Origin: Rubidibacter lacunae KORDI 51-2
Lineage (GTDB): Bacteria > Cyanobacteriota > Cyanobacteriia > Cyanobacteriales > Rubidibacteraceae
NCBI RefSeq assembly: GCF_000473895.1
Contig: NZ_ASSJ01000031.1
Coordinates: 1 to 64,000, forward strand
Length of the DNA: 64,000 bases
Direction: 5' to 3'
Shown here: positions 1 through 64,000 of the stretch, piece after piece
How positions within the stretch are numbered: position 1 is the first letter of the stretch
Layout: each line of letters starts with the position of its first letter
Position numbers and translations under genes: made by a program
Notes under the pieces: model-generated
Told to the model about the DNA's origin: nothing
Database searches by the model: none
The model's input: only the letters and a program-made list of their open reading frames with translations

Positions 1-570
1 GGGCGATCTTGTGACCGACGGAAACGAACAGCGGCTTGGTATTGGTGCGGCTGCGGAGAACGGCACCGACGCGATCGCCGTTGTCCATTAGCGGTACCCA
101 GGCTCCTTTCTTCGCTGGAACCTCAGTGTGGGTGCCGATTAGTCTGGATTTGGCAACGCCAATTGTGGCGCAATCGCAAATGGTTCCCAGGTGGCAGGCA
201 ATGCCAAATCGCCTGGGATGGGCGAGTCCTTGTCCGTCGCAAAGGATGACATCCGGCACGGTTTGAAGTCGGGCGAGGGCATCCAACGCCGCCGGCACTT
301 CCCGAAATGACAGCAAACCCGGTACGTAGGGAAACGCCGTCGGGCGCCGCACGAGTGCCCGTCCACGGGCGTTAGTTCTGGAAACGACAGCACCACGACA
401 GCAGCCCGCGCGATCTGTCCGTTCGCTTCAAAGCCAGCATCCACCCCCGCTACCCTACGAATCGGGTCGGGGAGGCAATCGGCGGTCAATACCTCAGGTG
501 CGAGCGTTTGCTGCAGCGCAATTGCTTCAGCTGCGGTTACCGGCCAAGATTCGGGACGATGAATCTGCAC
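1..570 (-). pseudogene. nfi: Endonuclease V, frameshifted and cut by the window edge
   Basis: Endonuclease V nicks DNA one nucleotide 3' of deoxyinosine and starts repair of deaminated adenine. Reading from 570 on the minus strand, the first 71 codons give a normal N-terminus with the conserved VAGVDAGFE strand (Asp44 is the expected metal ligand). Around 355-362 the frame slips. The next frame then carries the rest of the family: [29 protein letters not shown] and [10 protein letters not shown], open to base 1. One missing base explains the shift. The start lies 9 nt after the SRPBCC gene stop, so it is the last gene of the zds operon. It is either a recent pseudogene or a sequencing error; both halves are otherwise intact. 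Confidence 0.85.
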
Positions 571-579
571 GGGGACTGC

Positions 580-1044
580 TTAACTGACGTCGGTGGGCGG
601 CGGACCGGCGCGGGCAGCGATCGCATAGGTTCGGAAGCGCTCGAGGTCGTTGCGGAGGGTGCCTTCCACGGCGCGACCTAGGAACAGGTTATCCATCAAC
701 TGGCCGAGGATGCCGGGGATGGCATAGGCAATCGTCAACTTAACGATGCTGCTGCCCTTGCGATCGTAAAACCGCACCGCGCCGCGATTCGGCAGTCCGT
801 CCACCGACTCCCACTGAATGATCTGATGCGGCACGGTCTGTAGGATCCGCGAGAGCCAGCTAAACTCCAGCCCGCCCGAAGTCAGTTTCCAGCGCGATAG
901 GTCGGGATTGTCCGCTAGCACTTCCACCGATTCGATCCACTGCATCCAGCGCGGCATCTGCTCGAGATCCGACCAGAGCCCCCAAGCCAACTCGATGGGG
1001 ACGTCCACTTCCACTTGCACGCTATGTTCGAGCCAGTCAGTCAT
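580..1044 (-). CDS. SRPBCC family protein (cyclase/dehydrase-like)
   Basis: A 154-residue protein with the START/SRPBCC fold signature: an N-terminal strand (HSVQVEVDVPIELAW) followed by WSDLEQMPRWMQWIESVEVL, a typical beta-helix opening, and a long C-terminal helix (FLGRAVEGTLRNDLERFRTYA) that would close a hydrophobic cavity. No signal peptide or membrane segment. It begins 12 nt after the zds stop and ends 9 nt before the nfi start, so it is probably co-transcribed with zds. This placement next to zeta-carotene desaturase is common in cyanobacteria as I recall it. A lipid or carotenoid ligand is a reasonable inference but the sequence does not prove it. Confidence 0.85.
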   Translation of the reverse strand: MTDWLEHSVQVEVDVPIELAWGLWSDLEQMPRWMQWIESVEVLADNPDLSRWKLTSGGLEFSWLSRILQTVPHQIIQWESVDGLPNRGAVRFYDRKGSSIVKLTIAYAIPGILGQLMDNLFLGRAVEGTLRNDLERFRTYAIAARAGPPPTDVS

Positions 1045-1056
1045 GAGTGCAAAACC

Positions 1057-2529
1057 TCAGCGTGCGGTAGCGGGTTGGCGATCGCGTGAAAATGGTTGAA
1101 ACCGTGCCAGGATAGCTCGCGCTGCCTGTTGTCCGGACAGCGTCGCGCCTTCCATACTGTCGATATAATCTTGCTGAGTATAACTACCGGCCAGGAAGAA
1201 ATTGGGAACGGGCGTTTGCTGCGACGGGCGATACGGATCCATACCTGGTGCCTCGCGATACAGAGACTGTGCCAACTTCACGACGCTGTACCAGGTCATG
1301 TTCAGCTCCCGTGCCGACGGGAACAGCTCCCTTACTTGCTCCAGGACGTGCTGAGCGATCGCCTCGTTCTTTGCCTTTATGAACGGATCGCCGGGCGTCA
1401 GGACTAGCTGCAGCAGCGACCCTTCACCCTCGCGGTAATAGTCGCCGGGACTGGTTAGGGCGAGGTCTGCGAAACAGGAGAAGTCGGCATCGGGCGTGTA
1501 AAGCAAATTATCGATGCCGGCAGCGGTCACGAGCTGCTGGCGCCGCTTGGCATCGTGTAGCTCCGTGACCCACCCGTCGAAGCGCAGCTGCACCGTTGCC
1601 ACGGGAACGGCATCGAGTTTGTAGATATTGTCGAATTCGGACCAACGCCGCCAGGCTGTTGGCAGCAGGCGCTGGATACCCGGTACATCACACGCCGCCA
1701 CATAAACATCTGCCGCGATCGCTTCTTCGATATCGCCTTGGGCGACGATCAGCTTGGTGACGCGTGGGATACCGTCGATTTCCTCGTATTGCACCTCCCG
1801 GACGCGGCGGCGAATGTGGAGTTTCGCCCCCCGTTCTTCGAGGTAACGCAAAATTGGTTGGGTCAGATAGGTATCCGGCGAGCCTTCAAGCATCCGCAAT
1901 ACCGAGGCCTCGGAGCGTGCTGCAAAGAATTGAAAGATCGTCAGCATGCAGCGGGCGGAAATATGCTCGGTATCGATGAAGCCCAGAGCATAGGCGATCG
2001 GGTTCCACAGGCGCTTGAGGCTGCCGATATTCCCCCCGTGGCTGCGGAACCAGTCGGCAAAACTGACGCGATCGAGGTCGCGAATCGTCCGCATCGCGCC
2101 ATCCAAATCGACCAACCCACGAACGATCGGGCTCGTACCCAGGGCAAGCGAGTTGGCAAGTTTGTCGATCGCCGACAACTGAGACGTCGTAAAGAATGCC
2201 TTCAACCCGTTAAACGGCGCGCCCGTCAGGAAGCGAAAGTCCAACTCGCCGGTGCGACCGCCGCGGTTGATGAAGGTGTGAACGTGCTCCTTCAAGCGCA
2301 GATTGGCGATCGCGCCGACTTTTTCCATCAGCCCGAACAGCCGGTAGTAGCAACCGAAGAAAACGTGCAAGCCCATCTCGACGTGGTTGCCGTCGGCATC
2401 GACCCAGCTGCCCACCTTGCCACCCGCAAACGGTCGAGCTTCGAAGATTTCGACCGCACACCCGGCATCGACAAGCTCTACTGCTGTTGCCAAACCCGCC
2501 AAACCCCCACCGACTATCGCTACGCGCAT
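1057..2529 (-). CDS. zds: Zeta-carotene desaturase (CrtQ-type)
   Basis: Converts zeta-carotene to lycopene through neurosporene, between phytoene desaturase and lycopene cyclase, at the membrane with plastoquinone as likely acceptor. The chosen ATG at 2529 gives 490 residues starting [19 protein letters not shown], a Rossmann GxGxxG FAD-binding motif at the extreme N-terminus as in the family. Upstream codons remain open to 2790 but look like non-coding sequence and lack homology. The C-terminal FAD-contact region ([19 protein letters not shown]) is intact. It is the first gene of the zds-SRPBCC-nfi operon. The plant-type desaturase family, not bacterial CrtI, is indicated by the FFLAGSYT...DSMEGA ending. 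Confidence 0.95.
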
Positions 2530-2999
2530 CCCGCCGTTTCGTCCTTCGTTCAGATTCTTAGCGCATTGTAACGGAGGGCGACTCGCGGCGGAATCGGGCG
2601 ATCGGCTCGTGCCCGGTGCTCCGATCCCGACCGAGTGGGTGATACCGATAGCTAAGGAAGGGAGCGTCTGGACGATTTCCAGAATGGAAGTCCCCATGCA
2701 CGGTCGTTTCAGGCTTGAAGTGTTCGAACCAGCTCCCCAACTGCTATATCCACAAAAGTTGCGTGCGGATAGCTTGGTGAGAGTTGGCACGGGGTATTCC
2801 GGTTGTGCGACCTGGAACGGGAACCCGCGTGATTGGTATGAGCCTCAAAAGTTGCAATGCGGTCGAATTCCTCACTCAACCGCACTATGAAAGGCTCGGA
2901 CAAGAGCGCCCGACAACAAGCACTGTCGCGAGCGCCCAAACCCCAGAATGCGGCTGGTTAAGATGGGTCGGCGGCAGCGCGCGGGCAAATTCGCCCAGC
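2530..2999. other. Gene-free stretch between zds and grx
   Basis: About 470 bases upstream of the zds start and downstream of the glutaredoxin stop. Open frames here are overlapping and look random. It should hold the zds promoter; I see no hairpin, repeat or RNA gene. Confidence 0.5.
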
Positions 3000-3323
3000 C
3001 TAAGATGCCAGCGCCACTTCCAGCATTTGCTGGAGTTCGCCGCTTTGATAAAGCTCGATCGCGATGTCCGAGCCGCCAACGAGTTCGCCGTTAACGTAAA
3101 GCTGCGGGATCGTCGGCCATTCGGAGTACTCCTTGATACCCTGGCGGATTTCGGGATCTTCCAGCACGTCAAGGGTTTCGTAAGGAACGCCAAGCATGTT
3201 GAGAATCTGCACGACGTTGTTAGAGAACCCGCACAAAGGCATCAACTTCGTGCCTTTCATGAAGACCATGACTTTGTTTTGCTGGATCAGCGTTTCGATG
3301 CGTGCTTTGGTTTCCGGGGTCAT
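3000..3323 (-). CDS. grxD: Monothiol glutaredoxin, Grx4/GrxD family
   Basis: A 107-residue single-domain CGFS glutaredoxin. The motif PLCGFSNN places Cys31 at the active site (CGFS 31-34), followed by the family strands VLEDPEIRQGIKEYSEWPTIPQLYVNGELVGGSDI, which contain the cis-proline (TIPQ) and the GG glutathione-binding loop. CGFS glutaredoxins bind a bridging [2Fe-2S] cluster with glutathione and pass it to targets, often in a heterodimer with BolA. The bolA gene lies immediately upstream on the same strand (157 nt gap), which supports that partnership. Cytosolic; no signal peptide. Confidence 0.95.
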   Translation of the reverse strand: MTPETKARIETLIQQNKVMVFMKGTKLMPLCGFSNNVVQILNMLGVPYETLDVLEDPEIRQGIKEYSEWPTIPQLYVNGELVGGSDIAIELYQSGELQQMLEVALAS

Positions 3324-3480
3324 AATGATTCGGGGGGTAGCAGCTTGCGTACTCGATTTTCTGCGATTCTAACGAGTTCGGCGGGCGACGCGAAAACCCG
3401 ATGACCTCAGCTTGACCGACTACACCAGGTCAATGGGTCGCCAGCTTGCCCGGCAGGTTGCGATATCGACTCTCTAACCT

Positions 3481-3741
3481 CTAGAGAGTCAGTCCGGAGT
3501 CCGACCAGGATTCGGGCGTGAAGGTTTTGAGAGCCAAAGCGTGAATTGCTTCAGACGCCAGTTCGGAGCGCAAAGCGCGGTATACAAGTTGGTGCTGCTG
3601 CACGCGCGACTTCCCAGCAAACGCTGGCGAAATCACGATCGCCTCAAGGTGGTCGCCCCCACCCGTAAGGTCCTGAACGCGAACGAGAGCATCGGGCAGT
3701 TGGGATTCGATAGTGGATTTAACGTGGTTGAGATCGACCAT
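3481..3741 (-). CDS. bolA: BolA family protein, Grx partner
   Basis: An 86-residue BolA-fold protein. The diagnostic features are [19 protein letters not shown] near the centre (the His sits where the cluster-ligand loop lies in BolA proteins) and the C-terminal [27 protein letters not shown] helix-strand. BolA proteins bind CGFS glutaredoxins and modulate their [2Fe-2S] cluster. The grx gene follows on the same strand, so the pair probably acts together in iron-sulfur handling. A short inverted-repeat element lies 14 bases before the start codon and may carry or displace the promoter. Confidence 0.93.
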
Positions 3742-3755
3742 ACTTGTTCCTTAAA

Positions 3756-3882
3756 GGCTGTTTGAAAAATCCACTCGCGCGAAAGCGGTCGCATGCATCG
3801 CAGCAAGGGAATAGGACTTTGGGGAACTTTCTATAGGTTGCTCGGGGTACTCGATACCCGGCTGGACTCTTTTCAGACAACC
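3756..3882. repeat. Short inverted-repeat-bounded element (MITE-like) upstream of bolA
   Basis: About 127 bases bounded by imperfect inverted ends: GGCTGTTTGAAAAATCC on the left, and on the right the complement of GGTTGTCTGAAAAGAGTCC. There is no open frame of note inside. The structure is that of a small non-autonomous element, but I see no second copy in this window, so mobility is inferred only from the ends. Its left end is 14 bases from the bolA start codon. Confidence 0.45.
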
Positions 3883-3986
3883 ACTTACAAATGCAGCCAT
3901 ACCAAACAAGCGAACGACTTCATTGTAAGGATCTGTCTTGGTCTAGGGACGGCAACGGGCTGTTAAAAGCCTGGATGGCGCATTTT

Positions 3987-4613
3987 CTAGCGTTCACCGG
4001 TCGTTGTGGTCGGTGCGCTCTGGGGCCGGCTACTGCCCGGTGGGAACTGGGTGTCTACAAAGCCCAGCTCAAATAGCTGGCGATAAGCTTTCTGACCGAG
4101 TTCGGACGTGGGGTTCTGCGATCGCACTACTTGGACGAGCAGCGGAACGGCGAGTTCGGGTTCCCCCTTAGCGCGGTGAACGAGTGCGAGGCGATAAGTA
4201 GCTTCGTCGCGCAATTGTGCAGTTTGGACTGCCTGCTGGCGCTGGCTCTCGGCAACGCGGAAGTCGATGCCCTGGAAGCTACTGGCAAGTTGTTGATAGA
4301 AATTGGAAAGCTGGTTGAATACGCGCCGGGCATCGAGGAGCCGTTCCTCAGCGAGGTCGTAATTTTCAGCATCGATCGCTTCCCCGGCCTCGGCTAAAAG
4401 GCGCTCGCCACCTTGCAGGCTGAGTAGGCTATCGGGTTGTGCAAGCGGGCGCGCCACCTCTTCAGATACGTCCGTACCATCTCCCTCAGTTTCTGCGGCG
4501 GCGTCATTTACTTCGACGGCGGGCGTTTGGGCGCGGACGGTGCTGGTGGCGCAACAGAGTACGCCAACGGTCAGGCAGCTTAGCGCGAAGTGAGAGAGCG
4601 GTCGCATCAACAT
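3987..4613 (-). CDS. Secreted helical-repeat protein, conserved hypothetical
   Basis: A 208-residue protein with a cleavable Sec signal (MLMRPLSHFALSC... up to VRAQ, about residue 29). An acidic linker follows, then a helical segment (LLAEAGEAIDAENYDLAEERLLDARRVFNQL and DEATYRLALVHRAKGEPELAVPLLVQVV) that resembles TPR or YbgF-like repeats. The last 20 residues are Pro/Ser/Thr-rich. It probably sits in the periplasm or lumen as a scaffold; no catalytic motif is visible. It is divergent from the DUF4079 gene. Small helical-repeat proteins of this type recur in cyanobacteria, but I cannot name this one. Confidence 0.8.
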   Translation of the reverse strand: MLMRPLSHFALSCLTVGVLCCATSTVRAQTPAVEVNDAAAETEGDGTDVSEEVARPLAQPDSLLSLQGGERLLAEAGEAIDAENYDLAEERLLDARRVFNQLSNFYQQLASSFQGIDFRVAESQRQQAVQTAQLRDEATYRLALVHRAKGEPELAVPLLVQVVRSQNPTSELGQKAYRQLFELGFVDTQFPPGSSRPQSAPTTTTGER

Positions 4614-4965
4614 TGCACGGTGCGGGAGGGGTTAAAACTTGACTTGGCGATCATATCATCTCAACGCAACCCCCCGTCCGAGCCCGAGCACGAGCGCCTT
4701 AGTGGAGTGACCCATACCACCGGGTTGGCGTATCGCTGGTGCCTGGTTGAAGCCATTGCTGCATAGCTCCGGGGTCGCGGCCGTCCCGATTTCGGTCCCG
4801 CGAACTCGCGCCTTACTGCTCGATTGAGGCGATCGCGCGATCGCGCACCTCATCCATACCTTCGATTAAATTTAACTGGCTGGCAGTTGGTTCCGAGCAG
4901 GTGTGGCCGTCGATAGATTGCTGGTGGATCGATTAAGGTGACCGAATGATAGTGAGAGCGGAACC
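4614..4965. other. Divergent intergenic region
   Basis: About 350 bases between the start codons of the secreted repeat protein (minus) and the DUF4079 gene (plus), so promoters for both should lie here. It contains two overlapping HIP1 octamers near 4828-4844. Nothing else stands out. Confidence 0.5.
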
Positions 4966-5442
4966 ATGGATTTGCGTGCGTTTTTAGAGCCGATCGCGAA
5001 TTTCTTTAACGGGTTGGGCGTGCCAGAGCCAATTGTGCATTGGGGACATCCGATAATGATGGCGATCGTAGTGTTTGCGATGGGCAGCTTTGTCGGGTTG
5101 ACGGGCTGGCGCGGTCGCGTGGTAACGGATGGCAGCACGGCAGTGCAAAGCCGCGCCGATCACCGCAAGCTCGCGCCTTGGATGTTTGCATTCATGGCGG
5201 CAGGCTATACGGGCGGTTTGTTGGCCTTAGTGATGCGCGACGAACCGATTTTGAGCAGCCCGCATTTTTGGACGGGGTCGGTGGTACTTGTGCTACTGGC
5301 AGTGAATGGCGCGCTCTCGCTGAGTGGGTTTGGTGGCAATCGTTCGCAGTTGCGAACCGCTCACGCTTATCTGGGCAGCGCTGTGTTGTGCTTGATGTTT
5401 GTGCACGCACTGCTAGGGCTGAAGCTGGGCTTGTCGATTTAG
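4966..5442 (+). CDS. DUF4079 membrane protein
   Basis: A 158-residue integral membrane protein with four predicted helices, at about residues 26-46 (HPIMMAIVVFAMGSFVGL), 68-90, 100-122 and 132-157. Conserved histidines sit near or in helices (WGHPIMM, AHAYLG, VHALLG), as in the DUF4079 family found mostly in cyanobacteria and chloroplast relatives. The arrangement recalls heme-binding four-helix membrane proteins, but no heme function is shown. A good Shine-Dalgarno (GAGAGCGG) precedes the ATG. It is followed by comEC on the same strand after about 90 bases. The family assignment is firm; function is unknown. Confidence 0.85.
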   Translation: MDLRAFLEPIANFFNGLGVPEPIVHWGHPIMMAIVVFAMGSFVGLTGWRGRVVTDGSTAVQSRADHRKLAPWMFAFMAAGYTGGLLALVMRDEPILSSPHFWTGSVVLVLLAVNGALSLSGFGGNRSQLRTAHAYLGSAVLCLMFVHALLGLKLGLSI

Positions 5443-5532
5443 TCGGGCAATTGCATCTGAAAGCGACCGGCGGCGATCGCTGATGGCATCGCGGCTAGAG
5501 TGGGGCCGGACCAGACGCGCTGGAGCAACAGC

Positions 5533-7839
5533 ATGGAGCGATCGCGGTCGGTTTTGTGGGGATGGGCATACATCGGTGGGCTGCTGGCGGCTGACGAGTT
5601 CGGGCTGGCGGCGGCCGTGCTGCACTGGCCGTCGGCGATCGCGGTAGCTGCGGTGCTGGCGATCGCGGGTGGAGTGGCGGCGGCAACGATCCCGCGGCGC
5701 TGGCGGCGGGGACCGCAACCGACCGCGTGGGTGACGGCCGGCGCGATTGCGGCCTTGGCGGTGATTTACTTGCATGCTCGCGTGCCGCAGCCGGGTCCGA
5801 CCGATATCAGTCGCTTGTTCCAGCCGTTGTCCGAGTCCTCCAACGGGGTTACCGCGCCGGTAAATTATCTGGTTGGGACAGTCCAAGGTAGGGTACTGAC
5901 GATTCCGCGCCAGTCGCGAGCGGACACCGCGCGTTTCGAGCTGGCGGTCGAAGAGTTCGAGCGGCGGGATGGGCCTTTGCAAACGGTGGGCGGCAGGTTG
6001 TACGTGAAGGTGCCGCGAGTCGCGGCGGCCGACGTGCTACCGGGACGGACAATCGCGGTAACAGGCGGCCTGTACCGACCGCGTCGGCCGGCCAATCCGG
6101 GGGCGTTTGACTTCAGCGCGTACCTGGCGCGGCGCGGCATTTTTGCTGGATTGTCGGCAGACGACGCTGAGGCGATCGCGGTGCTAGATCGGGCGATCGC
6201 GCCGGGTTGGTGGCAGCTTAGACGTCGCATCTCGTCGGCATTTGTCCGGGGGGTAGAGTCCCCGCGCGGTGAGACGATCGCCTCGGTGACGCTCGGGCGG
6301 CGCGCGACCGATCTACCGCCGGAGGTAAGCGATCGCTTCATTCGGGTTGGGTTGGCGCACGTGCTGGCCGCGTCGGGGTTTCATGTAGCGTTGCTGCTGG
6401 CTGCAGTGTTAGCAGCGACGCAGCGGTTCGTGCGGAGCTGGCGCGTCGGGATCGGGCTGGGTGTGCTGATGCTTTATGCAGGGCTGACGGGCGCGTCGCC
6501 GTCAGTGCTGAGAGCGGCGTTTATGGGTGCGGTAGTGCTGGTGGCGATGGCCGGCGATCGCAAAGTGAATGCCGTTGGTTCGCTATTGTTGGCAGCCGTG
6601 CTGTTGCTTCTGGTGAATCCGCTATGGATCGCAGATTTAGGGTTTCAGCTGAGCTTTTTGTCCGCGCTGGGACTGCTGGTGACAGTCGAGCCAATCGCGT
6701 GGTGGCTGAACTGGTTGCCGGTGCGGATTGCGGGGATCGTTGCTGTCCCGGTGGCGGTATTGCCGTGGGTGCTGCCGCTGCAGTTGCATGCATTCGGGGT
6801 CGTCGCTCCCTACAGCATCGTTGCCAGCATCATCACAACTCCACTAGTTATCCTCGTGAGCTATGGCGGGATGTTGGGCGCTGCAGCGGCAGCCATCTGG
6901 CCGGTTGCCGGCAGCGCGATCGCTTGGATAGTTCAGTTCCCGACGCTGATGTTGCTGGGAGTGGTGAGTTGGCTCGCGAGTCTGCCAGGAAGTACTCAGG
7001 CGCTGGGCACGATCGCCTCGTGGCACATGGGATTGTTATACCTCGCGATCGTAGTCATTTGGCAGTTCGCACGCGTGCGGCGGGTCTGGCCGTTGGTATT
7101 GTTTTTGGCGATCGTGTCGGTATTGGTGCCAGTGGTGGTGGCGCGCGCGACGTTGCAGCAAGTAGCAGTCCTAGAAGCCGGGCGCGAACAAGTTACCGTC
7201 GTGCGCGAACGCGGGACGGTGGCGGTGCTGGTGGATGTGGCACCGGAGCGGGGCAACGATGATGAGGCGGTGGAGCGGATGCGCGTGCGCGCAACCAATG
7301 TGGCAACCTACACGGTGCTGCCGTTCCTGCGCCAGCAAGGGATCGATCGCATTGACTTGGGCGTGGCGCTGTCACCGGAGGCAGCAGCATGCTGGTCGGA
7401 GATCGCCGAGGAAGTTGCGGTTGGGGAGTTGTGGACCGAACCGCTGGCAGTTGGAGAGCGGTTCGCTCTGGGCGACAGCGCGATTGCAGTGCGCCAAGTG
7501 GAGCCGCTGCTGCTGTCGATGCAGTTGGGCACAGCGTCGTGGGTGATTTCGGGCGATCGCCTTGGAGATTCCCAGTGCCGGTCGCGATCGCTGCAGGCGG
7601 CTGAAGTGCTGGATGCAGACGTGTTGTTGTGGACGGGCAGCCCGATAGATTACGACTGGCTGCGCGCGCTCGATCCGGAGGTGGCGATCGCCTCGGCGCG
7701 ATCGGTGGCTCGCTGCGCTCGCCGCCAACTCTACCGCCAAGCAACGGATGTGCTGTGGACCGGTCGCGATGGCGCGCTGCTCTGGACACCGCAGGGGGGA
7801 TGGGAAACGTTCCGCAGTCGCGAGGCAATTGGCGATTAG
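5533..7839 (+). CDS. comEC: ComEC/Rec2 family DNA-uptake channel
   Basis: Inner-membrane channel that carries transforming single-stranded DNA into the cytoplasm. From the ATG at 5533 it has 768 residues: N-terminal helices, a soluble OB-like domain (about residues 115-200, ending RRPANPGAFDFSAYLARRGIF), then the Competence domain beginning with the signature LAHVLAASGFHVALL near residue 273 and about ten helices. The last 220 residues occupy the position of the metallo-beta-lactamase-like domain, but the HxHxDH metal motif is missing (the equivalent strand reads IDLGVALSPEAAACW). So the channel looks intact while nuclease activity is doubtful. An upstream ATG-less extension to 5500 is possible but less likely. 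Confidence 0.9.
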   Translation: MERSRSVLWGWAYIGGLLAADEFGLAAAVLHWPSAIAVAAVLAIAGGVAAATIPRRWRRGPQPTAWVTAGAIAALAVIYLHARVPQPGPTDISRLFQPLSESSNGVTAPVNYLVGTVQGRVLTIPRQSRADTARFELAVEEFERRDGPLQTVGGRLYVKVPRVAAADVLPGRTIAVTGGLYRPRRPANPGAFDFSAYLARRGIFAGLSADDAEAIAVLDRAIAPGWWQLRRRISSAFVRGVESPRGETIASVTLGRRATDLPPEVSDRFIRVGLAHVLAASGFHVALLLAAVLAATQRFVRSWRVGIGLGVLMLYAGLTGASPSVLRAAFMGAVVLVAMAGDRKVNAVGSLLLAAVLLLLVNPLWIADLGFQLSFLSALGLLVTVEPIAWWLNWLPVRIAGIVAVPVAVLPWVLPLQLHAFGVVAPYSIVASIITTPLVILVSYGGMLGAAAAAIWPVAGSAIAWIVQFPTLMLLGVVSWLASLPGSTQALGTIASWHMGLLYLAIVVIWQFARVRRVWPLVLFLAIVSVLVPVVVARATLQQVAVLEAGREQVTVVRERGTVAVLVDVAPERGNDDEAVERMRVRATNVATYTVLPFLRQQGIDRIDLGVALSPEAAACWSEIAEEVAVGELWTEPLAVGERFALGDSAIAVRQVEPLLLSMQLGTASWVISGDRLGDSQCRSRSLQAAEVLDADVLLWTGSPIDYDWLRALDPEVAIASARSVARCARRQLYRQATDVLWTGRDGALLWTPQGGWETFRSREAIGD

Positions 7840-8081
7840 CGGTTCGACGCTCCTAGTTGGGTCTGGCTGCGGCCCGATGCCACACTCTCGCCAGCACGCG
7901 ACGCTCGTTACCGCTGGTATCGATCCATCAACCCCGCTACCAGGTGGGCACCTTCTACAGCCACACGTCTAAGCAAAACGTTGAGATGTGCAGAATCTTG
8001 AGAGTAAGTGTCACCATGCAACACTACTTTGAGGTGCGTCAGTGAAAAAACCAAGTTCGCTCGCGATCCCTGTTCCCGCAA

Positions 8082-8276
8082 TCACTGAAACAGCTTAGGA
8101 CCGATGAAGGGGGCAAGCACTAGCACCACCTTGAGCGCCAAGGGAGCCAGAAGTAAGCTCAGAACACCGCAGATTGCTGCCACAGCTACTGCCGCAACTC
8201 TGACAATCTCCTCCTGAACGCTCAGGCTCAGAAGGGTTGCAGCTACGGCAAGTACCAGCGAAATCAGCAACGGCAT
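8082..8276 (-). CDS. Small conserved two-helix membrane protein
   Basis: A 64-residue protein, almost entirely hydrophobic: helix 1 at residues 3-17, a short polar break QEEIVR at 21-26, and helix 2 at about 27-60 (AAVAVAAICGVLSLLLAPLALKVVLVLAPFIGPKLF). Small proteins of this pattern are widespread in cyanobacteria; some have been mislabelled as riboflavin synthase subunits, which the sequence does not support. It is monocistronic and lies in a gene-poor area after comEC. Function is unknown. Confidence 0.7.
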   Translation of the reverse strand: MPLLISLVLAVAATLLSLSVQEEIVRVAAVAVAAICGVLSLLLAPLALKVVLVLAPFIGPKLFQ

Positions 8277-8494
8277 AATCTAATACCAATAATTCAATCC
8301 ACTCAAGAGAACTACCGACCTCAGAAGCTTCAGGTGCGGATACCGCCGCATGTCAATTTAGTGTGGGTATCTGCTTAAGGCAAAGTAGAGTTCGTATTGA
8401 TAACTTCATTAACAAATATAACGTTGCCAAGCACCTGTCAACCGCGTGAAGGAGAGATCTCGCCGTCTGATATGGCTTGGGTGTCCGCAAATCA

Positions 8495-9046
8495 TCACTC
8501 ATCATGATAGAAACGATAGAGTAATCGGTCGTCTTCGCAGGCGCGAACGCCCGTGACGTTGAGCATCCAACCCTCAGCAATTAGCCTATGCCCGAGGCTC
8601 AGAGCATCCGCTCGCGAAAGATGAAGATGCGATTTTAGCCAGGCAGTTGCCTCGCTACCTCGAAAACAGCGTGGGTACACGCGACAGCGATAGCGCCTGC
8701 TCTTAATACTTACGCCGGTTGGCGATCGCATTTGCGCGACGAGTATCTTGAGATCGATCGCTGCCACAAGATTCTCGTTCGAATCGCCGCGGCGGGCAGT
8801 GCGATCCTGGTACCAAAGGGTCCAGGCATTGCGATCGTCCACAAGCAGCACGTACACTTTTCCGTCGAATGCTTCGAAGTGCTGGCGGCTTAACTGCACG
8901 GCAGCATCGCGACGGTGGAGTGCGATCGTTTCACCCTTAATAAACAAACGCCCTCGGTACTCAGCTCCCGGCACGACTTGTATTGTTCCACCGACCTGCT
9001 GTACGAGCGGGCAATATTCGAGCTGGCTGGCTTCCAGAATCAGCAT
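8495..9046 (-). CDS. DEP-domain protein
   Basis: From the internal ATG at 9046 the protein has 183 residues. The first 110 form an unrecognised beta-rich domain (LEYCPLVQQVGGTIQVVPGAEYRGRLFIKGETI, then KVYVLLVDDRNAWTLWYQD). Residues about 120-183 match the DEP (Dishevelled/EGL-10/Pleckstrin) fold, with YPRCFRGSEATAWL followed by LSRADALSLGHRLIAEGWMLNV and the closing LLYRFYHDE. DEP domains bind membranes or regulatory partners and occur in many cyanobacterial signalling proteins. Codons upstream of 9046 to 9238 are open but Arg/Ser-rich and non-homologous, so I discard them. Specific role unknown. Confidence 0.75.
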   Translation of the reverse strand: MLILEASQLEYCPLVQQVGGTIQVVPGAEYRGRLFIKGETIALHRRDAAVQLSRQHFEAFDGKVYVLLVDDRNAWTLWYQDRTARRGDSNENLVAAIDLKILVAQMRSPTGVSIKSRRYRCRVYPRCFRGSEATAWLKSHLHLSRADALSLGHRLIAEGWMLNVTGVRACEDDRLLYRFYHDE

Positions 9047-9548
9047 CGCTATTTCCGCATTGCCGCTCCGCACCTGAGCTCGGCGACTATAACCAAGACT
9101 ACTTGCAGAGGACCAGCTGCATCTGCAGGCTTCACGCAGCCCGCAATTTGGAGCCCGTGAGGATCCTGCCGATCGGTCCGCTATCAACGCAACTGCAGCC
9201 GGGTAAATACGAACTGAAATCGCGACCGGGCGCGTCAAACGTACATTTCAATTCCCTACACGACCTGTTGCACATCGCATAAACAGTTTTGAGTTTGCTG
9301 TATATGCAAGTATTTAGAATTGCACATGATGCAGCAGATGACGCGATCGAAAACACACTATAGCTGAGATCTCAGCACCTATCGGTTTTGAAGATTCGAA
9401 CCTGGCTGCCATTCCGATACAAAACTTATCTTCAGTAAAAGTTATTCGTGCAACAACGAATCCCATTGGTTATGGGTCGCAATCGAGCGGGAACTTCCGG
9501 GATACTGGGATAGCGACGAGCAACGACAATAGTCCTGATGGAGTGCCT
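9047..9548. other. Divergent intergenic region
   Basis: About 500 bases between the DEP-domain gene start and the small plus-strand ORF. Moderately AT-rich around 9290-9450. A TTCGAAC sequence near 9397 is not part of a tRNA (no paired T-arm). No clear RNA gene or repeat. Confidence 0.45.
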
Positions 9549-9707
9549 ATGTCTTGGCCGGAATTTCTGTTGATGACGCTGTTCAATGCGGCTGCCTGCA
9601 TTCTCTTGCCTCGAGTCATTACGATCGACTGGGCAAGATTGCTCGGGCAGTGGGCAGGATCGGCACTCCCAGACGCTGATGATGTTCCTACGGCTCCGGC
9701 CGAGTAG
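9549..9707 (+). CDS. Small hypothetical hydrophobic protein, 52 residues
   Basis: ATG at 9549 with a GGAG Shine-Dalgarno 6-7 bases upstream, TAG at 9705. The product starts MSWPEFLLMTLFNAAACILL, one hydrophobic stretch of about 18 residues, then a tryptophan-containing segment (DWARLLGQWAG) and an acidic tail. The spaced ribosome site and sensible residue use favour a real gene, but it is short and I cannot recognise a family. It could be a small membrane-anchored peptide. Confidence 0.45.
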   Translation: MSWPEFLLMTLFNAAACILLPRVITIDWARLLGQWAGSALPDADDVPTAPAE

Positions 9708-10263
9708 AGCTTAGACGCCCACAACCCTAAACTGTTGACTAGTTGACATGGCAACGAGCGGTTGAGCTATTGCCCGATACGAGCACCAGTAGTGCGCAAC
9801 TATTGCCAGCCTTATCGATTTAGCAAGCACAGCCGGAACTTCTTTACGTAAATCCGGCTGTGCGGCATTTAAGCTATTTATCAAAATTTCGAGTTGGAGG
9901 TGCAACTGATAGTGCCGGAGGCAATCGACCTCGGCACCTTTTGCAACCCCGCTGTTCGGGGTGCTATTGGCAATCGCCGATCTAGCTAATTGTCTAGCTA
10001 AGGTTGCTCTATAGGATACCGAATTGGATCTCAACCAGTTGCAGGAAGATATCGTCTGACAAAGTTTCTGCGATCGAACAGCCTCAGGCACTCGTGCTAC
10101 GGCGGAGTTCTGCGGCTCTAACGCGGCCGATGCGATAGTCTCCGGTAGAGTCGGCGAAATCCGTAGTGGCAGGTAGGCGATCGTGCTGAATCCCAAACAG
10201 ATTAACTCAGTGGGTTTGCCCAGCCGAGCTAAAGGACTAGAGCGACGGGAGCGACAGCATTTC
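9708..10263. other. Gene-free convergent stretch
   Basis: About 550 bases between the small ORF and the 3' end of the DM13 gene. The 161-codon minus-strand open frame from 9711 to 10196 shows no domain, no ribosome site and no recognisable family, so I do not call it. Confidence 0.4.
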
Positions 10264-10731
10264 TTACTCTATTAAAGTGGCATATCCGAAGGTGACGTTG
10301 AACGCTCGGCACCAGATTGCAACAGCGCTGAAGTCGTCGAGGTCGAGGTCGTTGGGGAGGACGTAGCGCTGAGTGCCCTCAAAGCTTTGCAGCGCGGCAA
10401 GCGTTACATAGCGACTTGCTTCAAGATTCACCGGCACCGAGGTGCCGCGATAGAGCACGACTTGTACGTCCGGTCCCTCAGCAGTTGTAAAGCCGGAGTC
10501 GAAGACCAGGACCCGGCGGTTGTTTTCCAAGACAATGCGCGCTGTTCCTTTGGTGGGATGGTCTTGCTCTGTGGTGACAAAAGTTCCGCTGGCAATGAGA
10601 TTGGTGTTTTGAGCAAGCTGAACGCGAGTTTCGCTATGACGGACTGAGGAGAGTTCGCCGGCCGAAATGGCAGGAGCGTAGGCCGAGGCAAGCATTAGTA
10701 GCGAAAGGGTTCCAAAGACTAAGCGTTTCAT
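10264..10731 (-). CDS. Secreted DM13-domain protein
   Basis: From the ATG at 10731, preceded by AGAGGAA, the protein has 155 residues. Residues 1-24 are a Sec signal peptide (MKRLVFGTLSLLMLASAYAP, cleavage after ISA). The rest is a single DM13 domain: ASGTFVTTEQDHPTKGTARIVLENNRRVLVFD, then the diagnostic GPDVQVVLYRG and YVLPNDLDLDDFSAVAIWCRAFNVTFGYATL, including the C-terminal Cys shared by DM13 proteins. DM13 domains are proposed to act in extracytoplasmic redox or cytochrome-like assemblies; here that is only family knowledge. Divergent from gltX, sharing a 199-base intergenic region. Confidence 0.88.
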   Translation of the reverse strand: MKRLVFGTLSLLMLASAYAPAISAGELSSVRHSETRVQLAQNTNLIASGTFVTTEQDHPTKGTARIVLENNRRVLVFDSGFTTAEGPDVQVVLYRGTSVPVNLEASRYVTLAALQSFEGTQRYVLPNDLDLDDFSAVAIWCRAFNVTFGYATLIE

Positions 10732-10930
10732 CGCGTGTTCCTCTGAGGGGTTGTGCGGGATCGATCGCTGACAGTTCCTAAAATGCGATCGGCGTCTGAG
10801 TGCAGACTGACTGGGAACTAAGCTGAGGCTAATCCTTTGCTGAGGGCCGGCTGAGCGCGCGATCGCGCCGTCTTCCGATCCCAAGTGGGCGATCGCTACA
10901 ATGGTCGGGTCCTTTTCGGCTGCGCCCGTC

Positions 10931-12382
10931 ATGTCCGTCAGAGTCCGCATTGCTCCCAGCCCCACCGGCAAACTCCACATCGGTACCGCACGTACGGCCG
11001 TGTTCAACTGGCTGTTCGCCCGCCATCACGGGGGCACGTTTATCCTGCGCGTGGAAGACACCGATACGGCGCGATCGCGTCCGGAATTCACTGAGAACAT
11101 CAAGGCGGGACTGACCTGGCTCGGTATGACTTGGGACGAAGGACCGTATTTTCAATCCGAGCGCTTGCACCTATATCGCGAGGCCGTCCAAACGCTGCTC
11201 GATAAAGGTCTGGCTTACCGCTGCTTCACCTCGGAAGAAGAGTTGAAAGCCTTACGCGATCGCCAACGGGCGGTCAACCAAGCGCCGCGCTACGACAACC
11301 GCCACCGGGACCTCACACCAGAGCAATGCGCCGCTTTCGAAGCCGAAGGCCGGCGGCCGGTGATTCGCTTCCGCATCGATGACGATCGCGAGGTCGTCTG
11401 GGACGACTGCGTCCGCGGTCGTGTGGCTTGGCAGGCAGGGGATCTGGGCGGTGACATGGTCATCGCACGGCGTTCCGAGACCGAGGATTTCGGACAACCT
11501 CTGTACAACCTGGCGGTGGTAGTGGACGACTTAGAGATGCAGATCTCCCATGTCATTCGCGGCGAAGACCACATTGCCAACACCGCCAAGCAAATTTTGC
11601 TCTACGAGGCATTTGGCGCGAAGGAGCCAGCTTTCGCGCATACGCCGCTGATCCTCAACGAGCAAGGTCAAAAGCTATCCAAGCGCGATAACGTTACGTC
11701 GATTTTCGACTTTCGCGACCTGGGTTTATTACCCAAGGCAATGGCAAACTATATGGCACTGTTAGGCTGGACGCCTCCGGATTCGACCCAGGAGCTCTTC
11801 ACGCTCTCCGAAGCCGCCAAGCTGTTTAGCCTCGATCGCGTCAGTAAAGCCGGGGCTAAGTTCGACTGGGCGAAGCTGGATTGGATCAACAGTCAGTATT
11901 TACACCACCTACCCCCTACCGATTTGGTCGAGCTGCTGGTGCCGCGCTGGCAAGCCGCTGGGTTTGCCTTCGACCTAGAGCGCGATCGTCCCTGGCTGGA
12001 AGATATGGCTGCGCTGATCGCCACGAGCCTGACGCGCCTGAGTGACGCAACCGAGCAAAGTCAGGTGTTTTTCGCCAAGACACTAAGTTTCAGCGACGCT
12101 GCGACCACACAGCTCCAGCAAGACGGCGTTGGCGCTATCCTTCAAGCAACGGCGGACAGGCTGGCCGACCGCTCGCCGTTCGATCTGGAATCCGCGCAAG
12201 ATTTGGTCAAACATGTGACGAAGGCCTGCGGCGTGAAGAAGGGCGTCGTAATGAAATCCTTGCGGGCTGCCCTTACAGGCGACCTACGCGGTCACGATCT
12301 GATGCAGTCGTGGTTGCTGTTCAACCGCCGCGGTCTTGATGCGTCGCGTTTGCAGGATGCGCTCGCGATCGCCAAAAAGTAA
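10931..12382 (+). CDS. gltX: Glutamyl-tRNA synthetase
   Basis: Charges tRNA-Glu, and in cyanobacteria also tRNA-Gln ahead of GatCAB amidation; the product also feeds tetrapyrrole synthesis. The ATG at 10931 gives 483 residues beginning [20 protein letters not shown], a class I synthetase HIGH-type motif (HIGT, 16-19). The second signature is KLSKRDN near residue 245. The C-terminal anticodon-binding domain is full length. Upstream codons to 10901 lack homology. Expected length for the family, with no anomaly. The TAA stop lies in a small hairpin (AGTAAG/CTTACT, 12378-12393) that lacks a T tract. Confidence 0.97.
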
Positions 12383-12861
12383 GCGCCCTTACTTACGGAG
12401 GACACATAGCAACGATACGTGCGCGAGCGCAAGCCCTTATGGAATTCTTGCAGCTACGAGAAACCGAGCCGGCAAAGTGAGTTTGTCGCTGAAGAGATCC
12501 TACAAAAGCCGATGCCGAAACGGCAGCAGGGTTTGTTGCAAATCGAACTTGGGTAAACAACTACACTTGCAGTGGGGGCGCAGCGCGGGATGCTAGTGCT
12601 CTCCAAGCTGTGCTGCATTGTCGGCGATCGCCTCCCCGTTCTCTATCTGGTTAGGGTGCTAAAGCAACGTTTTCCGCGTGATGAAACCAGGAAGATTGCC
12701 AAAGATTCGATATAGCTTCGAATGGGGGCATCCAGATTCTCTTGCCGTTGAATCTAGCATCACGCCGCAATGCTAGTAGGTTCACTGTTCGGGAAAAGCT
12801 TTAGCTAGCCTAGCTTAAGCCGGTAATACTAAATCCGGGACAATGTGATGCGAGTAGTGAG
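12383..12861. other. Gene-free stretch before the IS256 element
   Basis: About 480 bases after gltX. No ORF with homology, no repeat shared with other parts of the window. The IS256 left inverted repeat begins at its right edge. Confidence 0.45.
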
Positions 12862-14183
12862 CCTGTAAATGTTTTTTGTGTAAGCGGTCAGAGAGATAAC
12901 CCAATAGGAGACCGCAACCCATGCCCAGACGCGAGTCAGAACCCTCCGAAGCCGACCAGCTTCTCAACCAACTCCTGCAGCATTACTCCGGTCCCTAGCA
13001 AATCCTCGGCGAGCATGGGCTGCTCAAACAGCTCACCACCCGTTTGGTCGAACCCGCCCTCCAAGGCGAATTGACCCACCACCTCTAGCAGCAGGCTGCC
13101 GATCCCAATGCCCTGCCCAACAGTCGCAACGGCGACTCGCGCCAAACCGTCCACAGCAACCAAGGCAGCCTCGAGCTGCAGATTCCGCGCGACCGTCGCA
13201 GCGAATTCACGCCCGTCCTCGTGCCTAAAGGTCAACGTTGCCTAGCGGGCATAGACGAGAAGATTCTGGCACTCTCCGCCCGTGGGAGCAGCACCCAGAC
13301 CTTCAGGCACAACTGCGCGACCTCTATGGTGTGGACATCTCCCCGAGCTGGTCAGTCAGGTCACCTATACCGTGCTGGCCGAGCTGCGCCAGTGACACTC
13401 TCGCCCGCTAGCGGCAATCTACCCAATTGTCTGGCTCGATGCCCTGCGGGTGAAAGTCCGCCAACCAGGACGAGCGGGTGCAGTCGGTGTCGATTTATCT
13501 GGGGCTGGGGGTGACCCTGGATGGGCAGATGGAAGTGCTAGGGTGTGGCTGTCGCCGAACGGGTGCGCCAAGTTCTGGTTGTCGGTGTTGAGGGACCTGA
13601 AGAACCGGGGAGGGGAGCGCATCTTCATCACCTGCGTCGATGAGCTGAGCGCGTTTTCCGAGGCGATCGCCGCGACATTGCTCGAGGCCGGGGTGCAACT
13701 GTGTCTGGTGCCCAGGTGTGCAACTCGCTGCATTACGTTGGCTGGAAGCAGCGCAAGACCCCCAGCAGCGGACCTGAAAGCGATTTACCGCGCGGCGACG
13801 GTAGCTGTCGCCGAGGATGCGCTAGCAGAGTTCGCCGAGAAGTGGGATCCCACCGACCCGACCATCAGCGCGATGTAATTGCGGCACTGGGAGCAAGTCA
13901 TCTCGTTCTTCGATTACCCGCCAGAAATCCGGCGAGTGATTGACACGACCAACGCGTTTGAATCGCCGAACGACTCGTTGCGGAAGGTATTGAAGACCAA
14001 GGGGTCATTTCCGTCAGAGGCAGCAGTCTTCAAGTTGCTCTACCTAGCGCTGGAGAAGATTGACGATAAATGGACGATGCCACTGGCGAACTGGAAGGTA
14101 GTGCTAGCGCGATTTGCCATCGAGCATCCCGAGTGCTTCACCGACTGAGGTCTACTTGCTTACACAAAAAACTTGACACCCCC
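12862..14183 (+). mobile_element. Decayed IS256-family insertion sequence
   Basis: About 1.32 kb, the usual IS256-family size. The ends are inverted: the 15 bases GTTTTTTGTGTAAGC at 12871-12885 recur as their complement at 14158-14172, and the match extends outwards imperfectly (TGTAAAT/TGTCAA), giving terminal repeats of about 25 bases. Inside is one transposase gene with several stops and frameshifts. The copy is near full length, which makes it a reference for the relic at 32.5-33.0 kb. It cannot make an active transposase. Confidence 0.85.
12921..14148 (+). pseudogene. IS256-family (Mutator-type) transposase, inactivated
   Basis: ATG at 12921 opens MPRRESEPSEADQLLNQLLQ. In-frame TAG codons fall at 12996 and 13086, and a TAA at 13876. 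Frameshifts occur near 13290-13450 and 13700. Pieced together across frames, the family landmarks are present: ARGSSTQ..., YGVDISP, AAIYPIVWLDALRVKVR, KFWLSVLRDLKNRG..FITCVD, ADLKAIYRAAT, RRVIDTTNAFES, LRKVLKTKGSFPSEAAVFKLLYLAL and WTMPLANWKVVLARFAIEHP. These include the DDE-region segments of the family. The many independent lesions show age rather than a sequencing slip. Confidence 0.9.
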
Positions 14184-14330
14184 TCATCGAGCCCTCCTTG
14201 TTCTTTCTTCGCAAACACCAGCTTTTGTCCAAAGTCCAGATCGAATCGGTTCCCCCACAGGGCAGGGATCGATCGCATCGGGGTCAACCTATCCTGTGGT
14301 CTAACATCCGGGCGAGCTGACTCGACCTAC

Positions 14331-14500
14331 CTAGCCTGGATTATTCACGAACTCTTATGCCGAGACCTTAAACCTTTTGCCGTGCAAGGCTTGCAGGCTT
14401 TTTTTTCTCAATGACAGTGCTTTCTATACACGCAGATTGGAGCCTATTCAGAGCAAGGGTTTGAGGCTGCGTCAAAATTTTCGTGAATAATCCAGTCTAG
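14331..14500 (+). mobile_element. Family 1 MITE, copy 1 (CTAG-flanked)
   Basis: About 170 bases. Both ends read CTAG followed by CCTGGATTATTCACGAA (left) or, on the opposite strand, ACTGGATTATTCACGAA, so 20 of 21 terminal bases are inverted. The flanking CTAG may be a 4-base target duplication. The interior, including the GCAAGGCTTGCAGGC hairpin followed by a T run, is shared with copies at 26613-26781 and 32648-32815. There is no coding capacity. The ends resemble those of IS1380- or IS5-type elements; the autonomous partner is not in this window. Confidence 0.85.
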
Positions 14501-14799
14501 ATCGCGTTTTCTGGCTAAGAAAGCCTAAACCCCTTACAAAACTGTTGGCAATCTTCGGAAATAACGGGCTCTGTCTACCCAGAAGGTGAACGAAAACCTA
14601 TGCTTAACGGTTGGCGCTGTCGTTCCAGCTTCTATCGCTAGCAATCGACTTAAACTTTTACCAAACTTGGTATTGCGAGGAGCAGCTTATCTAGAACTCA
14701 TCTTAGATCGTTGCTCCTCGGGCAATAACCGTTGCCGAATTGCAACCGCCTGGGCGATCCCGCCAGGCAGACCGTTGGGGAGAGTGCGATGCGATCGGG

Positions 14800-15708
14800 T
14801 CAGTCAACTTCGCCTGCGTGATAAGAGCTGCGTACCAACGGACCCGAACGGACGTGGGTAAATCCCTGTTCCCGTGCCAGACTACCCAGACGGTCGAATT
14901 CCTCTGGAGTCCAGTATTTCTGCACCGGTAAATGCGCCAGCGATGGGCGCAAATACTGCCCCAGGGTAAGGCGATCGCAACCGACCGAGCGCAGGTCGTG
15001 CAGAGCATCTAAGACTTCGGCTTCGGTTTCGCCCAGCCCCAGCATCAGCCCAGATTTCGTCGGTACGCTAGGATCGCAAGCTCGCACGAGCCTCAACACC
15101 TCAAGCGAGCGTTCGTATTTTGCCCCGCGACGTACCGGACCTTGCAAGCGCCGAACGGTTTCGAGGTTGTGGTTATAGCACGCAGGTCGGGCTTTCACTA
15201 ACGTCCGGACGCGATCGCGTTGCTGCTGCACGGCATCACGGCCGCCCCAAAAGTCAGGCGTCAGCACTTCAATTTGCGTCTGCGGGCAGTGTTGGCGGAT
15301 TGCCTGCATCGTCTTTACAAACCAACTCGCACCTCCGTCGTCGAGATCGTCGCGGGCCACCGCTGTTAGCACTACGTAGTGCAATCCCAGTATTGCCACG
15401 GATTCAGCCACCTTCTGGGGTTCCTCCGGGTCGAGGGATTCCGGTGCGCGTCCTTTGTCAACCTGACAGAATCCACAGGCACGCGTGCAGGTCGGTCCCA
15501 TCAGCAAAAACGTTGCCGTACCTCGCGAGTAGCATTCACCGCGATTAGGGCAACGTCCTTCTTCACAAATCGTATAGATCTGACGTTGCTTGACAATCTG
15601 CTGCACGTTGGAGATTTCGCTGGCGTTGCCGAACGGGCGCCTGAGCCAGGGGGGTAAGACGGGATGAGGTAATCGCAGCGACCCAGGTAATGGTGGGATT
15701 GACGTCAT
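14800..15708 (-). CDS. lipA: Lipoyl synthase
   Basis: Radical-SAM enzyme that inserts two sulfurs into octanoyl groups on E2 and H-protein domains. From the ATG at 15708 it has 302 residues. The auxiliary cluster ligands are Cys48, Cys53 and Cys59 ([13 protein letters not shown]), and the radical-SAM CxxxCxxC is Cys74, Cys78, Cys81 (CTRACGFC). The C-terminal RSSY, whose Ser ligates the auxiliary cluster, is present ([11 protein letters not shown]). The longer open frame to 15867 has no homology upstream of the chosen Met. Complete and normal. Confidence 0.96.
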
Positions 15709-16134
15709 AGTGTATGCGCGATCGATTGAGGTGCATTGCAGGATCGAGGCTCGGGCAGATGCGCCTCTGGAGGTCGAGATATTCCGAATTCGTTTGGCAT
15801 GGTGGCGACAGCTTTGGGCGGTCGTTGCAACCCGCTCCAGCATGGTAGCCAAGACCGCGCCTCTCAACTGTTGTAACGAGTGTTACTGGCGGGTAAACTT
15901 TCGCTGAGGAAGCGTGCTGCAGAATTGCCTTCGCCCCCCATTCGAAGTGAGAGGAGTGTTCGATTCTTTGAGTGGGGTTTGGGAATATGCCCGCCCGCTG
16001 CCGAGCGCCGTTGTTTTTCGCCAATGCATAGCGGAAACTGCGGTATAGTGCTCGAAAACGCACTTTTTTGACGCGTTAACTGGCATCTACAAAGCTCGCA
16101 TCCCTACTGCATCCCAATTTTTGAGGAGTTAGCC
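15709..16134. other. Divergent intergenic region lipA / receiver gene
   Basis: About 425 bases between two divergent starts. A small hairpin with a T run (AGTGC, loop, GCACT, TTTTTT) lies at 16047-16070 in the 5' region of the plus-strand gene, where it could act as an attenuator or early terminator. The stem is only 5 bp, so this is weak. Confidence 0.35.
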
Positions 16135-16680
16135 GTGGCAGTGCAACGGATCCTAGTCATCGACGACAGTCGGATGATTCGCATGCGGATCATCGACATG
16201 CTGCCTACGAACAATGTCGAGGTGATCGAAGCACGGGACGGGCGTGAAGGACTCGAGCTCATTCGCACCCAGAACCCCAACTTGATTTTGCTCGACTTCC
16301 TCCTACCTAAGATGAGCGGTTGGGACGTGTATCGAGAAGTCCAGAAGCAACCGCAATTCCGGGCTATTCCGCTCGTGGTTATGTCCGGCCGCAAGGAAGA
16401 AGTCACTGAGAAGCTGCCCGAGCCTTTTGAGCACTTTGCCTTTATCGAGAAGCCGTTTGAGAAAGAGCAGCTGATCGAGGCAATTAAAGATGCTCGCACC
16501 AAGGTTACCCCGATGCCCAAGCCGGCCGATGCCCCGATCGCAGCTGCACCCGTATCTGATGCAGCCGCAGCGGAGGTCCAGGAATTGCGTACAAAGGTTG
16601 CGGCATTGGAGAAAGAAACCGTCCTTCTCAAGAAGCAGCTAGTGCAAATAGTTGCGTTTCTTAAGCGCAAGCTGCGTTAG
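16135..16680 (+). CDS. Stand-alone receiver-domain response regulator with C-terminal coiled coil
   Basis: GTG start at 16135 with GAGGAG 6 bases upstream; 181 residues. Residues 4-120 are a receiver domain with Asp10/Asp11 for the acidic pocket, Asp54 as phospho-acceptor (ILLDFLLP), and Lys106 (FIEKPFE). An Ala/Pro-rich linker (about 124-150) leads to a C-terminal coiled coil (VQELRTKVAALEKETVLLKKQLVQIVAFLKRK). There is no DNA-binding or enzymatic output, so signalling would be by protein contact or oligomerisation. No histidine kinase is adjacent. The small membrane protein downstream may share its transcript (67-base gap). Confidence 0.9.
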   Translation: MAVQRILVIDDSRMIRMRIIDMLPTNNVEVIEARDGREGLELIRTQNPNLILLDFLLPKMSGWDVYREVQKQPQFRAIPLVVMSGRKEEVTEKLPEPFEHFAFIEKPFEKEQLIEAIKDARTKVTPMPKPADAPIAAAPVSDAAAAEVQELRTKVAALEKETVLLKKQLVQIVAFLKRKLR

Positions 16681-16747
16681 CCGACAGTTTCTGAGAAATG
16701 GATTCGGTCGATCTCGATCCCGAGCAGTTCGCACGTGGTAGAGCATA

Positions 16748-16948
16748 ATGTTGTTTGTTGTCAAAGTACTCGGATTATCGGGGGCGATCGCCGTTTTCAT
16801 TCGGCTTTACGGTATGGAACGCACCCTGCAGCCAGATGCAACAGCAGCAATGATGGGGGTCTTGACTCTTCCGTTATTGATAGCAGCCGTCCTGGTAACG
16901 CGCTGGCTGGCAATTGATCGTACGGAGAGTCCGCAATCCAATCGCTGA
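16748..16948 (+). CDS. Small two-helix membrane protein
   Basis: A 66-residue protein with helix 1 at about residues 3-20 (FVVKVLGLSGAIAVFIRL), a polar turn (YGMERTLQPD), helix 2 at about 33-53 (AMMGVLTLPLLIAAVLVTRW) and a polar tail. Residue use and topology are those of real small membrane proteins, and it follows the receiver gene on the same strand. I do not recognise a named family. A GTCGGG/CCCGAC hairpin without a T tract follows at 16981-16996. Confidence 0.6.
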   Translation: MLFVVKVLGLSGAIAVFIRLYGMERTLQPDATAAMMGVLTLPLLIAAVLVTRWLAIDRTESPQSNR

Positions 16949-17407
16949 AATTCCATCGCCAGTGCTGCTCCATTGGGTTTGTCGGGAAGCCCGACTGACA
17001 CACTACCCACAGCGGCAGTTTGGCTTTGGCAAACTATCGACATCTGCCCTACCAGACCTTAACTCGCTCCCCAGTCTCCAACTCGCTGCCTAAAAAACTT
17101 CTCTAGTCACCATGGCATTGCCGCCCGTCAGAGTAGGTCGGGCAAATGCCTCGGACGAGAAGTCTACTACCTAGGGCTAACGCATATTGAGTACACTGCC
17201 ACGACTGAATTAGGGATTCAGCGCTCTGTCGAGCTTGAACCGAGCTCTCCGTTCTCAACCAGTCCAGCTCCAGCCTAGCTAATTGTAAAAATGTAGCTGG
17301 GGTTCCGAGGATGTGTTTGCCCTAGTCTACGGCCTGGAAATCTTGGCAAAACGGGCAGCCTGGCGCCAGAATGGACTGGTAGCATGTTTTGGATTGGCGA
17401 CTGTTTC
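16949..17407. other. Gene-free stretch upstream of thf1
   Basis: About 460 bases. Apart from the small hairpin at 16981-16996, I see no gene, repeat or RNA signature. The thf1 promoter should lie in its right part. Confidence 0.45.
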
Positions 17408-18163
17408 GTGAACACCATCCGCACCGTTTCCGATACTAAGCGCAGCTTTTACACGCTGCACGCTCGCCCGATTAATTCGGTCTACCGGCGCGTGGTGGAA
17501 GAGCTGATGGTCGAGATGCACCTGCTTTCGGTCAACACCGATTTTCGTTATGACCCGCTTTACGCCCTCGGCATTACGACCGCGTTCGATCGCTTCATGC
17601 TCGGCTACACACCTGCGGAGGACAAGGACTCAATCTTCGGCGCGATCTGCCGCGCCGTAGAATGCGATCCTCAGCAGGTGCGCAGCGATGCCGACCGCGC
17701 GCGCGCGCTTACAGAGTCGACGGATGGGGACGCCGTCTCGGCCTGGCTGCGTACTGAGCGAACCTTCGACGGTGACGATATCCTGAACGACTTGCCGGGG
17801 GCAATCGCCAACAACCCCCGCTTCAAGTACAGTCGCCTATTCGCAATCGGGCTTTACGCATTTCTCACTGCGGCCGACACCGCGCTGATTGAAGATGAAG
17901 ACCGTCGCAGAGCAGCGCTTGAGCAAGCCTGCGAAGCACTGAGCCTGCCCCGCGAGAAATTCGAAAAAGACCTCGACCTTTACCGCAGCAATTTGGAGAA
18001 AATGGAGCAAGCTCGCCTCGCAATTGAGGACGCACTATTGAGCAGTCGAAAACAGCGCGAACGACGCCAGCAGGAACGAGCTGCCGCAGAAAGCAGCGGC
18101 GACACTGAAGCTTCACCTGTCGAGGAGGCTACCGACTCGTCCTCGGAACCATCGACCTCGTAG
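17408..18163 (+). CDS. thf1: Thylakoid formation protein Thf1 / Psb29
   Basis: Psb29/Thf1 supports photosystem II biogenesis and FtsH protease stability at thylakoids. The GTG at 17408 gives 251 residues starting VNTIRTVSDTKRSFYTLHAR, the conserved family opening, so I prefer it to the ATG at 17384. Family blocks follow: PINSVYRRVVEELMVEMHLL, DPLYALGITTAFDRFM, YSRLFAIGLYAFL and a long C-terminal coiled coil (about 180-230) ending in an acidic Ser/Glu tail. Complete. A family 2 mobile repeat begins 90 bases downstream. Confidence 0.94.
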   Translation: MNTIRTVSDTKRSFYTLHARPINSVYRRVVEELMVEMHLLSVNTDFRYDPLYALGITTAFDRFMLGYTPAEDKDSIFGAICRAVECDPQQVRSDADRARALTESTDGDAVSAWLRTERTFDGDDILNDLPGAIANNPRFKYSRLFAIGLYAFLTAADTALIEDEDRRRAALEQACEALSLPREKFEKDLDLYRSNLEKMEQARLAIEDALLSSRKQRERRQQERAAAESSGDTEASPVEEATDSSSEPSTS

Positions 18164-18253
18164 CCCGCAAGCTCGACAAACTCCGGGAAGGTTGCCGAAT
18201 TACCTTCGTCGATTACATTGCCGAAGTTCCGCGCTCGCTCGGGAGCTTTGTCA

Positions 18254-18463
18254 GGGTTTGCTGATAAAGTCCACAAATCAAATCTAGGGGGTAGAGAGCT
18301 TATGGAATCAGGCTTTTACCAACAAGCTCCAGCTTTTTGCCTCGGATTCTCGGCCCAAGTGTAAGGGTATTGAGTCTCTGGTGCCTATAACCGTGCACTT
18401 TTCTGGCATAGAAAACGCTGAGATCCTTTCATTGAAATAATCCAGCCTTTTTCAGCAAACCCT
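18254..18463 (+). mobile_element. Family 2 MITE, copy A
   Basis: About 210 bases with inverted ends GGGTTTGCTGATAAAG and, on the other strand, GGGTTTGCTGAAAAAGGC. The interior contains TTTTTGCCTCGGATTCTCGG and TTTTCTGGCATAGAAAACGC and aligns along its whole length (by eye about 85%) with the inverted copy at 36851-37060. There is no open frame and no obvious target duplication here. It lies between convergent thf1 and trx genes. It is probably a non-autonomous derivative of an IS with GGGTTTGCTGAAAAA ends. Confidence 0.8.
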
Positions 18464-18542
18464 ATGTTACGGGACTAGCGAGCAAGAAAGCGTCCGATAT
18501 GTGCGACATCCCAACCGTGTTTTCCGGTCGTCCGGGGAGATG

Positions 18543-18863
18543 CTAGAGGGCTGGCGTCAGGCGCTCGACCAGACGATCTGCATTTAACAATCCTTCAATG
18601 CGATCCACGGGCTGTCCGTCGCGAAACAATATCAGCGTTGGCAGCGCTTCGATATCGTAATCCGATGCGAGTTGCGGGTACTTCTCGGTGTCGATCTTGA
18701 TCACTTGCAGGCGCGTCCCCAACCGTACCTTCACCTCTTCTAGGATCGGAGCCAACATCTGGCACGGACCGCACCAAGTGGCATAAAAGTCCACGAGTAG
18801 GGGCGTTTGCGCGCGAGCAAGTAAATCCTGAAAACTAGAAAACTGCTGTTTGACGGTCGCCAT
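18543..18863 (-). CDS. trxA: Thioredoxin (y-type-like)
   Basis: A 106-residue thioredoxin from the ATG at 18863. The active site is Trp30-Cys31-Gly32-Pro33-Cys34 within FYATWCGPCQMLAP; the cis-proline loop is EALPTLILF and the glycine pair region GLLNAD. It reduces disulfides in target enzymes. Short N-terminus and the WCGPCQM sequence recall cyanobacterial y-type (TrxQ) proteins, but the subclass is tentative. It is divergent from fabG with a 100-base spacer holding a HIP1 site. The open frame upstream to 19070 is antisense to fabG and is discarded. Confidence 0.92.
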   Translation of the reverse strand: MATVKQQFSSFQDLLARAQTPLLVDFYATWCGPCQMLAPILEEVKVRLGTRLQVIKIDTEKYPQLASDYDIEALPTLILFRDGQPVDRIEGLLNADRLVERLTPAL

Positions 18864-18891
18864 AGCTGTCTGTACGTTAAATCTGGCTTGA

Positions 18892-19707
<816 letters not shown>

Positions 19708-19949
19708 TGGTCTGAACCCAATTGCATGGTGCGCGATCGCCCGCCAAGCCTTTGCCGAGGGTGTAAGAGGAAAGTAGTTTTGTAAACAATAAATGTAGTC
19801 CTATAGGTGAGGGTGGCGCAGGTGCAGAACCCGCGGGCAGCGATACTCCGAACCCAGCCCGAGCATCCCACTTCAGGACAACAAAAAAATACTGCTTTTC
19901 TCTTAAGCTCGACGGAATCGCGCTAACTTTCAGAGCTTTCTTGGACCTC

Positions 19950-21749
19950 ATGCCTGACTTTTCCCGCGGACATCCAGTTGGAGTTGCTCCTGCACGGATG
20001 ACCCTGCTGGCTGGAAGCTTTTTACTGTTTGGTTGGTTGACAGGTATGCCGGTGGCGATGGCGCAGTCGCCCCCCTCGCCTCGTCTGACCCAGCAGCCGA
20101 GCTCGCTACCGCCCGATCTATCTGGGGAGCCGCCCAACCGCTTCGACCCGCTGCCCGAACGCACGCCCGAGCCCACAACACCGACGCCACTGCCGCCGCC
20201 AGTTGAGCTCTTGACACCCAACTCAGAATCCGAGCCGGACGCATCCACTCCAAACGGAGATTTAACGGTTGTGGTCGAGCGCTTCGAGGTTCTTGGCAGC
20301 ACGGTATTTACACCCGAAGAGCTGGCGAACCTCCTTGCACCCTTTACAAACCGCCCTCTGACCTTTGCCGAGCTGCTCGCCGCGCGCTCGGCCGTCACCG
20401 ACTTGTACGTCGATAACGGCTATATCTCGTCTGGAGCGCTCATTCCTCCGCAGGAACTCGTCAATGGCGTCGTGACGATCGAAGTCGTGGAAGGCGGGCT
20501 CGAAACCATCGACGCGATCGTCAGCGGGGGCAATTTGCGCCCGGCGTACGTTCGCAACCGCATCGCTCTAGCTGCGGATGCACCGCTGAACATCAACCGC
20601 CTGCGCGACGCACTACAGCTACTGCAAATCGATCCGCGCGTGGAGCGCTTGGAGGCAGAGCTATCTGCCAGTCCGCAACCGGGATTGAGCCTTTTGACCG
20701 TAGAGGTAACGACGGCAAAAACCTTCGGGCTCGACCTAGAGTTCGATAACGGGCGATCGCCGAGTGTCGGAAGTTTCCGCCGTCGCCTCACTCTCTTGGA
20801 CGAGAATCTAACCGGTATCGGCGACGAGCTGTTCTTAAGCTACACCAATACTACGGGCAGCAACGCCATCGACTTCGAGTACGGGCTACCGGTCAACCCG
20901 CGCAACGGGTCGGTGTCATTTGCGTTCGGCTTTAGTAACAACAGCGTCATCGTGGATCCATTTGCCGCACTCGATATCGAGTCGGATTCGCGCTATTACG
21001 AGCTGACCTACCGCCAGCCGCTGATCGAAACGCCGCGTCGCGAGTTGGCGGTGGGGTTGACGGTCTCCCGCCTTGCCAGCGACACCGAGCTTTTGAACGT
21101 GCCGTTTCCGCTGGCATTCGGGGCGAACGCAGAGGGGGAAACTCGCATCAATGCTCTACGACTCGTGCAGGAGTTCACCCAGCGGGCAGAGCGACAGGTG
21201 TTTGCGGTGCGATCGCAGCTCAGCGTTGGCATCGATGCCTTCAATGCGACAACCAACGACGGCGACATCCCAGACTCGAACTTCGTAGCGTGGCGGTTGC
21301 AGGGTCAGTTCGTGCGCGCGCTTTACGAGGACGCGTTGTTCGTCGTCCGCGGCGACCTACAGCTGAGCGATCGCCCGCTGGTGTCCCTAGAGCAGTTCAG
21401 CGTTGGCGGGTGGCAAAGCGTACGCGGCTATCGCCAGGATTTTTTGCTAACCGATAACGGTGCGCTGATAACGTCAGAAGTGCGCTTGCCGATTTTCCGG
21501 GCGCGAAACATTAACGGCGTCTTGCAGATAGTTCCGTTTGTCGATGTCGGTTCGGGCTGGAACAACAACAGCATTCCCGACCCCGATCCGGGCACGTTGG
21601 TAGGCATCGGCGCTGGCTTGCTGTGGCAGCAGGGAGATCGCTGGTTCATGCGCGTCGACTACGGTATTCCGCTGGTAGATGATGAGATGGATGGCGACAC
21701 GCTTCAGGAAGATGGAGTGTATTTCTCGATTGTCGTCTCGCCGTTTTAG
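19950..21749 (+). CDS. TpsB/FhaC-type outer-membrane transporter with POTRA domain
   Basis: About 599 residues from the ATG at 19950 (an in-frame TTG lies at 19941). An N-terminal signal segment around residues 17-39 (MTLLAGSFLLFGWLTGMPVA) is followed by a Pro-rich linker, a POTRA domain at about 108-185 (VERFEVLGSTVFTPEELANLL...VVEGG), and a 16-strand-type barrel ending in VYFSIVVSPF with a C-terminal Phe. The ShlB-like block GGWQSVRGYRQDFLLTDNGA matches the VRGY/F motif that secretion partners insert into the pore. Two-partner secretion normally needs a large TpsA exoprotein; none is adjacent. Omp85-like assembly or polysaccharide-related use is an alternative. Confidence 0.85.
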   Translation: MPDFSRGHPVGVAPARMTLLAGSFLLFGWLTGMPVAMAQSPPSPRLTQQPSSLPPDLSGEPPNRFDPLPERTPEPTTPTPLPPPVELLTPNSESEPDASTPNGDLTVVVERFEVLGSTVFTPEELANLLAPFTNRPLTFAELLAARSAVTDLYVDNGYISSGALIPPQELVNGVVTIEVVEGGLETIDAIVSGGNLRPAYVRNRIALAADAPLNINRLRDALQLLQIDPRVERLEAELSASPQPGLSLLTVEVTTAKTFGLDLEFDNGRSPSVGSFRRRLTLLDENLTGIGDELFLSYTNTTGSNAIDFEYGLPVNPRNGSVSFAFGFSNNSVIVDPFAALDIESDSRYYELTYRQPLIETPRRELAVGLTVSRLASDTELLNVPFPLAFGANAEGETRINALRLVQEFTQRAERQVFAVRSQLSVGIDAFNATTNDGDIPDSNFVAWRLQGQFVRALYEDALFVVRGDLQLSDRPLVSLEQFSVGGWQSVRGYRQDFLLTDNGALITSEVRLPIFRARNINGVLQIVPFVDVGSGWNNNSIPDPDPGTLVGIGAGLLWQQGDRWFMRVDYGIPLVDDEMDGDTLQEDGVYFSIVVSPF

Positions 21750-21963
21750 CCCATTACGGCCAGCCGCGCCTCAAGCAAACACTCGCACTTGCACGGTAAC
21801 TAACCACGTTCGGACCCGAATTTGAGGGATTTTGCAACATTGCATCCGAATCGAACCGAGCGTAGCCGAGCAAGAAAAAGCTAATCCCTACCAACACTGC
21901 CAGTTGCAATATCCTCGTCCCATCGCGATCGCCAGACTGCTACCCCAACAACAGCGCTTTATT

Positions 21964-23646
21964 CTAGTCGCACTTGCCAGACTCACAGAAGCTGTAAATC
22001 GTCTGCGTTGCCAACTTCTGACAGACGACTGACGGTCTGTCTGCGCCCAGCACGAACGACTGACGATCCAGTCGCATCTGCAGGCCGACCATCGGGTCTT
22101 CACCCGGCGAGACGAGAAACTCCAGGCGGAGCACTTTATCCCACGCCCCCAACTCGTCGAGGATCGGTGCAATCGCTCGGATGTAGGGATGATCCGGATC
22201 GCGAAACCACTCTGAGGTGGTCAAGTCAGCTTGGTCGAAACCCAAATGCAGGGTCAGATCCGGCTTGCCAAACAAGGCGATCGCCACCGGTCGCGCTTCT
22301 TCTTGCACCACCAAACTCTGCCGCCGCGCCAGTTCGCGTACGCACTCCAAGCGCTCGTAACGCTCGGTCGGCGTCGTCGAGTCGCGCCAGGCAATCGCCA
22401 CGCCAACCAGGTAGCTCTGCAGCAACATGTGGTCGAGCTTGCTGGCTTTAGTAGCCAGGTACGTCGAGTTATACTGAGTGGCTTCAATTAGCAATGGGAC
22501 GCGCTCGACGACTTCCAAACCGTAGCCCCGCAGTCCGGCAATCTTGCGCGGGTTGTTGGTGATCAGGCGAATCTGGCGCACGCCCAAGTCATTGAGCATC
22601 TGCGCGCCCATGCCGTAATCGCGCAGGTCTGCCGGGAAGCCCAGCTTTTCATTTGCTTCCACCGTGTCCAGGCCCATATCCTGCAACGAGTAGGCTTTGA
22701 GCTTGTTGAGTAAGCCGATGCCTCGCCCTTCCTGGCGCAGGTACACAACAACGCCTTGACCGGCACTTTCGAGCATCTTCAACGCCGCTTCCAACTGCAT
22801 CCGGCAGTCACAGCGCATCGACCCCAGCGCGTCTCCGGTCAAACACTCCGAGTGCATGCGGACCAACACTGGATGCTGTCCGAACTCCGCCGGATTGCCC
22901 TTGACAACGGCTATGTGCTCGCTGCCGTCGAGTTCGTTGCGGTAGGCATAGATCTCGAACTCACCGAACTGACTGGGAAACTTGCAAATGGTCTCGCGGC
23001 GGACGAAGCGATCGTGCTGCAAGCGATACTCGATCAAATCGGCTATGCCGATCAGCTTGAGACCGTGCTTGCGCGCGTAATCGCTTAATTGGGGCAGCCG
23101 CGCCATCGATCCGTCCGGATTCTGGATCTCGCAGATGACGCCCGCTGGCTTCATTCCTGCCAGTCGCGCTAGGTCCACAGCCGCTTCCGTGTGTCCGGCT
23201 CGCTTGAGAACGCCACCTTCACGTGCCCGAATCGGAAACACGTGCCCCGGGCGGGCGAGATCGTCCGGCTTGGTTGTCGGGTCGAGGGCTGCTTGAATCG
23301 TGCGGGCGCGATCCTCGGCAGAAATACCCGTAGTAACGCCCAAGTGACCTGCCGCATCGATGCTGACGGTAAAAGCCGTTTGGTTGCTATCGGTGTTGCG
23401 CGTCACCATCAGGGGTAAGTCCAGCGCGTCCAGGCGATCGCCCTTCATTGCCAAGCAGATCAATCCGCGCGCTTCTACGGCCATGAAATTAATGGCATCT
23501 GGAGTAATCGCTTCGGCGGCGCAAATCAGATCGCCTTCATTCTCTCGATTCTCGTCATCGACGACGACGACCATGCGACCGGCGCGGATGTCCGCAATTG
23601 CGGCTTCAATGTCGTCAAAGATTGGGGACGTGTACTGCGCTTGCAC
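21964..23646 (-). CDS. ribBA: Bifunctional DHBP synthase / GTP cyclohydrolase II
   Basis: Makes both riboflavin precursors: 3,4-dihydroxy-2-butanone 4-phosphate from ribulose 5-phosphate, and the pyrimidine from GTP. Of 560 residues, about 6-205 are RibB ([11 protein letters not shown] acid motif at 30-40; [11 protein letters not shown] near 149), and about 210-405 are RibA with zinc ligands Cys268, Cys279 and Cys281 ([14 protein letters not shown]) and [11 protein letters not shown]-terminal extension of about 150 residues (from [20 protein letters not shown]) is also present in other cyanobacterial RibBA proteins as I recall; its role is unknown. Divergent from argC. Confidence 0.96.
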
Positions 23647-23989
23647 GGGGTGTTGGGATCCGTCTCGACTGGGGAGCAGTTGGAACTGTTAGAGTTACCG
23701 ATGAGAAATCTTGTAAATTTTTATTAAAATAACGGCTCGGTAACCGATTGTAGCGCGTTCGCAGGAACAGCAGCAGCCTGGGATTGCTGCTGTTGTTCGT
23801 CCGGTTTGATACTAAAATGCAGCCATCGCCAGCAGGGTAAGCGCTGCAATGCGCTCGAGCGCTAGGGACTTCCGGGAAAACCCGCTTCACTGCAGGCAAC
23901 CATCCAGCGGAGACGGGCGAACCTAAGGTCGAACCTAAGGCAGTCAAAGGTAGCACTACAGCACCCAAGCGGAATTGCGAACGAATATT
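23647..23989. other. Divergent intergenic region ribBA / argC
   Basis: About 340 bases. A 12-base tandem direct repeat (CGAACCTAAGG twice) lies at about 23919-23941, 45 bases before argC. I see no FMN riboswitch-like pattern before ribBA. Confidence 0.4.
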
Positions 23990-25048
23990 ATGGGCGACTC
24001 AGACCGCATCCCAGTTGGCATTATCGGCGCGTCCGGCTATGGCGGCGTGCAGCTCGTCCGACTATTGCTCGACCACCCGCGCGTGGAAATCGCCTATCTT
24101 GGCGGCGACAGCAGTGCAGGCAGACCTTATGCCGATCTGTATCCCCATCTCGGACATCGCTTTCCGCAGGCGGTTGAGCCCATCGACCTCGACGCGATCG
24201 CCGCTCGATGCGAGATCGTGTTTCTGGGGTTGCCCCACGGGCTGGCATACGAACTGGTACCTGGTTTGCTAGAGCGCGGCTGCCGCGTATTCGATTTATC
24301 GGCAGATTACCGCTTTCAAAACTTGGACGATTACACGGCGGCTTACAGCATCGATCGCCGCGATCGCGAGGTGGCTGCCAGCGCAGTATACGGTCTGCCA
24401 GAGTTATATCGCGGCCGAATCGAGGAGACCCGTTTGGTCGGCTGTCCGGGGTGCTATCCAACGGCCAGTCTGCTGGCACTTGCGCCGCTACTAAAACAAG
24501 GGTTGATCGACTTAGAAACCGTGGTGATCGATGCAAAGTCAGGGACGTCCGGCAGCGGGCGCAAGGCGAAGATCGGGATGCTCCTAGCCGAGGCGGACAG
24601 CACGGTTACGGCCTACGGCGTGGCCGGACACCGTCACACGCCGGAAATCGAGCAATTGTGCAGCGAGCTGGCCGGTCAGGAGATGCGCGTTCAGTTTACC
24701 CCTCATCTCATGCCGATGGTACGCGGGATGCTGGCAACCGTTTATGCCAAGCTGCGCGATCCGGGCTTAGTCCGCGAGGATTTACTGACGATTTACAGCG
24801 TGTTTTATCGCAGTTCGCCGTTCGTCCGCGTCCTGCCCAATGGTATCTATCCGCAGACGAAGTGGGCAGCCACTACCAATTCGTGCTACCTCGGCGTTGA
24901 GGTCGACCCGCGCACTGGACGCGCGATCGTGATGTCGGCGATCGACAATCTGATTAAAGGGCAGTCCGGTCAGGCCATACAATGCATGAACCTAGCAATG
25001 GGCTGGGAGGAAACCTTGGGCTTGCCGTTGCTCGGATTCTATCCATAA
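23990..25048 (+). CDS. argC: N-acetyl-gamma-glutamyl-phosphate reductase
   Basis: Third step of arginine synthesis: NADPH-dependent reduction of N-acetylglutamyl phosphate to the semialdehyde. The ATG at 23990 gives 352 residues starting [19 protein letters not shown], with the dinucleotide motif GASGYGG. The catalytic Cys155 lies in [12 protein letters not shown], and the conserved His motif is in [12 protein letters not shown]. An in-frame TTG at 23975 would add five residues and is less likely. Complete. Confidence 0.95.
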
Positions 25049-25192
25049 GCACACCAGCAGCCAGCATTTGCAAGCAATCAGCTGCCGACCGCGCAGACCC
25101 CGATGGCGGCTCGATCCCAGTAGCTTGAGACATCGCATCTCTGGCAGTGGAGACTGTGCTAAACTGCAGGTCGACTCCTCGATTCGGCGCTC

Positions 25193-25780
25193 GTGTCTTT
25201 CTCTTACGAACTCCTCTGGACGTTAATCGGCTTATTGCTGACCATTGGCGGTACGTTCGTCGAAGCCTTCGCCACCAACCCGCCTTGGCAGTGGGGCGAT
25301 CTCGGTCTTAAAATCCAGACCCTCGGCGTGACCTTTCAAACCGGTGCGGTGTTGTTAACAGGTTGCGTAGGTGGCAAAAAAGCTGGTGCCCTATCACAGG
25401 TGGCCTATCTTATGCTCGGGCTCGCCTGGCTGCCGGTTTTCTCACATGGCGGCGGTTGGAGTTATTTGCAGCAGCCGACCTTCGGTTACATACTCGGTTT
25501 CGTTCCCGGCGCGTGGCTTTGCGGCTGGCTGGCTTTTCGCGATCGACCGAAAATTGAGATGCTCGTTCTGGCTAGTGCGGCCGGTTTGGTTGTCATCCAC
25601 GCTTGTGGGTTGCTGTATCTCACCGGACTGGCTTTTATCGGACCGAAGTTTGGAGCAACGGGTCCGCCTCTGCTCGCAGCGCTGTCGGCATATTCTTTGA
25701 AACCCCTGCCCGGACAGCTAGCCGTGCTGTGTGCGGCAGCCACTATTGCCTTTGGATTGCGTCAGGTGCAGTTTAATTAA
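25193..25780 (+). CDS. bioY: BioY family biotin transporter substrate-binding protein
   Basis: 195 residues, GTG start at 25193. Six predicted helices; the diagnostic BioY block GYILGFVPGAWLCGWLA lies near residues 97-113, and the His-bearing helix VVIHACGLLYLTG follows. BioY is the S-component that binds biotin, working alone or with an EcfT/EcfA energy module; no module is nearby. lspA follows 120 bases downstream on the same strand, a pairing I recall from other cyanobacteria. An extended N-terminal region (LLWTLIGLLLTIGG) fits the cyanobacterial form. Confidence 0.85.
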   Translation: MSFSYELLWTLIGLLLTIGGTFVEAFATNPPWQWGDLGLKIQTLGVTFQTGAVLLTGCVGGKKAGALSQVAYLMLGLAWLPVFSHGGGWSYLQQPTFGYILGFVPGAWLCGWLAFRDRPKIEMLVLASAAGLVVIHACGLLYLTGLAFIGPKFGATGPPLLAALSAYSLKPLPGQLAVLCAAATIAFGLRQVQFN

Positions 25781-25900
25781 GAGCAAGAGGCATTTCTATC
25801 AGGGGTGATTGTCGCTTGCCGTTCCCTGTTCCTAGTCCTGTCTCAAGCTTTCTGCTTACGGACGTTTGGTTTCAGCTCATTGTGAGGTGCGATCGCGCCC

Positions 25901-26386
25901 GTGAAAAACGCTCGATTTTGGATTGTTGCGATCGTCGGCTTTGCTCTCGATCAGCTGACAAAATTCTGGACCGTGCAGAGCTTTGACCAGATTGGCGATA
26001 CGCTCCCCCTGTGGTCCGGGGTGTTTCATTTAACTTACGTTCAGAATCCGGGCGCGGCGTTCAGCTTTTTCAGTGAGTCAGGAGGCTGGCTACGCTGGCT
26101 GTCGCTAACGGTGAGTGTGGGCTTGGGTATTTACGCTCTCGTAGTGCGTCTGCACCCCCTGGAGCAGGTGGGATTTGGCTGCATTCTTGCCGGTGCTGCC
26201 GGCAATGGCGTCGATCGCTTTTTATTCGGTTACGTCGTCGATTTCCTCGACTTCCGGCTGATCGACTTTCCTGTTTTCAATATTGCCGACGTAGCAATCA
26301 ACATCGGCATTGTGTTGATTCTACTGGATACTTTTCAGCGCTCAAGACCCGAGCGCACGAACAATCGAAAGCAGACGCGCCAGTAA
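25901..26386 (+). CDS. lspA: Prolipoprotein signal peptidase (signal peptidase II)
   Basis: Inner-membrane aspartic protease that removes signal peptides from diacylglyceryl-modified prolipoproteins. GTG start at 25901, 161 residues, four helices. The family blocks are DQLTKFW (17-23), VQNPGAAFSFF (47-57), AGAAGNGVDRF with catalytic Asp105, and FPVFNIADVAINIG with catalytic Asp130. The basic C-terminal tail is normal. Length and motifs are complete. Confidence 0.95.
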   Translation: MKNARFWIVAIVGFALDQLTKFWTVQSFDQIGDTLPLWSGVFHLTYVQNPGAAFSFFSESGGWLRWLSLTVSVGLGIYALVVRLHPLEQVGFGCILAGAAGNGVDRFLFGYVVDFLDFRLIDFPVFNIADVAINIGIVLILLDTFQRSRPERTNNRKQTRQ

Positions 26387-26612
26387 CTGGCCTGGCATCG
26401 CATAGAGTTTAGAAGAAGTGGTTTATAAGTTGTTATGGAGGCTCAAATCTTTGCTGTCTCTACTTTTTAACCATTCATGAAATGCCAAATGGTACCTATA
26501 TGATACAAAGTCAAAAAAAGTGGGCGTCGCAAAATAGGGGTTTAAGCGCTCGAACCACCATGCTGAACCCACCAGATATGAAGTGCCCAGACTGCCATTC
26601 CGAAGATATTCC
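26387..26612. other. Spacer between lspA and a mobile repeat
   Basis: About 225 bases without a gene. Together with the elements that follow to 27639 it forms a 1.25 kb gene-free zone dominated by mobile DNA remnants. Confidence 0.4.
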
Positions 26613-26781
26613 CTAGCCTGGATTATTCATGAACTCTTCTGCGGAGACCCTAAACCTTTTGCCGTAAAAGGCTTGCAGACTTTTTCGCTCAATGAAAGTG
26701 CGTTTCCATACACGTAAATGGAGCCTAGTCAGAGCAAGGTTTTGAGGTTTCGTCAAAATCTTCGTGAATAGCTTGCTTTAG
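26613..26781 (+). mobile_element. Family 1 MITE, copy 2
   Basis: About 169 bases, same orientation as the copy at 14331-14500 and colinear with it. The left end is CTAGCCTGGATTATTCATGAA. The right end is decayed (its complement reads CTAAAGCAAGCTATTCACGAA), so only the inner part of the terminal repeat still matches. No open frame. Confidence 0.8.
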
Positions 26782-27022
26782 TACAGACACCGCCACCGCA
26801 CGCAAAATAACTAATGCAAAGACTGCAAACGCCAATTCGTGGAGTTCTTCTTCCCACGGTGCCACCCTCCCTAGGTCCGAAAGGACTAAGGACTGCCTTC
26901 AGGCTCACTCGAAGTCCGTGGCTTCCGCTGTCTCGAGCGCTGTAGCGGGGTCTGACATAACACGGACATAAGCTGGGTTCGCCAAAGAGCAAAATACGGG
27001 CCGAAGCTGCCAACCAACAATA

Positions 27023-27432
27023 CCCCTGAACCCGAGATTGGAGAACTCGATAAACTACAGACGTCTATATCTCCAAGAAAAAAGCTTGCACCGAACAGTC
27101 GTCAACCCCAATCAACGAGGATTGTGGCGTTGACCCTTGGCGGCCTCAACAAAAGGATTTTTTAAATCGCTAGGGGAGCGAGTGAAAGGAGGAAATTGCT
27201 TCTGGTGGGTGACTAACGGCTAAGGAGCAAACAAAAATTTCATCGACGCAGCTACCCACATAGTGAACACGATATACGAGAAGCTAATGGAAGGAGAGAA
27301 CACGAGGCTGAAGCACTACCCGGTAAAGCTCAGACGCAAGAGCCAGTGCCACTCAAAATCGGAGGGAAACTGAGGCTATCGGTGAGACTTCTGGTTCACA
27401 ATATGCGCCATCGCCAGATTCCGATTTGAGGT
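27023..27432 (+). pseudogene. IS1-family transposase relic
   Basis: Fragments of an IS1-type transposase in plus-strand frames. EIGELDKLQTSISPRKK at about 27032-27082 resembles the IS1 EL-DELQT...KKNK block. LMEGENTRLKHYPVKLRRK at about 27284-27340, then SQCHSKSEG, and after a frameshift KLRLSVRLLVHNMRHRQIPI ending at a TGA near 27427, resemble the IS1 C-terminus (ENTRLRHYLARLHRKT.CYSKS...SVRLL). The middle, with the catalytic residues, is unreadable and no N-terminal half is visible. The assignment rests on recalled family sequence. Confidence 0.6.
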
Positions 27433-27639
27433 AACCATCCCTTGCTTATGTAATGCCCATATCCGCATTTTGCAATCATTGACGTATCGGTATCGCCATA
27501 CTATTCTTCGAGGCAGTCCAATCCTGCATGGCTTTTCGGCGGCAAAGTATCGTTTGGCGATCTCGACTTGAGATACTGTGGCAACCTAAACATAGCTAGA
27601 GTCTATTCTTTACCAGACAAGGAACTATAAATAATTATC

Positions 27640-29148
27640 GTGACTAAAATCTCACTTTCTATTGTCAAGAGGTTCGCGTCTATTTTGACGTTTGCCATCC
27701 CTTTTTTAGTTAATTATGACTTAATTTTAGATTACTTTTACCGATGCCAAGCCCCTTTTCTGGACACAGGGCTTATTTCAGGAATTATGTGGCGTAATAC
27801 TTGGGCACTCTACACACCAGAAGTCTCCGGATCGAGCTCTTTTATTCAAACCCACACCACATTTATCTATTGGATTTCCTCAGCAATTAGCTCTGTTTTA
27901 CCTCTTAATTCCGTACAGAATTTTGGATTGTTTCTAGGTCTTGCGTATGCGATCCAAGCGATTGTTATTTACTATTTCCTACTTTGGCAACAACCAACTT
28001 GGCGTACGCATTGGGGATACGTTGGTGCAAGTGGGATTGGGGTCTTATTCGCATTTAACGGTATCACTCAAGCGATGATGGGATACCCACATACTGAAAT
28101 TGCAGGTTCAGTCCTCCTGATTGCTTTTTTATGTTGTTGGGCTAGTCGACGCTATTATTGGGCGATCGCCCCTTTTGTGTTGTGTCTGATGGTACGAGAA
28201 GACTTGGGCTTTCATATTTTCGGAATTCTAGGCTTAGTGTTATTTTCTCAATTATTGAATCGCCAGTTTTGGCAAGATGCTCTCGGGCGTTGGACTTGCA
28301 GATTTGCGATAATAGCCTTTCTGTATAGTTGCGGGGCATTGATTTTGCAAGATTTGTTGTTTCAAAATGGAGACGATGCCCTCAGCAGACAATACTTAGG
28401 ATATCCTCCATTTGCACACATTTCAGCAACACTCCTTAAGGAACGCCTAAGCTTCTACTTGAGTACAAAACAATATCTTTATTTGCCAGCGCTCTCAACC
28501 TTTTTCATGGCATTATATCCCTTGCCACGTATGGGATTAACAATTGGCTTTATCGCATATGTTCCCTGGTTCCTCCTACATCTCTTGGCTGTCTCGGAGC
28601 AACCGGGACTATTAAAAGGATATTATGCATTTCCCTACGTAGTAAGCTTGGCTTGGCCCCTTATCTGGCCGTGGATACAACACCAGCCGCCATCTCTTAA
28701 ATCTAAACATTTAGCCGTTCGAGTTTTTATAGTTGGACTAGTTCTCTCAGTTTTTGGAGGTTGGATATCGCCCACAGCAGGAACAGTTGACCTTAGTGCG
28801 ATTAGCTATAAAGCAGATGTACGAGCTTTTAATGCCTTAGAGAGAGCAATCAATACCTCATCTGATCTAAAACCACTCTACGTGGATGAAAGTGTGGCAA
28901 CTCTTTTCCCGAAAAACTTTCAACCAAGGGAACGTTTAGAGTCTTACGTTCTAGAGCAAGATCGAGTAGGAACAGTACTTTACTGCGAGCCGAGCTTGGA
29001 GTCAAAATCACTCGAGAAGCTACTACGATCTCAATCCTTTGAGGCACAATATCAAGTCCGAAACACGCCCCTAAAAATGCAGACAAATGTTAGTTTCAAA
29101 GACCTACATCCTCGTTGGCAGGCCATCTTGGACCCCATAGATCAATAG
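27640..29148 (+). CDS. DUF2079-type multi-pass membrane protein
   Basis: 502 residues, GTG start at 27640. About ten hydrophobic segments, with early motif LDTGLISGIMWRN (near 40-52), HTEIAGSVLLIAFL and LMVREDLGFHIFGILGL, typical of the DUF2079 family of predicted membrane proteins that resemble GT-C glycosyltransferases. The C-terminal 120 residues are soluble. Base composition is clearly poorer in GC than both flanks, and only one HIP1 octamer (near 28162) occurs in 1.5 kb, which suggests acquisition by transfer. The IS1 relic and MITE upstream are consistent with that. Substrate unknown. Confidence 0.75.
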   Translation: MTKISLSIVKRFASILTFAIPFLVNYDLILDYFYRCQAPFLDTGLISGIMWRNTWALYTPEVSGSSSFIQTHTTFIYWISSAISSVLPLNSVQNFGLFLGLAYAIQAIVIYYFLLWQQPTWRTHWGYVGASGIGVLFAFNGITQAMMGYPHTEIAGSVLLIAFLCCWASRRYYWAIAPFVLCLMVREDLGFHIFGILGLVLFSQLLNRQFWQDALGRWTCRFAIIAFLYSCGALILQDLLFQNGDDALSRQYLGYPPFAHISATLLKERLSFYLSTKQYLYLPALSTFFMALYPLPRMGLTIGFIAYVPWFLLHLLAVSEQPGLLKGYYAFPYVVSLAWPLIWPWIQHQPPSLKSKHLAVRVFIVGLVLSVFGGWISPTAGTVDLSAISYKADVRAFNALERAINTSSDLKPLYVDESVATLFPKNFQPRERLESYVLEQDRVGTVLYCEPSLESKSLEKLLRSQSFEAQYQVRNTPLKMQTNVSFKDLHPRWQAILDPIDQ

Positions 29149-29406
29149 ATTTATTCTCATTCAATGAGATGAGGGTTGATTTTTTTGCGGGTTGAGAAAG
29201 CGATCGGCTCGGGGCGTTCGGTTTCTGAGTACCTTAGGATTCAAATTCGCGCATGCAACCGGTGCATGGGGGTTAGCGCTAGTCTTGCCCTCTTTTTTTG
29301 AGTCGCTCTCATTTTGGTTGATACCGTCGCAGGGCTGATGCCCAAGGGTTAAACTGAAACTGCTTGGGCAAACCCATGCCTATATTAAAGAGTTGAAATC
29401 AGTTTG

Positions 29407-30375
29407 ATGATAGACCAAATCCTCACAGCAGCAAGACGCTTATCAGAGAAAGCTCGTATCACGCCAACAGTAAGATCGATCGCGTTGAATGAAGCACTAG
29501 GCGCGGACGTAGTCTTTAAGTGCGAGAACTATCAAAAAATTGGCGCATTTAAGTACAGAGGAGCGTACAACGCCATCTCACAACTCTCACGTGAAAAACT
29601 CAGTAGGGGGATGGTTACTTACTCCTCCGGCAACCACGCGCAAGCGGTTGCACGGGTCGGGAAAGAGCTTGGCACTCAAACCGTTATTGTCATGCCAATT
29701 TACGCCTCGAGTAAAAAACGTCGAGCAACCGAGAAATATGGAGCTGAGGTGATTCTTCACGACCCCAAGCAAGTCACTTGCAAGCAAGTTGCAAACGATC
29801 TACAAAAACAATTTGGCTACGTTATGATTCCGCCGTACGATCATCCCCAAGTTATTGCAGGACAGGGAACTGCAGCACTAGAATTCCTCAGCCAGACCCC
29901 ACTAGATAGCCTGTTGGTGCCGTGTGGTGGCGGTGGGTTACTTAGCGGCTCGGCGATCGCGGCCAAGCACCTCAATCCAAAGTGCCGGGTCATTGGCATT
30001 GAACCCGTACTTGCCGATGACGCAACGCGCTCTTTTCATAGCCGTACGCTTCAGCGTGTCAAGAGCCCTGCCACCATCGCAGACGGTACCCGTGCCGAGT
30101 CCTTAGGTTCGCTAACGTTTCCTCTGATTCTGGACTACGTCGACGACATGCGAACGGTATCGGAGCAGGCAATTGTTGAAGCCGTGAGCTTTTTTTTCCA
30201 TGAAATGAAGCTAGTGGTCGAGCCTTCCGGTGCGCTGGGATTGGCAGCACTGCTCGACGGTGCGATCGAAGCAAACGGCATGGTGGGCGTAATCGTCAGT
30301 GGCGGGAACGTTGACGAGCACACCTTGAATCACATCTTGAGTTCTGCCAAACGTGACTTCGTCCACCAGCATTAA
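29407..30375 (+). CDS. Threonine/serine dehydratase or serine racemase family (PLP fold type II)
   Basis: 322 residues from the ATG at 29407. Lys49 in KIGAFKYRGAYNA is the PLP Schiff-base lysine; SSGNHAQAVA (73-82) binds the substrate carboxylate, and the phosphate-binding loop is CGGGGLLSG (173-181). There is no C-terminal ACT regulatory domain, so it is not biosynthetic IlvA; the length fits catabolic threonine dehydratase, serine racemase or threo-3-hydroxyaspartate ammonia-lyase. ADGTRAESLGSLTFPLI is characteristic of the racemase/hydroxyaspartate branch, but the exact substrate cannot be set from sequence alone. Confidence 0.88.
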   Translation: MIDQILTAARRLSEKARITPTVRSIALNEALGADVVFKCENYQKIGAFKYRGAYNAISQLSREKLSRGMVTYSSGNHAQAVARVGKELGTQTVIVMPIYASSKKRRATEKYGAEVILHDPKQVTCKQVANDLQKQFGYVMIPPYDHPQVIAGQGTAALEFLSQTPLDSLLVPCGGGGLLSGSAIAAKHLNPKCRVIGIEPVLADDATRSFHSRTLQRVKSPATIADGTRAESLGSLTFPLILDYVDDMRTVSEQAIVEAVSFFFHEMKLVVEPSGALGLAALLDGAIEANGMVGVIVSGGNVDEHTLNHILSSAKRDFVHQH

Positions 30376-30442
30376 CCGATACGCTCGTCCGATGCTCTGG
30401 TAGGCAGAATTGGTGAGGTTATTATTTTTTGAGCGAATTCAA

Positions 30443-31306
30443 TTAGGGCGAATTCGACAACATCCACTGGCGGGGACCAAAAGACTGACACGCACGCGCT
30501 GCGATGCGAGCGGCTGAGGTCAACGCAGTTGGGAACGGCTCGCGCAGGATGTAGTGATAGAAAGCACCATGGAAAATATCGCCCGCACCGAGCGTATCGA
30601 CCGGCTCGATCGCGGGCACGGAACGTTCACCCGTATTGCCATTGCTACGGTAGGCGATCGCCTGCGAGCCGTGCGTGATCGCAATGTGGGGAATCTGGTA
30701 GTAGGCAAGACATGCAAAAACATCCGCATGAGTGCAACAGCCGGGCGGGAAGAAGTTTGCCGAACAGACTGCGTAATCTACGAAGGGCAGCACGGTCTCG
30801 AAGCCTGGTTTCCAACTGCCGCCGTCGATCGCCACGGGAATCCCGCGATCGCGAGCTTGGCGCGCCAGTTCGCGACTTATGGACATTTGGTGTCCGTCGA
30901 TCGCGAAAATGTCTGCGCTATTGAGGGCGTCGGCCGGCAACGCAACCGGGTCGAGTTGCGATCGCGTCGCGTTGATGGAGATAACCGCCCGCTCGCCCGT
31001 CCCAGCTGTGACGACAATTGAAGAAACCGGCGGGGGGGCGACGCGATCGGGTGCGAGGTCGAACACCTGCAGGGTTGGGCGATCGAGGTCGGTGCGGATC
31101 GTGCGTGCGAGAGGATGGCAGCCGATCGCGCTGAAGAGCTTGGCGCGATTGCCCAGATACGCAAAAGTTACCGCCGCATTGGTGGCGGGACCGCCGGCCG
31201 CGATGGTGTAGTCGCTCGCGACAAGTTTTTGGTCGGGCGCCGGAAGCTGCTGGGAAAGGTAGATTAGATCGAGGGTCGTCAAGCCGACAAATATTCCGGT
31301 TGCCAT
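30443..31306 (-). CDS. PfkB family carbohydrate kinase
   Basis: 287 residues of ribokinase fold. The N-terminal substrate-lid region contains AAGGPATNAAVTFAYLG (36-52), and the C-terminal signature DTLGAGDIFHGAFYHY carries the catalytic base Asp243 and anion hole GAGD. Substrate is probably a sugar or nucleoside; ribokinase, fructokinase and adenosine-kinase-like options cannot be separated here. Divergent from rsmI and convergent with the dehydratase gene. Confidence 0.88.
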   Translation of the reverse strand: MATGIFVGLTTLDLIYLSQQLPAPDQKLVASDYTIAAGGPATNAAVTFAYLGNRAKLFSAIGCHPLARTIRTDLDRPTLQVFDLAPDRVAPPPVSSIVVTAGTGERAVISINATRSQLDPVALPADALNSADIFAIDGHQMSISRELARQARDRGIPVAIDGGSWKPGFETVLPFVDYAVCSANFFPPGCCTHADVFACLAYYQIPHIAITHGSQAIAYRSNGNTGERSVPAIEPVDTLGAGDIFHGAFYHYILREPFPTALTSAARIAARACQSFGPRQWMLSNSP

Positions 31307-31472
31307 TGCGCGCTTGCCTTGCTGCTCGTCGGTCGACTGGTTGCCAACTCCCTATTCTGCCAGTGACAATTGCCCTTGTTACAAGTCTTATTAGTGCTAT
31401 CGACGTTCCAGCCTCGATCGCCGCTTAGCTTTAGGGGATCGTCCCCAAACAGCGCGCGCGGCGCGGGTTGAT

Positions 31473-32390
31473 ATGAACTTGCCCGACATGAATGAGCCCG
31501 AGACCCACTTGCCGGGAACGTTGTATCTGGTCGCGACGCCGATCGGGAACTTGGATGACATGACCTTTCGTGCAGTACGCGTGTTGCAAACCGCAGATCT
31601 GATTGCAGCCGAGGATACGCGCCGAACCGGCAAGCTCCTGCAGCACTTCGCGATCGCTACGCCGCAAACGAGCTACCACGAGCACAACCGCCGCCAACGC
31701 GCTGCCGAGTTGGTAGATCGCCTGCTAGCAGGTGCCAACATCGCACTCGTCACCGATGCCGGGATGCCGGGAATTTCCGATCCGGGAAGCGAGCTGGCTG
31801 CGGCTTGCGCCGCTGCCGGGATTCCCGTCGTACCCGTTCCCGGAGCCACTGCCGCGATCGCCGCGATCGCCGCCTCGGGATTACCGGCGGGTCGCTTCGC
31901 GTTTGAGGGCTTTCTGCCAACCAAGCACAAGGACCGTCAGGCGCGTCTGCAATCACTCGCAACCGAACCCCGCACGATCGCCCTTTACGAAGCACCGCAT
32001 CGCTTGCTAACGACACTTCAGGATCTGGCGGCTGCCCTAGGCGGCGATCGCGCGGTCGTCCTCGCCCGCGAACTGACCAAACTGCACGAGGAGTTCGCCC
32101 ACCTTACGCTCGGTGAGGCGATCGCCTGCTACCAAACGCGCCAGCCCAAAGGCGAATTCGTGTTGGTGTTAGCCGGTGCGACGTGCGATCGCCAAATCGA
32201 CCTCACGCCCGACGCGCTGCGTGCCGAACTCCAAGATGCGCTCGAGCGGGGATTGACGCGATCGCAAGCCTGCCGGGAGCTTGCAAACCTAACCGGACTG
32301 CCGCGCCGCGACCTCTACCAACTTGCCCTCGACCTCGACGGGAGCGTACCCGACGCCGGAAAAGCGGACGGCGATCGGTCCAGCCGCTGA
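31473..32390 (+). CDS. rsmI: 16S rRNA (cytidine(1402)-2'-O)-methyltransferase
   Basis: SAM-dependent methylation of the 2'-O of C1402 in 16S rRNA, in the decoding centre. 305 residues from 31473 (an internal ATG at 31488 is equally possible). Tetrapyrrole-methylase fold: GTLYLVATPIGNLDDMTFRAV near the N-terminus, EDTRRTGKLLQHF, and TDAGMPGISDPG form the family signatures. The C-terminal helix-turn (LTRSQACRELANLTGLPRRDLYQLAL) is the RsmI-specific extension. Complete. Confidence 0.95.
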   Translation: MNLPDMNEPETHLPGTLYLVATPIGNLDDMTFRAVRVLQTADLIAAEDTRRTGKLLQHFAIATPQTSYHEHNRRQRAAELVDRLLAGANIALVTDAGMPGISDPGSELAAACAAAGIPVVPVPGATAAIAAIAASGLPAGRFAFEGFLPTKHKDRQARLQSLATEPRTIALYEAPHRLLTTLQDLAAALGGDRAVVLARELTKLHEEFAHLTLGEAIACYQTRQPKGEFVLVLAGATCDRQIDLTPDALRAELQDALERGLTRSQACRELANLTGLPRRDLYQLALDLDGSVPDAGKADGDRSSR

Positions 32391-32483
32391 AGCGAACCGT
32401 CACCTAAATCGGTGTGGACAGTGGAAACCAGACATTGCCGGCGATCGCTCCCCATCGGGGAGAGTGTCAAGTATTTTATGTAA

Positions 32484-32583
32484 TACCAACTTTAGGAAGT
32501 TCCGCGACAGATGGCAGATTGGGATCCTTTACTCCCAGGAATTGTTTGCCTCATCTGTCGTAGGCATTGTGAAAATTGGTATA
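32484..32583. mobile_element. Family 3 short element (TA-flanked), inside the IS256 relic
   Basis: About 100 bases with inverted ends: ATACCAACTTTAGG on the left and, on the other strand, ATACCAATTTTCAC. Comparison with the fuller IS256 copy shows that the sequence GCT-TACACAAAA is split here, with the element between GCTTA and TACATAAAA, which gives a TA target duplication. TA duplication is typical of IS630/Tc1-mariner-type mobility. No open frame and no other clear copy in the window. Confidence 0.65.
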
Positions 32584-32647
32584 AGCTTCGCTTTCAGTCT
32601 GTGAAACAGTCGGGCTACTCAATGGATAAGCGCGCCAGCGCAGCCTT

Positions 32648-32815
32648 CTAGCCAGGAATATTCACGAAAATTTGCGAAGCCTCAAACCCTTGCTCTGACT
32701 AGGCTCTAATCTACGTGTATAGAAACGTACTGTCATTGAGCGAAAAAGTCTGCAAGCCTTGCAAGGCAAAAGGTTTAGGGTCTCCGCATAAGAGTTCTTG
32801 AATAATCCAGGCTAG
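32648..32815 (-). mobile_element. Family 1 MITE, copy 3, inside the IS256 relic
   Basis: About 168 bases in reverse orientation to the copies at 14331 and 26613. Ends are CTAGCCAGGAATATTCACGAA and, on the minus strand, CTAGCCTGGATTATTCAAGAA, both carrying CTAG. On one side the transposase reads ...PVYVAL, on the other ...LARLSIE, so the element sits in the transposase gene; about 45 bases of the target are missing compared with the fuller copy. Confidence 0.85.
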
Positions 32816-33045
32816 CGCTACGTACACCGGTTTCGTTACTGCCTCCTCTGATGGGTAAGACCCCTTCGTTTTCATCACCTTCGCTTAAGAATCTCAACTC
32901 GATTTGGCATCCTTAGGGTGATGCACTTAAGACTCTTCAGGCTGAGATTCTCTCACATCAGGTCTGTGAGCCTTTATCTCCGCCTTTAAGTCAGTACCGT
33001 TCATCCTACGTCTTCTCTGCTGTAAGAAGATCTGAACGTACTCCA

Positions 33046-33282
33046 GGGTAAAAACCAGAAGGCAAGAAACGACCAGAAATCATCGATCTCGCGCGTGCAC
33101 TATTCCTACGCCTTTAACTAGAGCTGCCTAACCACACGCGTCATTGCGCAACGATTTTCCGTGCTGAATGACTGCTCCGCAAACTCCAACACTGAGAGAT
33201 TATCAGTCTTGCCCGATCCCCACAAATATAGGTCGACCACACTCGCCGTTGCTTAGCTGCAAACGCTGAGATGTTGGTGATG
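33046..33282. other. Spacer between IS256 relic and radA
   Basis: About 240 bases downstream of the radA stop. No gene or repeat that I can identify; possibly more of the eroded IS256 copy beyond recognition. Confidence 0.35.
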
Positions 33283-34785
33283 CTAATGCGATTTATCGGG
33301 GACTTCGTCCTCGGTTGATGGATTTGCGTGGGTATGGGTTGGAATTGCCGCGACGATCGCGTCGATCGCTCGCCCCACAGGAACGACTTCGATCCCAATG
33401 TCGGCAGGCAACTCGTTACCGATTGGGACGATCGCGCGATCGAAGCCCAATTTGGCGGCCTCGCGCAGGCGCAATTCGAGTTGCGGTACTCGGCGTACCT
33501 GGCCGCCCAAGCCTACTTCGCCGATCAGGACCGAGCGCGGATCGACCAAGCGATCGCGAAAGCTCGCCACCACTGCAACGGCAATGCCCAAATCTGCAGC
33601 CGGTTCTTCGACGCCCAGTCCGCCAGCCGTCGCCACGTAGGCATCGAGCTTGGAAAGCGGAATACCGACGCGCTTTTCGAGAACGGCAAGGATCTGCTGC
33701 AAGCGATTGAAGCTGACGCCAGTCGTCGCGCGGCGCGGCGACGAATAGCTCGTCGGACTGACCAACGCTTGCAACTCCACGACCAGCGGACGCGTCCCCT
33801 CGCAAGCCACCACCGTTGCCGTGCCGGGTGCGGCTTCGTCGCGGCTGCCCAGGAACAACGCCGACGGGTTTTCCACCTCCCGCAAACCGCTATCTACCAT
33901 CTCGAAGACGCCGACCTCATGGGTAGCACCAAAGCGGTTTTTGACTGCTCGCAGCAGTCGATGAGAGGCAAAGCGATCGCCTTCACAATACAGCACTGTA
34001 TCGACCAAGTGCTCCAGAACGCGCGGTCCGGCCAGCGAGCCTTCCTTGGTGACGTGCCCGACGATCATCAAGGTTATGTTCGCGCGTTTGGCAACTTGCA
34101 TTAACGCTGAGGTACATTCGCGCACCTGCGATACCGATCCTGGAGCAGAGGATAGCGCTGCGTAATAAAGTGTTTGGATGCTATCGATGACGGCAACCCG
34201 TGGTCGCAGAGCTTCGAGCTCGCGGAGAATGGCCTCGAGGTCCGTTTCCGCCAAGATATACAGGTTCTCCGAGACGGGTGTTCGCGCAGTGACTGCTGTT
34301 GATGCAGTCGGTTGCGTAGTTGTTACGCCCAGGCGCGTCGCTCTTAGTTTGATCTGATGGGCAGACTCCTCCGCAGCTACGTAAAGGGTGCGGTGCTCGC
34401 GCGCCACGCGATCGGCAACTTGCAATAGCAGCGTTGACTTGCCGATTCCCGGATCGCCGCCGAGCAACACTAGCGAGCCCGGTACGATGCCACCACCCAA
34501 GACGCGGTCGAATTCTCCGAATCCGGACGGAAACCGAGACAGCGCGCAGTTGCGGACGTCGGCAAGCTGAATAGCGGCTAGTAAGTATGGCTCGCGTTCG
34601 CCGCTCGAAACGGGAGCGCGCGCGGAAATTGGCTCCCGACCGGGTCGGGAGGTAGTGCTAGTTGTGGAAACCTGCACCTCTTCCTGCAGCGTACCGAAAG
34701 TATTGCACGTCGGACATTTCCCGAACCACTGCCGGTGTTCGGCTCCGCAGGCATTGCAGACAAAGACAGTGCGGGGTTTCGCCAT
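33283..34785 (-). CDS. radA: DNA repair protein RadA (Sms)
   Basis: RadA is a RecA-related hexameric helicase that promotes branch migration in recombinational repair and transformation. The ATG at 34785 gives 500 residues: a C4 zinc finger at Cys10, Cys13, Cys24 and Cys27, the Walker A GGDPGIGKSTLLLQ near residue 100, the RadA-specific KNRFGATHEVGVFEM, and the C-terminal Lon-like domain (VATAGGLGVEEPAADLGIAVAV...GEVGLGGQVRRV). The open frame upstream to 34845 lacks homology. It could cooperate with comEC during DNA uptake, though the two are 26 kb apart. Divergent from rpaB. Confidence 0.96.
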   Translation of the reverse strand: MAKPRTVFVCNACGAEHRQWFGKCPTCNTFGTLQEEVQVSTTSTTSRPGREPISARAPVSSGEREPYLLAAIQLADVRNCALSRFPSGFGEFDRVLGGGIVPGSLVLLGGDPGIGKSTLLLQVADRVAREHRTLYVAAEESAHQIKLRATRLGVTTTQPTASTAVTARTPVSENLYILAETDLEAILRELEALRPRVAVIDSIQTLYYAALSSAPGSVSQVRECTSALMQVAKRANITLMIVGHVTKEGSLAGPRVLEHLVDTVLYCEGDRFASHRLLRAVKNRFGATHEVGVFEMVDSGLREVENPSALFLGSRDEAAPGTATVVACEGTRPLVVELQALVSPTSYSSPRRATTGVSFNRLQQILAVLEKRVGIPLSKLDAYVATAGGLGVEEPAADLGIAVAVVASFRDRLVDPRSVLIGEVGLGGQVRRVPQLELRLREAAKLGFDRAIVPIGNELPADIGIEVVPVGRAIDAIVAAIPTHTHANPSTEDEVPDKSH

Positions 34786-35060
34786 GATAAATGGAGGAAA
34801 AAAACGAGCGGGCCGTTGGAAAGGCAGCAAGTTCACATCGGTCAACTAAAGTCAATAAACGGATGTGAAGCTAAAAGAAGCTTTGGCCCGCCAAACATAA
34901 AATAAAGCTTAGAAATCTTGCGAATTGTGCCCGTCAGAGCGATGCTCTACGGTATGCCCGTATGGCGGGATCGTGCAAGCGGGGACCGACTTGGAACAAA
35001 ATGTAGCGCGATCGCGGCGGTGTGTGTAAGGGTTGAAAGTACAAGGGAGCGTTGGGGAAG

Positions 35061-35795
35061 TTGGAAACGCATAAAGAGCGAATTCTGGTTGTGGACGACG
35101 AAGCAAGTATTCGCCGCATCCTTGAAACGCGTCTCTCAATGATCGGATACGACGTGGTGACGGCAGCAGATGGGGAAGAGGCACTGGTAACGTTCGGCAA
35201 AACCGACCCCGATTTAGTGGTATTGGACGTGATGATGCCGAAGCTAGATGGCTACGGCGTATGCCAAGAACTGCGGAAGGACTCCGATATCCCCATCATC
35301 ATGCTTACGGCCCTCGGTGATGTCGCAGATCGCATAACAGGTCTAGAGTTGGGCGCAGACGACTACGTCGTCAAACCGTTTTCGCCCAAGGAATTGGAAG
35401 CGCGCATTCGCTCGGTATTGCGCCGAGTCGAGAAAGACAGTTCGCCGGGCATACCCAGCTCTGGTGTCATTCACGTCAGTTCGCTGAAAATCGATACCAA
35501 CCGCCGCCAAGTATACAAAGGTGACGAGCGCATCCGCCTGACGGGAATGGAATTTAGCTTGTTAGAGTTGCTAGTCAGCCGCTCGGGGGAGCCGTTTTCA
35601 CGCTCGGAAATTCTCCAAGAAGTTTGGGGTTACACCCCCGAGCGTCATGTGGATACGCGAGTGGTCGACGTTCACATCTCGCGCTTGCGCGCGAAGCTAG
35701 AGGATGACCCGAGCAATCCGGAGCTGATTTTGACCGCACGCGGTACGGGCTATATGTTTCAGCGCATTTTGGACGTACCGGGTACTGACGGTTGA
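35061..35795 (+). CDS. rpaB: OmpR-family response regulator RpaB
   Basis: Essential cyanobacterial regulator of light-stress and photosystem genes, partner of the kinase Hik33/NblS. From TTG at 35061 (LETHKERILVVDDE) it has 244 residues; another TTG at 35052 is possible, and the former fits known N-termini better. Receiver: Asp12/Asp13, phospho-acceptor Asp56 (VVLDVMMP), Lys105. Winged helix: residues about 140-238 with RLTGMEFSLLELLVSRSG and HISRLRAKLEDDPSNPELI. ETRLSMIGYDVVTAADGEEAL is close to the RpaB consensus. Non-ATG start suggests modest translation. Divergent from radA. Confidence 0.93.
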   Translation: METHKERILVVDDEASIRRILETRLSMIGYDVVTAADGEEALVTFGKTDPDLVVLDVMMPKLDGYGVCQELRKDSDIPIIMLTALGDVADRITGLELGADDYVVKPFSPKELEARIRSVLRRVEKDSSPGIPSSGVIHVSSLKIDTNRRQVYKGDERIRLTGMEFSLLELLVSRSGEPFSRSEILQEVWGYTPERHVDTRVVDVHISRLRAKLEDDPSNPELILTARGTGYMFQRILDVPGTDG

Positions 35796-35916
35796 TGAGT
35801 TGGATGCGGACGCGATCTGAGATCGACCCTCCACACAATTGTCTTGACGTTGTTGCCTTCGGTCGCATTGCTAGTGTGGCGCTCGGCTGGCAGGGAATCC
35901 CCAGACTTGCCCGAAC

Positions 35917-36600
35917 ATGACTAATGACAAGTCAAGTGTCTTCCGCGATCCAAACCGCTGGGTGCGCCAGCTACCTTTAATTGCTGGCACGCTCGGTGGG
36001 ATCTTATTGATGATCAATCGTCTCAGCACGCTAGAGCTGACCGTATCCCAGTCGCGATCGGATGCGGTGGGAGTGTTGTTGAGCGCGCTGCTGATTTTGG
36101 CAGGCCTATTGTGGCAGCAGGTGCAGGCACGGTCGCCGGAGTCGGTACAGTTACAGGGTGAGACTGGTTTCGAGCTCGAAGGCGGGTTGCCAGAAAGCGC
36201 GCGAGCAGAGCTGGCCTGGGCATCGCATTTGCTCCTGACCAATACGGCAACTCGATCGCTAGTGGTGACTTACGATGCCCAGGTCATACTGAGGCGTGGA
36301 GTGCTGGGTCCGCAGGCAAAGGTAAATCCCGGTCCGATCGTGCAGCGCGTCCTGGCAACAAGTAAGGCAGTATATCTGGTTGACTTGAAGCTGTATCCGG
36401 GTCGTGTTGAGTTTGACTACCTACCGCCCAATACCCAAGGTATTATCTGTCAGCCGCTGGGTTCCCAAGGTGTAATGGTTCTGGCAGCGAATGCCCCTCG
36501 TAGTTACACGCGTCAGGATGAAGCCTGGATTGCAGGAATTGCCGACAAGCTGGCATCAATTCTTGATGTTGCGATAGCCGCATCTGGTAAGCCAGACTAA
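35917..36600 (+). CDS. Cofactor assembly of complex C subunit B (CCB2/CCB4-type)
   Basis: 227 residues. Two N-terminal helices (about 18-33 and 46-65: QLPLIAGTLGGILLMINRL; VGVLLSALLILAGLLWQQ) precede a soluble domain with GAF-like features (SLVVTYDAQVILRRGVLG; QGIICQPLGSQGVMVLAAN; TRQDEAWIAGIADKL). This architecture is that of the plant CCB2/CCB4 proteins, which help attach the extra heme ci to cytochrome b6. Its role in b6f assembly is inferred from that family. It lies 120 bases after rpaB on the same strand. A hairpin downstream may terminate it. Confidence 0.85.
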   Translation: MTNDKSSVFRDPNRWVRQLPLIAGTLGGILLMINRLSTLELTVSQSRSDAVGVLLSALLILAGLLWQQVQARSPESVQLQGETGFELEGGLPESARAELAWASHLLLTNTATRSLVVTYDAQVILRRGVLGPQAKVNPGPIVQRVLATSKAVYLVDLKLYPGRVEFDYLPPNTQGIICQPLGSQGVMVLAANAPRSYTRQDEAWIAGIADKLASILDVAIAASGKPD

Positions 36601-36767
36601 GAGCTCACCAGCTATATCAGAATCGCGTAATTACTTGCCGTTCCTGAATCTTCAGATGAGGATAGTGCCAGAACTGCTGCAATCCGACGCGGAAAGTGTT
36701 CTGGTGGATTTGATTTCTAGCGCAATTAAAAGGCATTGTGTTGGTTTCAAAACTCTGATGAAAGTCA

Positions 36768-36800
36768 AAGACGGCAGCGGTTCGGCTGCTACCGTCTTTA
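36768..36800 (+). terminator. Candidate hairpin terminator
   Basis: Stem AAAGACGG-CAGC pairs with GCTG-CTA-CCGTCTTT (one 3-base bulge). It lies 170 bases after the CCB gene and before the family 2 MITE. Flanking T and A runs are short, so it could serve either strand; moderate support only. Confidence 0.4.
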
Positions 36801-36850
36801 CTGGAGTTATCAGAGGGACTTGAGTAAATGTACCGACACAGCCCTAGCTA

Positions 36851-37060
36851 GGGCTTGCTGAAAAAGGCTGGAATCTCTGCAATGAAACGATCTCAGCGTT
36901 TTCTATGCCAGAAAAGTGCAAGTTTATAGGCACCAGAGCCTCAAAACCCTTGCACTTGTGCCGAGAATCCGAGGCAAAAAGCTGGGGCTATATGGTAAAA
37001 GCCAGATTCCATAAGCTCTCTGCCTCCTAAATTCGTTTTGTGGAATTTTTCAGCAAACCC
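36851..37060 (-). mobile_element. Family 2 MITE, copy B, abutting the sigma factor gene
   Basis: About 210 bases, the inverted counterpart of 18254-18463. Ends are GGGCTTGCTGAAAAAGGC and, on the minus strand, GGGTTTGCTGAAAAATTCC. It is flanked by TAGCTA on both sides (36845-36850 and 37061-37066), a plausible 6-base target duplication. On the minus strand its terminal G completes the TAG stop codon of the sigma factor gene. No open frame. Confidence 0.8.
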
Positions 37061-38046
37061 TAGCTAGCTGCGATGTACTCCTGAACGCTAGCGCGGCGGC
37101 GGCGTAACTGTGCGAGAGCCTGATGTTCCAGCTGTCTCACGCGCTCTCGGCTAAGGTTCAGACGCTTGCCAACCTTGGCTAAGGATAACTCTTTGCCATC
37201 TTCGAGACCAAAGCGCAAGGATAATACTGCTCGCTGCTGTGGCGTTAATTCTGCCAGCAGCGAATCGAGGTCTTGGCGCATCAACTCCTGGGTGATGTAG
37301 GTCTCAGGCGAGTTGTCGTTGTCTTCAAGCAGTTCAGACAACTCCGTGTCCTGGTTGTCACCTACACGCACGTCAAGAGAAATTGGCTGGCGCGCAATGC
37401 TCAAGTATTCGCGAATCTGTGCCGTCTCCAGTCCGAGTTCAGCCCCGATCTCGGCCGGTGATGCATTGCGACCTAGCTTTTGGGCTAACTCGCGCTGTAC
37501 TTTTTTGATTTTGTTGAGCTTTTCGGTAATGTGGATTGGCAGGCGAATTGCCCGTGCCTGTTGCGCGATCGCACGGGTAATTGCTTGTCGGATCCACCAA
37601 TACGCGTAGGTAGAAAACTTGTATCCACGCGTGGGGTCGAACTTCTCAACCCCGCGCTCCAGACCCAGAGTTCCTTCCTGGATAAGGTCAAGGAACTCCA
37701 TGTTACGCTTTTGATACTTTTTAGCGATCGCAACGACTAAACGAAGATTGGCCTCGATCATCTTGCGCTTCGCGCGCGCGCCGCGCTCCAGCAAGCACTT
37801 CAGCTCGTTCGCTTCGATTTCAGCCCGTTCGGCCCACTCTCGGTCAGTCGGCTCGCGCTCTAGTTCCTGGGCTAGCCCCTCTTTCTGCTCAAGCAGTGCC
37901 ATCATTTTCTGAACCTGCTTACCGTACACGATCTCTTGTTCGTGAGTTAGCAGAGGGACGCGACCGATTTCGTGCAGATAGGTTCGCACCATATCCGCAG
38001 AAAACATCGGTTGCTCTTTCGTGGTTTTGATGTTGGCAGTGGGCAT
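37060..38046 (-). CDS. Group 2 sigma-70 factor (SigB/SigD-type)
   Basis: 328 residues from the ATG at 38046. It lacks the long region 1.1 of primary SigA. Region 1.2/2 starts VRTYLHEIGRVPLLTHEQEIVYGKQ (20-44), core region 2 is ANLRLVVAIAKKYQKRNMEFLDLIQEG...FSTYAYWWIRQAI (99-156), region 3 about 170-235, region 4 with helix-turn-helix SLAKVGKRLNLSRERVRQLEHQAL near 290-315. These features mark a non-essential group 2 sigma factor responding to light, carbon or stress; SigB or SigD is most likely. Its stop codon is formed at the junction with a mobile element. Confidence 0.93.
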   Translation of the reverse strand: MPTANIKTTKEQPMFSADMVRTYLHEIGRVPLLTHEQEIVYGKQVQKMMALLEQKEGLAQELEREPTDREWAERAEIEANELKCLLERGARAKRKMIEANLRLVVAIAKKYQKRNMEFLDLIQEGTLGLERGVEKFDPTRGYKFSTYAYWWIRQAITRAIAQQARAIRLPIHITEKLNKIKKVQRELAQKLGRNASPAEIGAELGLETAQIREYLSIARQPISLDVRVGDNQDTELSELLEDNDNSPETYITQELMRQDLDSLLAELTPQQRAVLSLRFGLEDGKELSLAKVGKRLNLSRERVRQLEHQALAQLRRRRASVQEYIAAS

Positions 38047-38452
38047 CTCTGGTCTCGCCGTAACTCGGTGGATAGACGTTAGTCCGTTAACTGCCTGCCC
38101 CACGCCCTCGAAATAGCTCGAGAGCACAGCTGCCCGGCACGAGAACTCTTACCGGGAGGGGGACAGCTGCAGTGAGAACTGGCAACGCGTTGGATCCTTG
38201 CAAAAAAGCAAACAAACGCTACGGGTTGCCGTGAATCATCCTCACAATCCGAAGTCGTTATGAGTTCGATCTAAATTATAGCGAACCGTACGCTTAGACC
38301 GGGCCGCCAGCAGGCGGGTTCCCGTACTCGGACCCATATAGCTAGGGGTAATGGCGAGTGCCGCAGCTGTGCGCGCAGAGATCGCTATAATACTATGATG
38401 CGAGATTTCGAGGTCGATGTGCCAGCGAACGTGACGATAAGTTTTTGTGACA
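38047..38452. other. Intergenic region upstream of the sigma gene
   Basis: About 405 bases between the sigma factor start and the 3' end of the polysaccharide operon. It should contain the sigma gene promoter. No repeat or RNA gene is evident. Confidence 0.4.
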
Positions 38453-39877
38453 CTATCGATGGCATGCTGAACCTCGAGCGGGCGTTCGAGTCATGCGACT
38501 CGTGGCAGGCAGTTGGCGCTGACCCTTTGGTGACCTGGGAGCGATCGGCAGCTGGGGTCCTTGGAGGACGAGGCCAGCCAGAGCGCCGTTGGCAAGAATG
38601 AATATCGGATTCACCATTGCATTAAGCAAGCAGTCGATCGTGTATAACACCAAGATGAGCGCGACTGCTGATGCCGGAGCAAATTCGGGCCGTTCCCATG
38701 CCTTTTTGCGGTAGCGCAAGCTGAAGTAGAGTAGTGGAGGCAGAAGCATCGTAGCGGTCAAACTCGCTAGCCCAACGAGCCCGCTCTCGCCGAAAGCAAT
38801 GATCCACAAACTGTCGGTAGTTGAAACATTGCGACCGAACTTGTCGTAGACGCGCGATCGCCCCCAGCCTCCCCACCCGAAGAGCAGGCGCTGGCGTGCC
38901 TTGTCAGCTAAAAGTTTTTCGTTGTCGAACCGAAATTCTATCGAGCCGACGCGTGCTTCGCTGACGCCAATGCTGTTGAGGGAGGTTACGATTTGGTTTT
39001 GATATCCAGGGGCATCGACGACCGTATTGGTTACTAGGTAAAAGCAAATACCAGTACTAACCAACAGAATCGGCAAAGAAGTCTGCATGCGCTTGCCGCT
39101 CCACATCAGTAGTAATCCGAGTGCCAGCAGTGCATAAGCACCAGTAGACTTAACCAAGATTGTTGTTAGTACGAGGCTGGCAACCAACCAGCTCATATCG
39201 ATATTATAAATTTTTGTCAGGACACCCGAGCGCCACAGCCAGAAGCCGATAAATGTTGCAGCCATCATCCACAATCCGACTTCCAAGCCGTGTTGCATAA
39301 AAACAACCGGACGCCAGCCACCATAACGCATGGTATGCGCAAAACTGTGTTGGTGGAAGCCGTAGAGCATACCGTGGAGCTGCGGACTCATTCGTGCTTC
39401 ATACAAACAGAGCGGGACGTAAAGTATTCCGCCAACGCAAATTCCTAAGGCTAGTTGATAAAGCCCATAAAGGTTGCCTAAGTAGAGACGTCCGAGAAAA
39501 TAAGGCAATCCCCAAGTTACTGTTTGTGTCAGGCTTGAAGTCATACCGTCATACAACCCCAGTCCGTTATTTACCGAAGAAAGCAATGGGCAGATACACC
39601 AAAGCAACATCGGTGCGTCTAGCCAGCTCGGGCTAAACCTGCTGAGGCGCTGGGTGTCGAACAGCAACATTGCCAGAAAAACACCGCAAACGGTTACACC
39701 AGTTTTGGTGAGGTCGGGCAGTCCAGCGATACGATAGCCTGCTACGGGCAAGAACAGCCATGCGGCAACAAAGCTGAAAACGACAGCACGTTGAAGAGGC
39801 AGGCGGGTGAACAGATATAAAACAACTGGTATCCAGCAGAAGAGGGCGAGTGGAACGAGGAACCCCATAAGTGGCAA
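38453..39877 (-). CDS. O-antigen ligase/Wzy-like polymerase membrane protein
   Basis: 474 residues with about eleven hydrophobic segments and a larger periplasmic loop around residues 280-345 (PGYQNQIVTSLNSIGVSEARVGSIEFRFDNEKLLADKARQ), followed by the GWGGWGRSRV segment typical of the O-antigen polymerase/ligase superfamily. It likely polymerises or transfers lipid-linked polysaccharide units. Last gene of a minus-strand operon with the Wzx-like flippase (63-base gap) and the Wzc-like co-polymerase. The C-terminal 35 residues are basic and cytoplasmic. Confidence 0.82.
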   Translation of the reverse strand: MPLMGFLVPLALFCWIPVVLYLFTRLPLQRAVVFSFVAAWLFLPVAGYRIAGLPDLTKTGVTVCGVFLAMLLFDTQRLSRFSPSWLDAPMLLWCICPLLSSVNNGLGLYDGMTSSLTQTVTWGLPYFLGRLYLGNLYGLYQLALGICVGGILYVPLCLYEARMSPQLHGMLYGFHQHSFAHTMRYGGWRPVVFMQHGLEVGLWMMAATFIGFWLWRSGVLTKIYNIDMSWLVASLVLTTILVKSTGAYALLALGLLLMWSGKRMQTSLPILLVSTGICFYLVTNTVVDAPGYQNQIVTSLNSIGVSEARVGSIEFRFDNEKLLADKARQRLLFGWGGWGRSRVYDKFGRNVSTTDSLWIIAFGESGLVGLASLTATMLLPPLLYFSLRYRKKAWERPEFAPASAVALILVLYTIDCLLNAMVNPIFILANGALAGLVLQGPQLPIAPRSPKGQRQLPATSRMTRTPARGSACHR

Positions 39878-39940
39878 AAGATGGTTGATGATGTGAACTA
39901 CATACCTAAGTCTTGATGGAAGCAGCTTAATAGTGGAGTA

Positions 39941-41302
39941 TCAGATGCTGTTCGATACTAGGCGGTCGAGGGGCAATCCCCAGCCCGCGATCGCGCGGAT
40001 GTAGAACAATAAGCCGATGGTTCCGATTAAGACGCAACTGATCCATGCGTCCTGCCACCAACTCGATAAACCTTCGCGTGCGAGTCCCCAGCCGACCGTG
40101 CCGTAATACGGTAAGTCATTGAATGCGACAGCAACGATGGCACCCGTAATACCAAACCATCGGAAGCAAAGGGGCAAGGCAGCTAGCATATATGCGAATT
40201 TAAGTGCGTTGCCGAAAGCCATGTAGCGCGGTTCCCCGATTGCGAGTAGGGCAGGGCTCATTGTCAGTGACAACACGTGCGGCCAAAGTCCGAGGGCCAG
40301 TACTGGCAGCATCCATGCTCCATCCGCATAACGCTCGTCGTAGAGCAATTGGATTAAGAAGTCGCCGCTGCTGCTCAAGATAGCAATTAGTCCTGCAAGT
40401 CCGAGTACAACCCAGCGGCGTTTTGCAAGGAGCTCAAAGCGCAGAAGTGCTCGCGGTTCAGCTGCGCGTTTCGAAACCAAGGGGAAAATGACAGCACTAC
40501 TCAATCGCTGGAGAACCTGACGCGGTAAATCGGCAAAGGTAAAAGCAATACTGTAGACCCCGAGCAGCCCGATCGGGATTAGCTTACCCAGGATCAGCCG
40601 ATCGGATTGCGATGCCAAGAAGGTCAGCGCCGTCGATAAAAAAATCCACCGGCCGAACGAGCGCAGTTCTTTAAGTGCCTCTGGCTCCCATGCAAGGTGG
40701 TTTTCGTAGACGGCATGCGGTAGCAGGCGGTGGCTCCAGAAAGCGAGCGTGAGAGCCTGTACGTAGCTACCCAACACGAGTGCCAAAATCGTGCCATTGA
40801 AGCGTGCCCAGACAAGCATAATTGCGAGCGACGCGATCTGAGCGCATAGCTTAAGCAGTACGATACGGCCGACTACCATGCGCCGCGCGAGCGTATGTAA
40901 TGCTGTAGAACTAAAGCTCAGTAGCACTCCCGACAAGCCTAGGGTGGGTAACAACCACACTAACTCCGGTGCCGTTGTGAAATATTGCGCCGCCGGCCAC
41001 GCTAGTAAGCAGCAGGCTACCCATATTCCAACTCCTCGCAGGATCTGAATTGTCCAGGCAGTATTGTAGAATTCAGGCTCGTCGCCGCGCGGGCTGCGCA
41101 CGATACTTGGAGCAATGCCGATGTCGGAAAATAGGTCAAGACCCGTGACGAGGGTATTCGCCAGACCCATCAAGCCGAAGAACTCTCGCGGCAGCCATCG
41201 TGTCAGCAAGAGGTTGCTGCACAGGCGAAGGAACTGATTTGTACTGAATCCTAATAAAGTCCAGATGCTTCCACGCAGCGCGAGTTGCCTGAGGGATGGC
41301 AT
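39941..41302 (-). CDS. Wzx-like polysaccharide flippase
   Basis: 453 residues with twelve to fourteen predicted helices, of the MOP/MATE-like oligosaccharide flippase family. The N-terminus LRQLALRGSIWTLLGFSTNQFLRLCSNLLLTRWLPREFFGLMGL is typical, including the early Arg and the GLMGL turn. It moves undecaprenyl-linked repeat units across the membrane. It starts 8 bases after the Wzc-like gene stop, so the two are translationally close. No defects. Confidence 0.9.
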   Translation of the reverse strand: MPSLRQLALRGSIWTLLGFSTNQFLRLCSNLLLTRWLPREFFGLMGLANTLVTGLDLFSDIGIAPSIVRSPRGDEPEFYNTAWTIQILRGVGIWVACCLLAWPAAQYFTTAPELVWLLPTLGLSGVLLSFSSTALHTLARRMVVGRIVLLKLCAQIASLAIMLVWARFNGTILALVLGSYVQALTLAFWSHRLLPHAVYENHLAWEPEALKELRSFGRWIFLSTALTFLASQSDRLILGKLIPIGLLGVYSIAFTFADLPRQVLQRLSSAVIFPLVSKRAAEPRALLRFELLAKRRWVVLGLAGLIAILSSSGDFLIQLLYDERYADGAWMLPVLALGLWPHVLSLTMSPALLAIGEPRYMAFGNALKFAYMLAALPLCFRWFGITGAIVAVAFNDLPYYGTVGWGLAREGLSSWWQDAWISCVLIGTIGLLFYIRAIAGWGLPLDRLVSNSI

Positions 41303-41310
41303 TGGCCTTT

Positions 41311-43641
41311 CTACTCTTCAGCAGCGACGCGGTGCCGATGCTGACCAGAATGCAGTGGTGCAGGCACTGGCAAGACCTTGGAAGCCTCGTTTAAGTGGCG
41401 ATCGGTGGAGGGCAACTCCTCGACCTTGCGGCGGTCCCGTGCCGCCGCGCGCGGGACTGGTTTGGGACGCTTGCGGGGCGAACCGTCATTGGCGATTGCG
41501 CCGATGATGGGGAGATTAAAGGCAGAAATTTCATCGAGAACATCCAATGTCACCGAGCGCTGTGTCTTGCCAATCCCGATGACGGATACCAGCCCGCCAG
41601 CATTAGCCGCTAAGAACTTCGCATCCGCATAGCGATCGAGTGGTGGCGTATCGTATATCACGAGATCGAAGGCACTCGCTAGGCGGCTGCTGATTTTTTC
41701 CATTGCACCCGACGCGAGTAGCTGCCCAGCCTCGGATAACACGCCGCCCGAGGTCATAACGAATAAGGTGTCTGAACTCGAAAGGCGCTGTAATAAAGTC
41801 TGGCGTTGAGGTTCGCGCGACTGCAACAACAACTGCTTGAGCCCTTGTAGATTGTTTAAGTTCAGCAAGGTATGCAGCTGCGGGTTGCGAAGATTGGCAT
41901 CTACGAGCAGTACGCGTCGACCAGCTGCTGCTGCCGTGTAAGCAAGGTGCAAGGCAACGGTCGTTTTGCCATCTCCCTGTTGAGGGGAAGAAATTACGAT
42001 GGACCGCAGCGGTGCATCCGAGTAGAAAAACAGAAGCTTCGCATAAATGGAGTTAAACGCTTCGCGGAAAATTGCAGCGGGGGAGTCCGGCGCTTCGCCA
42101 AACAGCGGCTTGAGATCGCGAATAGCAGGCGCTACGGGACTGCACGGCACGATCTCTAGCAGGGGAACGGGCGATGCGTCACTAAGGTCATCGCTGGAGA
42201 AAAAGATGTCTTCGCGTTTGTCGATGAGGACGGCTAGTCCGGTACCGGCGATCAACCCGAAGAAGGCTCCCAATACGAGCATCTTCTTGCTACTGACGGC
42301 AAGAGGAATTGGCTTGCCATCGCGATCGCGCGGCAATTGCGGCTCGGTCACGAGTTCCCAGGGCACTTGCGTTTGAGCGGCTTCCACCTTCAGTCGCTCG
42401 CGCTCGCTCAGCAATTGATCGAGGGTTCGGTTGACGACCTCGAGCTCTCGCTGCATATCGGTATAGCGCCTTACGATTGCAGGGAAGGCTTGAATTTCAG
42501 CTTTGAGAGCAGCTTCTTGCTCGCTCAGTCCGCGTTCTCGCAATTCGAGCTGGACAATCGCGCCAGAAACATCCATTAACTGGCTGACTAATCCTCGCCG
42601 TGCCGCATCCAGATAGATGCGGACCCGGGGATCGCTTGCAAACTCGTCTCCCAGAGACTCTCGGGCGCGCTGCTCGAGTAGAGGACGCAGGTTGGCGCGT
42701 TGAGCGACTAGCTCGTTAACGATCGGGGAGCCGGCCCGAAAGCGGGCAGTTTCGGCAGCAATTCGTTCTTCAACGGACTGTAAATCGAGTACGAGCTTTT
42801 GATAGACGGGATCGCCACTGAGTGCTGAAGCGGCGAGGGCAACATCGGGACCAAAGCCGAGCTGTTCTTGCAACTGAACGTACAGCTCCTGTTGCTCGGA
42901 TAGCTGGCGACTGGCTTCCAAACGCAGCTCGGATGTGGCCCGCAATTGCAATGACAGCGCTTGACCTTCTTGTAGCGGATCGAAGAAAGCGTGCTTCTGC
43001 TGTAATTGCTGCAGGTCGTTCTGAAGCATGTTGGAACGCTCGCGCAGTTCGGGTAACTGCTCCTCAATAAAACCTACACCCTCGCCAATACGACTCTTAC
43101 GCTCCTCAAGGCTATAGCGCAAATATTCATCGGCAAGTACGTCCAGAACCGTGCTAACAACAATAGGATCCCGACCTTCGAAAACGACTTCAAGGATGCG
43201 AAACTCCCGTCCCAGGCGGTCGACGGTCAAACCGAGTTGCAGGTCTCGTCCAGTAAAGTCGGGCTTGTCTTGGCGTACGCGATCTACAACACTCGACAGG
43301 ATACGCGGGCTTTGCAGCAAGACTATTTGTGTCGGGTAATCGAGGCGGAAGGCTTCTTGACCTGGGACGCGGCCGCCATTACGCGTAAGCGCAGTTGGTT
43401 CGGATAGGCGAGCCTCGTTCGTGACAGGCTCGACAAGTACCTGGAAACTGCCCCTGTAGAGTGGCGGCAACATAGCCGCCAAAAGATAAGCCATACTCCC
43501 AAAAACACCAGTTACGCCAGCGACAGCAATCCACTGGCGTTTGACCGTAGCAAGCAGGGAGCGCAGGCTCAGGCCGCGTCGCGGGGAAATGTCTTGCTCT
43601 TCTGCGAAAGCCTGCTCTTCAAAGATGGGCGCGCTGGACAC
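41311..43641 (-). CDS. Wzc-like polysaccharide co-polymerase / tyrosine-kinase-like ATPase
   Basis: 776 residues. A Wzz domain is flanked by helices at about 38-58 and 453-472, with a long coiled coil between (about 185-265 and 370-420). The cytoplasmic BY-kinase-type domain has Walker A SPQQGDGKTT (552-561), Walker A' LLVDANLR (578-585) and Walker B VIYDTPP (661-667). There is no C-terminal tyrosine cluster: no Tyr at all follows residue 671, and the tail is basic and Pro-rich. So it should control chain length, but the usual autophosphorylation cycle is doubtful. First gene of the wzc-wzx-wzy operon. Confidence 0.9.
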   Translation of the reverse strand: MSSAPIFEEQAFAEEQDISPRRGLSLRSLLATVKRQWIAVAGVTGVFGSMAYLLAAMLPPLYRGSFQVLVEPVTNEARLSEPTALTRNGGRVPGQEAFRLDYPTQIVLLQSPRILSSVVDRVRQDKPDFTGRDLQLGLTVDRLGREFRILEVVFEGRDPIVVSTVLDVLADEYLRYSLEERKSRIGEGVGFIEEQLPELRERSNMLQNDLQQLQQKHAFFDPLQEGQALSLQLRATSELRLEASRQLSEQQELYVQLQEQLGFGPDVALAASALSGDPVYQKLVLDLQSVEERIAAETARFRAGSPIVNELVAQRANLRPLLEQRARESLGDEFASDPRVRIYLDAARRGLVSQLMDVSGAIVQLELRERGLSEQEAALKAEIQAFPAIVRRYTDMQRELEVVNRTLDQLLSERERLKVEAAQTQVPWELVTEPQLPRDRDGKPIPLAVSSKKMLVLGAFFGLIAGTGLAVLIDKREDIFFSSDDLSDASPVPLLEIVPCSPVAPAIRDLKPLFGEAPDSPAAIFREAFNSIYAKLLFFYSDAPLRSIVISSPQQGDGKTTVALHLAYTAAAAGRRVLLVDANLRNPQLHTLLNLNNLQGLKQLLLQSREPQRQTLLQRLSSSDTLFVMTSGGVLSEAGQLLASGAMEKISSRLASAFDLVIYDTPPLDRYADAKFLAANAGGLVSVIGIGKTQRSVTLDVLDEISAFNLPIIGAIANDGSPRKRPKPVPRAAARDRRKVEELPSTDRHLNEASKVLPVPAPLHSGQHRHRVAAEE

Positions 43642-43672
43642 GGTATTACACAGAAACCCGATTTGATGAAAC

Positions 43673-43809
43673 CAGTCTAGCTTAGATCGCGAAACGCGAG
43701 TGAGAATTTATACCGTTTTTCGAGGGCACGGTATTCACGTAGATCCGATTTTATATTTAATGAGGTCAGTCTAGCTTGGATTGCGAATCGCGAGTGAGAA
43801 TTTATACCG
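43673..43809. repeat. 43-base direct repeat, two copies
   Basis: CAGTCTAGCTTAGATCGCG... at 43673-43715 and CAGTCTAGCTTGGATTGCG... at 43767-43809, with period 94 bases and about five mismatches; both end GAGTGAGAATTTATACCG. The second copy overlaps the last codons and stop of lysC. The region is upstream of the Wzc-like gene, so the repeat could bind a regulator there, or be a remnant of a duplicated lysC end. Confidence 0.75.
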
Positions 43810-45625
43810 CGTTTCTGCGATCGCCAACCAGATCGAACGTGGCATGAACTGCCCGTACAGCTTCTAAAGCTTCGGCTTCACCAATAATACAACTAAGCTT
43901 GATTTCAGAGGTGGCGATCGCCTGGATATTAATTTGGCGAGTGGCAAGGGCTTTAAACATACGTGCGGCAACACCCGGCTGTCCGAGCATCCCCGCACCC
44001 ACAATACTGACTTTGGCAACCTCAGTTGCCGGGAGCACCTCACTTCCCGGCCAAGCAGCGCTCACAGATTGCAAGATTTTAGTAGCCTTTGTAGCATTGC
44101 CGCGTGCTGCGGTAAACGCAATATCGCGTGCGGGACTACCATTGATGATGCGACAGCGCTGAGACTGAATGATCGTGTCGACTCCGATTCCCGCGCTGGC
44201 AAGCTGCTCGAAAATTCGTGCGGCGGCACCTGGACGGTCGGGAACGTGACGCACTGCTAGCCAGGCTCGGTCTCGGTCGAGGGCAACACCGCAGACAGAA
44301 GGGTTTCTTGCCGCGACTGCACTCGGCACAGTAGGCGGAGCCTCAATACCGAACTCTGCTTGGAGAGCGTCGCAGGCACGCCGGGCACGCTGCGCTGGGG
44401 TTTCGTCGCCAACTGCCGGCACGTCCAGTACGCAGCTAATTTTGATTTCTGAGGTGGAAATGATTTGTAGGTTGATTCCTACAGCGGCTAGCGCCGCAAA
44501 CATACGAGCGGCGATTTCCGGCCGCCCCACCGTGCCGGTCCCAACAATGGATACGATCGCGATCGCAGGTTCGACCACCACGCGTGCCTCTTCTGCGGCT
44601 GTTGGGTGCGAGCGCAGGACGGGCGCGATCGCTTCGGCAATCGCTGCTGCCGACTGGCAAGTATCTTTCCGAACGGTGAATGCCAAGTCGTTGCTGTTAC
44701 CTTCGTGGATCGACTGGACGATCAAATCTACATCCACGCCCTGTCTGGCGATCTCGCCGAACAGGCGTGCAGCAATGCCCGGTGAATCGGGCACCTGCAG
44801 CATGGCGACTTTGGCTTGCGAGACATCGTACTCGATCGCATCCACGACCTTACCCAGTTCAAGACCGGTCAGCGAGCGCACTCGCGCGGGCGGTGCCAAC
44901 ACCACCGTGCCGGGTTCCTCGCTCCAACTCGAGCGGACGGCAAGCTCGACGCCGAAGTTACGGGCAATCTCCACCGCGCGTGGATGCAGAACCTTAGCCC
45001 CCACACTCGCCAATTCCAAGATCTCGTCGCAGTCCACAGTGGTCAACAAACGTGCGCCTGGGACCAAGCGCGGGTCGGCGGTGAGAATCCCCGGGACGTC
45101 GGTAAAAATTTCGCAGCGATCGGCACCCAGCGCAGCGGCCAGCGCTACGGCTGATGTGTCAGACCCGCCGCGACCGAGGGTCGTAATTTCCAACTCATCG
45201 CCCGGACTAATGCCCTGAAAACCTGCGATAACGACGACTTTGCCCTCACGTAAATGGCGCTGCAACCGTTGAGTCCGGATTTCCTGAATGCGCGCGCGGC
45301 CGTACTCGGCCTCGGTGACAATGCCAACCTGCGCGCCTGTCAGCGAGATTGCCGGCTGCCCCAGCTCGTGCAGTGCCATACTCAGCAGCGCGATCGAAAC
45401 TTGTTCGCCCGTCGCTAACAGCATGTCTAACTCGCGACGACTGGGCTCGGAGGTGATTTGCCGCGCCAAACCATTCAACTCGTCGGTCGTCTTGCCCATA
45501 GCCGAAACTACGACCGCAACCGCATTGCCGTTGCTGACCGTTCGATCGACGCGCTTGGCAACCGCTCGAATTCGCTCGACCGTTCCGACAGATGTTCCCC
45601 CGTATTTTTGGACGATCAGCGCCAC
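43802..45625 (-). CDS. lysC: Aspartate kinase with four ACT domains
   Basis: Phosphorylates aspartate, first step to lysine, threonine and methionine. GTG start at 45625 gives 607 residues opening [14 protein letters not shown], the kinase signature. Kinase domain about 1-250 ([29 protein letters not shown] is the active-site block). Two pairs of ACT domains follow: [22 protein letters not shown] and [25 protein letters not shown], then a repeat pair beginning [21 protein letters not shown] and [23 protein letters not shown]. The four-ACT form of about 600 residues is the cyanobacterial type, under concerted Lys/Thr feedback. The 43-base repeat overlaps its 3' end. Confidence 0.95.
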
Positions 45626-45754
45626 ACCCGTCGCTCCCCCTGCCTGCCTCGCTTGAGTTCGCCCTCCAAGGTAACAGATCGGCTGCCCCTCGCGAGAACT
45701 GCTGCAATCGACCAATGACGGTTTGAATTCGGTCCTTCACGGAACAGGCGATCC

Positions 45755-48655
45755 CTAGACAAACAGCACGGGGAGTAGCTGAGGCAAAATGAAGCCCAAT
45801 ATCAAACAGACCCCACCGACGACGAGAGACCAGAAGCGGTGATAGCTGCGGACCATCGTCACCGGCTCATCTTCGCCTTCCAGCAATAACAAGTCGATCT
45901 GGGGAATAATCCCGCGTCGGAACCACCCGGTCGTGCGGACATCCCGACCGATGAGAAATTCAACTTGTGAAAGACCGAAGAGGAAGTTCCCGATCGGTCC
46001 GAATCGCGAAGAGTACCGCGCGAGGATCGTGCCCGTCTTATCCTGCATCTTCAAATCCGATCCAAAGCGATTTCCCGCATCGCCGCGACCGATCAACTCG
46101 GCATCGAGCTTGACGGGTTTCCCGCGCAGCGGACTAGCATAGGGGTCTGACATCAGTGTCATGATATCGGTTGCCGGCGCGCGCTTAAAGTCCGGGTACA
46201 TAAACAAGGTTTTGACCAGTACGCCACTTCCGAAGAAAACCAAGATCAGCGATGGGAAAACAATGGGCGATGCTCCTACCCATAGAGCGCTGGTTCCAGC
46301 GACGAGCCCGAGGAAAAACATCAGCGCATCTAAGCGGAAGAGAATCAAGTCTGTCAGGAAGTTGCTATAGAGCTTGCGCTTGCTAAGCTGCCGACCTTCT
46401 TTAACGACTGCAGCGAAGTTGAACTCCACGTCTAGCCCCAGCTGCTCGGCATAGGTGCTAAGCGCGCGGATGCGTTTGCCCGTAAGGGGGTGCGTGGATT
46501 GCAGTTCCATCCACCAGCCCCAGGGGTTGAAGAGATCCCAGAGGAAAACGCGCCCGACTTTTTCAGGCTCGCTGGTGATGCTATACGCTGTTCCAGACGA
46601 CGATGCGGCCTGCGCGTCATAAATTCCCAAGGCGCGCGTTCCCTCAACGAGTTTGCTACGTTTTTCGCCCTGGCGTACCTGTTCTTTCTCTTCTTCAACT
46701 AAACCGTAGGCAATCTTTACTAATGCGCGCGACAAAGCATTGGGATTGCCAGTCACTTCAGCAGCAAAGTGGTCGGCGTAGTACTCTCGGGTGCGCGACA
46801 GATAAAGCAGCAAGTACGTGCCAATAACGTAAAACACGTAAGCCGCCAATGCCACATTGTGCGTGAGTTCGCGTCCGCGATTGCCGCCGAACTTGATATC
46901 TCTCGTGAAGGTGTAAATCAAATACGTGAGCTGAACGAGCGTAGATGCTAACGTCATGACTGCAAAGTCCCAGTGCACCACGTGCCCCAGCTCGTGGGCA
47001 TAAACCGCAGCGGTTTCATCGTCGTCGAGGTAGGTAAACAACCCCTGACTAACGACTACGCGTGCGGTGCTCGGTAGCGAACCATAGGTGAATGCAGTTG
47101 GGTTCTGGTCGTCAATCAGACCTATGCGCGGCACCGGTAGTTTGCGGTCGCGGCAGATGCGCTCGATCGTTTCAGCTGCCTCGGGGCTGCTGCGTCTGAT
47201 GTGTCCCAGACCCACCCATTTTGTGCCGTATAACAGGCTCTGGATGATGTCCATGAGCGTGGGCGAAATAAAAAAGATGACCAGCTGTAAAACAACTGCG
47301 ATCGATGCCGCCACAGTCAATCCCAATAGGCGGTTCTCGCCTTGCACGCCCACGGCTGCCAACACGAGTACCAACAGCATACCGAACACCAAACCGACCG
47401 TTACCGTTGAGGCTAGGGTGAGGCTGCTGGCAACGCCTTGCATTGCCAACTTGACGCCTAGCTGTGCGGCGCGGTTGGCTTTCGGGAAGCGACTGGGTAG
47501 CTTGCTGGGGCGGCGGCGGTTCGGCGAGGAGCCTTCGCCATCAACAATGGGTCGGGCTTTGGCAATGTGGAGAGCAGCGAGTTGCTGTTTGGCCCAGGTT
47601 GCTCTCATCTCGTCGCCGCTTCTGGCGATGTCTTCGCAAATAGCGATCGCCCGATCGTACTGGCGCGTATTTCGATAGGTCTTTATCAGACCCATGCGCG
47701 CTTCGCGATAGGTTTCAGAGCCGTTGTCATCGCCACAACGCCTGCAATATTCTTCTAGCGCCGCGATCGCATCGTGGTAACGTTTTTCCTGAAGTGCTTG
47801 CAGCCCGACTTGAAAATACTTCTTAAGCTCGGTTTGTATATCTTCTTCGATCTTCGCCAGCATGGTTTCTCCCCAGTCGCGTACTTCGCGCCGAGGGTGC
47901 TCGGTGAGTTTTTGGCACAGATGCAGGGCTTTCTCGTGTTCGCGCTCGCCACGGTAGGCTTGCACGAGTTGCATGCGAGCTTTCTGAAACGTCTCTGACT
48001 GGTAGTCCTTGCTGCTACCTTGCTGGCAGTATTCTTCGAGCGCCGAGACCGCCTCGCTAAAGTTTTTGTGCTTGAATGCTTGCAATCCTCGCTTGAGCAA
48101 TTGCTCTAGCTCGCGTTTATGCTCCTCAGCAGTGAAGCAGTCGAGGACTTCGCGCGCCCAATTACGGACTTCTGGTCGGCGGTTCTCGACCAAGCGCTCG
48201 GCAATAGAACGAGCCTTCTTGCGATCGCCTGCTCCGTCGTAAGCGCGAACGAGCTCCATGCGGGCGTGTACGGCATCGTCGGATTGCAGATTGATACCGG
48301 GCGAGCGATAGAAGTCTTCCAGGGCTTTGATTGCATCGGCGAAACGCCCTTGCTGTAGTGCGGCTTGCCCCTCGGTCAGTTGCTGAGCTGACTCAGCGTA
48401 ACGCGCCTCGGCTTCCAGGGTAGCTAGCGCCGCCCTCGCCCAGTTACTGACATTGGGGTGTGGATAGTTAGCTAACTCACGTCCGAGGACGACAGCCTTC
48501 TGGAGCTGACCATTCCCGTGATAAGCGCGAACGAGTTCCATCCGTGCCTGCAGGAAATCGGGGTCCGACACGTTTGTGCCAACCGCCTCTAATGCTCGCA
48601 CGGCGTCCTGAAATCGCCCCTCCTGGAGTGCTTGCAAACCAGCCTGGAATGACAT
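45755..48655 (-). CDS. M48 family membrane metalloprotease with four tandem N-terminal repeats
   Basis: 966 residues. Residues 1-370 are four tandem repeats starting near 6, 96, 190 and 284 (period 90-94), each with G-QAL-EGRF-DA--ALE, then ARM-LV-AY and a WA/WG helix: TPR-like superhelix. Two membrane helices follow at about 412-436 and 444-465. The HtpX-like catalytic domain has HELGH at 554-558, with Glu624 in TREYYADHFAAE as third zinc ligand. Further hydrophobic segments lie near 605-620, 760-790 and at the C-terminus (GGVCLILGFILPQLLPVLFV). A membrane quality-control role is inferred for M48; the repeats probably choose partners. Confidence 0.9.
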   Translation of the reverse strand: MSFQAGLQALQEGRFQDAVRALEAVGTNVSDPDFLQARMELVRAYHGNGQLQKAVVLGRELANYPHPNVSNWARAALATLEAEARYAESAQQLTEGQAALQQGRFADAIKALEDFYRSPGINLQSDDAVHARMELVRAYDGAGDRKKARSIAERLVENRRPEVRNWAREVLDCFTAEEHKRELEQLLKRGLQAFKHKNFSEAVSALEEYCQQGSSKDYQSETFQKARMQLVQAYRGEREHEKALHLCQKLTEHPRREVRDWGETMLAKIEEDIQTELKKYFQVGLQALQEKRYHDAIAALEEYCRRCGDDNGSETYREARMGLIKTYRNTRQYDRAIAICEDIARSGDEMRATWAKQQLAALHIAKARPIVDGEGSSPNRRRPSKLPSRFPKANRAAQLGVKLAMQGVASSLTLASTVTVGLVFGMLLVLVLAAVGVQGENRLLGLTVAASIAVVLQLVIFFISPTLMDIIQSLLYGTKWVGLGHIRRSSPEAAETIERICRDRKLPVPRIGLIDDQNPTAFTYGSLPSTARVVVSQGLFTYLDDDETAAVYAHELGHVVHWDFAVMTLASTLVQLTYLIYTFTRDIKFGGNRGRELTHNVALAAYVFYVIGTYLLLYLSRTREYYADHFAAEVTGNPNALSRALVKIAYGLVEEEKEQVRQGEKRSKLVEGTRALGIYDAQAASSSGTAYSITSEPEKVGRVFLWDLFNPWGWWMELQSTHPLTGKRIRALSTYAEQLGLDVEFNFAAVVKEGRQLSKRKLYSNFLTDLILFRLDALMFFLGLVAGTSALWVGASPIVFPSLILVFFGSGVLVKTLFMYPDFKRAPATDIMTLMSDPYASPLRGKPVKLDAELIGRGDAGNRFGSDLKMQDKTGTILARYSSRFGPIGNFLFGLSQVEFLIGRDVRTTGWFRRGIIPQIDLLLLEGEDEPVTMVRSYHRFWSLVVGGVCLILGFILPQLLPVLFV

Positions 48656-50327
48656 TGACCCTTACCGATTAAGAACCTACCGTTTACTGGATTGCCGATG
48701 CGTCGACCCGCAATCCCACTCCCAATTATTACTACCCAACAAGCAGCATCAACTTATCGCCTTCTGTTGTCGCCACCCGCCCAACTCTCCTTACCACAAC
48801 CTTGGCAGTAGCATTACTTGAGTGCTGTTGCAACCCGGCTCAGTGGCTCTAATCGTCACACAACCCCTTCTAAAACCGCCAAAGTCGCCAAAGTATTGAA
48901 CAGCTGCCCATAGTTCAAACGCCACAAGCATTGAAGATAGAAATATTTACAGAAGGGAGGCTTGGAGTCTGCTATATGTTTAGAACTTAAAGCAAGTATT
49001 TATTGTTTTTGATATTACGCTTGTTCTCTGCCTTTGTCAAGTACTTGCTCGCTGAGCTGCCTCGGCACGACTTCCCTGTTCTTCAGACTCGACCCTGCCT
49101 TGCGGAGTATGCAAACCCTCTTCAGGTGACTGGAATGTTCGCGGCCACCCGGACACATCTCCGGATCCTCAAAAGCAAATACCCTTCGCAGTACCGAACC
49201 GGTTAAGTATGTTTAAAAGGATACTCCCGCTGGAACCACACAAGTTCGCAAGCATCAGACATGGCTGTTCCCAATTGGGTCGACAAGCATCATGCTAAAG
49301 AGCAAATTTTTCCACGAAAAAGGTTGAAAAATTTTGAAGATTTTGCTGGGGTTTGTCCTGAAGCAGGCGCTGTCGAAAGATTGTGTAGTGTTGTCTAGCA
49401 CGATCGCGATCGCCGACAGATGGAGGCACTGGTGTCTAAATTCCAGAGGAGGCTGTGGGGGTCATTAAACGAGAAAATGCAGGACTGTAATGTTTGCAAA
49501 ATATCTAGCTGCTCGGCAAGGATTCTCTGTTGAGAGTGAAGATTAGCTGGTCACTTGAGAAAAGAGAGAACGGGAAGTTGAAAGTCGCTATGGGCAAAAC
49601 GAAAGAGAAATGCTAAGTTGTTGTATTTTGCTATTTAGAGAAGCGACAAGATCGCCGTTTAGCAATAGTTTCAGTGAAGAGTATAGCAACAAATAGGCCG
49701 GAGAGATTTCTCGAAAGTGCTTGCAAATTGAGTTTTTTAGGCAATCCCTAAAATTTCATTTTGGCTGGACAAATTAAATATAAATATTGCGATTGGAACG
49801 AGAAGCAAAAAAGTTCCAATCTGATTTAATCTTTAATTTAAGCTAGTGGAGATATCGAGAAGATTTTGAGAAATCCATTGGAGAAGTCTCGTTAAATCCA
49901 AGCAGAACTTTACGAGAAGGAGGGATTTTGCAGTAGCTTCAGTATAACCCTTTAGATCCCCGAGATTAGGATCTCGAAGAGGCAAAATGCGATTTGTATG
50001 CCTGGAAATGTAAGGTTGTATTGCTGGATTTTTGTATTTTTTTGCTGGCGCATAATCGGAATCTCCGCTCGAGTTTCGCAGTAAGCGAGGCTTAGCGGAG
50101 ATTTTTGAGAACAGAGAGCTGATTTTAGGCGCGCTAGATCGCTACAGCCCGAACTCAGTCGTGGCAAAGAAATCCGTATGCATTAGCCATCTAGCTGCCT
50201 GCGTAATTTTCCTGCCAAGACCGACGGGCGAGACAGGCAACCCAGCGTGTCTCAACGTAGCGTTCGGCTTTAGCCAGTACAATTTGAATGCGGAGGTCGG
50301 TCGCAGAGTTGCGAACGCGCGCAAACA
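48656..50327. other. 1.67 kb gene-poor, partly AT-rich stretch
   Basis: Between the start of the M48 gene and the NADAR gene. The 49.48-50.10 kb part is clearly AT-rich compared with the rest of the window. Open frames are short and do not show ribosome sites with protein-like composition. I do not see tRNA, rRNA, tmRNA, RNase P or SRP RNA landmarks. It could hold an unrecognised small RNA or eroded mobile DNA. Confidence 0.5.
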
Positions 50328-50792
50328 ATGGTTATTTACTTTTATAAAGCTGACGCGCCCTACGGTTGCTTCTCAAATTTCTCTCCTCACCCGATCTGTT
50401 TAGAGGGCTGCGAGTGGCCGACAGTCGAGCATTACTATCAAGCGCACAAGCTCCTCGGTACGCCAGACGAGCCTCTGATGTCTATTATTCGCAAAGCGGT
50501 CACACCTGAAGAAGCTGCCGCAATTGGGCGCAATCGGGCGCGGACGATCCGAGCTGATTGGTCTATAGCTAAGCGGCAGGTCATGTGGGATGGTGTATTG
50601 ACTAAATTCCTTACCCACTCAAATATTCAGGCGATGCTTCTTGCAACTGGTGATGACGTGCTAGTAGAGAATTCACCTCGCGATTCCTATTGGGGCTGCG
50701 GGCGCGATGGGACCGGACACAACGCCCTCGGAGAGTTGCTGATGCGAGTGCGCCAACACATCCGCCATCATCCAGAAGCCATGCTGTCTTAG
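50328..50792 (+). CDS. NADAR family protein (YbiA-like)
   Basis: 154 residues. Family landmarks: FYKADAPYGCFSNFSPHPI at the N-terminus, EWPTVEHYYQAHKLLG, ADWSIAKRQVMWDGVLTKF, and the C-terminal NSPRDSYWGCGRDGTGHNALGELLM. NADAR proteins (YbiA/DUF1768) are linked to NAD/ADP-ribose chemistry, with YbiA-type members reported to hydrolyse riboflavin-pathway intermediates. Which applies here cannot be decided. No NAD- or riboflavin-related neighbours, no toxin gene next to it. Single gene after a gene-poor region. Confidence 0.92.
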   Translation: MVIYFYKADAPYGCFSNFSPHPICLEGCEWPTVEHYYQAHKLLGTPDEPLMSIIRKAVTPEEAAAIGRNRARTIRADWSIAKRQVMWDGVLTKFLTHSNIQAMLLATGDDVLVENSPRDSYWGCGRDGTGHNALGELLMRVRQHIRHHPEAMLS

Positions 50793-51067
50793 CATTTGCC
50801 AGGTCTCTGCCCCATGCAGCGCCTGGGTTCGGCAGCCGATCCCTGTTGTTTGCTTTTTATCCCCGAACGTCACTATAACTTGGCGCAACTTGATGCCGGA
50901 TGTAAGCTATGACAGTAATTCTGGGGTTCTAGAAGCTAGGAGCACTAGCTGGGTCCGAGCTGGTTCCTCGGCTGGGAGGTGCGGGCACGTAGGGATAAAA
51001 AACTCGATCTGCTTTCAGCGCAAGCGTTATTATTAGAAGGCTATCTGAAATTACCACCTTAGAGGCA

Positions 51068-51250
51068 ATGGCAGTTCCCAAAAAGAAAACATCAAAGGCG
51101 CGTACGCGCACGCACAAGGCTCTTTGGAAGCGTAAGGCAGCTCTGGAAGCCCAGAAGGCTTTGTCACTAGGCAAATCCGTTTTGACGGGACGCTCGAACA
51201 GCTTTGTGTACGTTACGGATGACGAGGACGATGAGGACGACGATGAGTAG
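51068..51250 (+). CDS. rpmF: Ribosomal protein bL32
   Basis: 60 residues: [20 protein letters not shown] is the L32 opening, ending in a very acidic tail ([10 protein letters not shown]). It lies in the large subunit near the exit tunnel. The Cys pairs found in zinc-binding L32 proteins are absent, so this is the zinc-independent form. A strong intrinsic terminator follows 50 bases downstream, so it is probably monocistronic. Confidence 0.95.
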
Positions 51251-51300
51251 GGCGTTTGCCTTACCAGCACGACCTCGCTTGCAGATCGCCTCTAAGAATA

Positions 51301-51336
51301 AAAGGGAGATAGCTTCACTGGCTATCTCCCTTTTTT
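51301..51336 (+). terminator. Intrinsic terminator of rpmF
   Basis: Perfect 13-bp stem: AAAGGGAGATAGC (51301-51313), loop TTCACTG, GCTATCTCCCTTT (51321-51333), then Ts to 51336. The best rho-independent terminator in the window. Confidence 0.9.
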
Positions 51337-51597
51337 AAGGTGCTTGCGTTTTCCGGGAGGCTAATTGGAACTGGCTTGCTTGAAATGTTTCCGATTGCAT
51401 CGGTGGAGCGTGTCGGCGGGCTGTCTAGGTTCGGCGCATGCATGATACCAAATCCGCCCGAACACTATCCGCTGCGGATTGCAGCAATACCTGCAGTATC
51501 CTTACCTAGAGATTCCGGACGGTTAGGAATTATGGATTTTGATATAACATAAATAGTTCCCAACCTATGCTCCGATTGCTCGAGCGACTGCTGCGGG

Positions 51598-52236
51598 TTA
51601 AGTTGCTTGAAGAGCTGAGCGAGCCAGGGCAACATCACTGCCGTACCAATCGTATTCCATGTATGTGGCAGTATCGCGGGCGGCAGCCTCGCCGAGCAGG
51701 CGGGCAACGACATGTAATGACATATCGATGCCAGCGGAGATACTGGCAGTGAGCACGATATCGCCGTTATCGATGACGCGGCGATCGCGGAGGTTAGCGG
51801 TAGGGTCAAGCCGACCGAGCATGTCGAGCGCGCCATGGTGGGTAGTGGCAGGTTTGCCGTCGAGTAGTCCGGCTTTAGCCAGCAGCAGCGCGCCAGTGCA
51901 AACAGAGAGCAACAGCTCGCAAGTTCCTGCTTGTTGGGCAACCCATGCGACGGTCTCCAGATCTTGGATTGCACGTCGCGTGCCATAGCCGCCGGGAATT
52001 AGAACTATGTCGGCAGGTGGACAATTGCTGAAGTTTTAGGTGGGGTTGACGCTAAGGCAGTTGCGGGCCGCGATCGGGCCCGCGCGTTCTGCAACGGTGA
52101 AAGGTTGGAAAGGCTTGGGATTGTCGTCGCGGCCGGTGACGCCAAAGACTTCATAGGGACCGCAAAAGTCAAGAACCTCGACATCGTCGAATATTAGGAT
52201 AGCAACGTTGCGCGCGTGAGTTGGGGATTGACTCAT
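51598..52236 (-). pseudogene. DJ-1/PfpI (GlxA-like) protein with an internal stop codon
   Basis: Single reading frame of 212 codons broken by one TAA at 52036-52038. Before it: VAILIFDDVEVLDFCGPYEVFGV, the DJ-1/PfpI N-terminus. After it, in the same frame: DIVLIPGGYGTR, then the nucleophile elbow LLLSVCTGALLLAKAGLL with the expected Cys, and THHGALDMLGRLDP. The stop falls at NPT-stop-NF, where relatives commonly have a Tyr, so TAC or TAT to TAA is likely. The second half could be made only by re-initiation. No transcription-factor domain follows, so the intact protein was a stand-alone family member. Confidence 0.85.
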
Positions 52237-52652
52237 AATGAAAACTCCAAGACCTACTAGCGTTTAAGCAGGTCTGATGTTGTAGAACTATCGATAGTAT
52301 CGGTGGTGCGGACTGTGTAAAGCCCAGAGCTTTTACCGCCAATTTGCCTAAATCTCTCTAGGGCATGAATTGCTTTGGGCTATTTCTAAATCTTTGAGAG
52401 AATTAATGAGTAAGTTGGTACAAGTGATTTTTTTACACCGATCTCCAGCCATTTTAAGAGAATATTGAGCTTGAGCTTGGAGCAAGCTGGCGGTCTGACT
52501 TAAGTCGCTTGGTATATATTGTGGATTGCTATGGGCAGTTATTTGGCTCATTTACATAAGAAGAAAAGCCCACTCAAACTGCGAAGACAACCTCAAAAAT
52601 AATTATATTGAGGACTAGTATTTTGAGCACTGCAGGGAACATCTGCATATAT
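52237..52652. other. Gene-free stretch between DJ-1 pseudogene and P450
   Basis: About 415 AT-rich bases. A 67-codon minus-strand open frame (52348-52551) has ordinary composition but no ribosome site or recognisable family, so I do not call it. Confidence 0.4.
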
Positions 52653-54020
52653 TCAAGCAAATGCTGTCTGTCGTCGCAGCAAATGCATTTGAAGACCATC
52701 TCTAGGTCGCAATGTAATGGACGGGAAAGGCACGATTTCATGCTCCGTTTCAAGGCGAAGTCGGTAACGTTGGGCAATAGTTGCCAATATCAATATTGAT
52801 TCCATTTGAGCAAAGCTCTTGCCAATGCAGATTCTAGGTCCTTCACCAAAAGGGAAATAAGTGCACTTGGGAAGGCGTTTCTCCATGTCATTTTCCCAAC
52901 GTTCTGGTTGGAAAGATAAGGGATCTTCGAAATATCGATCGCTGCGATGCATGACCCAAGGGCTCATGAGAACGATGCATTTTTTGGGAATGCGGCACCC
53001 CATCAATACGTAGTCTTGAATTGCAGAACGAGCCATTAAAACAATGGGAGGATACAAACGCATAGACTCTTTCAAGATATTTTGTGCGAAAGTTAAGTGA
53101 GGCAAGTCTGCCGCGCTTGGTAGTCGTCCCTGCAAGACTACATCCAACTCTTGATGGAGCTTTGCTTCAACTTGGGGGTTCTGTGCGAGCAGCATCCAAG
53201 TCCAAGTGAGAGCATTAGCAGTAGTTTCGTGGCCTGCAAGCATCAATGTTGCCAATTCATCTCGAAGCTGGCGATCGCTCATCTGGCTACCATCAGTTTC
53301 ATCCTTAACGTGCAAGAGCATCGATAGCAAATCTCCAGTGTCTTCACTGCTGACACGCCGCTGTTGAATGAGTTTAAAGATAAACCCATCCATTTCTCGG
53401 ACTGATGCAAAGTAACGTCGAGTGAGCGGTAAAGGAATGTTGATTGGAAGTAAGAAACCGCGTTTCTGCTGTTGAGAGAACCATTTCATGCTTAAGTCAA
53501 GAGCACGGGCAATAGCTTTGGCTTCTTTGCCTTCTATGTTTACATTTAAAAGCGCTTGCATCACTATATCGAGTGTCAAATCCATCATGTCTCGATGGAT
53601 GTCACGGACGGCATTTTCTTTCCAGTCAACCAGCATCTTTTCGGTCGCCTTCACCATGAGCTCGCCAAAGGCTACAATCCGTCGTTGATGGAAAGTCGGT
53701 TGAGTTAACTTCCGCTGCCGAGTCCAGAAGTCACCGTCGCTACCGAGCAAACCAACACCGACCAGCGTTCGAATCGCCTGCCAACCCGGGGTGTTCTTAA
53801 CAAAAACGGTGCGTTCTCGGAGTACTTCGGCAATGAAGCTGGGGTCGGTAAGGAAACACGTCTGGGAGAGTCCTAGCCGCAACGGAACTATACTGCTGTA
53901 ACTTCGCTCGCAATCGCACAGAAATTTTAAGGGATCTTTAGAAAAGTGAGTAGAATGACCTAATAGAAAACCAGCCTTAGGAGCTGGAAGTTGCTTTAAC
54001 GACCGAGTCTCTTCTGCCAT
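52653..54020 (-). CDS. Cytochrome P450 (CYP110-like)
   Basis: 455 residues from the ATG at 54020, with GGAGGG 11 bases upstream. Oxygen-binding I-helix AGHETT (262-267), K-helix ESMR (318-321), and heme loop FPFGEGPRICIG (389-400) with Cys398 as axial ligand. Soluble or weakly membrane-attached (an N-terminal LPAPKAGFLLGHSTHF Pro-rich hinge, no true anchor). Cyanobacterial CYP110 enzymes hydroxylate fatty acids or terpenoids; a terpene synthase or ferredoxin partner is not nearby. Composition is lower in GC than the core genes, consistent with acquired DNA. Substrate unknown. Confidence 0.92.
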   Translation of the reverse strand: MAEETRSLKQLPAPKAGFLLGHSTHFSKDPLKFLCDCERSYSSIVPLRLGLSQTCFLTDPSFIAEVLRERTVFVKNTPGWQAIRTLVGVGLLGSDGDFWTRQRKLTQPTFHQRRIVAFGELMVKATEKMLVDWKENAVRDIHRDMMDLTLDIVMQALLNVNIEGKEAKAIARALDLSMKWFSQQQKRGFLLPINIPLPLTRRYFASVREMDGFIFKLIQQRRVSSEDTGDLLSMLLHVKDETDGSQMSDRQLRDELATLMLAGHETTANALTWTWMLLAQNPQVEAKLHQELDVVLQGRLPSAADLPHLTFAQNILKESMRLYPPIVLMARSAIQDYVLMGCRIPKKCIVLMSPWVMHRSDRYFEDPLSFQPERWENDMEKRLPKCTYFPFGEGPRICIGKSFAQMESILILATIAQRYRLRLETEHEIVPFPSITLRPRDGLQMHLLRRQTAFA

Positions 54021-54438
54021 GAAACAAACTTCCCTCCAAATCATTTCGAGATGCTGAGTTTTTTTCGACTGCCGGACAGCTTGCATGACACAGCAGCGTA
54101 TATCTTAGGTTCCTACAATTGCTACAAGGCTATCGCAATACAAGCATAATCCAATAGACGTCCGTATTTACTATAGATATTGGACAGTTACAACGAGAGG
54201 GGAAAATACGTTGCCATAAACTTACACTGGGAACGAAATCTTTTTCTAAAGAAAATAGTTTACTCTTGCCGATCCCATGCACATAGACTGCTTTGACCTA
54301 TAGCCGCAATGACAGATTATCCCCTCTGCAGATATCTGAGGTTGCATTAGTAGTTTACTAGCATACTCTCCAGGGGAATTACGTGTTTTTCGATAACACT
54401 ACCGTTGGAGCAATTAGCCCAAGCAAGTTCTCAAAGGA
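54021..54438. other. Gene-free stretch between P450 and parA
   Basis: About 418 AT-rich bases upstream of the P450 gene, which must hold its promoter. No repeat or RNA gene recognised. Confidence 0.4.
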
Positions 54439-55026
54439 CTAGGGCGCGATCTCACGAGCAACAGCCTCGTACTTCTTCCATCCCCAGCGCGCGCGCGGAC
54501 CCGGATATTCCTTGACCGTTACGCCCAAACTTGGTGCGCGTTCGAACGCAACTAGTAGTGGAATGTCTTCCCCAAAGAGGGGTAGGTTTAAACCCTCTAA
54601 CATCGCTCGTGCTTCGCGCCCGTTCTTTGTTCGCGCATCTACCTTTGTCAACAAAATTTTCATGTTGACCTGCAATGGTGCAAGGATTTCTACTGCCTTC
54701 AAGGTTGAATCAATATCCAATGCGTTTGGAGTTGTTGGCAAAATCACCACATCGCTGCCCTCAGCTAAATCGCGAAGGTCCTCAGGCTCTGGACGCGCCT
54801 TAGTGTCAACCACAATGTGATTGAACTTTGAAATCAGCGCGTGCGACCCAGCCTCTGATGCAACGCGAAACGGTAACTTCTCCTCCCGCGACCACACGAG
54901 TGCCGACCGATTCTTATCTGCATCGATCAATAGCGTGCGTGCCTTTTCCTCAAAAAAAGCTGCTAAATGAATCGCGGTGGTAGTCTTGCCAACACCGCCT
55001 TTTAAGGCCGTAATCGTGACGATCAT
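54439..55026 (-). CDS. ParA-family ATPase (orphan)
   Basis: 195 residues. Deviant Walker A KGGVGKTTTAIHLA near residue 9-22, Walker A' LLIDADKNRSALVWS, Walker B HIVVDTKARPEPEDL, and PNALDIDSTLKAVEI as in short ParA/MinD-like proteins. There is no ParB, parS-like repeat or replication gene beside it, and the N-terminal DNA-binding extension of plasmid type Ia ParA is missing. Such orphans position carboxysomes (McdA), chemoreceptors or flagella in other bacteria. McdA usually has an altered Walker A; here the signature Lys is conserved, so no assignment. hflX follows on the same strand. Confidence 0.88.
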   Translation of the reverse strand: MIVTITALKGGVGKTTTAIHLAAFFEEKARTLLIDADKNRSALVWSREEKLPFRVASEAGSHALISKFNHIVVDTKARPEPEDLRDLAEGSDVVILPTTPNALDIDSTLKAVEILAPLQVNMKILLTKVDARTKNGREARAMLEGLNLPLFGEDIPLLVAFERAPSLGVTVKEYPGPRARWGWKKYEAVAREIAP

Positions 55027-55212
55027 GTTTCCTCCTCTCGTGCCATCGCCGATCGTTCTTGCTTGAAAACTTATCGAATCGAAAAATGCGATCGCTTTCT
55101 CGAAAAAGTAGACTATTTGTACCTATTGAAGTTCCCAAGCTTCGGCCGCGATCGCCTCACTCCATTGCTCGTATTGTCGCGTAAATCCTCGAAAATTTTG
55201 TTGGGATTTGCT

Positions 55213-56952
55213 CTATGCAACCGCGACTGCGTACCGCACCAGCTGTCCTAATTTCACGCGCAGGGACTCCAGCCCCAGCCGTTCTTGTGCTGATAGAAAC
55301 GCCGCCTCGGGAAACTGCTCCCGCGCGCGGGCAAGTGCCGCGCTGTCGGCGCGATCGATTTTATTAAACGCGACCAACATCGGGCCCGGTGAGATCGGCA
55401 TCTCTGCTAGCAATGAGGTAACCGATGCAATCTGACTCTCCCACGCCGGATGAGATAAATCGACCAGGTGTAGTATTGCGTCGGATTCGGTTACTTCCTC
55501 TAGCGTGGCGCGAAATGCATCCATTAACGCCGGCGGTAACTGGCGAATAAATCCCACCGTATCTGTTAACAAGAGCGCATCCGGGTCCTCAGTCTCCGGT
55601 GCAGGAACGCTTAAGCGGCGCGTTGTCGGATCTAGCGTGGCAAATAATCGATCGGCCGCATAAATATTGGCATTGGTTAGGGTATTTAGCAGCGTTGATT
55701 TTCCTGCATTCGTGTAGCCGACAATGGCCACTGCAGGTACGTCCTGACGCTGGCGCTGTTGCCGCATCCGCGATCGGTGTGCTTGCAGTTTATCGACTTC
55801 GTTTTGCAGCCGCGACATCCGGCGTTGAATCGCCCGGCGCTCGGTTTCCAGTTTTGTTTCACCCGGACCCCGAGTACCGATGCCGCCGCCCAATCGCGAC
55901 ATCGCCCGTCCGCGCCCGGTCAAGCGCGGTAGTAAGTATTCCAACTGTGCTAGCTCAACCTGTAGCTTGCCCGCCCGCGACTGCGCCCGCTGCGCGAAGA
56001 TGTCTAAAATCAACTCCGTACGGTCGATCGCCCGCACGCCCACACGCGTCTCCAGGTTCCTTGCCTGTGCTGGCGTTAGGTCGCGATCGCAAACCACCAG
56101 ATTCGCACCTAGCGTTTGTACAGCCACCGCTAATTCCTGCACCTTGCCCGCCCCAATCGCGGTTTGTGGGTGCGCGCGCGGGCGCTTCTGCTCGAGCGTA
56201 GCCAACACCTCCCCACCGGCCGTATCGACCAAGCGCGTCACTTCCGTCAGCCCATCCTCAAAGGTTTGACGGTCCACATTATCGGTTTGTAGTCCTACCA
56301 CCAGCACCCGATCGCGTGTGGCATCGACCTGCCGCGCCACGAATTCTCGTCGGAACTCCGCTTCAAGCCCTTCAACCAACGCCAGAAAATCTTGTTTCGT
56401 CAGCGCATCCAGGCTCTGCAGCGGCGATACCGACCAATGACTGCTAGCAGGCGTGTGTCCGTTTTCTGCATCCTCGGCGTCACTCGCGAGTATTGCCGAA
56501 TCCGGCAGCAAGTGCGCTAGATACGCCCCAGCCACGTAGCCTGTCGCACCGCCGCCGCGTCGTTGAAATCCTTTCCCCGATAAGGTCAGTATTGCTAGCG
56601 CGTCGAGGCGTTGCACGATCAATGCGGTCAAACTGGCTTCTTGTGGCGGTCGCGCGTGGGGTGTTGCAGTAATGCACCGGATCCCAGATAGGCGCTCTGC
56701 CCCGTAGCGCGGCAGTTCAAGCAGTGGGATTTGAGTCTGGCGCGGCGTTCCGACCCCGATGCGAATCGGATGCCCCCGACGATTGATGTACGCGCATACT
56801 GCCTGACCGACTTCCGTCGCGATCGCGCCCAGCCGCTGGGCGAACTCTACCGTCACCACGCGATCTCGCGGCAGGCGTTGGTGGTACAGTCGCCGCAACT
56901 GCCGCAGTTGGCTCGGCTTCAAACCTTTGAGATTGCCGTGCAGCGTTTCGAT
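55213..56952 (-). CDS. hflX: HflX ribosome-associated GTPase, probable non-standard start
   Basis: HflX splits or rescues stalled ribosomes. Domain order: HflX N-terminal domain (QTDNVDRQTFEDGLTEV, then RPRAHPQTAIGAGKVQEL), coiled coil, and GTPase with G1 GYTNAGKSTLLN, G3 DTVGFIRQLP and G4 FNKID. The first ordinary start is TTG at 56922, but the same frame runs upstream as ETLHGNLKGLKPSQ, which matches the family opening as I recall it. No ATG, GTG or TTG precedes it. An ATC at 56950-56952, with GGAG 6 bases upstream, lies where Met is expected. I therefore extend to 56952 and infer AUC initiation or a mutated start. Confidence 0.85.
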   Translation of the reverse strand: METLHGNLKGLKPSQLRQLRRLYHQRLPRDRVVTVEFAQRLGAIATEVGQAVCAYINRRGHPIRIGVGTPRQTQIPLLELPRYGAERLSGIRCITATPHARPPQEASLTALIVQRLDALAILTLSGKGFQRRGGGATGYVAGAYLAHLLPDSAILASDAEDAENGHTPASSHWSVSPLQSLDALTKQDFLALVEGLEAEFRREFVARQVDATRDRVLVVGLQTDNVDRQTFEDGLTEVTRLVDTAGGEVLATLEQKRPRAHPQTAIGAGKVQELAVAVQTLGANLVVCDRDLTPAQARNLETRVGVRAIDRTELILDIFAQRAQSRAGKLQVELAQLEYLLPRLTGRGRAMSRLGGGIGTRGPGETKLETERRAIQRRMSRLQNEVDKLQAHRSRMRQQRQRQDVPAVAIVGYTNAGKSTLLNTLTNANIYAADRLFATLDPTTRRLSVPAPETEDPDALLLTDTVGFIRQLPPALMDAFRATLEEVTESDAILHLVDLSHPAWESQIASVTSLLAEMPISPGPMLVAFNKIDRADSAALARAREQFPEAAFLSAQERLGLESLRVKLGQLVRYAVAVA

Positions 56953-57082
56953 AGGTATCTCCAGCTTTCGCGCCGAACGTGGATGTGAATTGATTTATTT
57001 TAGTCACCTGACCCGGTCGTTCGCCGGCCGCTGGCGTTACCCGAGTTGCCTATGCTGGGATCAGAATTGCCGAGGACTGCCC

Positions 57083-58015
57083 ATGACCGTGCGCTACCCG
57101 CTCGTCCTTGCCATCATTGGCGATATCCACGACCAGTGGGATGCCACAGACTCGAAGCTTTTGTTGGGTCTTGGTGTCGATTTCGCGCTCTTCGTCGGAG
57201 ATTTTGGGAACGAATCGGTTGAGGTCGTGCGGGAAATCTCCACGATCGCGCTGCCGAAAGCGGTTGTCCTCGGCAATCACGATGCTTGGTATAGTGCCTC
57301 GGTGTGGGGACGCCAGCGTTGCCCTTACGATCGCGCGCGCGAAGACCGCGTCGACCAGCAGCTCGACCTCCTCGGCGATGCTCACGTCGGGTACGGCCGC
57401 ATCGACTTGCCCGACCATAACATCAGCGTGGTCGGCAGCCGCCCGTTTAGCTGGGGCGGTCCCGATTGGAAGAATGCCAGATTCTACCGCGATCGCTACG
57501 GTATTTCGGGTTTTGCGAGTTCCTGCGCCCGCATCGTAGGGTCTGCTGCAGCTTCTCCCTACGACACCGCGATCTTCCTCGCCCATAACGGCCCGACCGG
57601 CCTCGGTACCTCCCCGCACTCGATTTGCGGCCGCGACTGGAAACCCGGTGGCGGGGATTATGGCGATGCCGACCTCGCCAACGCAATTGCCAAAGCTCGC
57701 ACGCTCGGTAAAACCGTCCCGCTCGTAGCCTTCGGGCACATGCACCATCGCTTGCGTCACACCCGAGCTCACTTGCGTACGGCTGTCGTTAAGGATCGCG
57801 CCGGGACAGTGTATCTCAATGCTGCTCGCTCGCCGCGCCACCACGTTACTCCGGACGGTCGGACTCAACGGCATTTTACGCGGGTCGAACTTACCCCTAC
57901 CGGTGTCAGAGAAATTTCGGCGATTTGGTTATTGGCTGAGGGCGCGATCGCCCGCAAACAAGTGCTGTACCGCCGTCAACTGGCAGCATTGCCAGAGCAG
58001 GAACCTTCGCGATAG
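57083..58015 (+). CDS. Metallophosphoesterase, TIGR04168-like
   Basis: 310 residues from the ATG at 57083. Calcineurin-like motifs in order: GDIHDQWD (about 13-20), GDFGNE (near 40), GNHDAWY (near 66), and GHMHHR (near 222), providing the Asp/His metal ligands and the Asn-His pair. The set is complete, so it should be an active dinuclear phosphoesterase. Sequence fits the cyanobacterial/plant TIGR04168 group whose substrate is unknown. tRNA-Ser follows 30 bases after the stop on the same strand. Confidence 0.88.
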   Translation: MTVRYPLVLAIIGDIHDQWDATDSKLLLGLGVDFALFVGDFGNESVEVVREISTIALPKAVVLGNHDAWYSASVWGRQRCPYDRAREDRVDQQLDLLGDAHVGYGRIDLPDHNISVVGSRPFSWGGPDWKNARFYRDRYGISGFASSCARIVGSAAASPYDTAIFLAHNGPTGLGTSPHSICGRDWKPGGGDYGDADLANAIAKARTLGKTVPLVAFGHMHHRLRHTRAHLRTAVVKDRAGTVYLNAARSPRHHVTPDGRTQRHFTRVELTPTGVREISAIWLLAEGAIARKQVLYRRQLAALPEQEPSR

Positions 58016-58045
58016 GATCGGCTTGACACTTGCAACGTCACTTTA

Positions 58046-58130
58046 GGAGAGGTGGCAGAGTGGTCGATTGCGGCCGACTTGAAATCGGCTGAACCGCAAG
58101 GTTCCGAGAGTTCGAATCTCTCCCTCTCCG
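58046..58130 (+). tRNA. tRNA-Ser (UGA anticodon)
   Basis: 85 bases. Acceptor GGAGAGG (58046-58052) pairs with CCTCTCC (58123-58129), discriminator G58130. Anticodon loop CTTGAAA gives anticodon TGA. A long variable arm (CCGCAAGGTTCCG) and the T-loop TTCGAAT (58111-58117) are typical of serine tRNA. CCA is not encoded. A T run follows and may terminate the transcript. Confidence 0.96.
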
Positions 58131-58474
58131 TTGCGTTTTTTTCTTGGGACTTGCCTTCAGCAGACCACTGGCGAGCCGGTTGGGATCCGGCAAGGCGACT
58201 TGGGATGAGATAAGGGCGAGCAAAGAAACGCAATGCTCTCGGTCAGTAGCCTGCATGACAGAAATCACTTTGATGCTTGCCACAAACTTGTAACCGTGGA
58301 GACATCGTTGAACGAATTGCATCATTTCTACGTGCGAGATGGCAGTCGAATGCAAGTTTTGCGTCGAGTTATCCGGAGGGTTAACTGAAGAAATAGTCGC
58401 AAACACAGCTTGCAGGCGGTTGTCGGTAAGTGCCTCCACCCGAGCCCAAGCAAAGCCACTTGCCATCAAGCGCC
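58131..58474. other. Gene-free stretch after tRNA-Ser
   Basis: About 345 bases between the tRNA and the receiver-like gene. Starts with a T-rich segment (58136-58142) that can end the tRNA transcript. Nothing else recognised. Confidence 0.4.
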
Positions 58475-59206
58475 ATGGAAAAAACCATCCTTGTCATCCA
58501 AAAATCCGACTTCCAAGCCCAAATATGGCATGCGGCCCTTGTTTCTCAACAGTTTTCCGTCATTCGCTTGCCATCCCAGGTTGACTTGAACGCGTGGTTG
58601 AGTTCTACTCCCCCAGCAAAGCGACCCGACCTACTCGCAATCGAGATGACTGTTGCTGCCCTTGCCAATCCATATGCTTTTTGTCGCTGGTGTCGGGATC
58701 GCTATCCCAATACAAAGGTTTTGCTCACTAGCAACGATCGCGACGCTATTGCGGATGTCGAACGCCGTTGGGCAGTTTCTCAGGGAGCGATAGACCTACT
58801 CCCTGGTTTCCGCCGCGAAACAATTTTGACCAGTCTCCTCTGTGCCATGGAACGGGTTACGACCGCGCTTGACTGCGGACCGTTGGACCAGCAGGCACTT
58901 GCACCGATACTGATGTATGCGACTCAGTCGGTCCCGCAACCAGCTACTCAACCTCTAACTGCAGGCTCGGTAGACTCTAGTAGCAGTCCTCCAGCTTGGA
59001 GTGAGAAAGGGAACGGTAACGGTCAAGGACGCGGCAATAGTCGCCTGCTGCAACTCCCCTCTCCGCCTAAGTTGCTCCAAGATCCAGTCGAGGACCTGTC
59101 GCCAAAGGTTCGAGCCAAGTCCCAGTCTTCCAACTCTGACAAACCCGTTGAAGTGCCGGTCGAGCCCAGCGTTCCCGTACGACGATTCCGCGGTCGGGCC
59201 TACTAA
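58475..59206 (+). CDS. Degenerate receiver-domain-like protein with disordered tail
   Basis: 243 residues from the ATG at 58475. Residues 3-125 have the alternating fold of a receiver domain (EKTILVIQKSDFQAQIWHAAL; RPDLLAIEMTVAALANPYAFCRWCRDRYPNTKVLLTSND), but the phospho-acceptor Asp is replaced (LAIEM: Glu in its place) and the acidic pair near the N-terminus is missing, so ordinary phosphorylation is unlikely. Residues 150-243 are Ser/Pro/Gln-rich and probably disordered, ending in a basic VPVRRFRGRAY. It may be a cyanobacterial pseudo-receiver. I do not recognise a named family. Confidence 0.75.
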   Translation: MEKTILVIQKSDFQAQIWHAALVSQQFSVIRLPSQVDLNAWLSSTPPAKRPDLLAIEMTVAALANPYAFCRWCRDRYPNTKVLLTSNDRDAIADVERRWAVSQGAIDLLPGFRRETILTSLLCAMERVTTALDCGPLDQQALAPILMYATQSVPQPATQPLTAGSVDSSSSPPAWSEKGNGNGQGRGNSRLLQLPSPPKLLQDPVEDLSPKVRAKSQSSNSDKPVEVPVEPSVPVRRFRGRAY

Positions 59207-59337
59207 CCTAAAGGTAAGACGGTTGCCTTCTCAGCTCGGCACACAGCTAGCGCGAAAAGACCGGAATTCTTTGCTGGCGGCAACTGCAGGAATTCCTACT
59301 TTTATAATGAGACGGGTCCGTCTGAGTAGGGGAGCGA

Positions 59338-59937
59338 GTGATTAGACAAGATAACGAGCAGGCGATCGTCCGTAAATTCCGGACGCAAGTCACGATCCTG
59401 GCGAGCTTTGTTGGCTCGTTTTGGGCAATAGAGTTCTTAGATCGTGGGTTACTCGGCAATACGCTGCATTGGTTTGGGATCGTCCCACGGGATCCGGTTG
59501 GGTTGCGCGGAATTCTGTTTGCGCCCTTCCTCCACGGTAGCGTCAATCATCTTTTGAGCAACACGGTGCCCTTTGTCATGCTTGGCTGGCTGGTGATGTT
59601 GCGCGCGACGCACCATTTTTGGATCGTTACCGGGCTGTCAATGCTCGTCGGTGGCACGGGCGTGTGGCTGTTTGGAGCGCCGCAGTCAATCCACCTTGGT
59701 GCCAGCATCTTGATCTTCGGTTACCTCGGTTTCTTGGTGCTATACGGATACTTCCAGCGAGACGCGTCTTCGGTTGCCCTGTCGCTGATTGTTGTTCTGC
59801 TGTATGGCAGTGCAGTATGGGGAATTCTCCCGCTTCAAGGTGGGATTTCTTGGGAAGGACACTTGTTCGGTCTGCTCGGTGGTGCTCTAGCGGCTTGGCT
59901 GCTAAGTGGTCGCGCCCGTGCCCGTCGCAACAATTGA
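59338..59937 (+). CDS. Rhomboid family intramembrane serine protease
   Basis: 199 residues, GTG start at 59338, six helices. Catalytic Ser123 (HLGAS-ILIFGYLG) and His175 (SWEGHLFGLLGG) are in place, with the HGSVNHLLSNTVPF block near 66-80 forming the loop and Asn ligand. It cleaves transmembrane substrates within the bilayer. Short N- and C-termini make it a minimal rhomboid. 130 bases after the receiver-like gene, same strand. Confidence 0.93.
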   Translation: MIRQDNEQAIVRKFRTQVTILASFVGSFWAIEFLDRGLLGNTLHWFGIVPRDPVGLRGILFAPFLHGSVNHLLSNTVPFVMLGWLVMLRATHHFWIVTGLSMLVGGTGVWLFGAPQSIHLGASILIFGYLGFLVLYGYFQRDASSVALSLIVVLLYGSAVWGILPLQGGISWEGHLFGLLGGALAAWLLSGRARARRNN

Positions 59938-60544
59938 TATTTCCTCACGACTCTCTGCCGAGAGTGCCTTGAAAACCATAGAGTGAACCAGACTTGGCTT
60001 CGGACTGGACCGGCACCTTCGCGTTTGACCGTGCGATCGCCGCGCTCGATATATAGACCCGTGAGATATAGACCTGTGAGTATTCCCTCTTCAGTTACTT
60101 TGTGGGGAGCATAATAATTTATTCTTTTCTCCTTCTGTTTTTGTGAAATTGTCTGTGTCAACTCATACCAATTCCTGGGGGCACATTATCTAAACCCTGT
60201 CTCTGAAAGCCCAACACTATAAGCTTGGAGGCGCTTAGTTATGGGGCACTTCGATTAATTTGCTCAAGACCCCAGGTCTACAGGGCAGCATGAGCATTTC
60301 AGCCGCCGGTTTTCCACGGTCCAGGATTGTTCGAGGTTCCCTATGGTGAGTGATTATCCTGGACTGGTATCAAAGGAAGTTCTATCGTTTCAGTTATTCG
60401 CTGCCCTAGTCCCTAGGAGGTTTGAAGCTGGTTCCAGAGATTCTAGTTATAGGTATTGAAACTGGGTTAGACGTTTCGGGACTTCCAGCGATCCAACGTT
60501 ACCCAGCTTTTCGGGACTGGTGCTGCGAACGCTGGCTGGCGGTT
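59938..60544. other. Gene-free stretch with a 15-base tandem repeat
   Basis: About 600 bases. A 15-base unit (ATATAGACCCGTGAG / ATATAGACCTGTGAG) is duplicated at 60051-60080. No gene or RNA signature otherwise. Confidence 0.45.
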
Positions 60545-61471
60545 TCATACCCCATCGGGCGGTATATAGCGAAGGTAGCGCGCGACCCCAGCGAGTTTGC
60601 CACGACCTGCCGGTCGGCACAGCAGCCGCAGGACCAGAGCATGTACCAGCAAGCGCGTAAAGTATAACCACACGATCGCACCCGACGCGTAGCGTTCCAG
60701 CACTAACAAATAACTGAAAGTTGCGTGCTCGAACTTAAGCACCGGAAAGCGATTGACAGTAGTTGAAGGCTGGTGAATGACGGCAACTTGGGTTGCGACG
60801 GCAAGTCGGTGCCCTTGCATGATGTAACGCTGGCAAAAGTCGAAGTCTTCGTAATATAAAAAGAACTCCGGGTCGAATTGCGGGCACGTCTCGAAACGCG
60901 CCAGATTTATTATCGTGCTACAAGCGCTGGCCCAATCGCTGGTGACGAGATCGACGCTCGGGTTTCGCGCCGCTGGCGGCAGTTCCGCTACCGTACGAAT
61001 AACGCCGAGTTTTCGAGCAAACGTACCGCGAGCGAACCATACCGTGCCGTCCGGCTTGTAAATTTGCGTGCCTAATATCGCCAGCTCGGGATGGCGATTG
61101 CACACTTCCCGAGCTCGGACGATAGTATCCGGCAAAAAGCTGGCATCAGGATTGATCGCCCATACGCGAGCATAGCGATCGCGCCCCCAAATCCACTGCA
61201 GCCCCAAGTTGCAACCACGTCCGAATCCGAGATTGATATGGGCTTCGAGGAGGGAGATACGCGGAAACGCTTGCAGGAGAACCCGCAGCTCGCGATCGCG
61301 ACGAGCATTGTTGACGACTACCAGTTGGTAAAGATCTGGCGGTGTTTCATCAAGAGAATCGATCAGCCGAGCGAGCCAAGCGGACGAATAGTAACTGACG
61401 ACGAGTAAATAGAATTTTCTCAAGAGTATCCTCGCAACCCTGTAAGGTGCCCAGTATCTATATAAAGGCAT
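60545..61471 (-). CDS. Family 2 glycosyltransferase (rhamnosyltransferase-like)
   Basis: 308 residues from the ATG at 61471, or 292 from a TTG at 61423, which fits the family start (KFYLLVVSYYSSAWL) better. GT-A motifs: VVNNARRDREL, NLGFGRGCNLGL, NPDASFLPDT (DxD-like Asp) and FDPEFFLYYEDFDFCQR with the catalytic ED pair. It transfers a sugar, perhaps rhamnose, onto cell-surface glycans. The C-terminal ~60 residues include a hydrophobic segment (AIVWLYFTRLLVHALVLRLL). Not in a visible polysaccharide cluster. Confidence 0.9.
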   Translation of the reverse strand: MPLYRYWAPYRVARILLRKFYLLVVSYYSSAWLARLIDSLDETPPDLYQLVVVNNARRDRELRVLLQAFPRISLLEAHINLGFGRGCNLGLQWIWGRDRYARVWAINPDASFLPDTIVRAREVCNRHPELAILGTQIYKPDGTVWFARGTFARKLGVIRTVAELPPAARNPSVDLVTSDWASACSTIINLARFETCPQFDPEFFLYYEDFDFCQRYIMQGHRLAVATQVAVIHQPSTTVNRFPVLKFEHATFSYLLVLERYASGAIVWLYFTRLLVHALVLRLLCRPAGRGKLAGVARYLRYIPPDGV

Positions 61472-62404
61472 TGAGCTATAGACACCGCTGGGTTTGGCTT
61501 GCTAATGGTTGCAGGACAAGCTCGCCGTTCCATTGTGTGCACGGCTTACTGCGAGTTGCGATAGTTGGACTCGACCGGACTATTTTCTAAAAGCACGACT
61601 CTAGAAGCAGCTCCGCCGAGCCCCACGCCGTGCAGCATCCGTTCCTCACTTATTTAACTTGGCATGAGTGTCCAATTCTGGCTAACTGACACATCTCTGA
61701 AATCCCAGGTCAGTCATGCATGGCAGCGAAGGGAGCGAATGCAGGAAAACCAGACTCGGTTGTCATAATTAGCCCGAGCCTGCTCGGACGCAAAACAGGG
61801 CTCTGGGTCCACTGCTGACAATGGAAGGGTGGGGGCAGTCTTTGGCGTCACTCAGCCAATACTCCAAGCAACCAAGCCAATTTCTAGATAGCGCAGACCC
61901 CGACGCCAGTGCGGGTCTACATTGATCATCAACGCTTTCCAGGGGTTGACTGCAATACACTTCAACCGAATCTGCAGCTCCTGCATCCGCAAATTCTGCT
62001 GCATTATCAACTCCACACCTGCGATTACCAGCGTTGCCAGTTTGTCCTGCGCCAACAAGTTGGGGTACGTCTTCACCCCCACTGTCACTAAATCCGCCTC
62101 AACGAGCATGGATCGCGAGGCCAGCTCAGCATTTTTTTGCGTCTGTTCGCCTAACTGCTAAGTATCGAGTAAAAACACGGGCCGACCTTCCTGAAACCCT
62201 ATGACACCAGACAAAAACCCTCTGAGCCTGACGATAGTCTGCCTAAACGCGGCACGCAGAACTGCTGGTTAATTCGTTCGCGATACAATCATGTTAAGCA
62301 ATGTGAAGCCAGCCATCGCTCTTGAGGATTAGCTTGTTGGGAGCGATCGAGCTAAAGTGCTGCCAGATTGCGATCGAGTCGAACTTCTGCGCCCAAAGCG
62401 TGCC
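61472..62404. other. Gene-poor stretch with one unidentified relic
   Basis: About 930 bases. Apart from the minus-strand open frame at 61852-62157, described separately, I see no gene or repeat. Possibly the remains of a lost gene. Confidence 0.4.
61852..62157 (-). pseudogene. Unidentified coding relic
   Basis: In-frame from 62157, directly after a TAG, through an ATG at 62109 to a stop at 61852. About 101 residues with protein-like composition: QLGEQTQKNAELASRSMLVEADLVTVGVKTYPNLLAQDKLATLVIAGVELIMQQN... is broken here for length, and continues with LQIRLKCIAVNPWKALMINVDPHWRRGLRYLEIG. Codon use is sensible and the upstream part reads on without an acceptable start, which suggests a truncated gene. 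I cannot identify a family. A short intact protein from 62109 (85 residues) is the alternative. Confidence 0.4.
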
Positions 62405-62608
62405 ATGTTCTTGGACGAACTCACTCCCCTTCTTAAAGAATTCTCCCAGCAGCCCCTCGCCTTCGCTGGCGGTTTTTTCTCCGGCCTGCTGCACCTTAGC
62501 CCTAACGAAGATCCTCTCAAAACCTGGCTGAAAAGCCAAGGCGTCGGCCCCGAGAGCGATCGGTCCCGCTCCAGCAGCAATGCACCCCAGTCGATCGATA
62601 TCGAATAG
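62405..62608 (+). CDS. Small conserved cyanobacterial protein
   Basis: 67 residues from the ATG at 62405. The segment MFLDELTPLLKEFSQQPLAF and the following GGFFSGLLHLSPNEDPLKTWLKSQG match a short conserved cyanobacterial hypothetical as I recall it (QPLAF-GG---G-L-L----DP-K-WL). Amphipathic, no membrane helix of full length; the C-terminal 17 residues are Ser/Pro-rich. An overlapping minus-strand frame is a shadow. Function unknown. Confidence 0.65.
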   Translation: MFLDELTPLLKEFSQQPLAFAGGFFSGLLHLSPNEDPLKTWLKSQGVGPESDRSRSSSNAPQSIDIE

Positions 62609-63084
62609 CAGGGCGCGCGTTCTGCCTTTCCCGCTCCGTTTCCATGTCCGTTCGTGTTTCTCCTCGCCAGGATAAGGTAGGTCAGCAGCGCACCGGACTC
62701 ATTGACGTCGCAAGGACGTCTCAAACTTAGTGCAAGCCGAGATTGCCTCCGCTCTAGCTGCAGAGCAATCTATTCCGATACGATAGGGCGTTCGCTTTTG
62801 ATGTCCCGCAACCGTTTGCGCGCATCCGATCGCGCTCCTAACAGTGTCACGCGTCTGCTTCTAGACGAGCGCTCTGCCTGCGTGCCAGCGGTTCGCAGAT
62901 TCCAGGTCCGGAGTGCGACGTCCGCCAGCTCCTGCCAGCGAACCTGAAGCTCGCATAAAAGTTATCCGCTCCCATAAAAGCCGCTTCCTATGATGGAGTC
63001 GAACTGCAGAACCCAGCACGTCCGAGCGGCCGCGCGATCGCCGCGTGCATCGCCACCGCCCCCTGCGAAAAGGAATCCGGCATT
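62609..63084. other. Gene-free stretch upstream of fbp
   Basis: About 475 bases. The fbp promoter is expected here. No repeat or RNA gene recognised. Confidence 0.4.
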
Positions 63085-64000
63085 ATGGTCAACGCCGCGC
63101 AGCAAGCGCAGGAGCATTCCTTAAACCGAGATTGCATGACGCCGTCCCGCCACGTCTTGCAAGAACTCAACAGCTTCGCGCCCCACGCCCAGGACCTCAG
63201 CGCCATCATGGGTCGCATCGCCTTGGCTGCGAAGCTGATCTCGCGCCACCTCAGTCGGGCCGGCATCATCGAAGGCGTTCTCGGCTTTACTGGCGAACGC
63301 AACGTCCAAGGCGAATCTGTCAAAAAGATGGACCTCTACGCCAACGACGTCTTCATTCAAGTCTTCAAACAAAGCGGTTTGGTCTGCCGCCTTGCTTCTG
63401 AGGAAATGGACGAGCCCTACTACATCCCCGAAAACTGCCCGATCGGTCGCTACACCCTGCTCTTCGACCCGATCGACGGCTCCTCCAACATCGATACCAA
63501 CCTCAACGTTGGCTCGATCTTTGCCATCCGCCAGCAAGAAGGCGACGACCTCGACCGCCGCGCCCGCGACTTGGTGCAGCCCGGCCGCAAGCAGATTGCC
63601 GCCGGCTATGTCCTCTACGGCGCGAGCACGATGCTGGTTTACTCCATCGGCAGTGGCGTTCATTCCTTCACCCTCGACCCCAGCCTCGGCGAGTTCATCC
63701 TGGCGCAAGAGAACATTCAAGTGCCTGCTTGGGGCGGCGTCTACAGCGTCAACGAGGGCAACTTCTGGCAGTGGGACGAACCGATCCGCGAGTACGTGCG
63801 CTACGTTCACCGCACCCCCGGTTACTCCGCCCGCTACGGTGGCGCGCTCGTCGGCGACTTCCACCGCATTCTGCTCCAAGGTGGCATCTTCCTCTATCCC
63901 GGCTCGGTCGAGAAACCTCATGGCAAACTGCGGCTCCTCTACGAAAACGCTCCCCTTGCTTTCCTCATCGAGCACGCAGGCGGTCGTGCCAGCACCGGCA
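63085..64000 (+). CDS. fbp: Class I fructose-1,6-bisphosphatase, truncated by the window edge
   Basis: Removes the 1-phosphate of fructose 1,6-bisphosphate in gluconeogenesis and the Calvin cycle. ATG at 63085, with AAGGA 10 bases upstream; the frame stays open to the window end (305 codons). Family blocks: [38 protein letters not shown] (67-83), [17 protein letters not shown] with metal ligand Glu, [10 protein letters not shown] (127-135) and [22 protein letters not shown]. Complete apart from the missing C-terminus. Class I (not the GlpX/SBPase type) is clear from these motifs. Confidence 0.95.

Follow-up and report, generated by a model that had tools for sequence, protein, structure and literature searches.

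How did the 3' end of a decayed IS256-family insertion sequence come to be interrupted by two unrelated short elements, and which transposases might have placed them there? The window, the whole 64,000-nucleotide stretch of DNA that was analysed, is contig C31 of a genome of 4.15 Mb in 99 contigs. The original prediction held that two different MITEs had inserted into one IS256 relic at 32461-33045. Both inserts, termed family A and family B here, indeed proved to be multi-copy elements (at least 40 and at least 39 copies, respectively) that separate colinear IS256 sequence. It is very probable that an old IS256 3' end was hit separately by an IS1380-type and an IS630-type MITE. The features of the locus are collected in Table 1.

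Table 1. Coordinates, strand and supporting evidence for the features of the nested locus.
Feature	Position	Strand	Evidence
IS256 relic, 3' terminal end (AGAGTGTCAAGTATTTTATGTAA)	32461..32483	-	20/23 to C81:62.9-64.2 kb sibling end; also matches window copy end 14161-14180
Left TAA of family B 3-bp target duplication	32481..32483		TAA on both sides
Family B MITE, 98 bp, TIR TACCAA...GACAGATG, hairpin-forming, non-coding	32484..32581	+	At least 39 copies, best 96% identical (C17:119397)
Right TAA of family B duplication; also IS256 AAGCTTA on other strand	32582..32584		TAA on both sides
IS256 relic, C-terminal transposase codons (LARLSIE..., stop) and 3' tail	32582..32651	-	80% to same sibling over 76 bp; translation
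CTAG flank of family A, left on + strand; siblings have CTGG	32648..32651		Alignment to siblings
Family A MITE, 160 bp, TIR CCTGGATTATTCACGAA	32652..32811	+	At least 40 copies, 94% to best; TIR common to IS1380-family elements
CTAG flank of family A, right on + strand; CTAG also in sibling IS256 here	32812..32815		Alignment to siblings
IS256 relic, transposase segment KVMKTKG...PVYVAL	32812..32882	-	83% to same sibling over 71 bp
Possible continuation of the decayed IS256 (NxVEIL motif); borderline	32883..32930	-	12/300 shuffles of 32884-32960 score as high

About 20 IS256 copies and pieces were detected in the genome by searches with Pfam PF00872 and the IS256 3' end. The nearest sibling of the relic is the copy at C81:62.9-64.2 kb, which matches PF00872 (Transposase_mut) in three stretches and aligns with the relic on either side of family A and at the terminus (identities in Table 1). 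Colinearity with siblings that bear PF00872 places the relic in the IS256 family. The relic lacks the pair of terminal repeats and the target duplication of a complete element and is a fragment holding only the 3' end of an IS256; its 5' part is gone or unrecognisable past ~32930. The proposed IS256 homology out to 33045 was not borne out. The score of 32884-32960 against the C81 sibling is borderline, 32930-33045 scored no better against IS256 than shuffled sequence, and a genome search with 32880-33320 returned no second copy. Because the match fades past ~32882 and the shuffles score as they do, we regard the relic as a 3' stump that is secure from 32461 to ~32882.

The same sibling supplies the empty site for both inserts, and its alignment places them between contiguous IS256 positions. 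The window's own IS256 copy at 12862-14183, originally proposed as the fuller reference that would serve this purpose, did not do so: comparison of 32300-33300 with 12700-14600 by blastn aligned no more than 45 bp of the transposase part (78%) and a short piece at the terminus, apart from a MITE copy next to this IS. That MITE, at 14335-14496, is a family A element ~150 bp downstream of the IS256 sequence, and another lies at 26613-26770 in the window. Once family B and one of its duplicates are removed, the joined site matches the C81 sibling at 35 of 38 positions over equal length. The insertion next to the terminal repeat therefore stands, with two amendments: the element ends at 32581 and not at 32583, and the duplication is a 3-bp TNA (here TAA) in place of TA. 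Family A likewise splits the transposase between PVYVAL and LARLSIE as proposed, and the loss at this site is 37-41 bp where ~45 had been suggested. Relative to the sibling, 37 bp are missing (CTAG to CTGG) if the second CTAG is the target, and 41 bp if it is a duplicate; either way, the insertion was not perfectly clean. Genome searches with both inserts recovered repeat families with target duplications, and since these elements interrupt colinear IS256 sequence, the IS256 copy predates both, as had been claimed. This ordering concerns the IS256 copy and each insert; neither insert is nested in the other, and the order of A and B is not covered by it. The core of the original prediction is confirmed, and in kind the locus is ordinary mobile-element layering.

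Both families have the attributes of MITEs, being short and non-coding, with terminal inverted repeats (TIRs), many dispersed copies and a target duplication. For family A, the genome search yielded 63 candidates, at least 40 of which were scored as copies. These are mostly 160-163 bp long and bounded by CTAG, which flanked most of 30 copies at both ends. The window copy has the ends CCTGG/CCAGG, with one base changed at one end. Exceptions to the CTAG pattern (TTAG/TTAG in two copies, CTAA/CTAA in one) have unrelated outer flanks, which identifies YTAR as a 4-bp target duplication and not element sequence. The flanking 4-mers matched in most of the 38 copies inspected; in several copies the two YTAR-like 4-mers differ, so that a reading of the duplication as TA within CTAG retains some weight.

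The terminal repeat of family A is also found at the ends of IS1380-family genes. Three gene pieces matching PF13701 end in this repeat followed by CTAG or CTAA: those at C81:186445-187114 and C3:1-380 end in CTCATGAATAATCCAGG plus CTAG, and a piece on C59 ends in TTCGTGAATAATTCAGG plus CTAA. Family A therefore shares its TIR and target with a resident IS1380 element. The C81 fragment, the longest piece, matches the NCBIfam IS1380 model (NF033539) with 5e-51, slightly under the curated cut-off on account of its partial length, and it exceeds the Pfam PF13701 cut-off. No intact IS1380 gene was found in the assembly, and the fragments break off where contigs end, as is usual for collapsed repeats. 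Thus, IS1380-family elements (PF13701, NF033539) and family A have the terminal repeat and the CTAG/YTAR target in common and differ in that the former encode a transposase, here in pieces at contig ends, whereas family A encodes nothing. At C81:186.2 kb, an IS1380-family element is inserted in a CTAG within a family A MITE that has the same ends.

For family B, a clean TA duplication of the classical IS630/Tc1/mariner type was considered and ruled out. Of 30 copies, 17 carry the same TNA (TGA, TAA, TTA or TCA) on either side; even on the assumption that all sites are TNA through target preference, this has P=2e-4. A search with the family B TIR pattern also found the ends of DDE_3 (IS630) elements at C4:41504, C8:22228 and C46:23912, which adjoin PF13358 matches at C4:41110-41418, C8:22343-22489 and C46:24027-24200, respectively, and on C51 an IS630-like sequence runs into an end close to that of family B. 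The TIR of family B is therefore shared with DDE_3 elements. The IS630 copies nearest to family B in this genome have unlike flanks (TTA/TCA and TCA/TGA), which does not support current activity here. Exact IS630 ends were taken from multi-copy elements in three other genomes of the order. Elements in G094 have the ends TACCAATTT...GACAGAT and those in G275 have TACCA ends as in G094, with TNA duplicated in all three copies of each; elements in G002 have TATGAA ends and a 3-bp duplication in four of five copies. Overall, 10 of 11 IS630 copies have a 3-bp duplication, mostly TNA, and the G094 gene scores above the NCBIfam cut-off for IS630. Because the 3-bp duplication occurs both in the MITE copies and in the IS copies of these relatives, family B is assigned to a TNA-duplicating IS630 subgroup and kept apart from the TA type.

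This IS630 subgroup hence departs from the 2-bp TA rule of ISY100, a characterised cyanobacterial member of IS630 that targets and duplicates TA (PMC2170065). ISY100 and classical IS630 resemble the partner of family B in having a DDE_3 transposase and short TIRs, with cut-and-paste movement as the probable mode; in the subgroup matching family B, however, TNA is duplicated and TA forms the first bases of the element. Among the papers searched, none described a TNA duplication in IS630 or an IS1380 element with CTAG and a MITE.

Losses of IS256 sequence at family A elements are not confined to the relic. At C55:68.5-69.2 kb and C81:163.1-163.8 kb, both IS256 ends are present and the stretch from 381 (CTAG) to 1183 (CTAG) is replaced by a family A MITE; at the latter site the outermost MITE bases on the 381 side are changed or lost. 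The two MITEs have opposite orientations and the two IS256 copies share no derived changes, which gives no support to the copying of one composite IS256-MITE to both places. Independent origin is the simplest account of the absence of shared changes, and the two copies probably represent two independent events. At C41:47.0-47.7 kb, approximately IS256 364-960 is absent, and the junction (C41:47.3 kb) consists of TAATCCAGG, the last 9 bp of a family A element, beside the CTAG at 961. A rearranged IS256 at C81:48.9-49.4 kb also has a family A element next to its CTAG381 region. An internal IS256 deletion at C24:21328-21916 joins ~469 to 1165 and has no MITE at its junction. Together, four IS256 copies (the relic, C55, C81:163 kb and C41) show a loss ending at or in a family A element, which suggests recurrent MITE-associated deletion, by a mechanism that we infer. 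Deletions adjacent to ISs are known often to cause missing duplications (PMC11708052).

What could have produced the inserts and these gaps? That the inserts are native variable parts of an IS256 subfamily and not insertions is extremely improbable: the divergence of 17-20% between the relic and its best sibling would suit such a subfamily, but each sequence is present in tens of places outside IS256, bounded by ends and duplications of its own, and the sibling IS256 carries neither. The cause of the deletions is less clear-cut. They may have arisen by recombination between two family A MITEs at two CTAG sites of one IS256, leaving one MITE behind, a possibility that we hold less likely than not. 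It would explain the single MITE in place of the 381-1183 stretch at C55 and C81:163 kb, which probably arose separately, and positions at or close to each site have been used elsewhere, the CTAG381 region at C81:48.9 kb and a site ~8 bp from 1183 in the relic. However, none of the IS256 copies seen carried a pair of MITEs, the relic would have required such a pair 41 bp apart with one member at a site that is CTGG in siblings, and a crossover between MITEs would not give the 9-bp MITE end at C41.

A loss during transposition itself would account for the CTAG found at both ends in the relic and at C55 although the corresponding sibling sites lie apart. The ends of family A would then join two different YTAR sites, or the element would enter a broken end, and the intervening stretch would be lost; the reported movement of IS5 in E. 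coli with a deletion and without a duplication offers a precedent (PMC11708052). This process is not directly observed for family A, and matching 4-mers in most of the 38 copies indicate that concerted insertion is the rule, so we consider it a tentative explanation. A similarly doubtful one is that dead ISs later lost sequence for unrelated reasons and that the gaps touch a MITE by chance. The MITE-free deletion at C24 (~469 to 1165) shows that such losses occur, but chance contact accords poorly with four IS256 copies in which the loss ends at or inside family A. We are likewise rather sceptical of the broadest statement that could be made from these data, that family A is a recurrent IS-killing and IS-miniaturising element, repeatedly inactivating and shrinking IS256 by insertion coupled to CTAG-to-CTAG deletion, and that the IS630 subgroup behind family B at the same time uses TNA and not TA.

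The history that we propose for the locus returns to separate insertions into one dead IS. The region is most probably a truncated 3' remnant of an old IS256-family copy that received two non-autonomous elements independently of each other. Acting in trans, a transposase of the IS1380 family would have recognised the CCTGGATTATTCACGAA ends of family A and inserted it at YTAR (mostly CTAG) with duplication of 4 bp. An IS630-family transposase would have recognised the TACCAA...GACAGATG ends of family B and inserted it at TNA with duplication of 3 bp. The dead IS presumably tolerated both insertions, and the 37-41 bp missing beside family A may have disappeared in the course of insertion or through a deletion that followed next to the element. 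The nesting, the ends, the duplications, the copy numbers and the ends shared with the two transposase families are observed directly, whereas mobilisation in trans and the cause of the deletion are part of the proposed history.

What gives the finding its value is the precise definition of the element bounds, the assignment of a transposase family to each MITE and the recurrence of the deletions. One genome holds two multi-copy MITE families that are exactly bounded and for which both the transposase family and the target rule are identified, and a single IS relic permits the empty-site comparison for both. Family A elements recur where IS256 copies have suffered deletions, in two cases between the same pair of CTAG sites, which provides a small lead on how active ISs might be reduced to non-autonomous relics by MITEs. 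Searches of 59 other genomes of the family and order returned neither MITE family. A third MITE family of ~230 bp, with the ends GGGCTTGC.GAAAAAG / CTTTTTC.GCAAACCC and apparently a 6-bp duplication, was encountered in a family B MITE and in an IS256 copy (C79:127.8 kb and C8:67.6-67.9 kb).

MITEs within ISs and within each other are already known. In Streptococcus pneumoniae, RUP elements of ~100 bp have IS630-Spn1-like ends, number about a hundred copies and have been proposed to favour IS elements or their vicinity as targets, and BOX, RUP and SPRITE are inserted into one another (PMC3049150). Both RUP and family B are ~100-bp IS630-type MITEs with TIRs like those of a resident IS630. By description, family B differs from RUP in duplicating TNA, in having its own TIRs (TACCAA...GACAGATG) and in its host group. 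Closer to this host, GCGATCGC is frequent in the genome, from which we infer that it belongs to the same phylum as the hosts of Nezha. Nezha and other cyanobacterial MITEs, with an ISNpu3-like partner, are small non-coding elements with TIRs, as are families A and B (cited in PMC10969869 and PMC3049150).

Follow-up and report, generated by a model that had tools for sequence, protein, structure and literature searches.

Does the fourfold repeat array ahead of a membrane protease set one gene of the cyanobacterium Rubidibacter lacunae apart from its relatives, and what might such an array do for the protease? A first-pass annotation of the window (the whole stretch of DNA analyzed, 64 000 nucleotides from the start of contig NZ_ASSJ01000031.1) had described four tandem repeats, two membrane helices and an HELGH protease domain. 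The gene is an open reading frame of 966 codons on the minus strand (45755-48655), starting with ATG and free of internal stops. Its features are collected in Table 1.

Table 1. Features of the TPR-M48-OB gene in window coordinates.
Feature	Residues	Position	Strand	Basis
Whole gene, 966-aa TPR-M48-OB membrane protein		45755..48655	-	ORF
TPR module 1	3-91	48383..48649	-	HMM match and self-comparison
TPR module 2	93-185	48101..48379	-	HMM match and self-comparison
TPR module 3	187-280	47816..48097	-	HMM match and self-comparison
TPR module 4, membrane-proximal	281-371	47543..47815	-	HMM match
Basic linker, predicted disordered	372-416	47408..47542	-	pLDDT below 50, charge count
TM helices 1-2	417-476	47228..47407	-	Hydropathy and model helices
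Peptidase M48 domain, with internal TM3-TM4	494-734	46454..47176	-	Pfam PF01435
HELGH zinc/catalytic motif	554-558	46982..46996	-	Conserved H554, E555, H558
Third zinc ligand E624	624	46784..46786	-	Conservation
H722 of THP motif, candidate equivalent of BepA plug His246	722	46490..46492	-	Conservation
TM helices 5-6	766-819	46199..46360	-	Hydropathy and model
Predicted OB-fold domain	820-938	45842..46198	-	Isolated model and fold matches
C-terminal TM helix 7	939-966	45758..45841	-	Hydropathy and model

The repeats, the helix pair and the protease motif were all borne out. Comparison of residues 1-370 with themselves gave peaks at offsets of 94, 188 and 278 residues (scores 183, 96 and 75; the maximum in 100 shuffles was 48), and all six pairwise repeat alignments scored 96-169 against shuffled maxima of 35-49. 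HMM bounds divide residues 3-371 into four tandem modules of 89-94 residues each, 28-43% identical to one another. Three TPR models of Pfam exceed their cut-offs in this region, namely TPR_19 (63.1 bits versus 25, E 3e-17), TPR_14 (41.5 versus 23.5) and TPR_16 (41.9 versus 32.7), as does the model for YfiO, a BamD-type protein built of TPRs (58.4 versus 25). The consensus module comprises two TPR-like hairpins and then a terminal helix bearing the W-A pattern.

Structure prediction agrees with a helical module. AlphaFold2, given a 47-row alignment, predicted helical hairpins at pLDDT 81-97 across the array block, with about four helices per module, the last predicted to continue into the first helix of the next module as a single helix of 34-35 residues. 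The top fold match is LapB (Z 14.4, but rmsd 19 Å over 180 residues), with the proviso that Z values for helical repeats fall in a range that the comparison tool calls non-specific. Solved TPR structures superpose at 2.0-3.3 Å over 87-97 residues, and longer alignments have rmsd values of 8.5-36 Å; assignment of the repeats to the TPR solenoid class, by local superposition over the shorter length, is well supported. A superhelix spanning the whole array, as suggested in the first-pass annotation, is a possible shape.

Hydropathy places two helices before the protease (peaks at 418-436 and 443-461), two within it (564-582 and 601-619) and three after it. The protease domain matches PF01435 at E 7.4e-30 (104.6 bits against a cut-off of 20.3). 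The residues H554, E555, H558 and E624 are present, and all four are kept in 153 of 153 orthologues, a set made up of frames longer than 500 residues with the window protein itself excluded (L042, L184 and L157, set apart in the module counts below, are included). The M48 site is intact in what is predicted to be a membrane-bound zinc protease. E624 is kept in only 5 of 27 paralogues. H722 is likewise invariant in the 153 orthologues, in a stretch modeled at pLDDT below 50; by analogy it is possibly the equivalent of the plug histidine His246 of BepA (excerpt of PMC7950410).

The earlier domain account was correct as far as the protease and missed what lies beyond it, a C-terminal domain ahead of the last membrane helix that we predict to be an OB fold. 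Modeled in isolation, residues 818-942 reach a mean pLDDT of 86.8 and a pTM of 0.78, and the predicted order, with three strands before a helix and two to three after it, corresponds to the five-stranded OB barrel with a helix between strands 3 and 4. The best 50 matches listed by fold comparison (Z 8.5-10.5 over 79-99 residues) carry mostly OB-fold titles, RPA and class II tRNA synthetase anticodon domains among them; archaeal RPA aligns at Z 10.5 and 2.3 Å, and E. coli YgiW at Z 9.9 and 2.8 Å, each over 86 residues. Foldseek alone returned nothing for this domain at E<=0.001 (best 2.9e-3), a PDB sequence search gave no credible match, and Pfam had no match to the window's domain and one weak match (E 0.23) among the corresponding stretches of two relatives. 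A profile of the domain found matches in 36 of 117 genomes drawn from the phylum, all of them in class Cyanobacteriia; the misses include at least seven genomes outside that class. The listed matches all lie in frames of 453-968 residues, the shortest being the gene of genome G037, which has an internal stop.

On which side of the membrane do these domains lie? The linker before TM1 is basic, with 8 K/R versus 2 D/E, and hydropathy detects no hydrophobic segment N-terminal of residue 407; because of these two features, the TPR array, protease and OB domain most likely all face the cytoplasm. Cytoplasmic repeats had been supposed from the start, and the charge balance favors that placement as a deduction from sequence. 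We take an HtpX-like topology to fit it as well. The linker is modeled at pLDDT below 50 (370-422 in the model, which lacks Met1, so that its numbering is the true residue number minus one). With a pTM of 0.47 overall, and a pLDDT below about 56 towards the end of the protease (model 670-742), the whole-protein model places neither the array relative to the protease nor the plug.

Two known systems resemble the protein from different sides. With HtpX it shares an M48 domain with HExxH, a TM pair at the N-terminus and another two helices; HtpX models fill the first eight places among its NCBIfam matches, although the best scored 134.2 bits against an equivalog cut-off of 341 and no NCBIfam HtpX model was reached over its cut-off. 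The protein may still work like HtpX, to which it adds the TPR modules, an extra TM pair, the predicted OB-fold domain and TM7. With BepA (YfgC) it shares the pairing of an M48 protease with a TPR domain and a conserved histidine late in the M48 domain, so TPR-M48 fusions as such are already known. BepA, however, is periplasmic (excerpt of PMC8423444) and has its TPRs at the C-terminus (excerpt of PMC7950410), whereas the window protein has the opposite order, with TPRs first, probably in the cytoplasm, and TM helices next, and is polytopic.

We think it probable that the protein is a quality-control protease of the membrane, similar to HtpX, and that its TPR array docks substrates or an adaptor in the cytoplasm. 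An integral-membrane zinc metalloprotease of this kind would work in cyanobacterial membrane protein quality control; its N-terminal modules would form a docking platform that delivers clients, or an adaptor, to an active site embedded in the membrane, and the conserved OB-fold domain on the same side would offer a second binding surface. H722 may gate activity, like the plug of BepA, and with four modules the array would be longer and its binding sites more numerous or different in kind. Docking seems the most likely role because TPR platforms are known to serve other proteases. The TPR domain of BepA is reported to be necessary for function and for BamA degradation (excerpt of PMC7950410). 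LapB (YciM), also built of TPRs and with a domain in the cytoplasm, partners a membrane protease: it regulates FtsH-mediated proteolysis of LpxC (excerpt of PMC7730581); unlike the window protein it is a separate adaptor lacking a protease domain, and the overall superposition is the poor one given above. In Synechocystis, photosystem and pigment assembly involve TPR proteins (excerpt of PMC4853703). The array may select substrates or partners, as the first-pass annotation proposed.

Is the architecture exceptional? The first-pass annotation had supposed that common M48 proteins lack such a module. E. coli fits this, in that of its four M48 proteins three have no TPRs (excerpt of PMC7950410); this cyanobacterial family does not. 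Matches at E<=1e-10, plain HtpX-type matches counted in, occurred in 158 of 194 genomes of the class, and among the matches listed at least 58 of the 194 genomes, counting that of the window, have one of 50% identity or more. We defined orthologues by at least 50% core identity, in a sample rich in Nostocales. The N-terminus could be read in 152 orthologues. Of these, 36 lack the module, 98 carry one copy, 17 carry two and one, the window protein, carries four; 116 thus have at least one, and a single module is the usual state of the fusion. The TPR module is the usual N-terminus of this cyanobacterial M48 family, and only the fourfold number is unusual, seen in a single genome. In the one- and two-module relatives, Nostoc, Calothrix, Moorena and Acaryochloris among them and mostly with one, the domain order is the same and core identity is 50-62%. 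For many one-module orthologues the alignment to the window protein starts near residue 280, at module 4.

These counts have the following bounds. L042 and L184 were excluded from the 152, as their contigs start too close upstream to show a module; L205 was left out because its frame had been read as four residues only; L157, whose one module is interrupted by an in-frame stop upstream of an intact protease core, was kept apart; and 13 duplicate proteins and the fragments or non-family rows L051, L055, L057, L058 and L186 were not counted as orthologues. For the 36 zero-module orthologues, a scan of up to 1.5 kb of upstream sequence (0.7 kb for L172 and 1.1 kb for L192) in the three forward frames revealed no module. 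In eight entries (L032-L035 and L196-L199) the TPR module is replaced by another N-terminal region, about 210-300 residues long. Since module number varies and other N-termini occur, the N-terminus appears to be an exchangeable accessory on a stable protease-OB core; and with 36 of 152 lacking it, some of them with a different N-terminus, the module is dispensable in part of the orthologues. Among the eight other genomes of the window's GTDB family, one has an orthologue (L042) and the rest have weaker matches only or none. Separately, we noted a one-module orthologue with an in-frame stop further on (L016). L186 has at least two module-like stretches in a gene interrupted by reading frames that we take to be transposase-like.

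The family also has relatives that have lost the active site. We fetched 84 distinct paralogues with less than 50% identity to the window protein. HExxH is gone from 78 of them and the full zinc site from 80; six keep HExxH in place, and four keep it together with the third ligand. They share the TPR module, the M48-like fold and the OB-type domain, at least one TPR module being present in 80 of 84, and D628 and R728 are kept in all 84 and H722 in 80. The window's genome has its own such paralogue (L004/L148, contig C27 of genome G000), with AQLFH instead of HELGH. After thinning of 91 sequences to 80, a rapidly built tree whose root is arbitrary places 61 of the 69 dead sequences on one branch, and the dead/active label changes twice where shuffling gives 10.5 changes. 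Among the matches listed, this weaker group (below 50% identity) occurs in at least 91 genomes, at least 41 of which also have an orthologue; the active site was read in fetched sequences only, so that the frequency of the dead form alone is an estimate. Pseudo-orthocaspases are cyanobacterial pseudoproteases of another class (excerpts of PMC7889975 and PMC6426788). In the text of a review of inactive metallopeptidases (PMC11266112), the strings M48, Ste24, HtpX, cyanobacteri and OMA1 do not occur.

Nor is the module restricted to M48 proteins. A profile of 19 modules had matches in 53 of 59 class genomes, and 47 of the 59 (counted by eye) have frames of 148-250 residues with the module. Three genomes (G011, G021 and G031) have module frames of about 180 residues and no M48-family match. 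Proteins of about this length (L146 and L272-L291) combine one TPR module with a motif like EWLTQIPDL; all 20 that we fetched have one module and 19 have a C-terminal hydrophobic helix (the exception is L275), so that by prediction from sequence they form a tail-anchored family. Eight longer carriers (L147 and L292-L298) include seven with predicted TM helices and one with none (L295). Five of the eight matched domains of other kinds in scans: DUF3137 in L147, which is from the window's genome, and in L294; DUF4870 in L292 (over the cut-off) and L293 (just under it); and DUF3153 in L298. Because it is found on many non-M48 proteins, we regard the module as an accessory in general use among cyanobacteria, mostly in membrane proteins.

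This wide use gives rise to the main rival of the docking proposal, that the modules are a device for assembly or localization, binding the same module where it occurs on the pseudo-M48, the tail-anchored or other membrane proteins, or a common scaffold, and making no choice of substrate. Functionally different proteins do carry the same module, and dead proteases have retained it in the proportion given above although nearly all lack HExxH. The modules on other proteins of the window's own genome are divergent, however, being detected at E 1e-6 to 7e-4 by single-sequence search, and we regard co-assembly of this kind as rather unlikely to be their main role.

A broader and tentative idea, which we hold to be possible though distinctly short of probable, is that one module of about 92 residues serves as a docking tag shared by a set of cyanobacterial membrane proteins. 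Through the same partner, pseudoproteases might control the active protease or supply it with substrates, or else serve by themselves as membrane chaperones, and the four-module protease would be a multivalent hub. If this were true, the set would comprise the active M48-OB protease, the dead M48-OB paralogues, the tail-anchored protein and the DUF3137, DUF4870 and DUF3153 proteins.

The array might instead mostly inhibit or gate the protease, as a cap or spacer, with copy number tuning reach or strength. The TPR domain of BepA does pack tightly on its M48 domain (excerpt of PMC7950410), and the linker of the window protein is predicted to be flexible. Yet the order is reversed relative to BepA, the array is separated from the protease by the disordered 45-residue linker and two TM helices, and 36 of the 152 orthologues have no module to gate with; we consider gating improbable as the main role.

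As for the origin of the four modules, recent expansion or misassembly was ruled out by the module tree and by the repeat identity of 28-43%, which is too low for recent copies or an assembly artifact. In the tree the four repeats do not group together: the pairing of modules 1 and 2 has a weak support of 0.55, and the position of module 4, near the second modules of two-module homologs, is very weakly supported. Neutral drift, giving the three extra modules no function beyond that of one, has in its favor that the fourfold form occurs in 1 of 152 readable orthologues and that the others have zero to two, but it is very improbable: despite their low mutual identity, each of the modules matches the family HMM (built including them) at E 7e-25 to 5e-28, suggesting long constraint, and the frame has no internal stop. 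Docking of substrates or an adaptor remains our preferred reading.

Gene context gives no functional clue, because none of the six neighboring ORFs of the window has a counterpart beside any of 80 relatives (blastp 1e-10; some flanks are short); an operon logic was accordingly discarded. A neighbor common to 40 relatives, which we take to be glutamate-semialdehyde dehydrogenase, does not occur next to the window gene. A mobile or phage origin was also discarded, there being no plasmid match to the C-terminal 231 residues, and the five matching phage-collection records cover only the protease core (30-32% identity over 16-17% of the query). Promoter and terminator scans gave no more than shuffled sequence. 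Elsewhere in the window Rfam places one tRNA; ARAGORN calls a tRNA-Trp at 1621-1711 (-) that is absent from the Rfam gathering search. An ORF of 154 residues at 50328-50792 (+) encodes a putative NADAR/YbiA-type protein.

The architecture is common, and among the matches listed by a full-text search of open-licence PubMed Central we found no description of it and no functional study of the cyanobacterial TPR/HtpX-like/OB M48 lineage. The refuting case named in the first-pass annotation, that of a well-described family architecture, thus applies only in part; expression of cyanobacterial M48 proteins is reported, family membership not being given (excerpts of PMC8973743 and PMC12265555). The fourfold protein is mostly an amplified version of a common, apparently uncharacterized cyanobacterial architecture, and the more surprising and stronger lead is the pseudo-M48 family that shares its module. 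The finding marks out a cyanobacterial M48 lineage that unites TPR modules, an HtpX-like core and an OB-type domain, with module numbers from zero to four that make the docking-array role testable by module swaps. It brings to light, too, a large family of dead proteases sharing this layout, which raises the question of what role a membrane M48 scaffold has once catalysis is gone.
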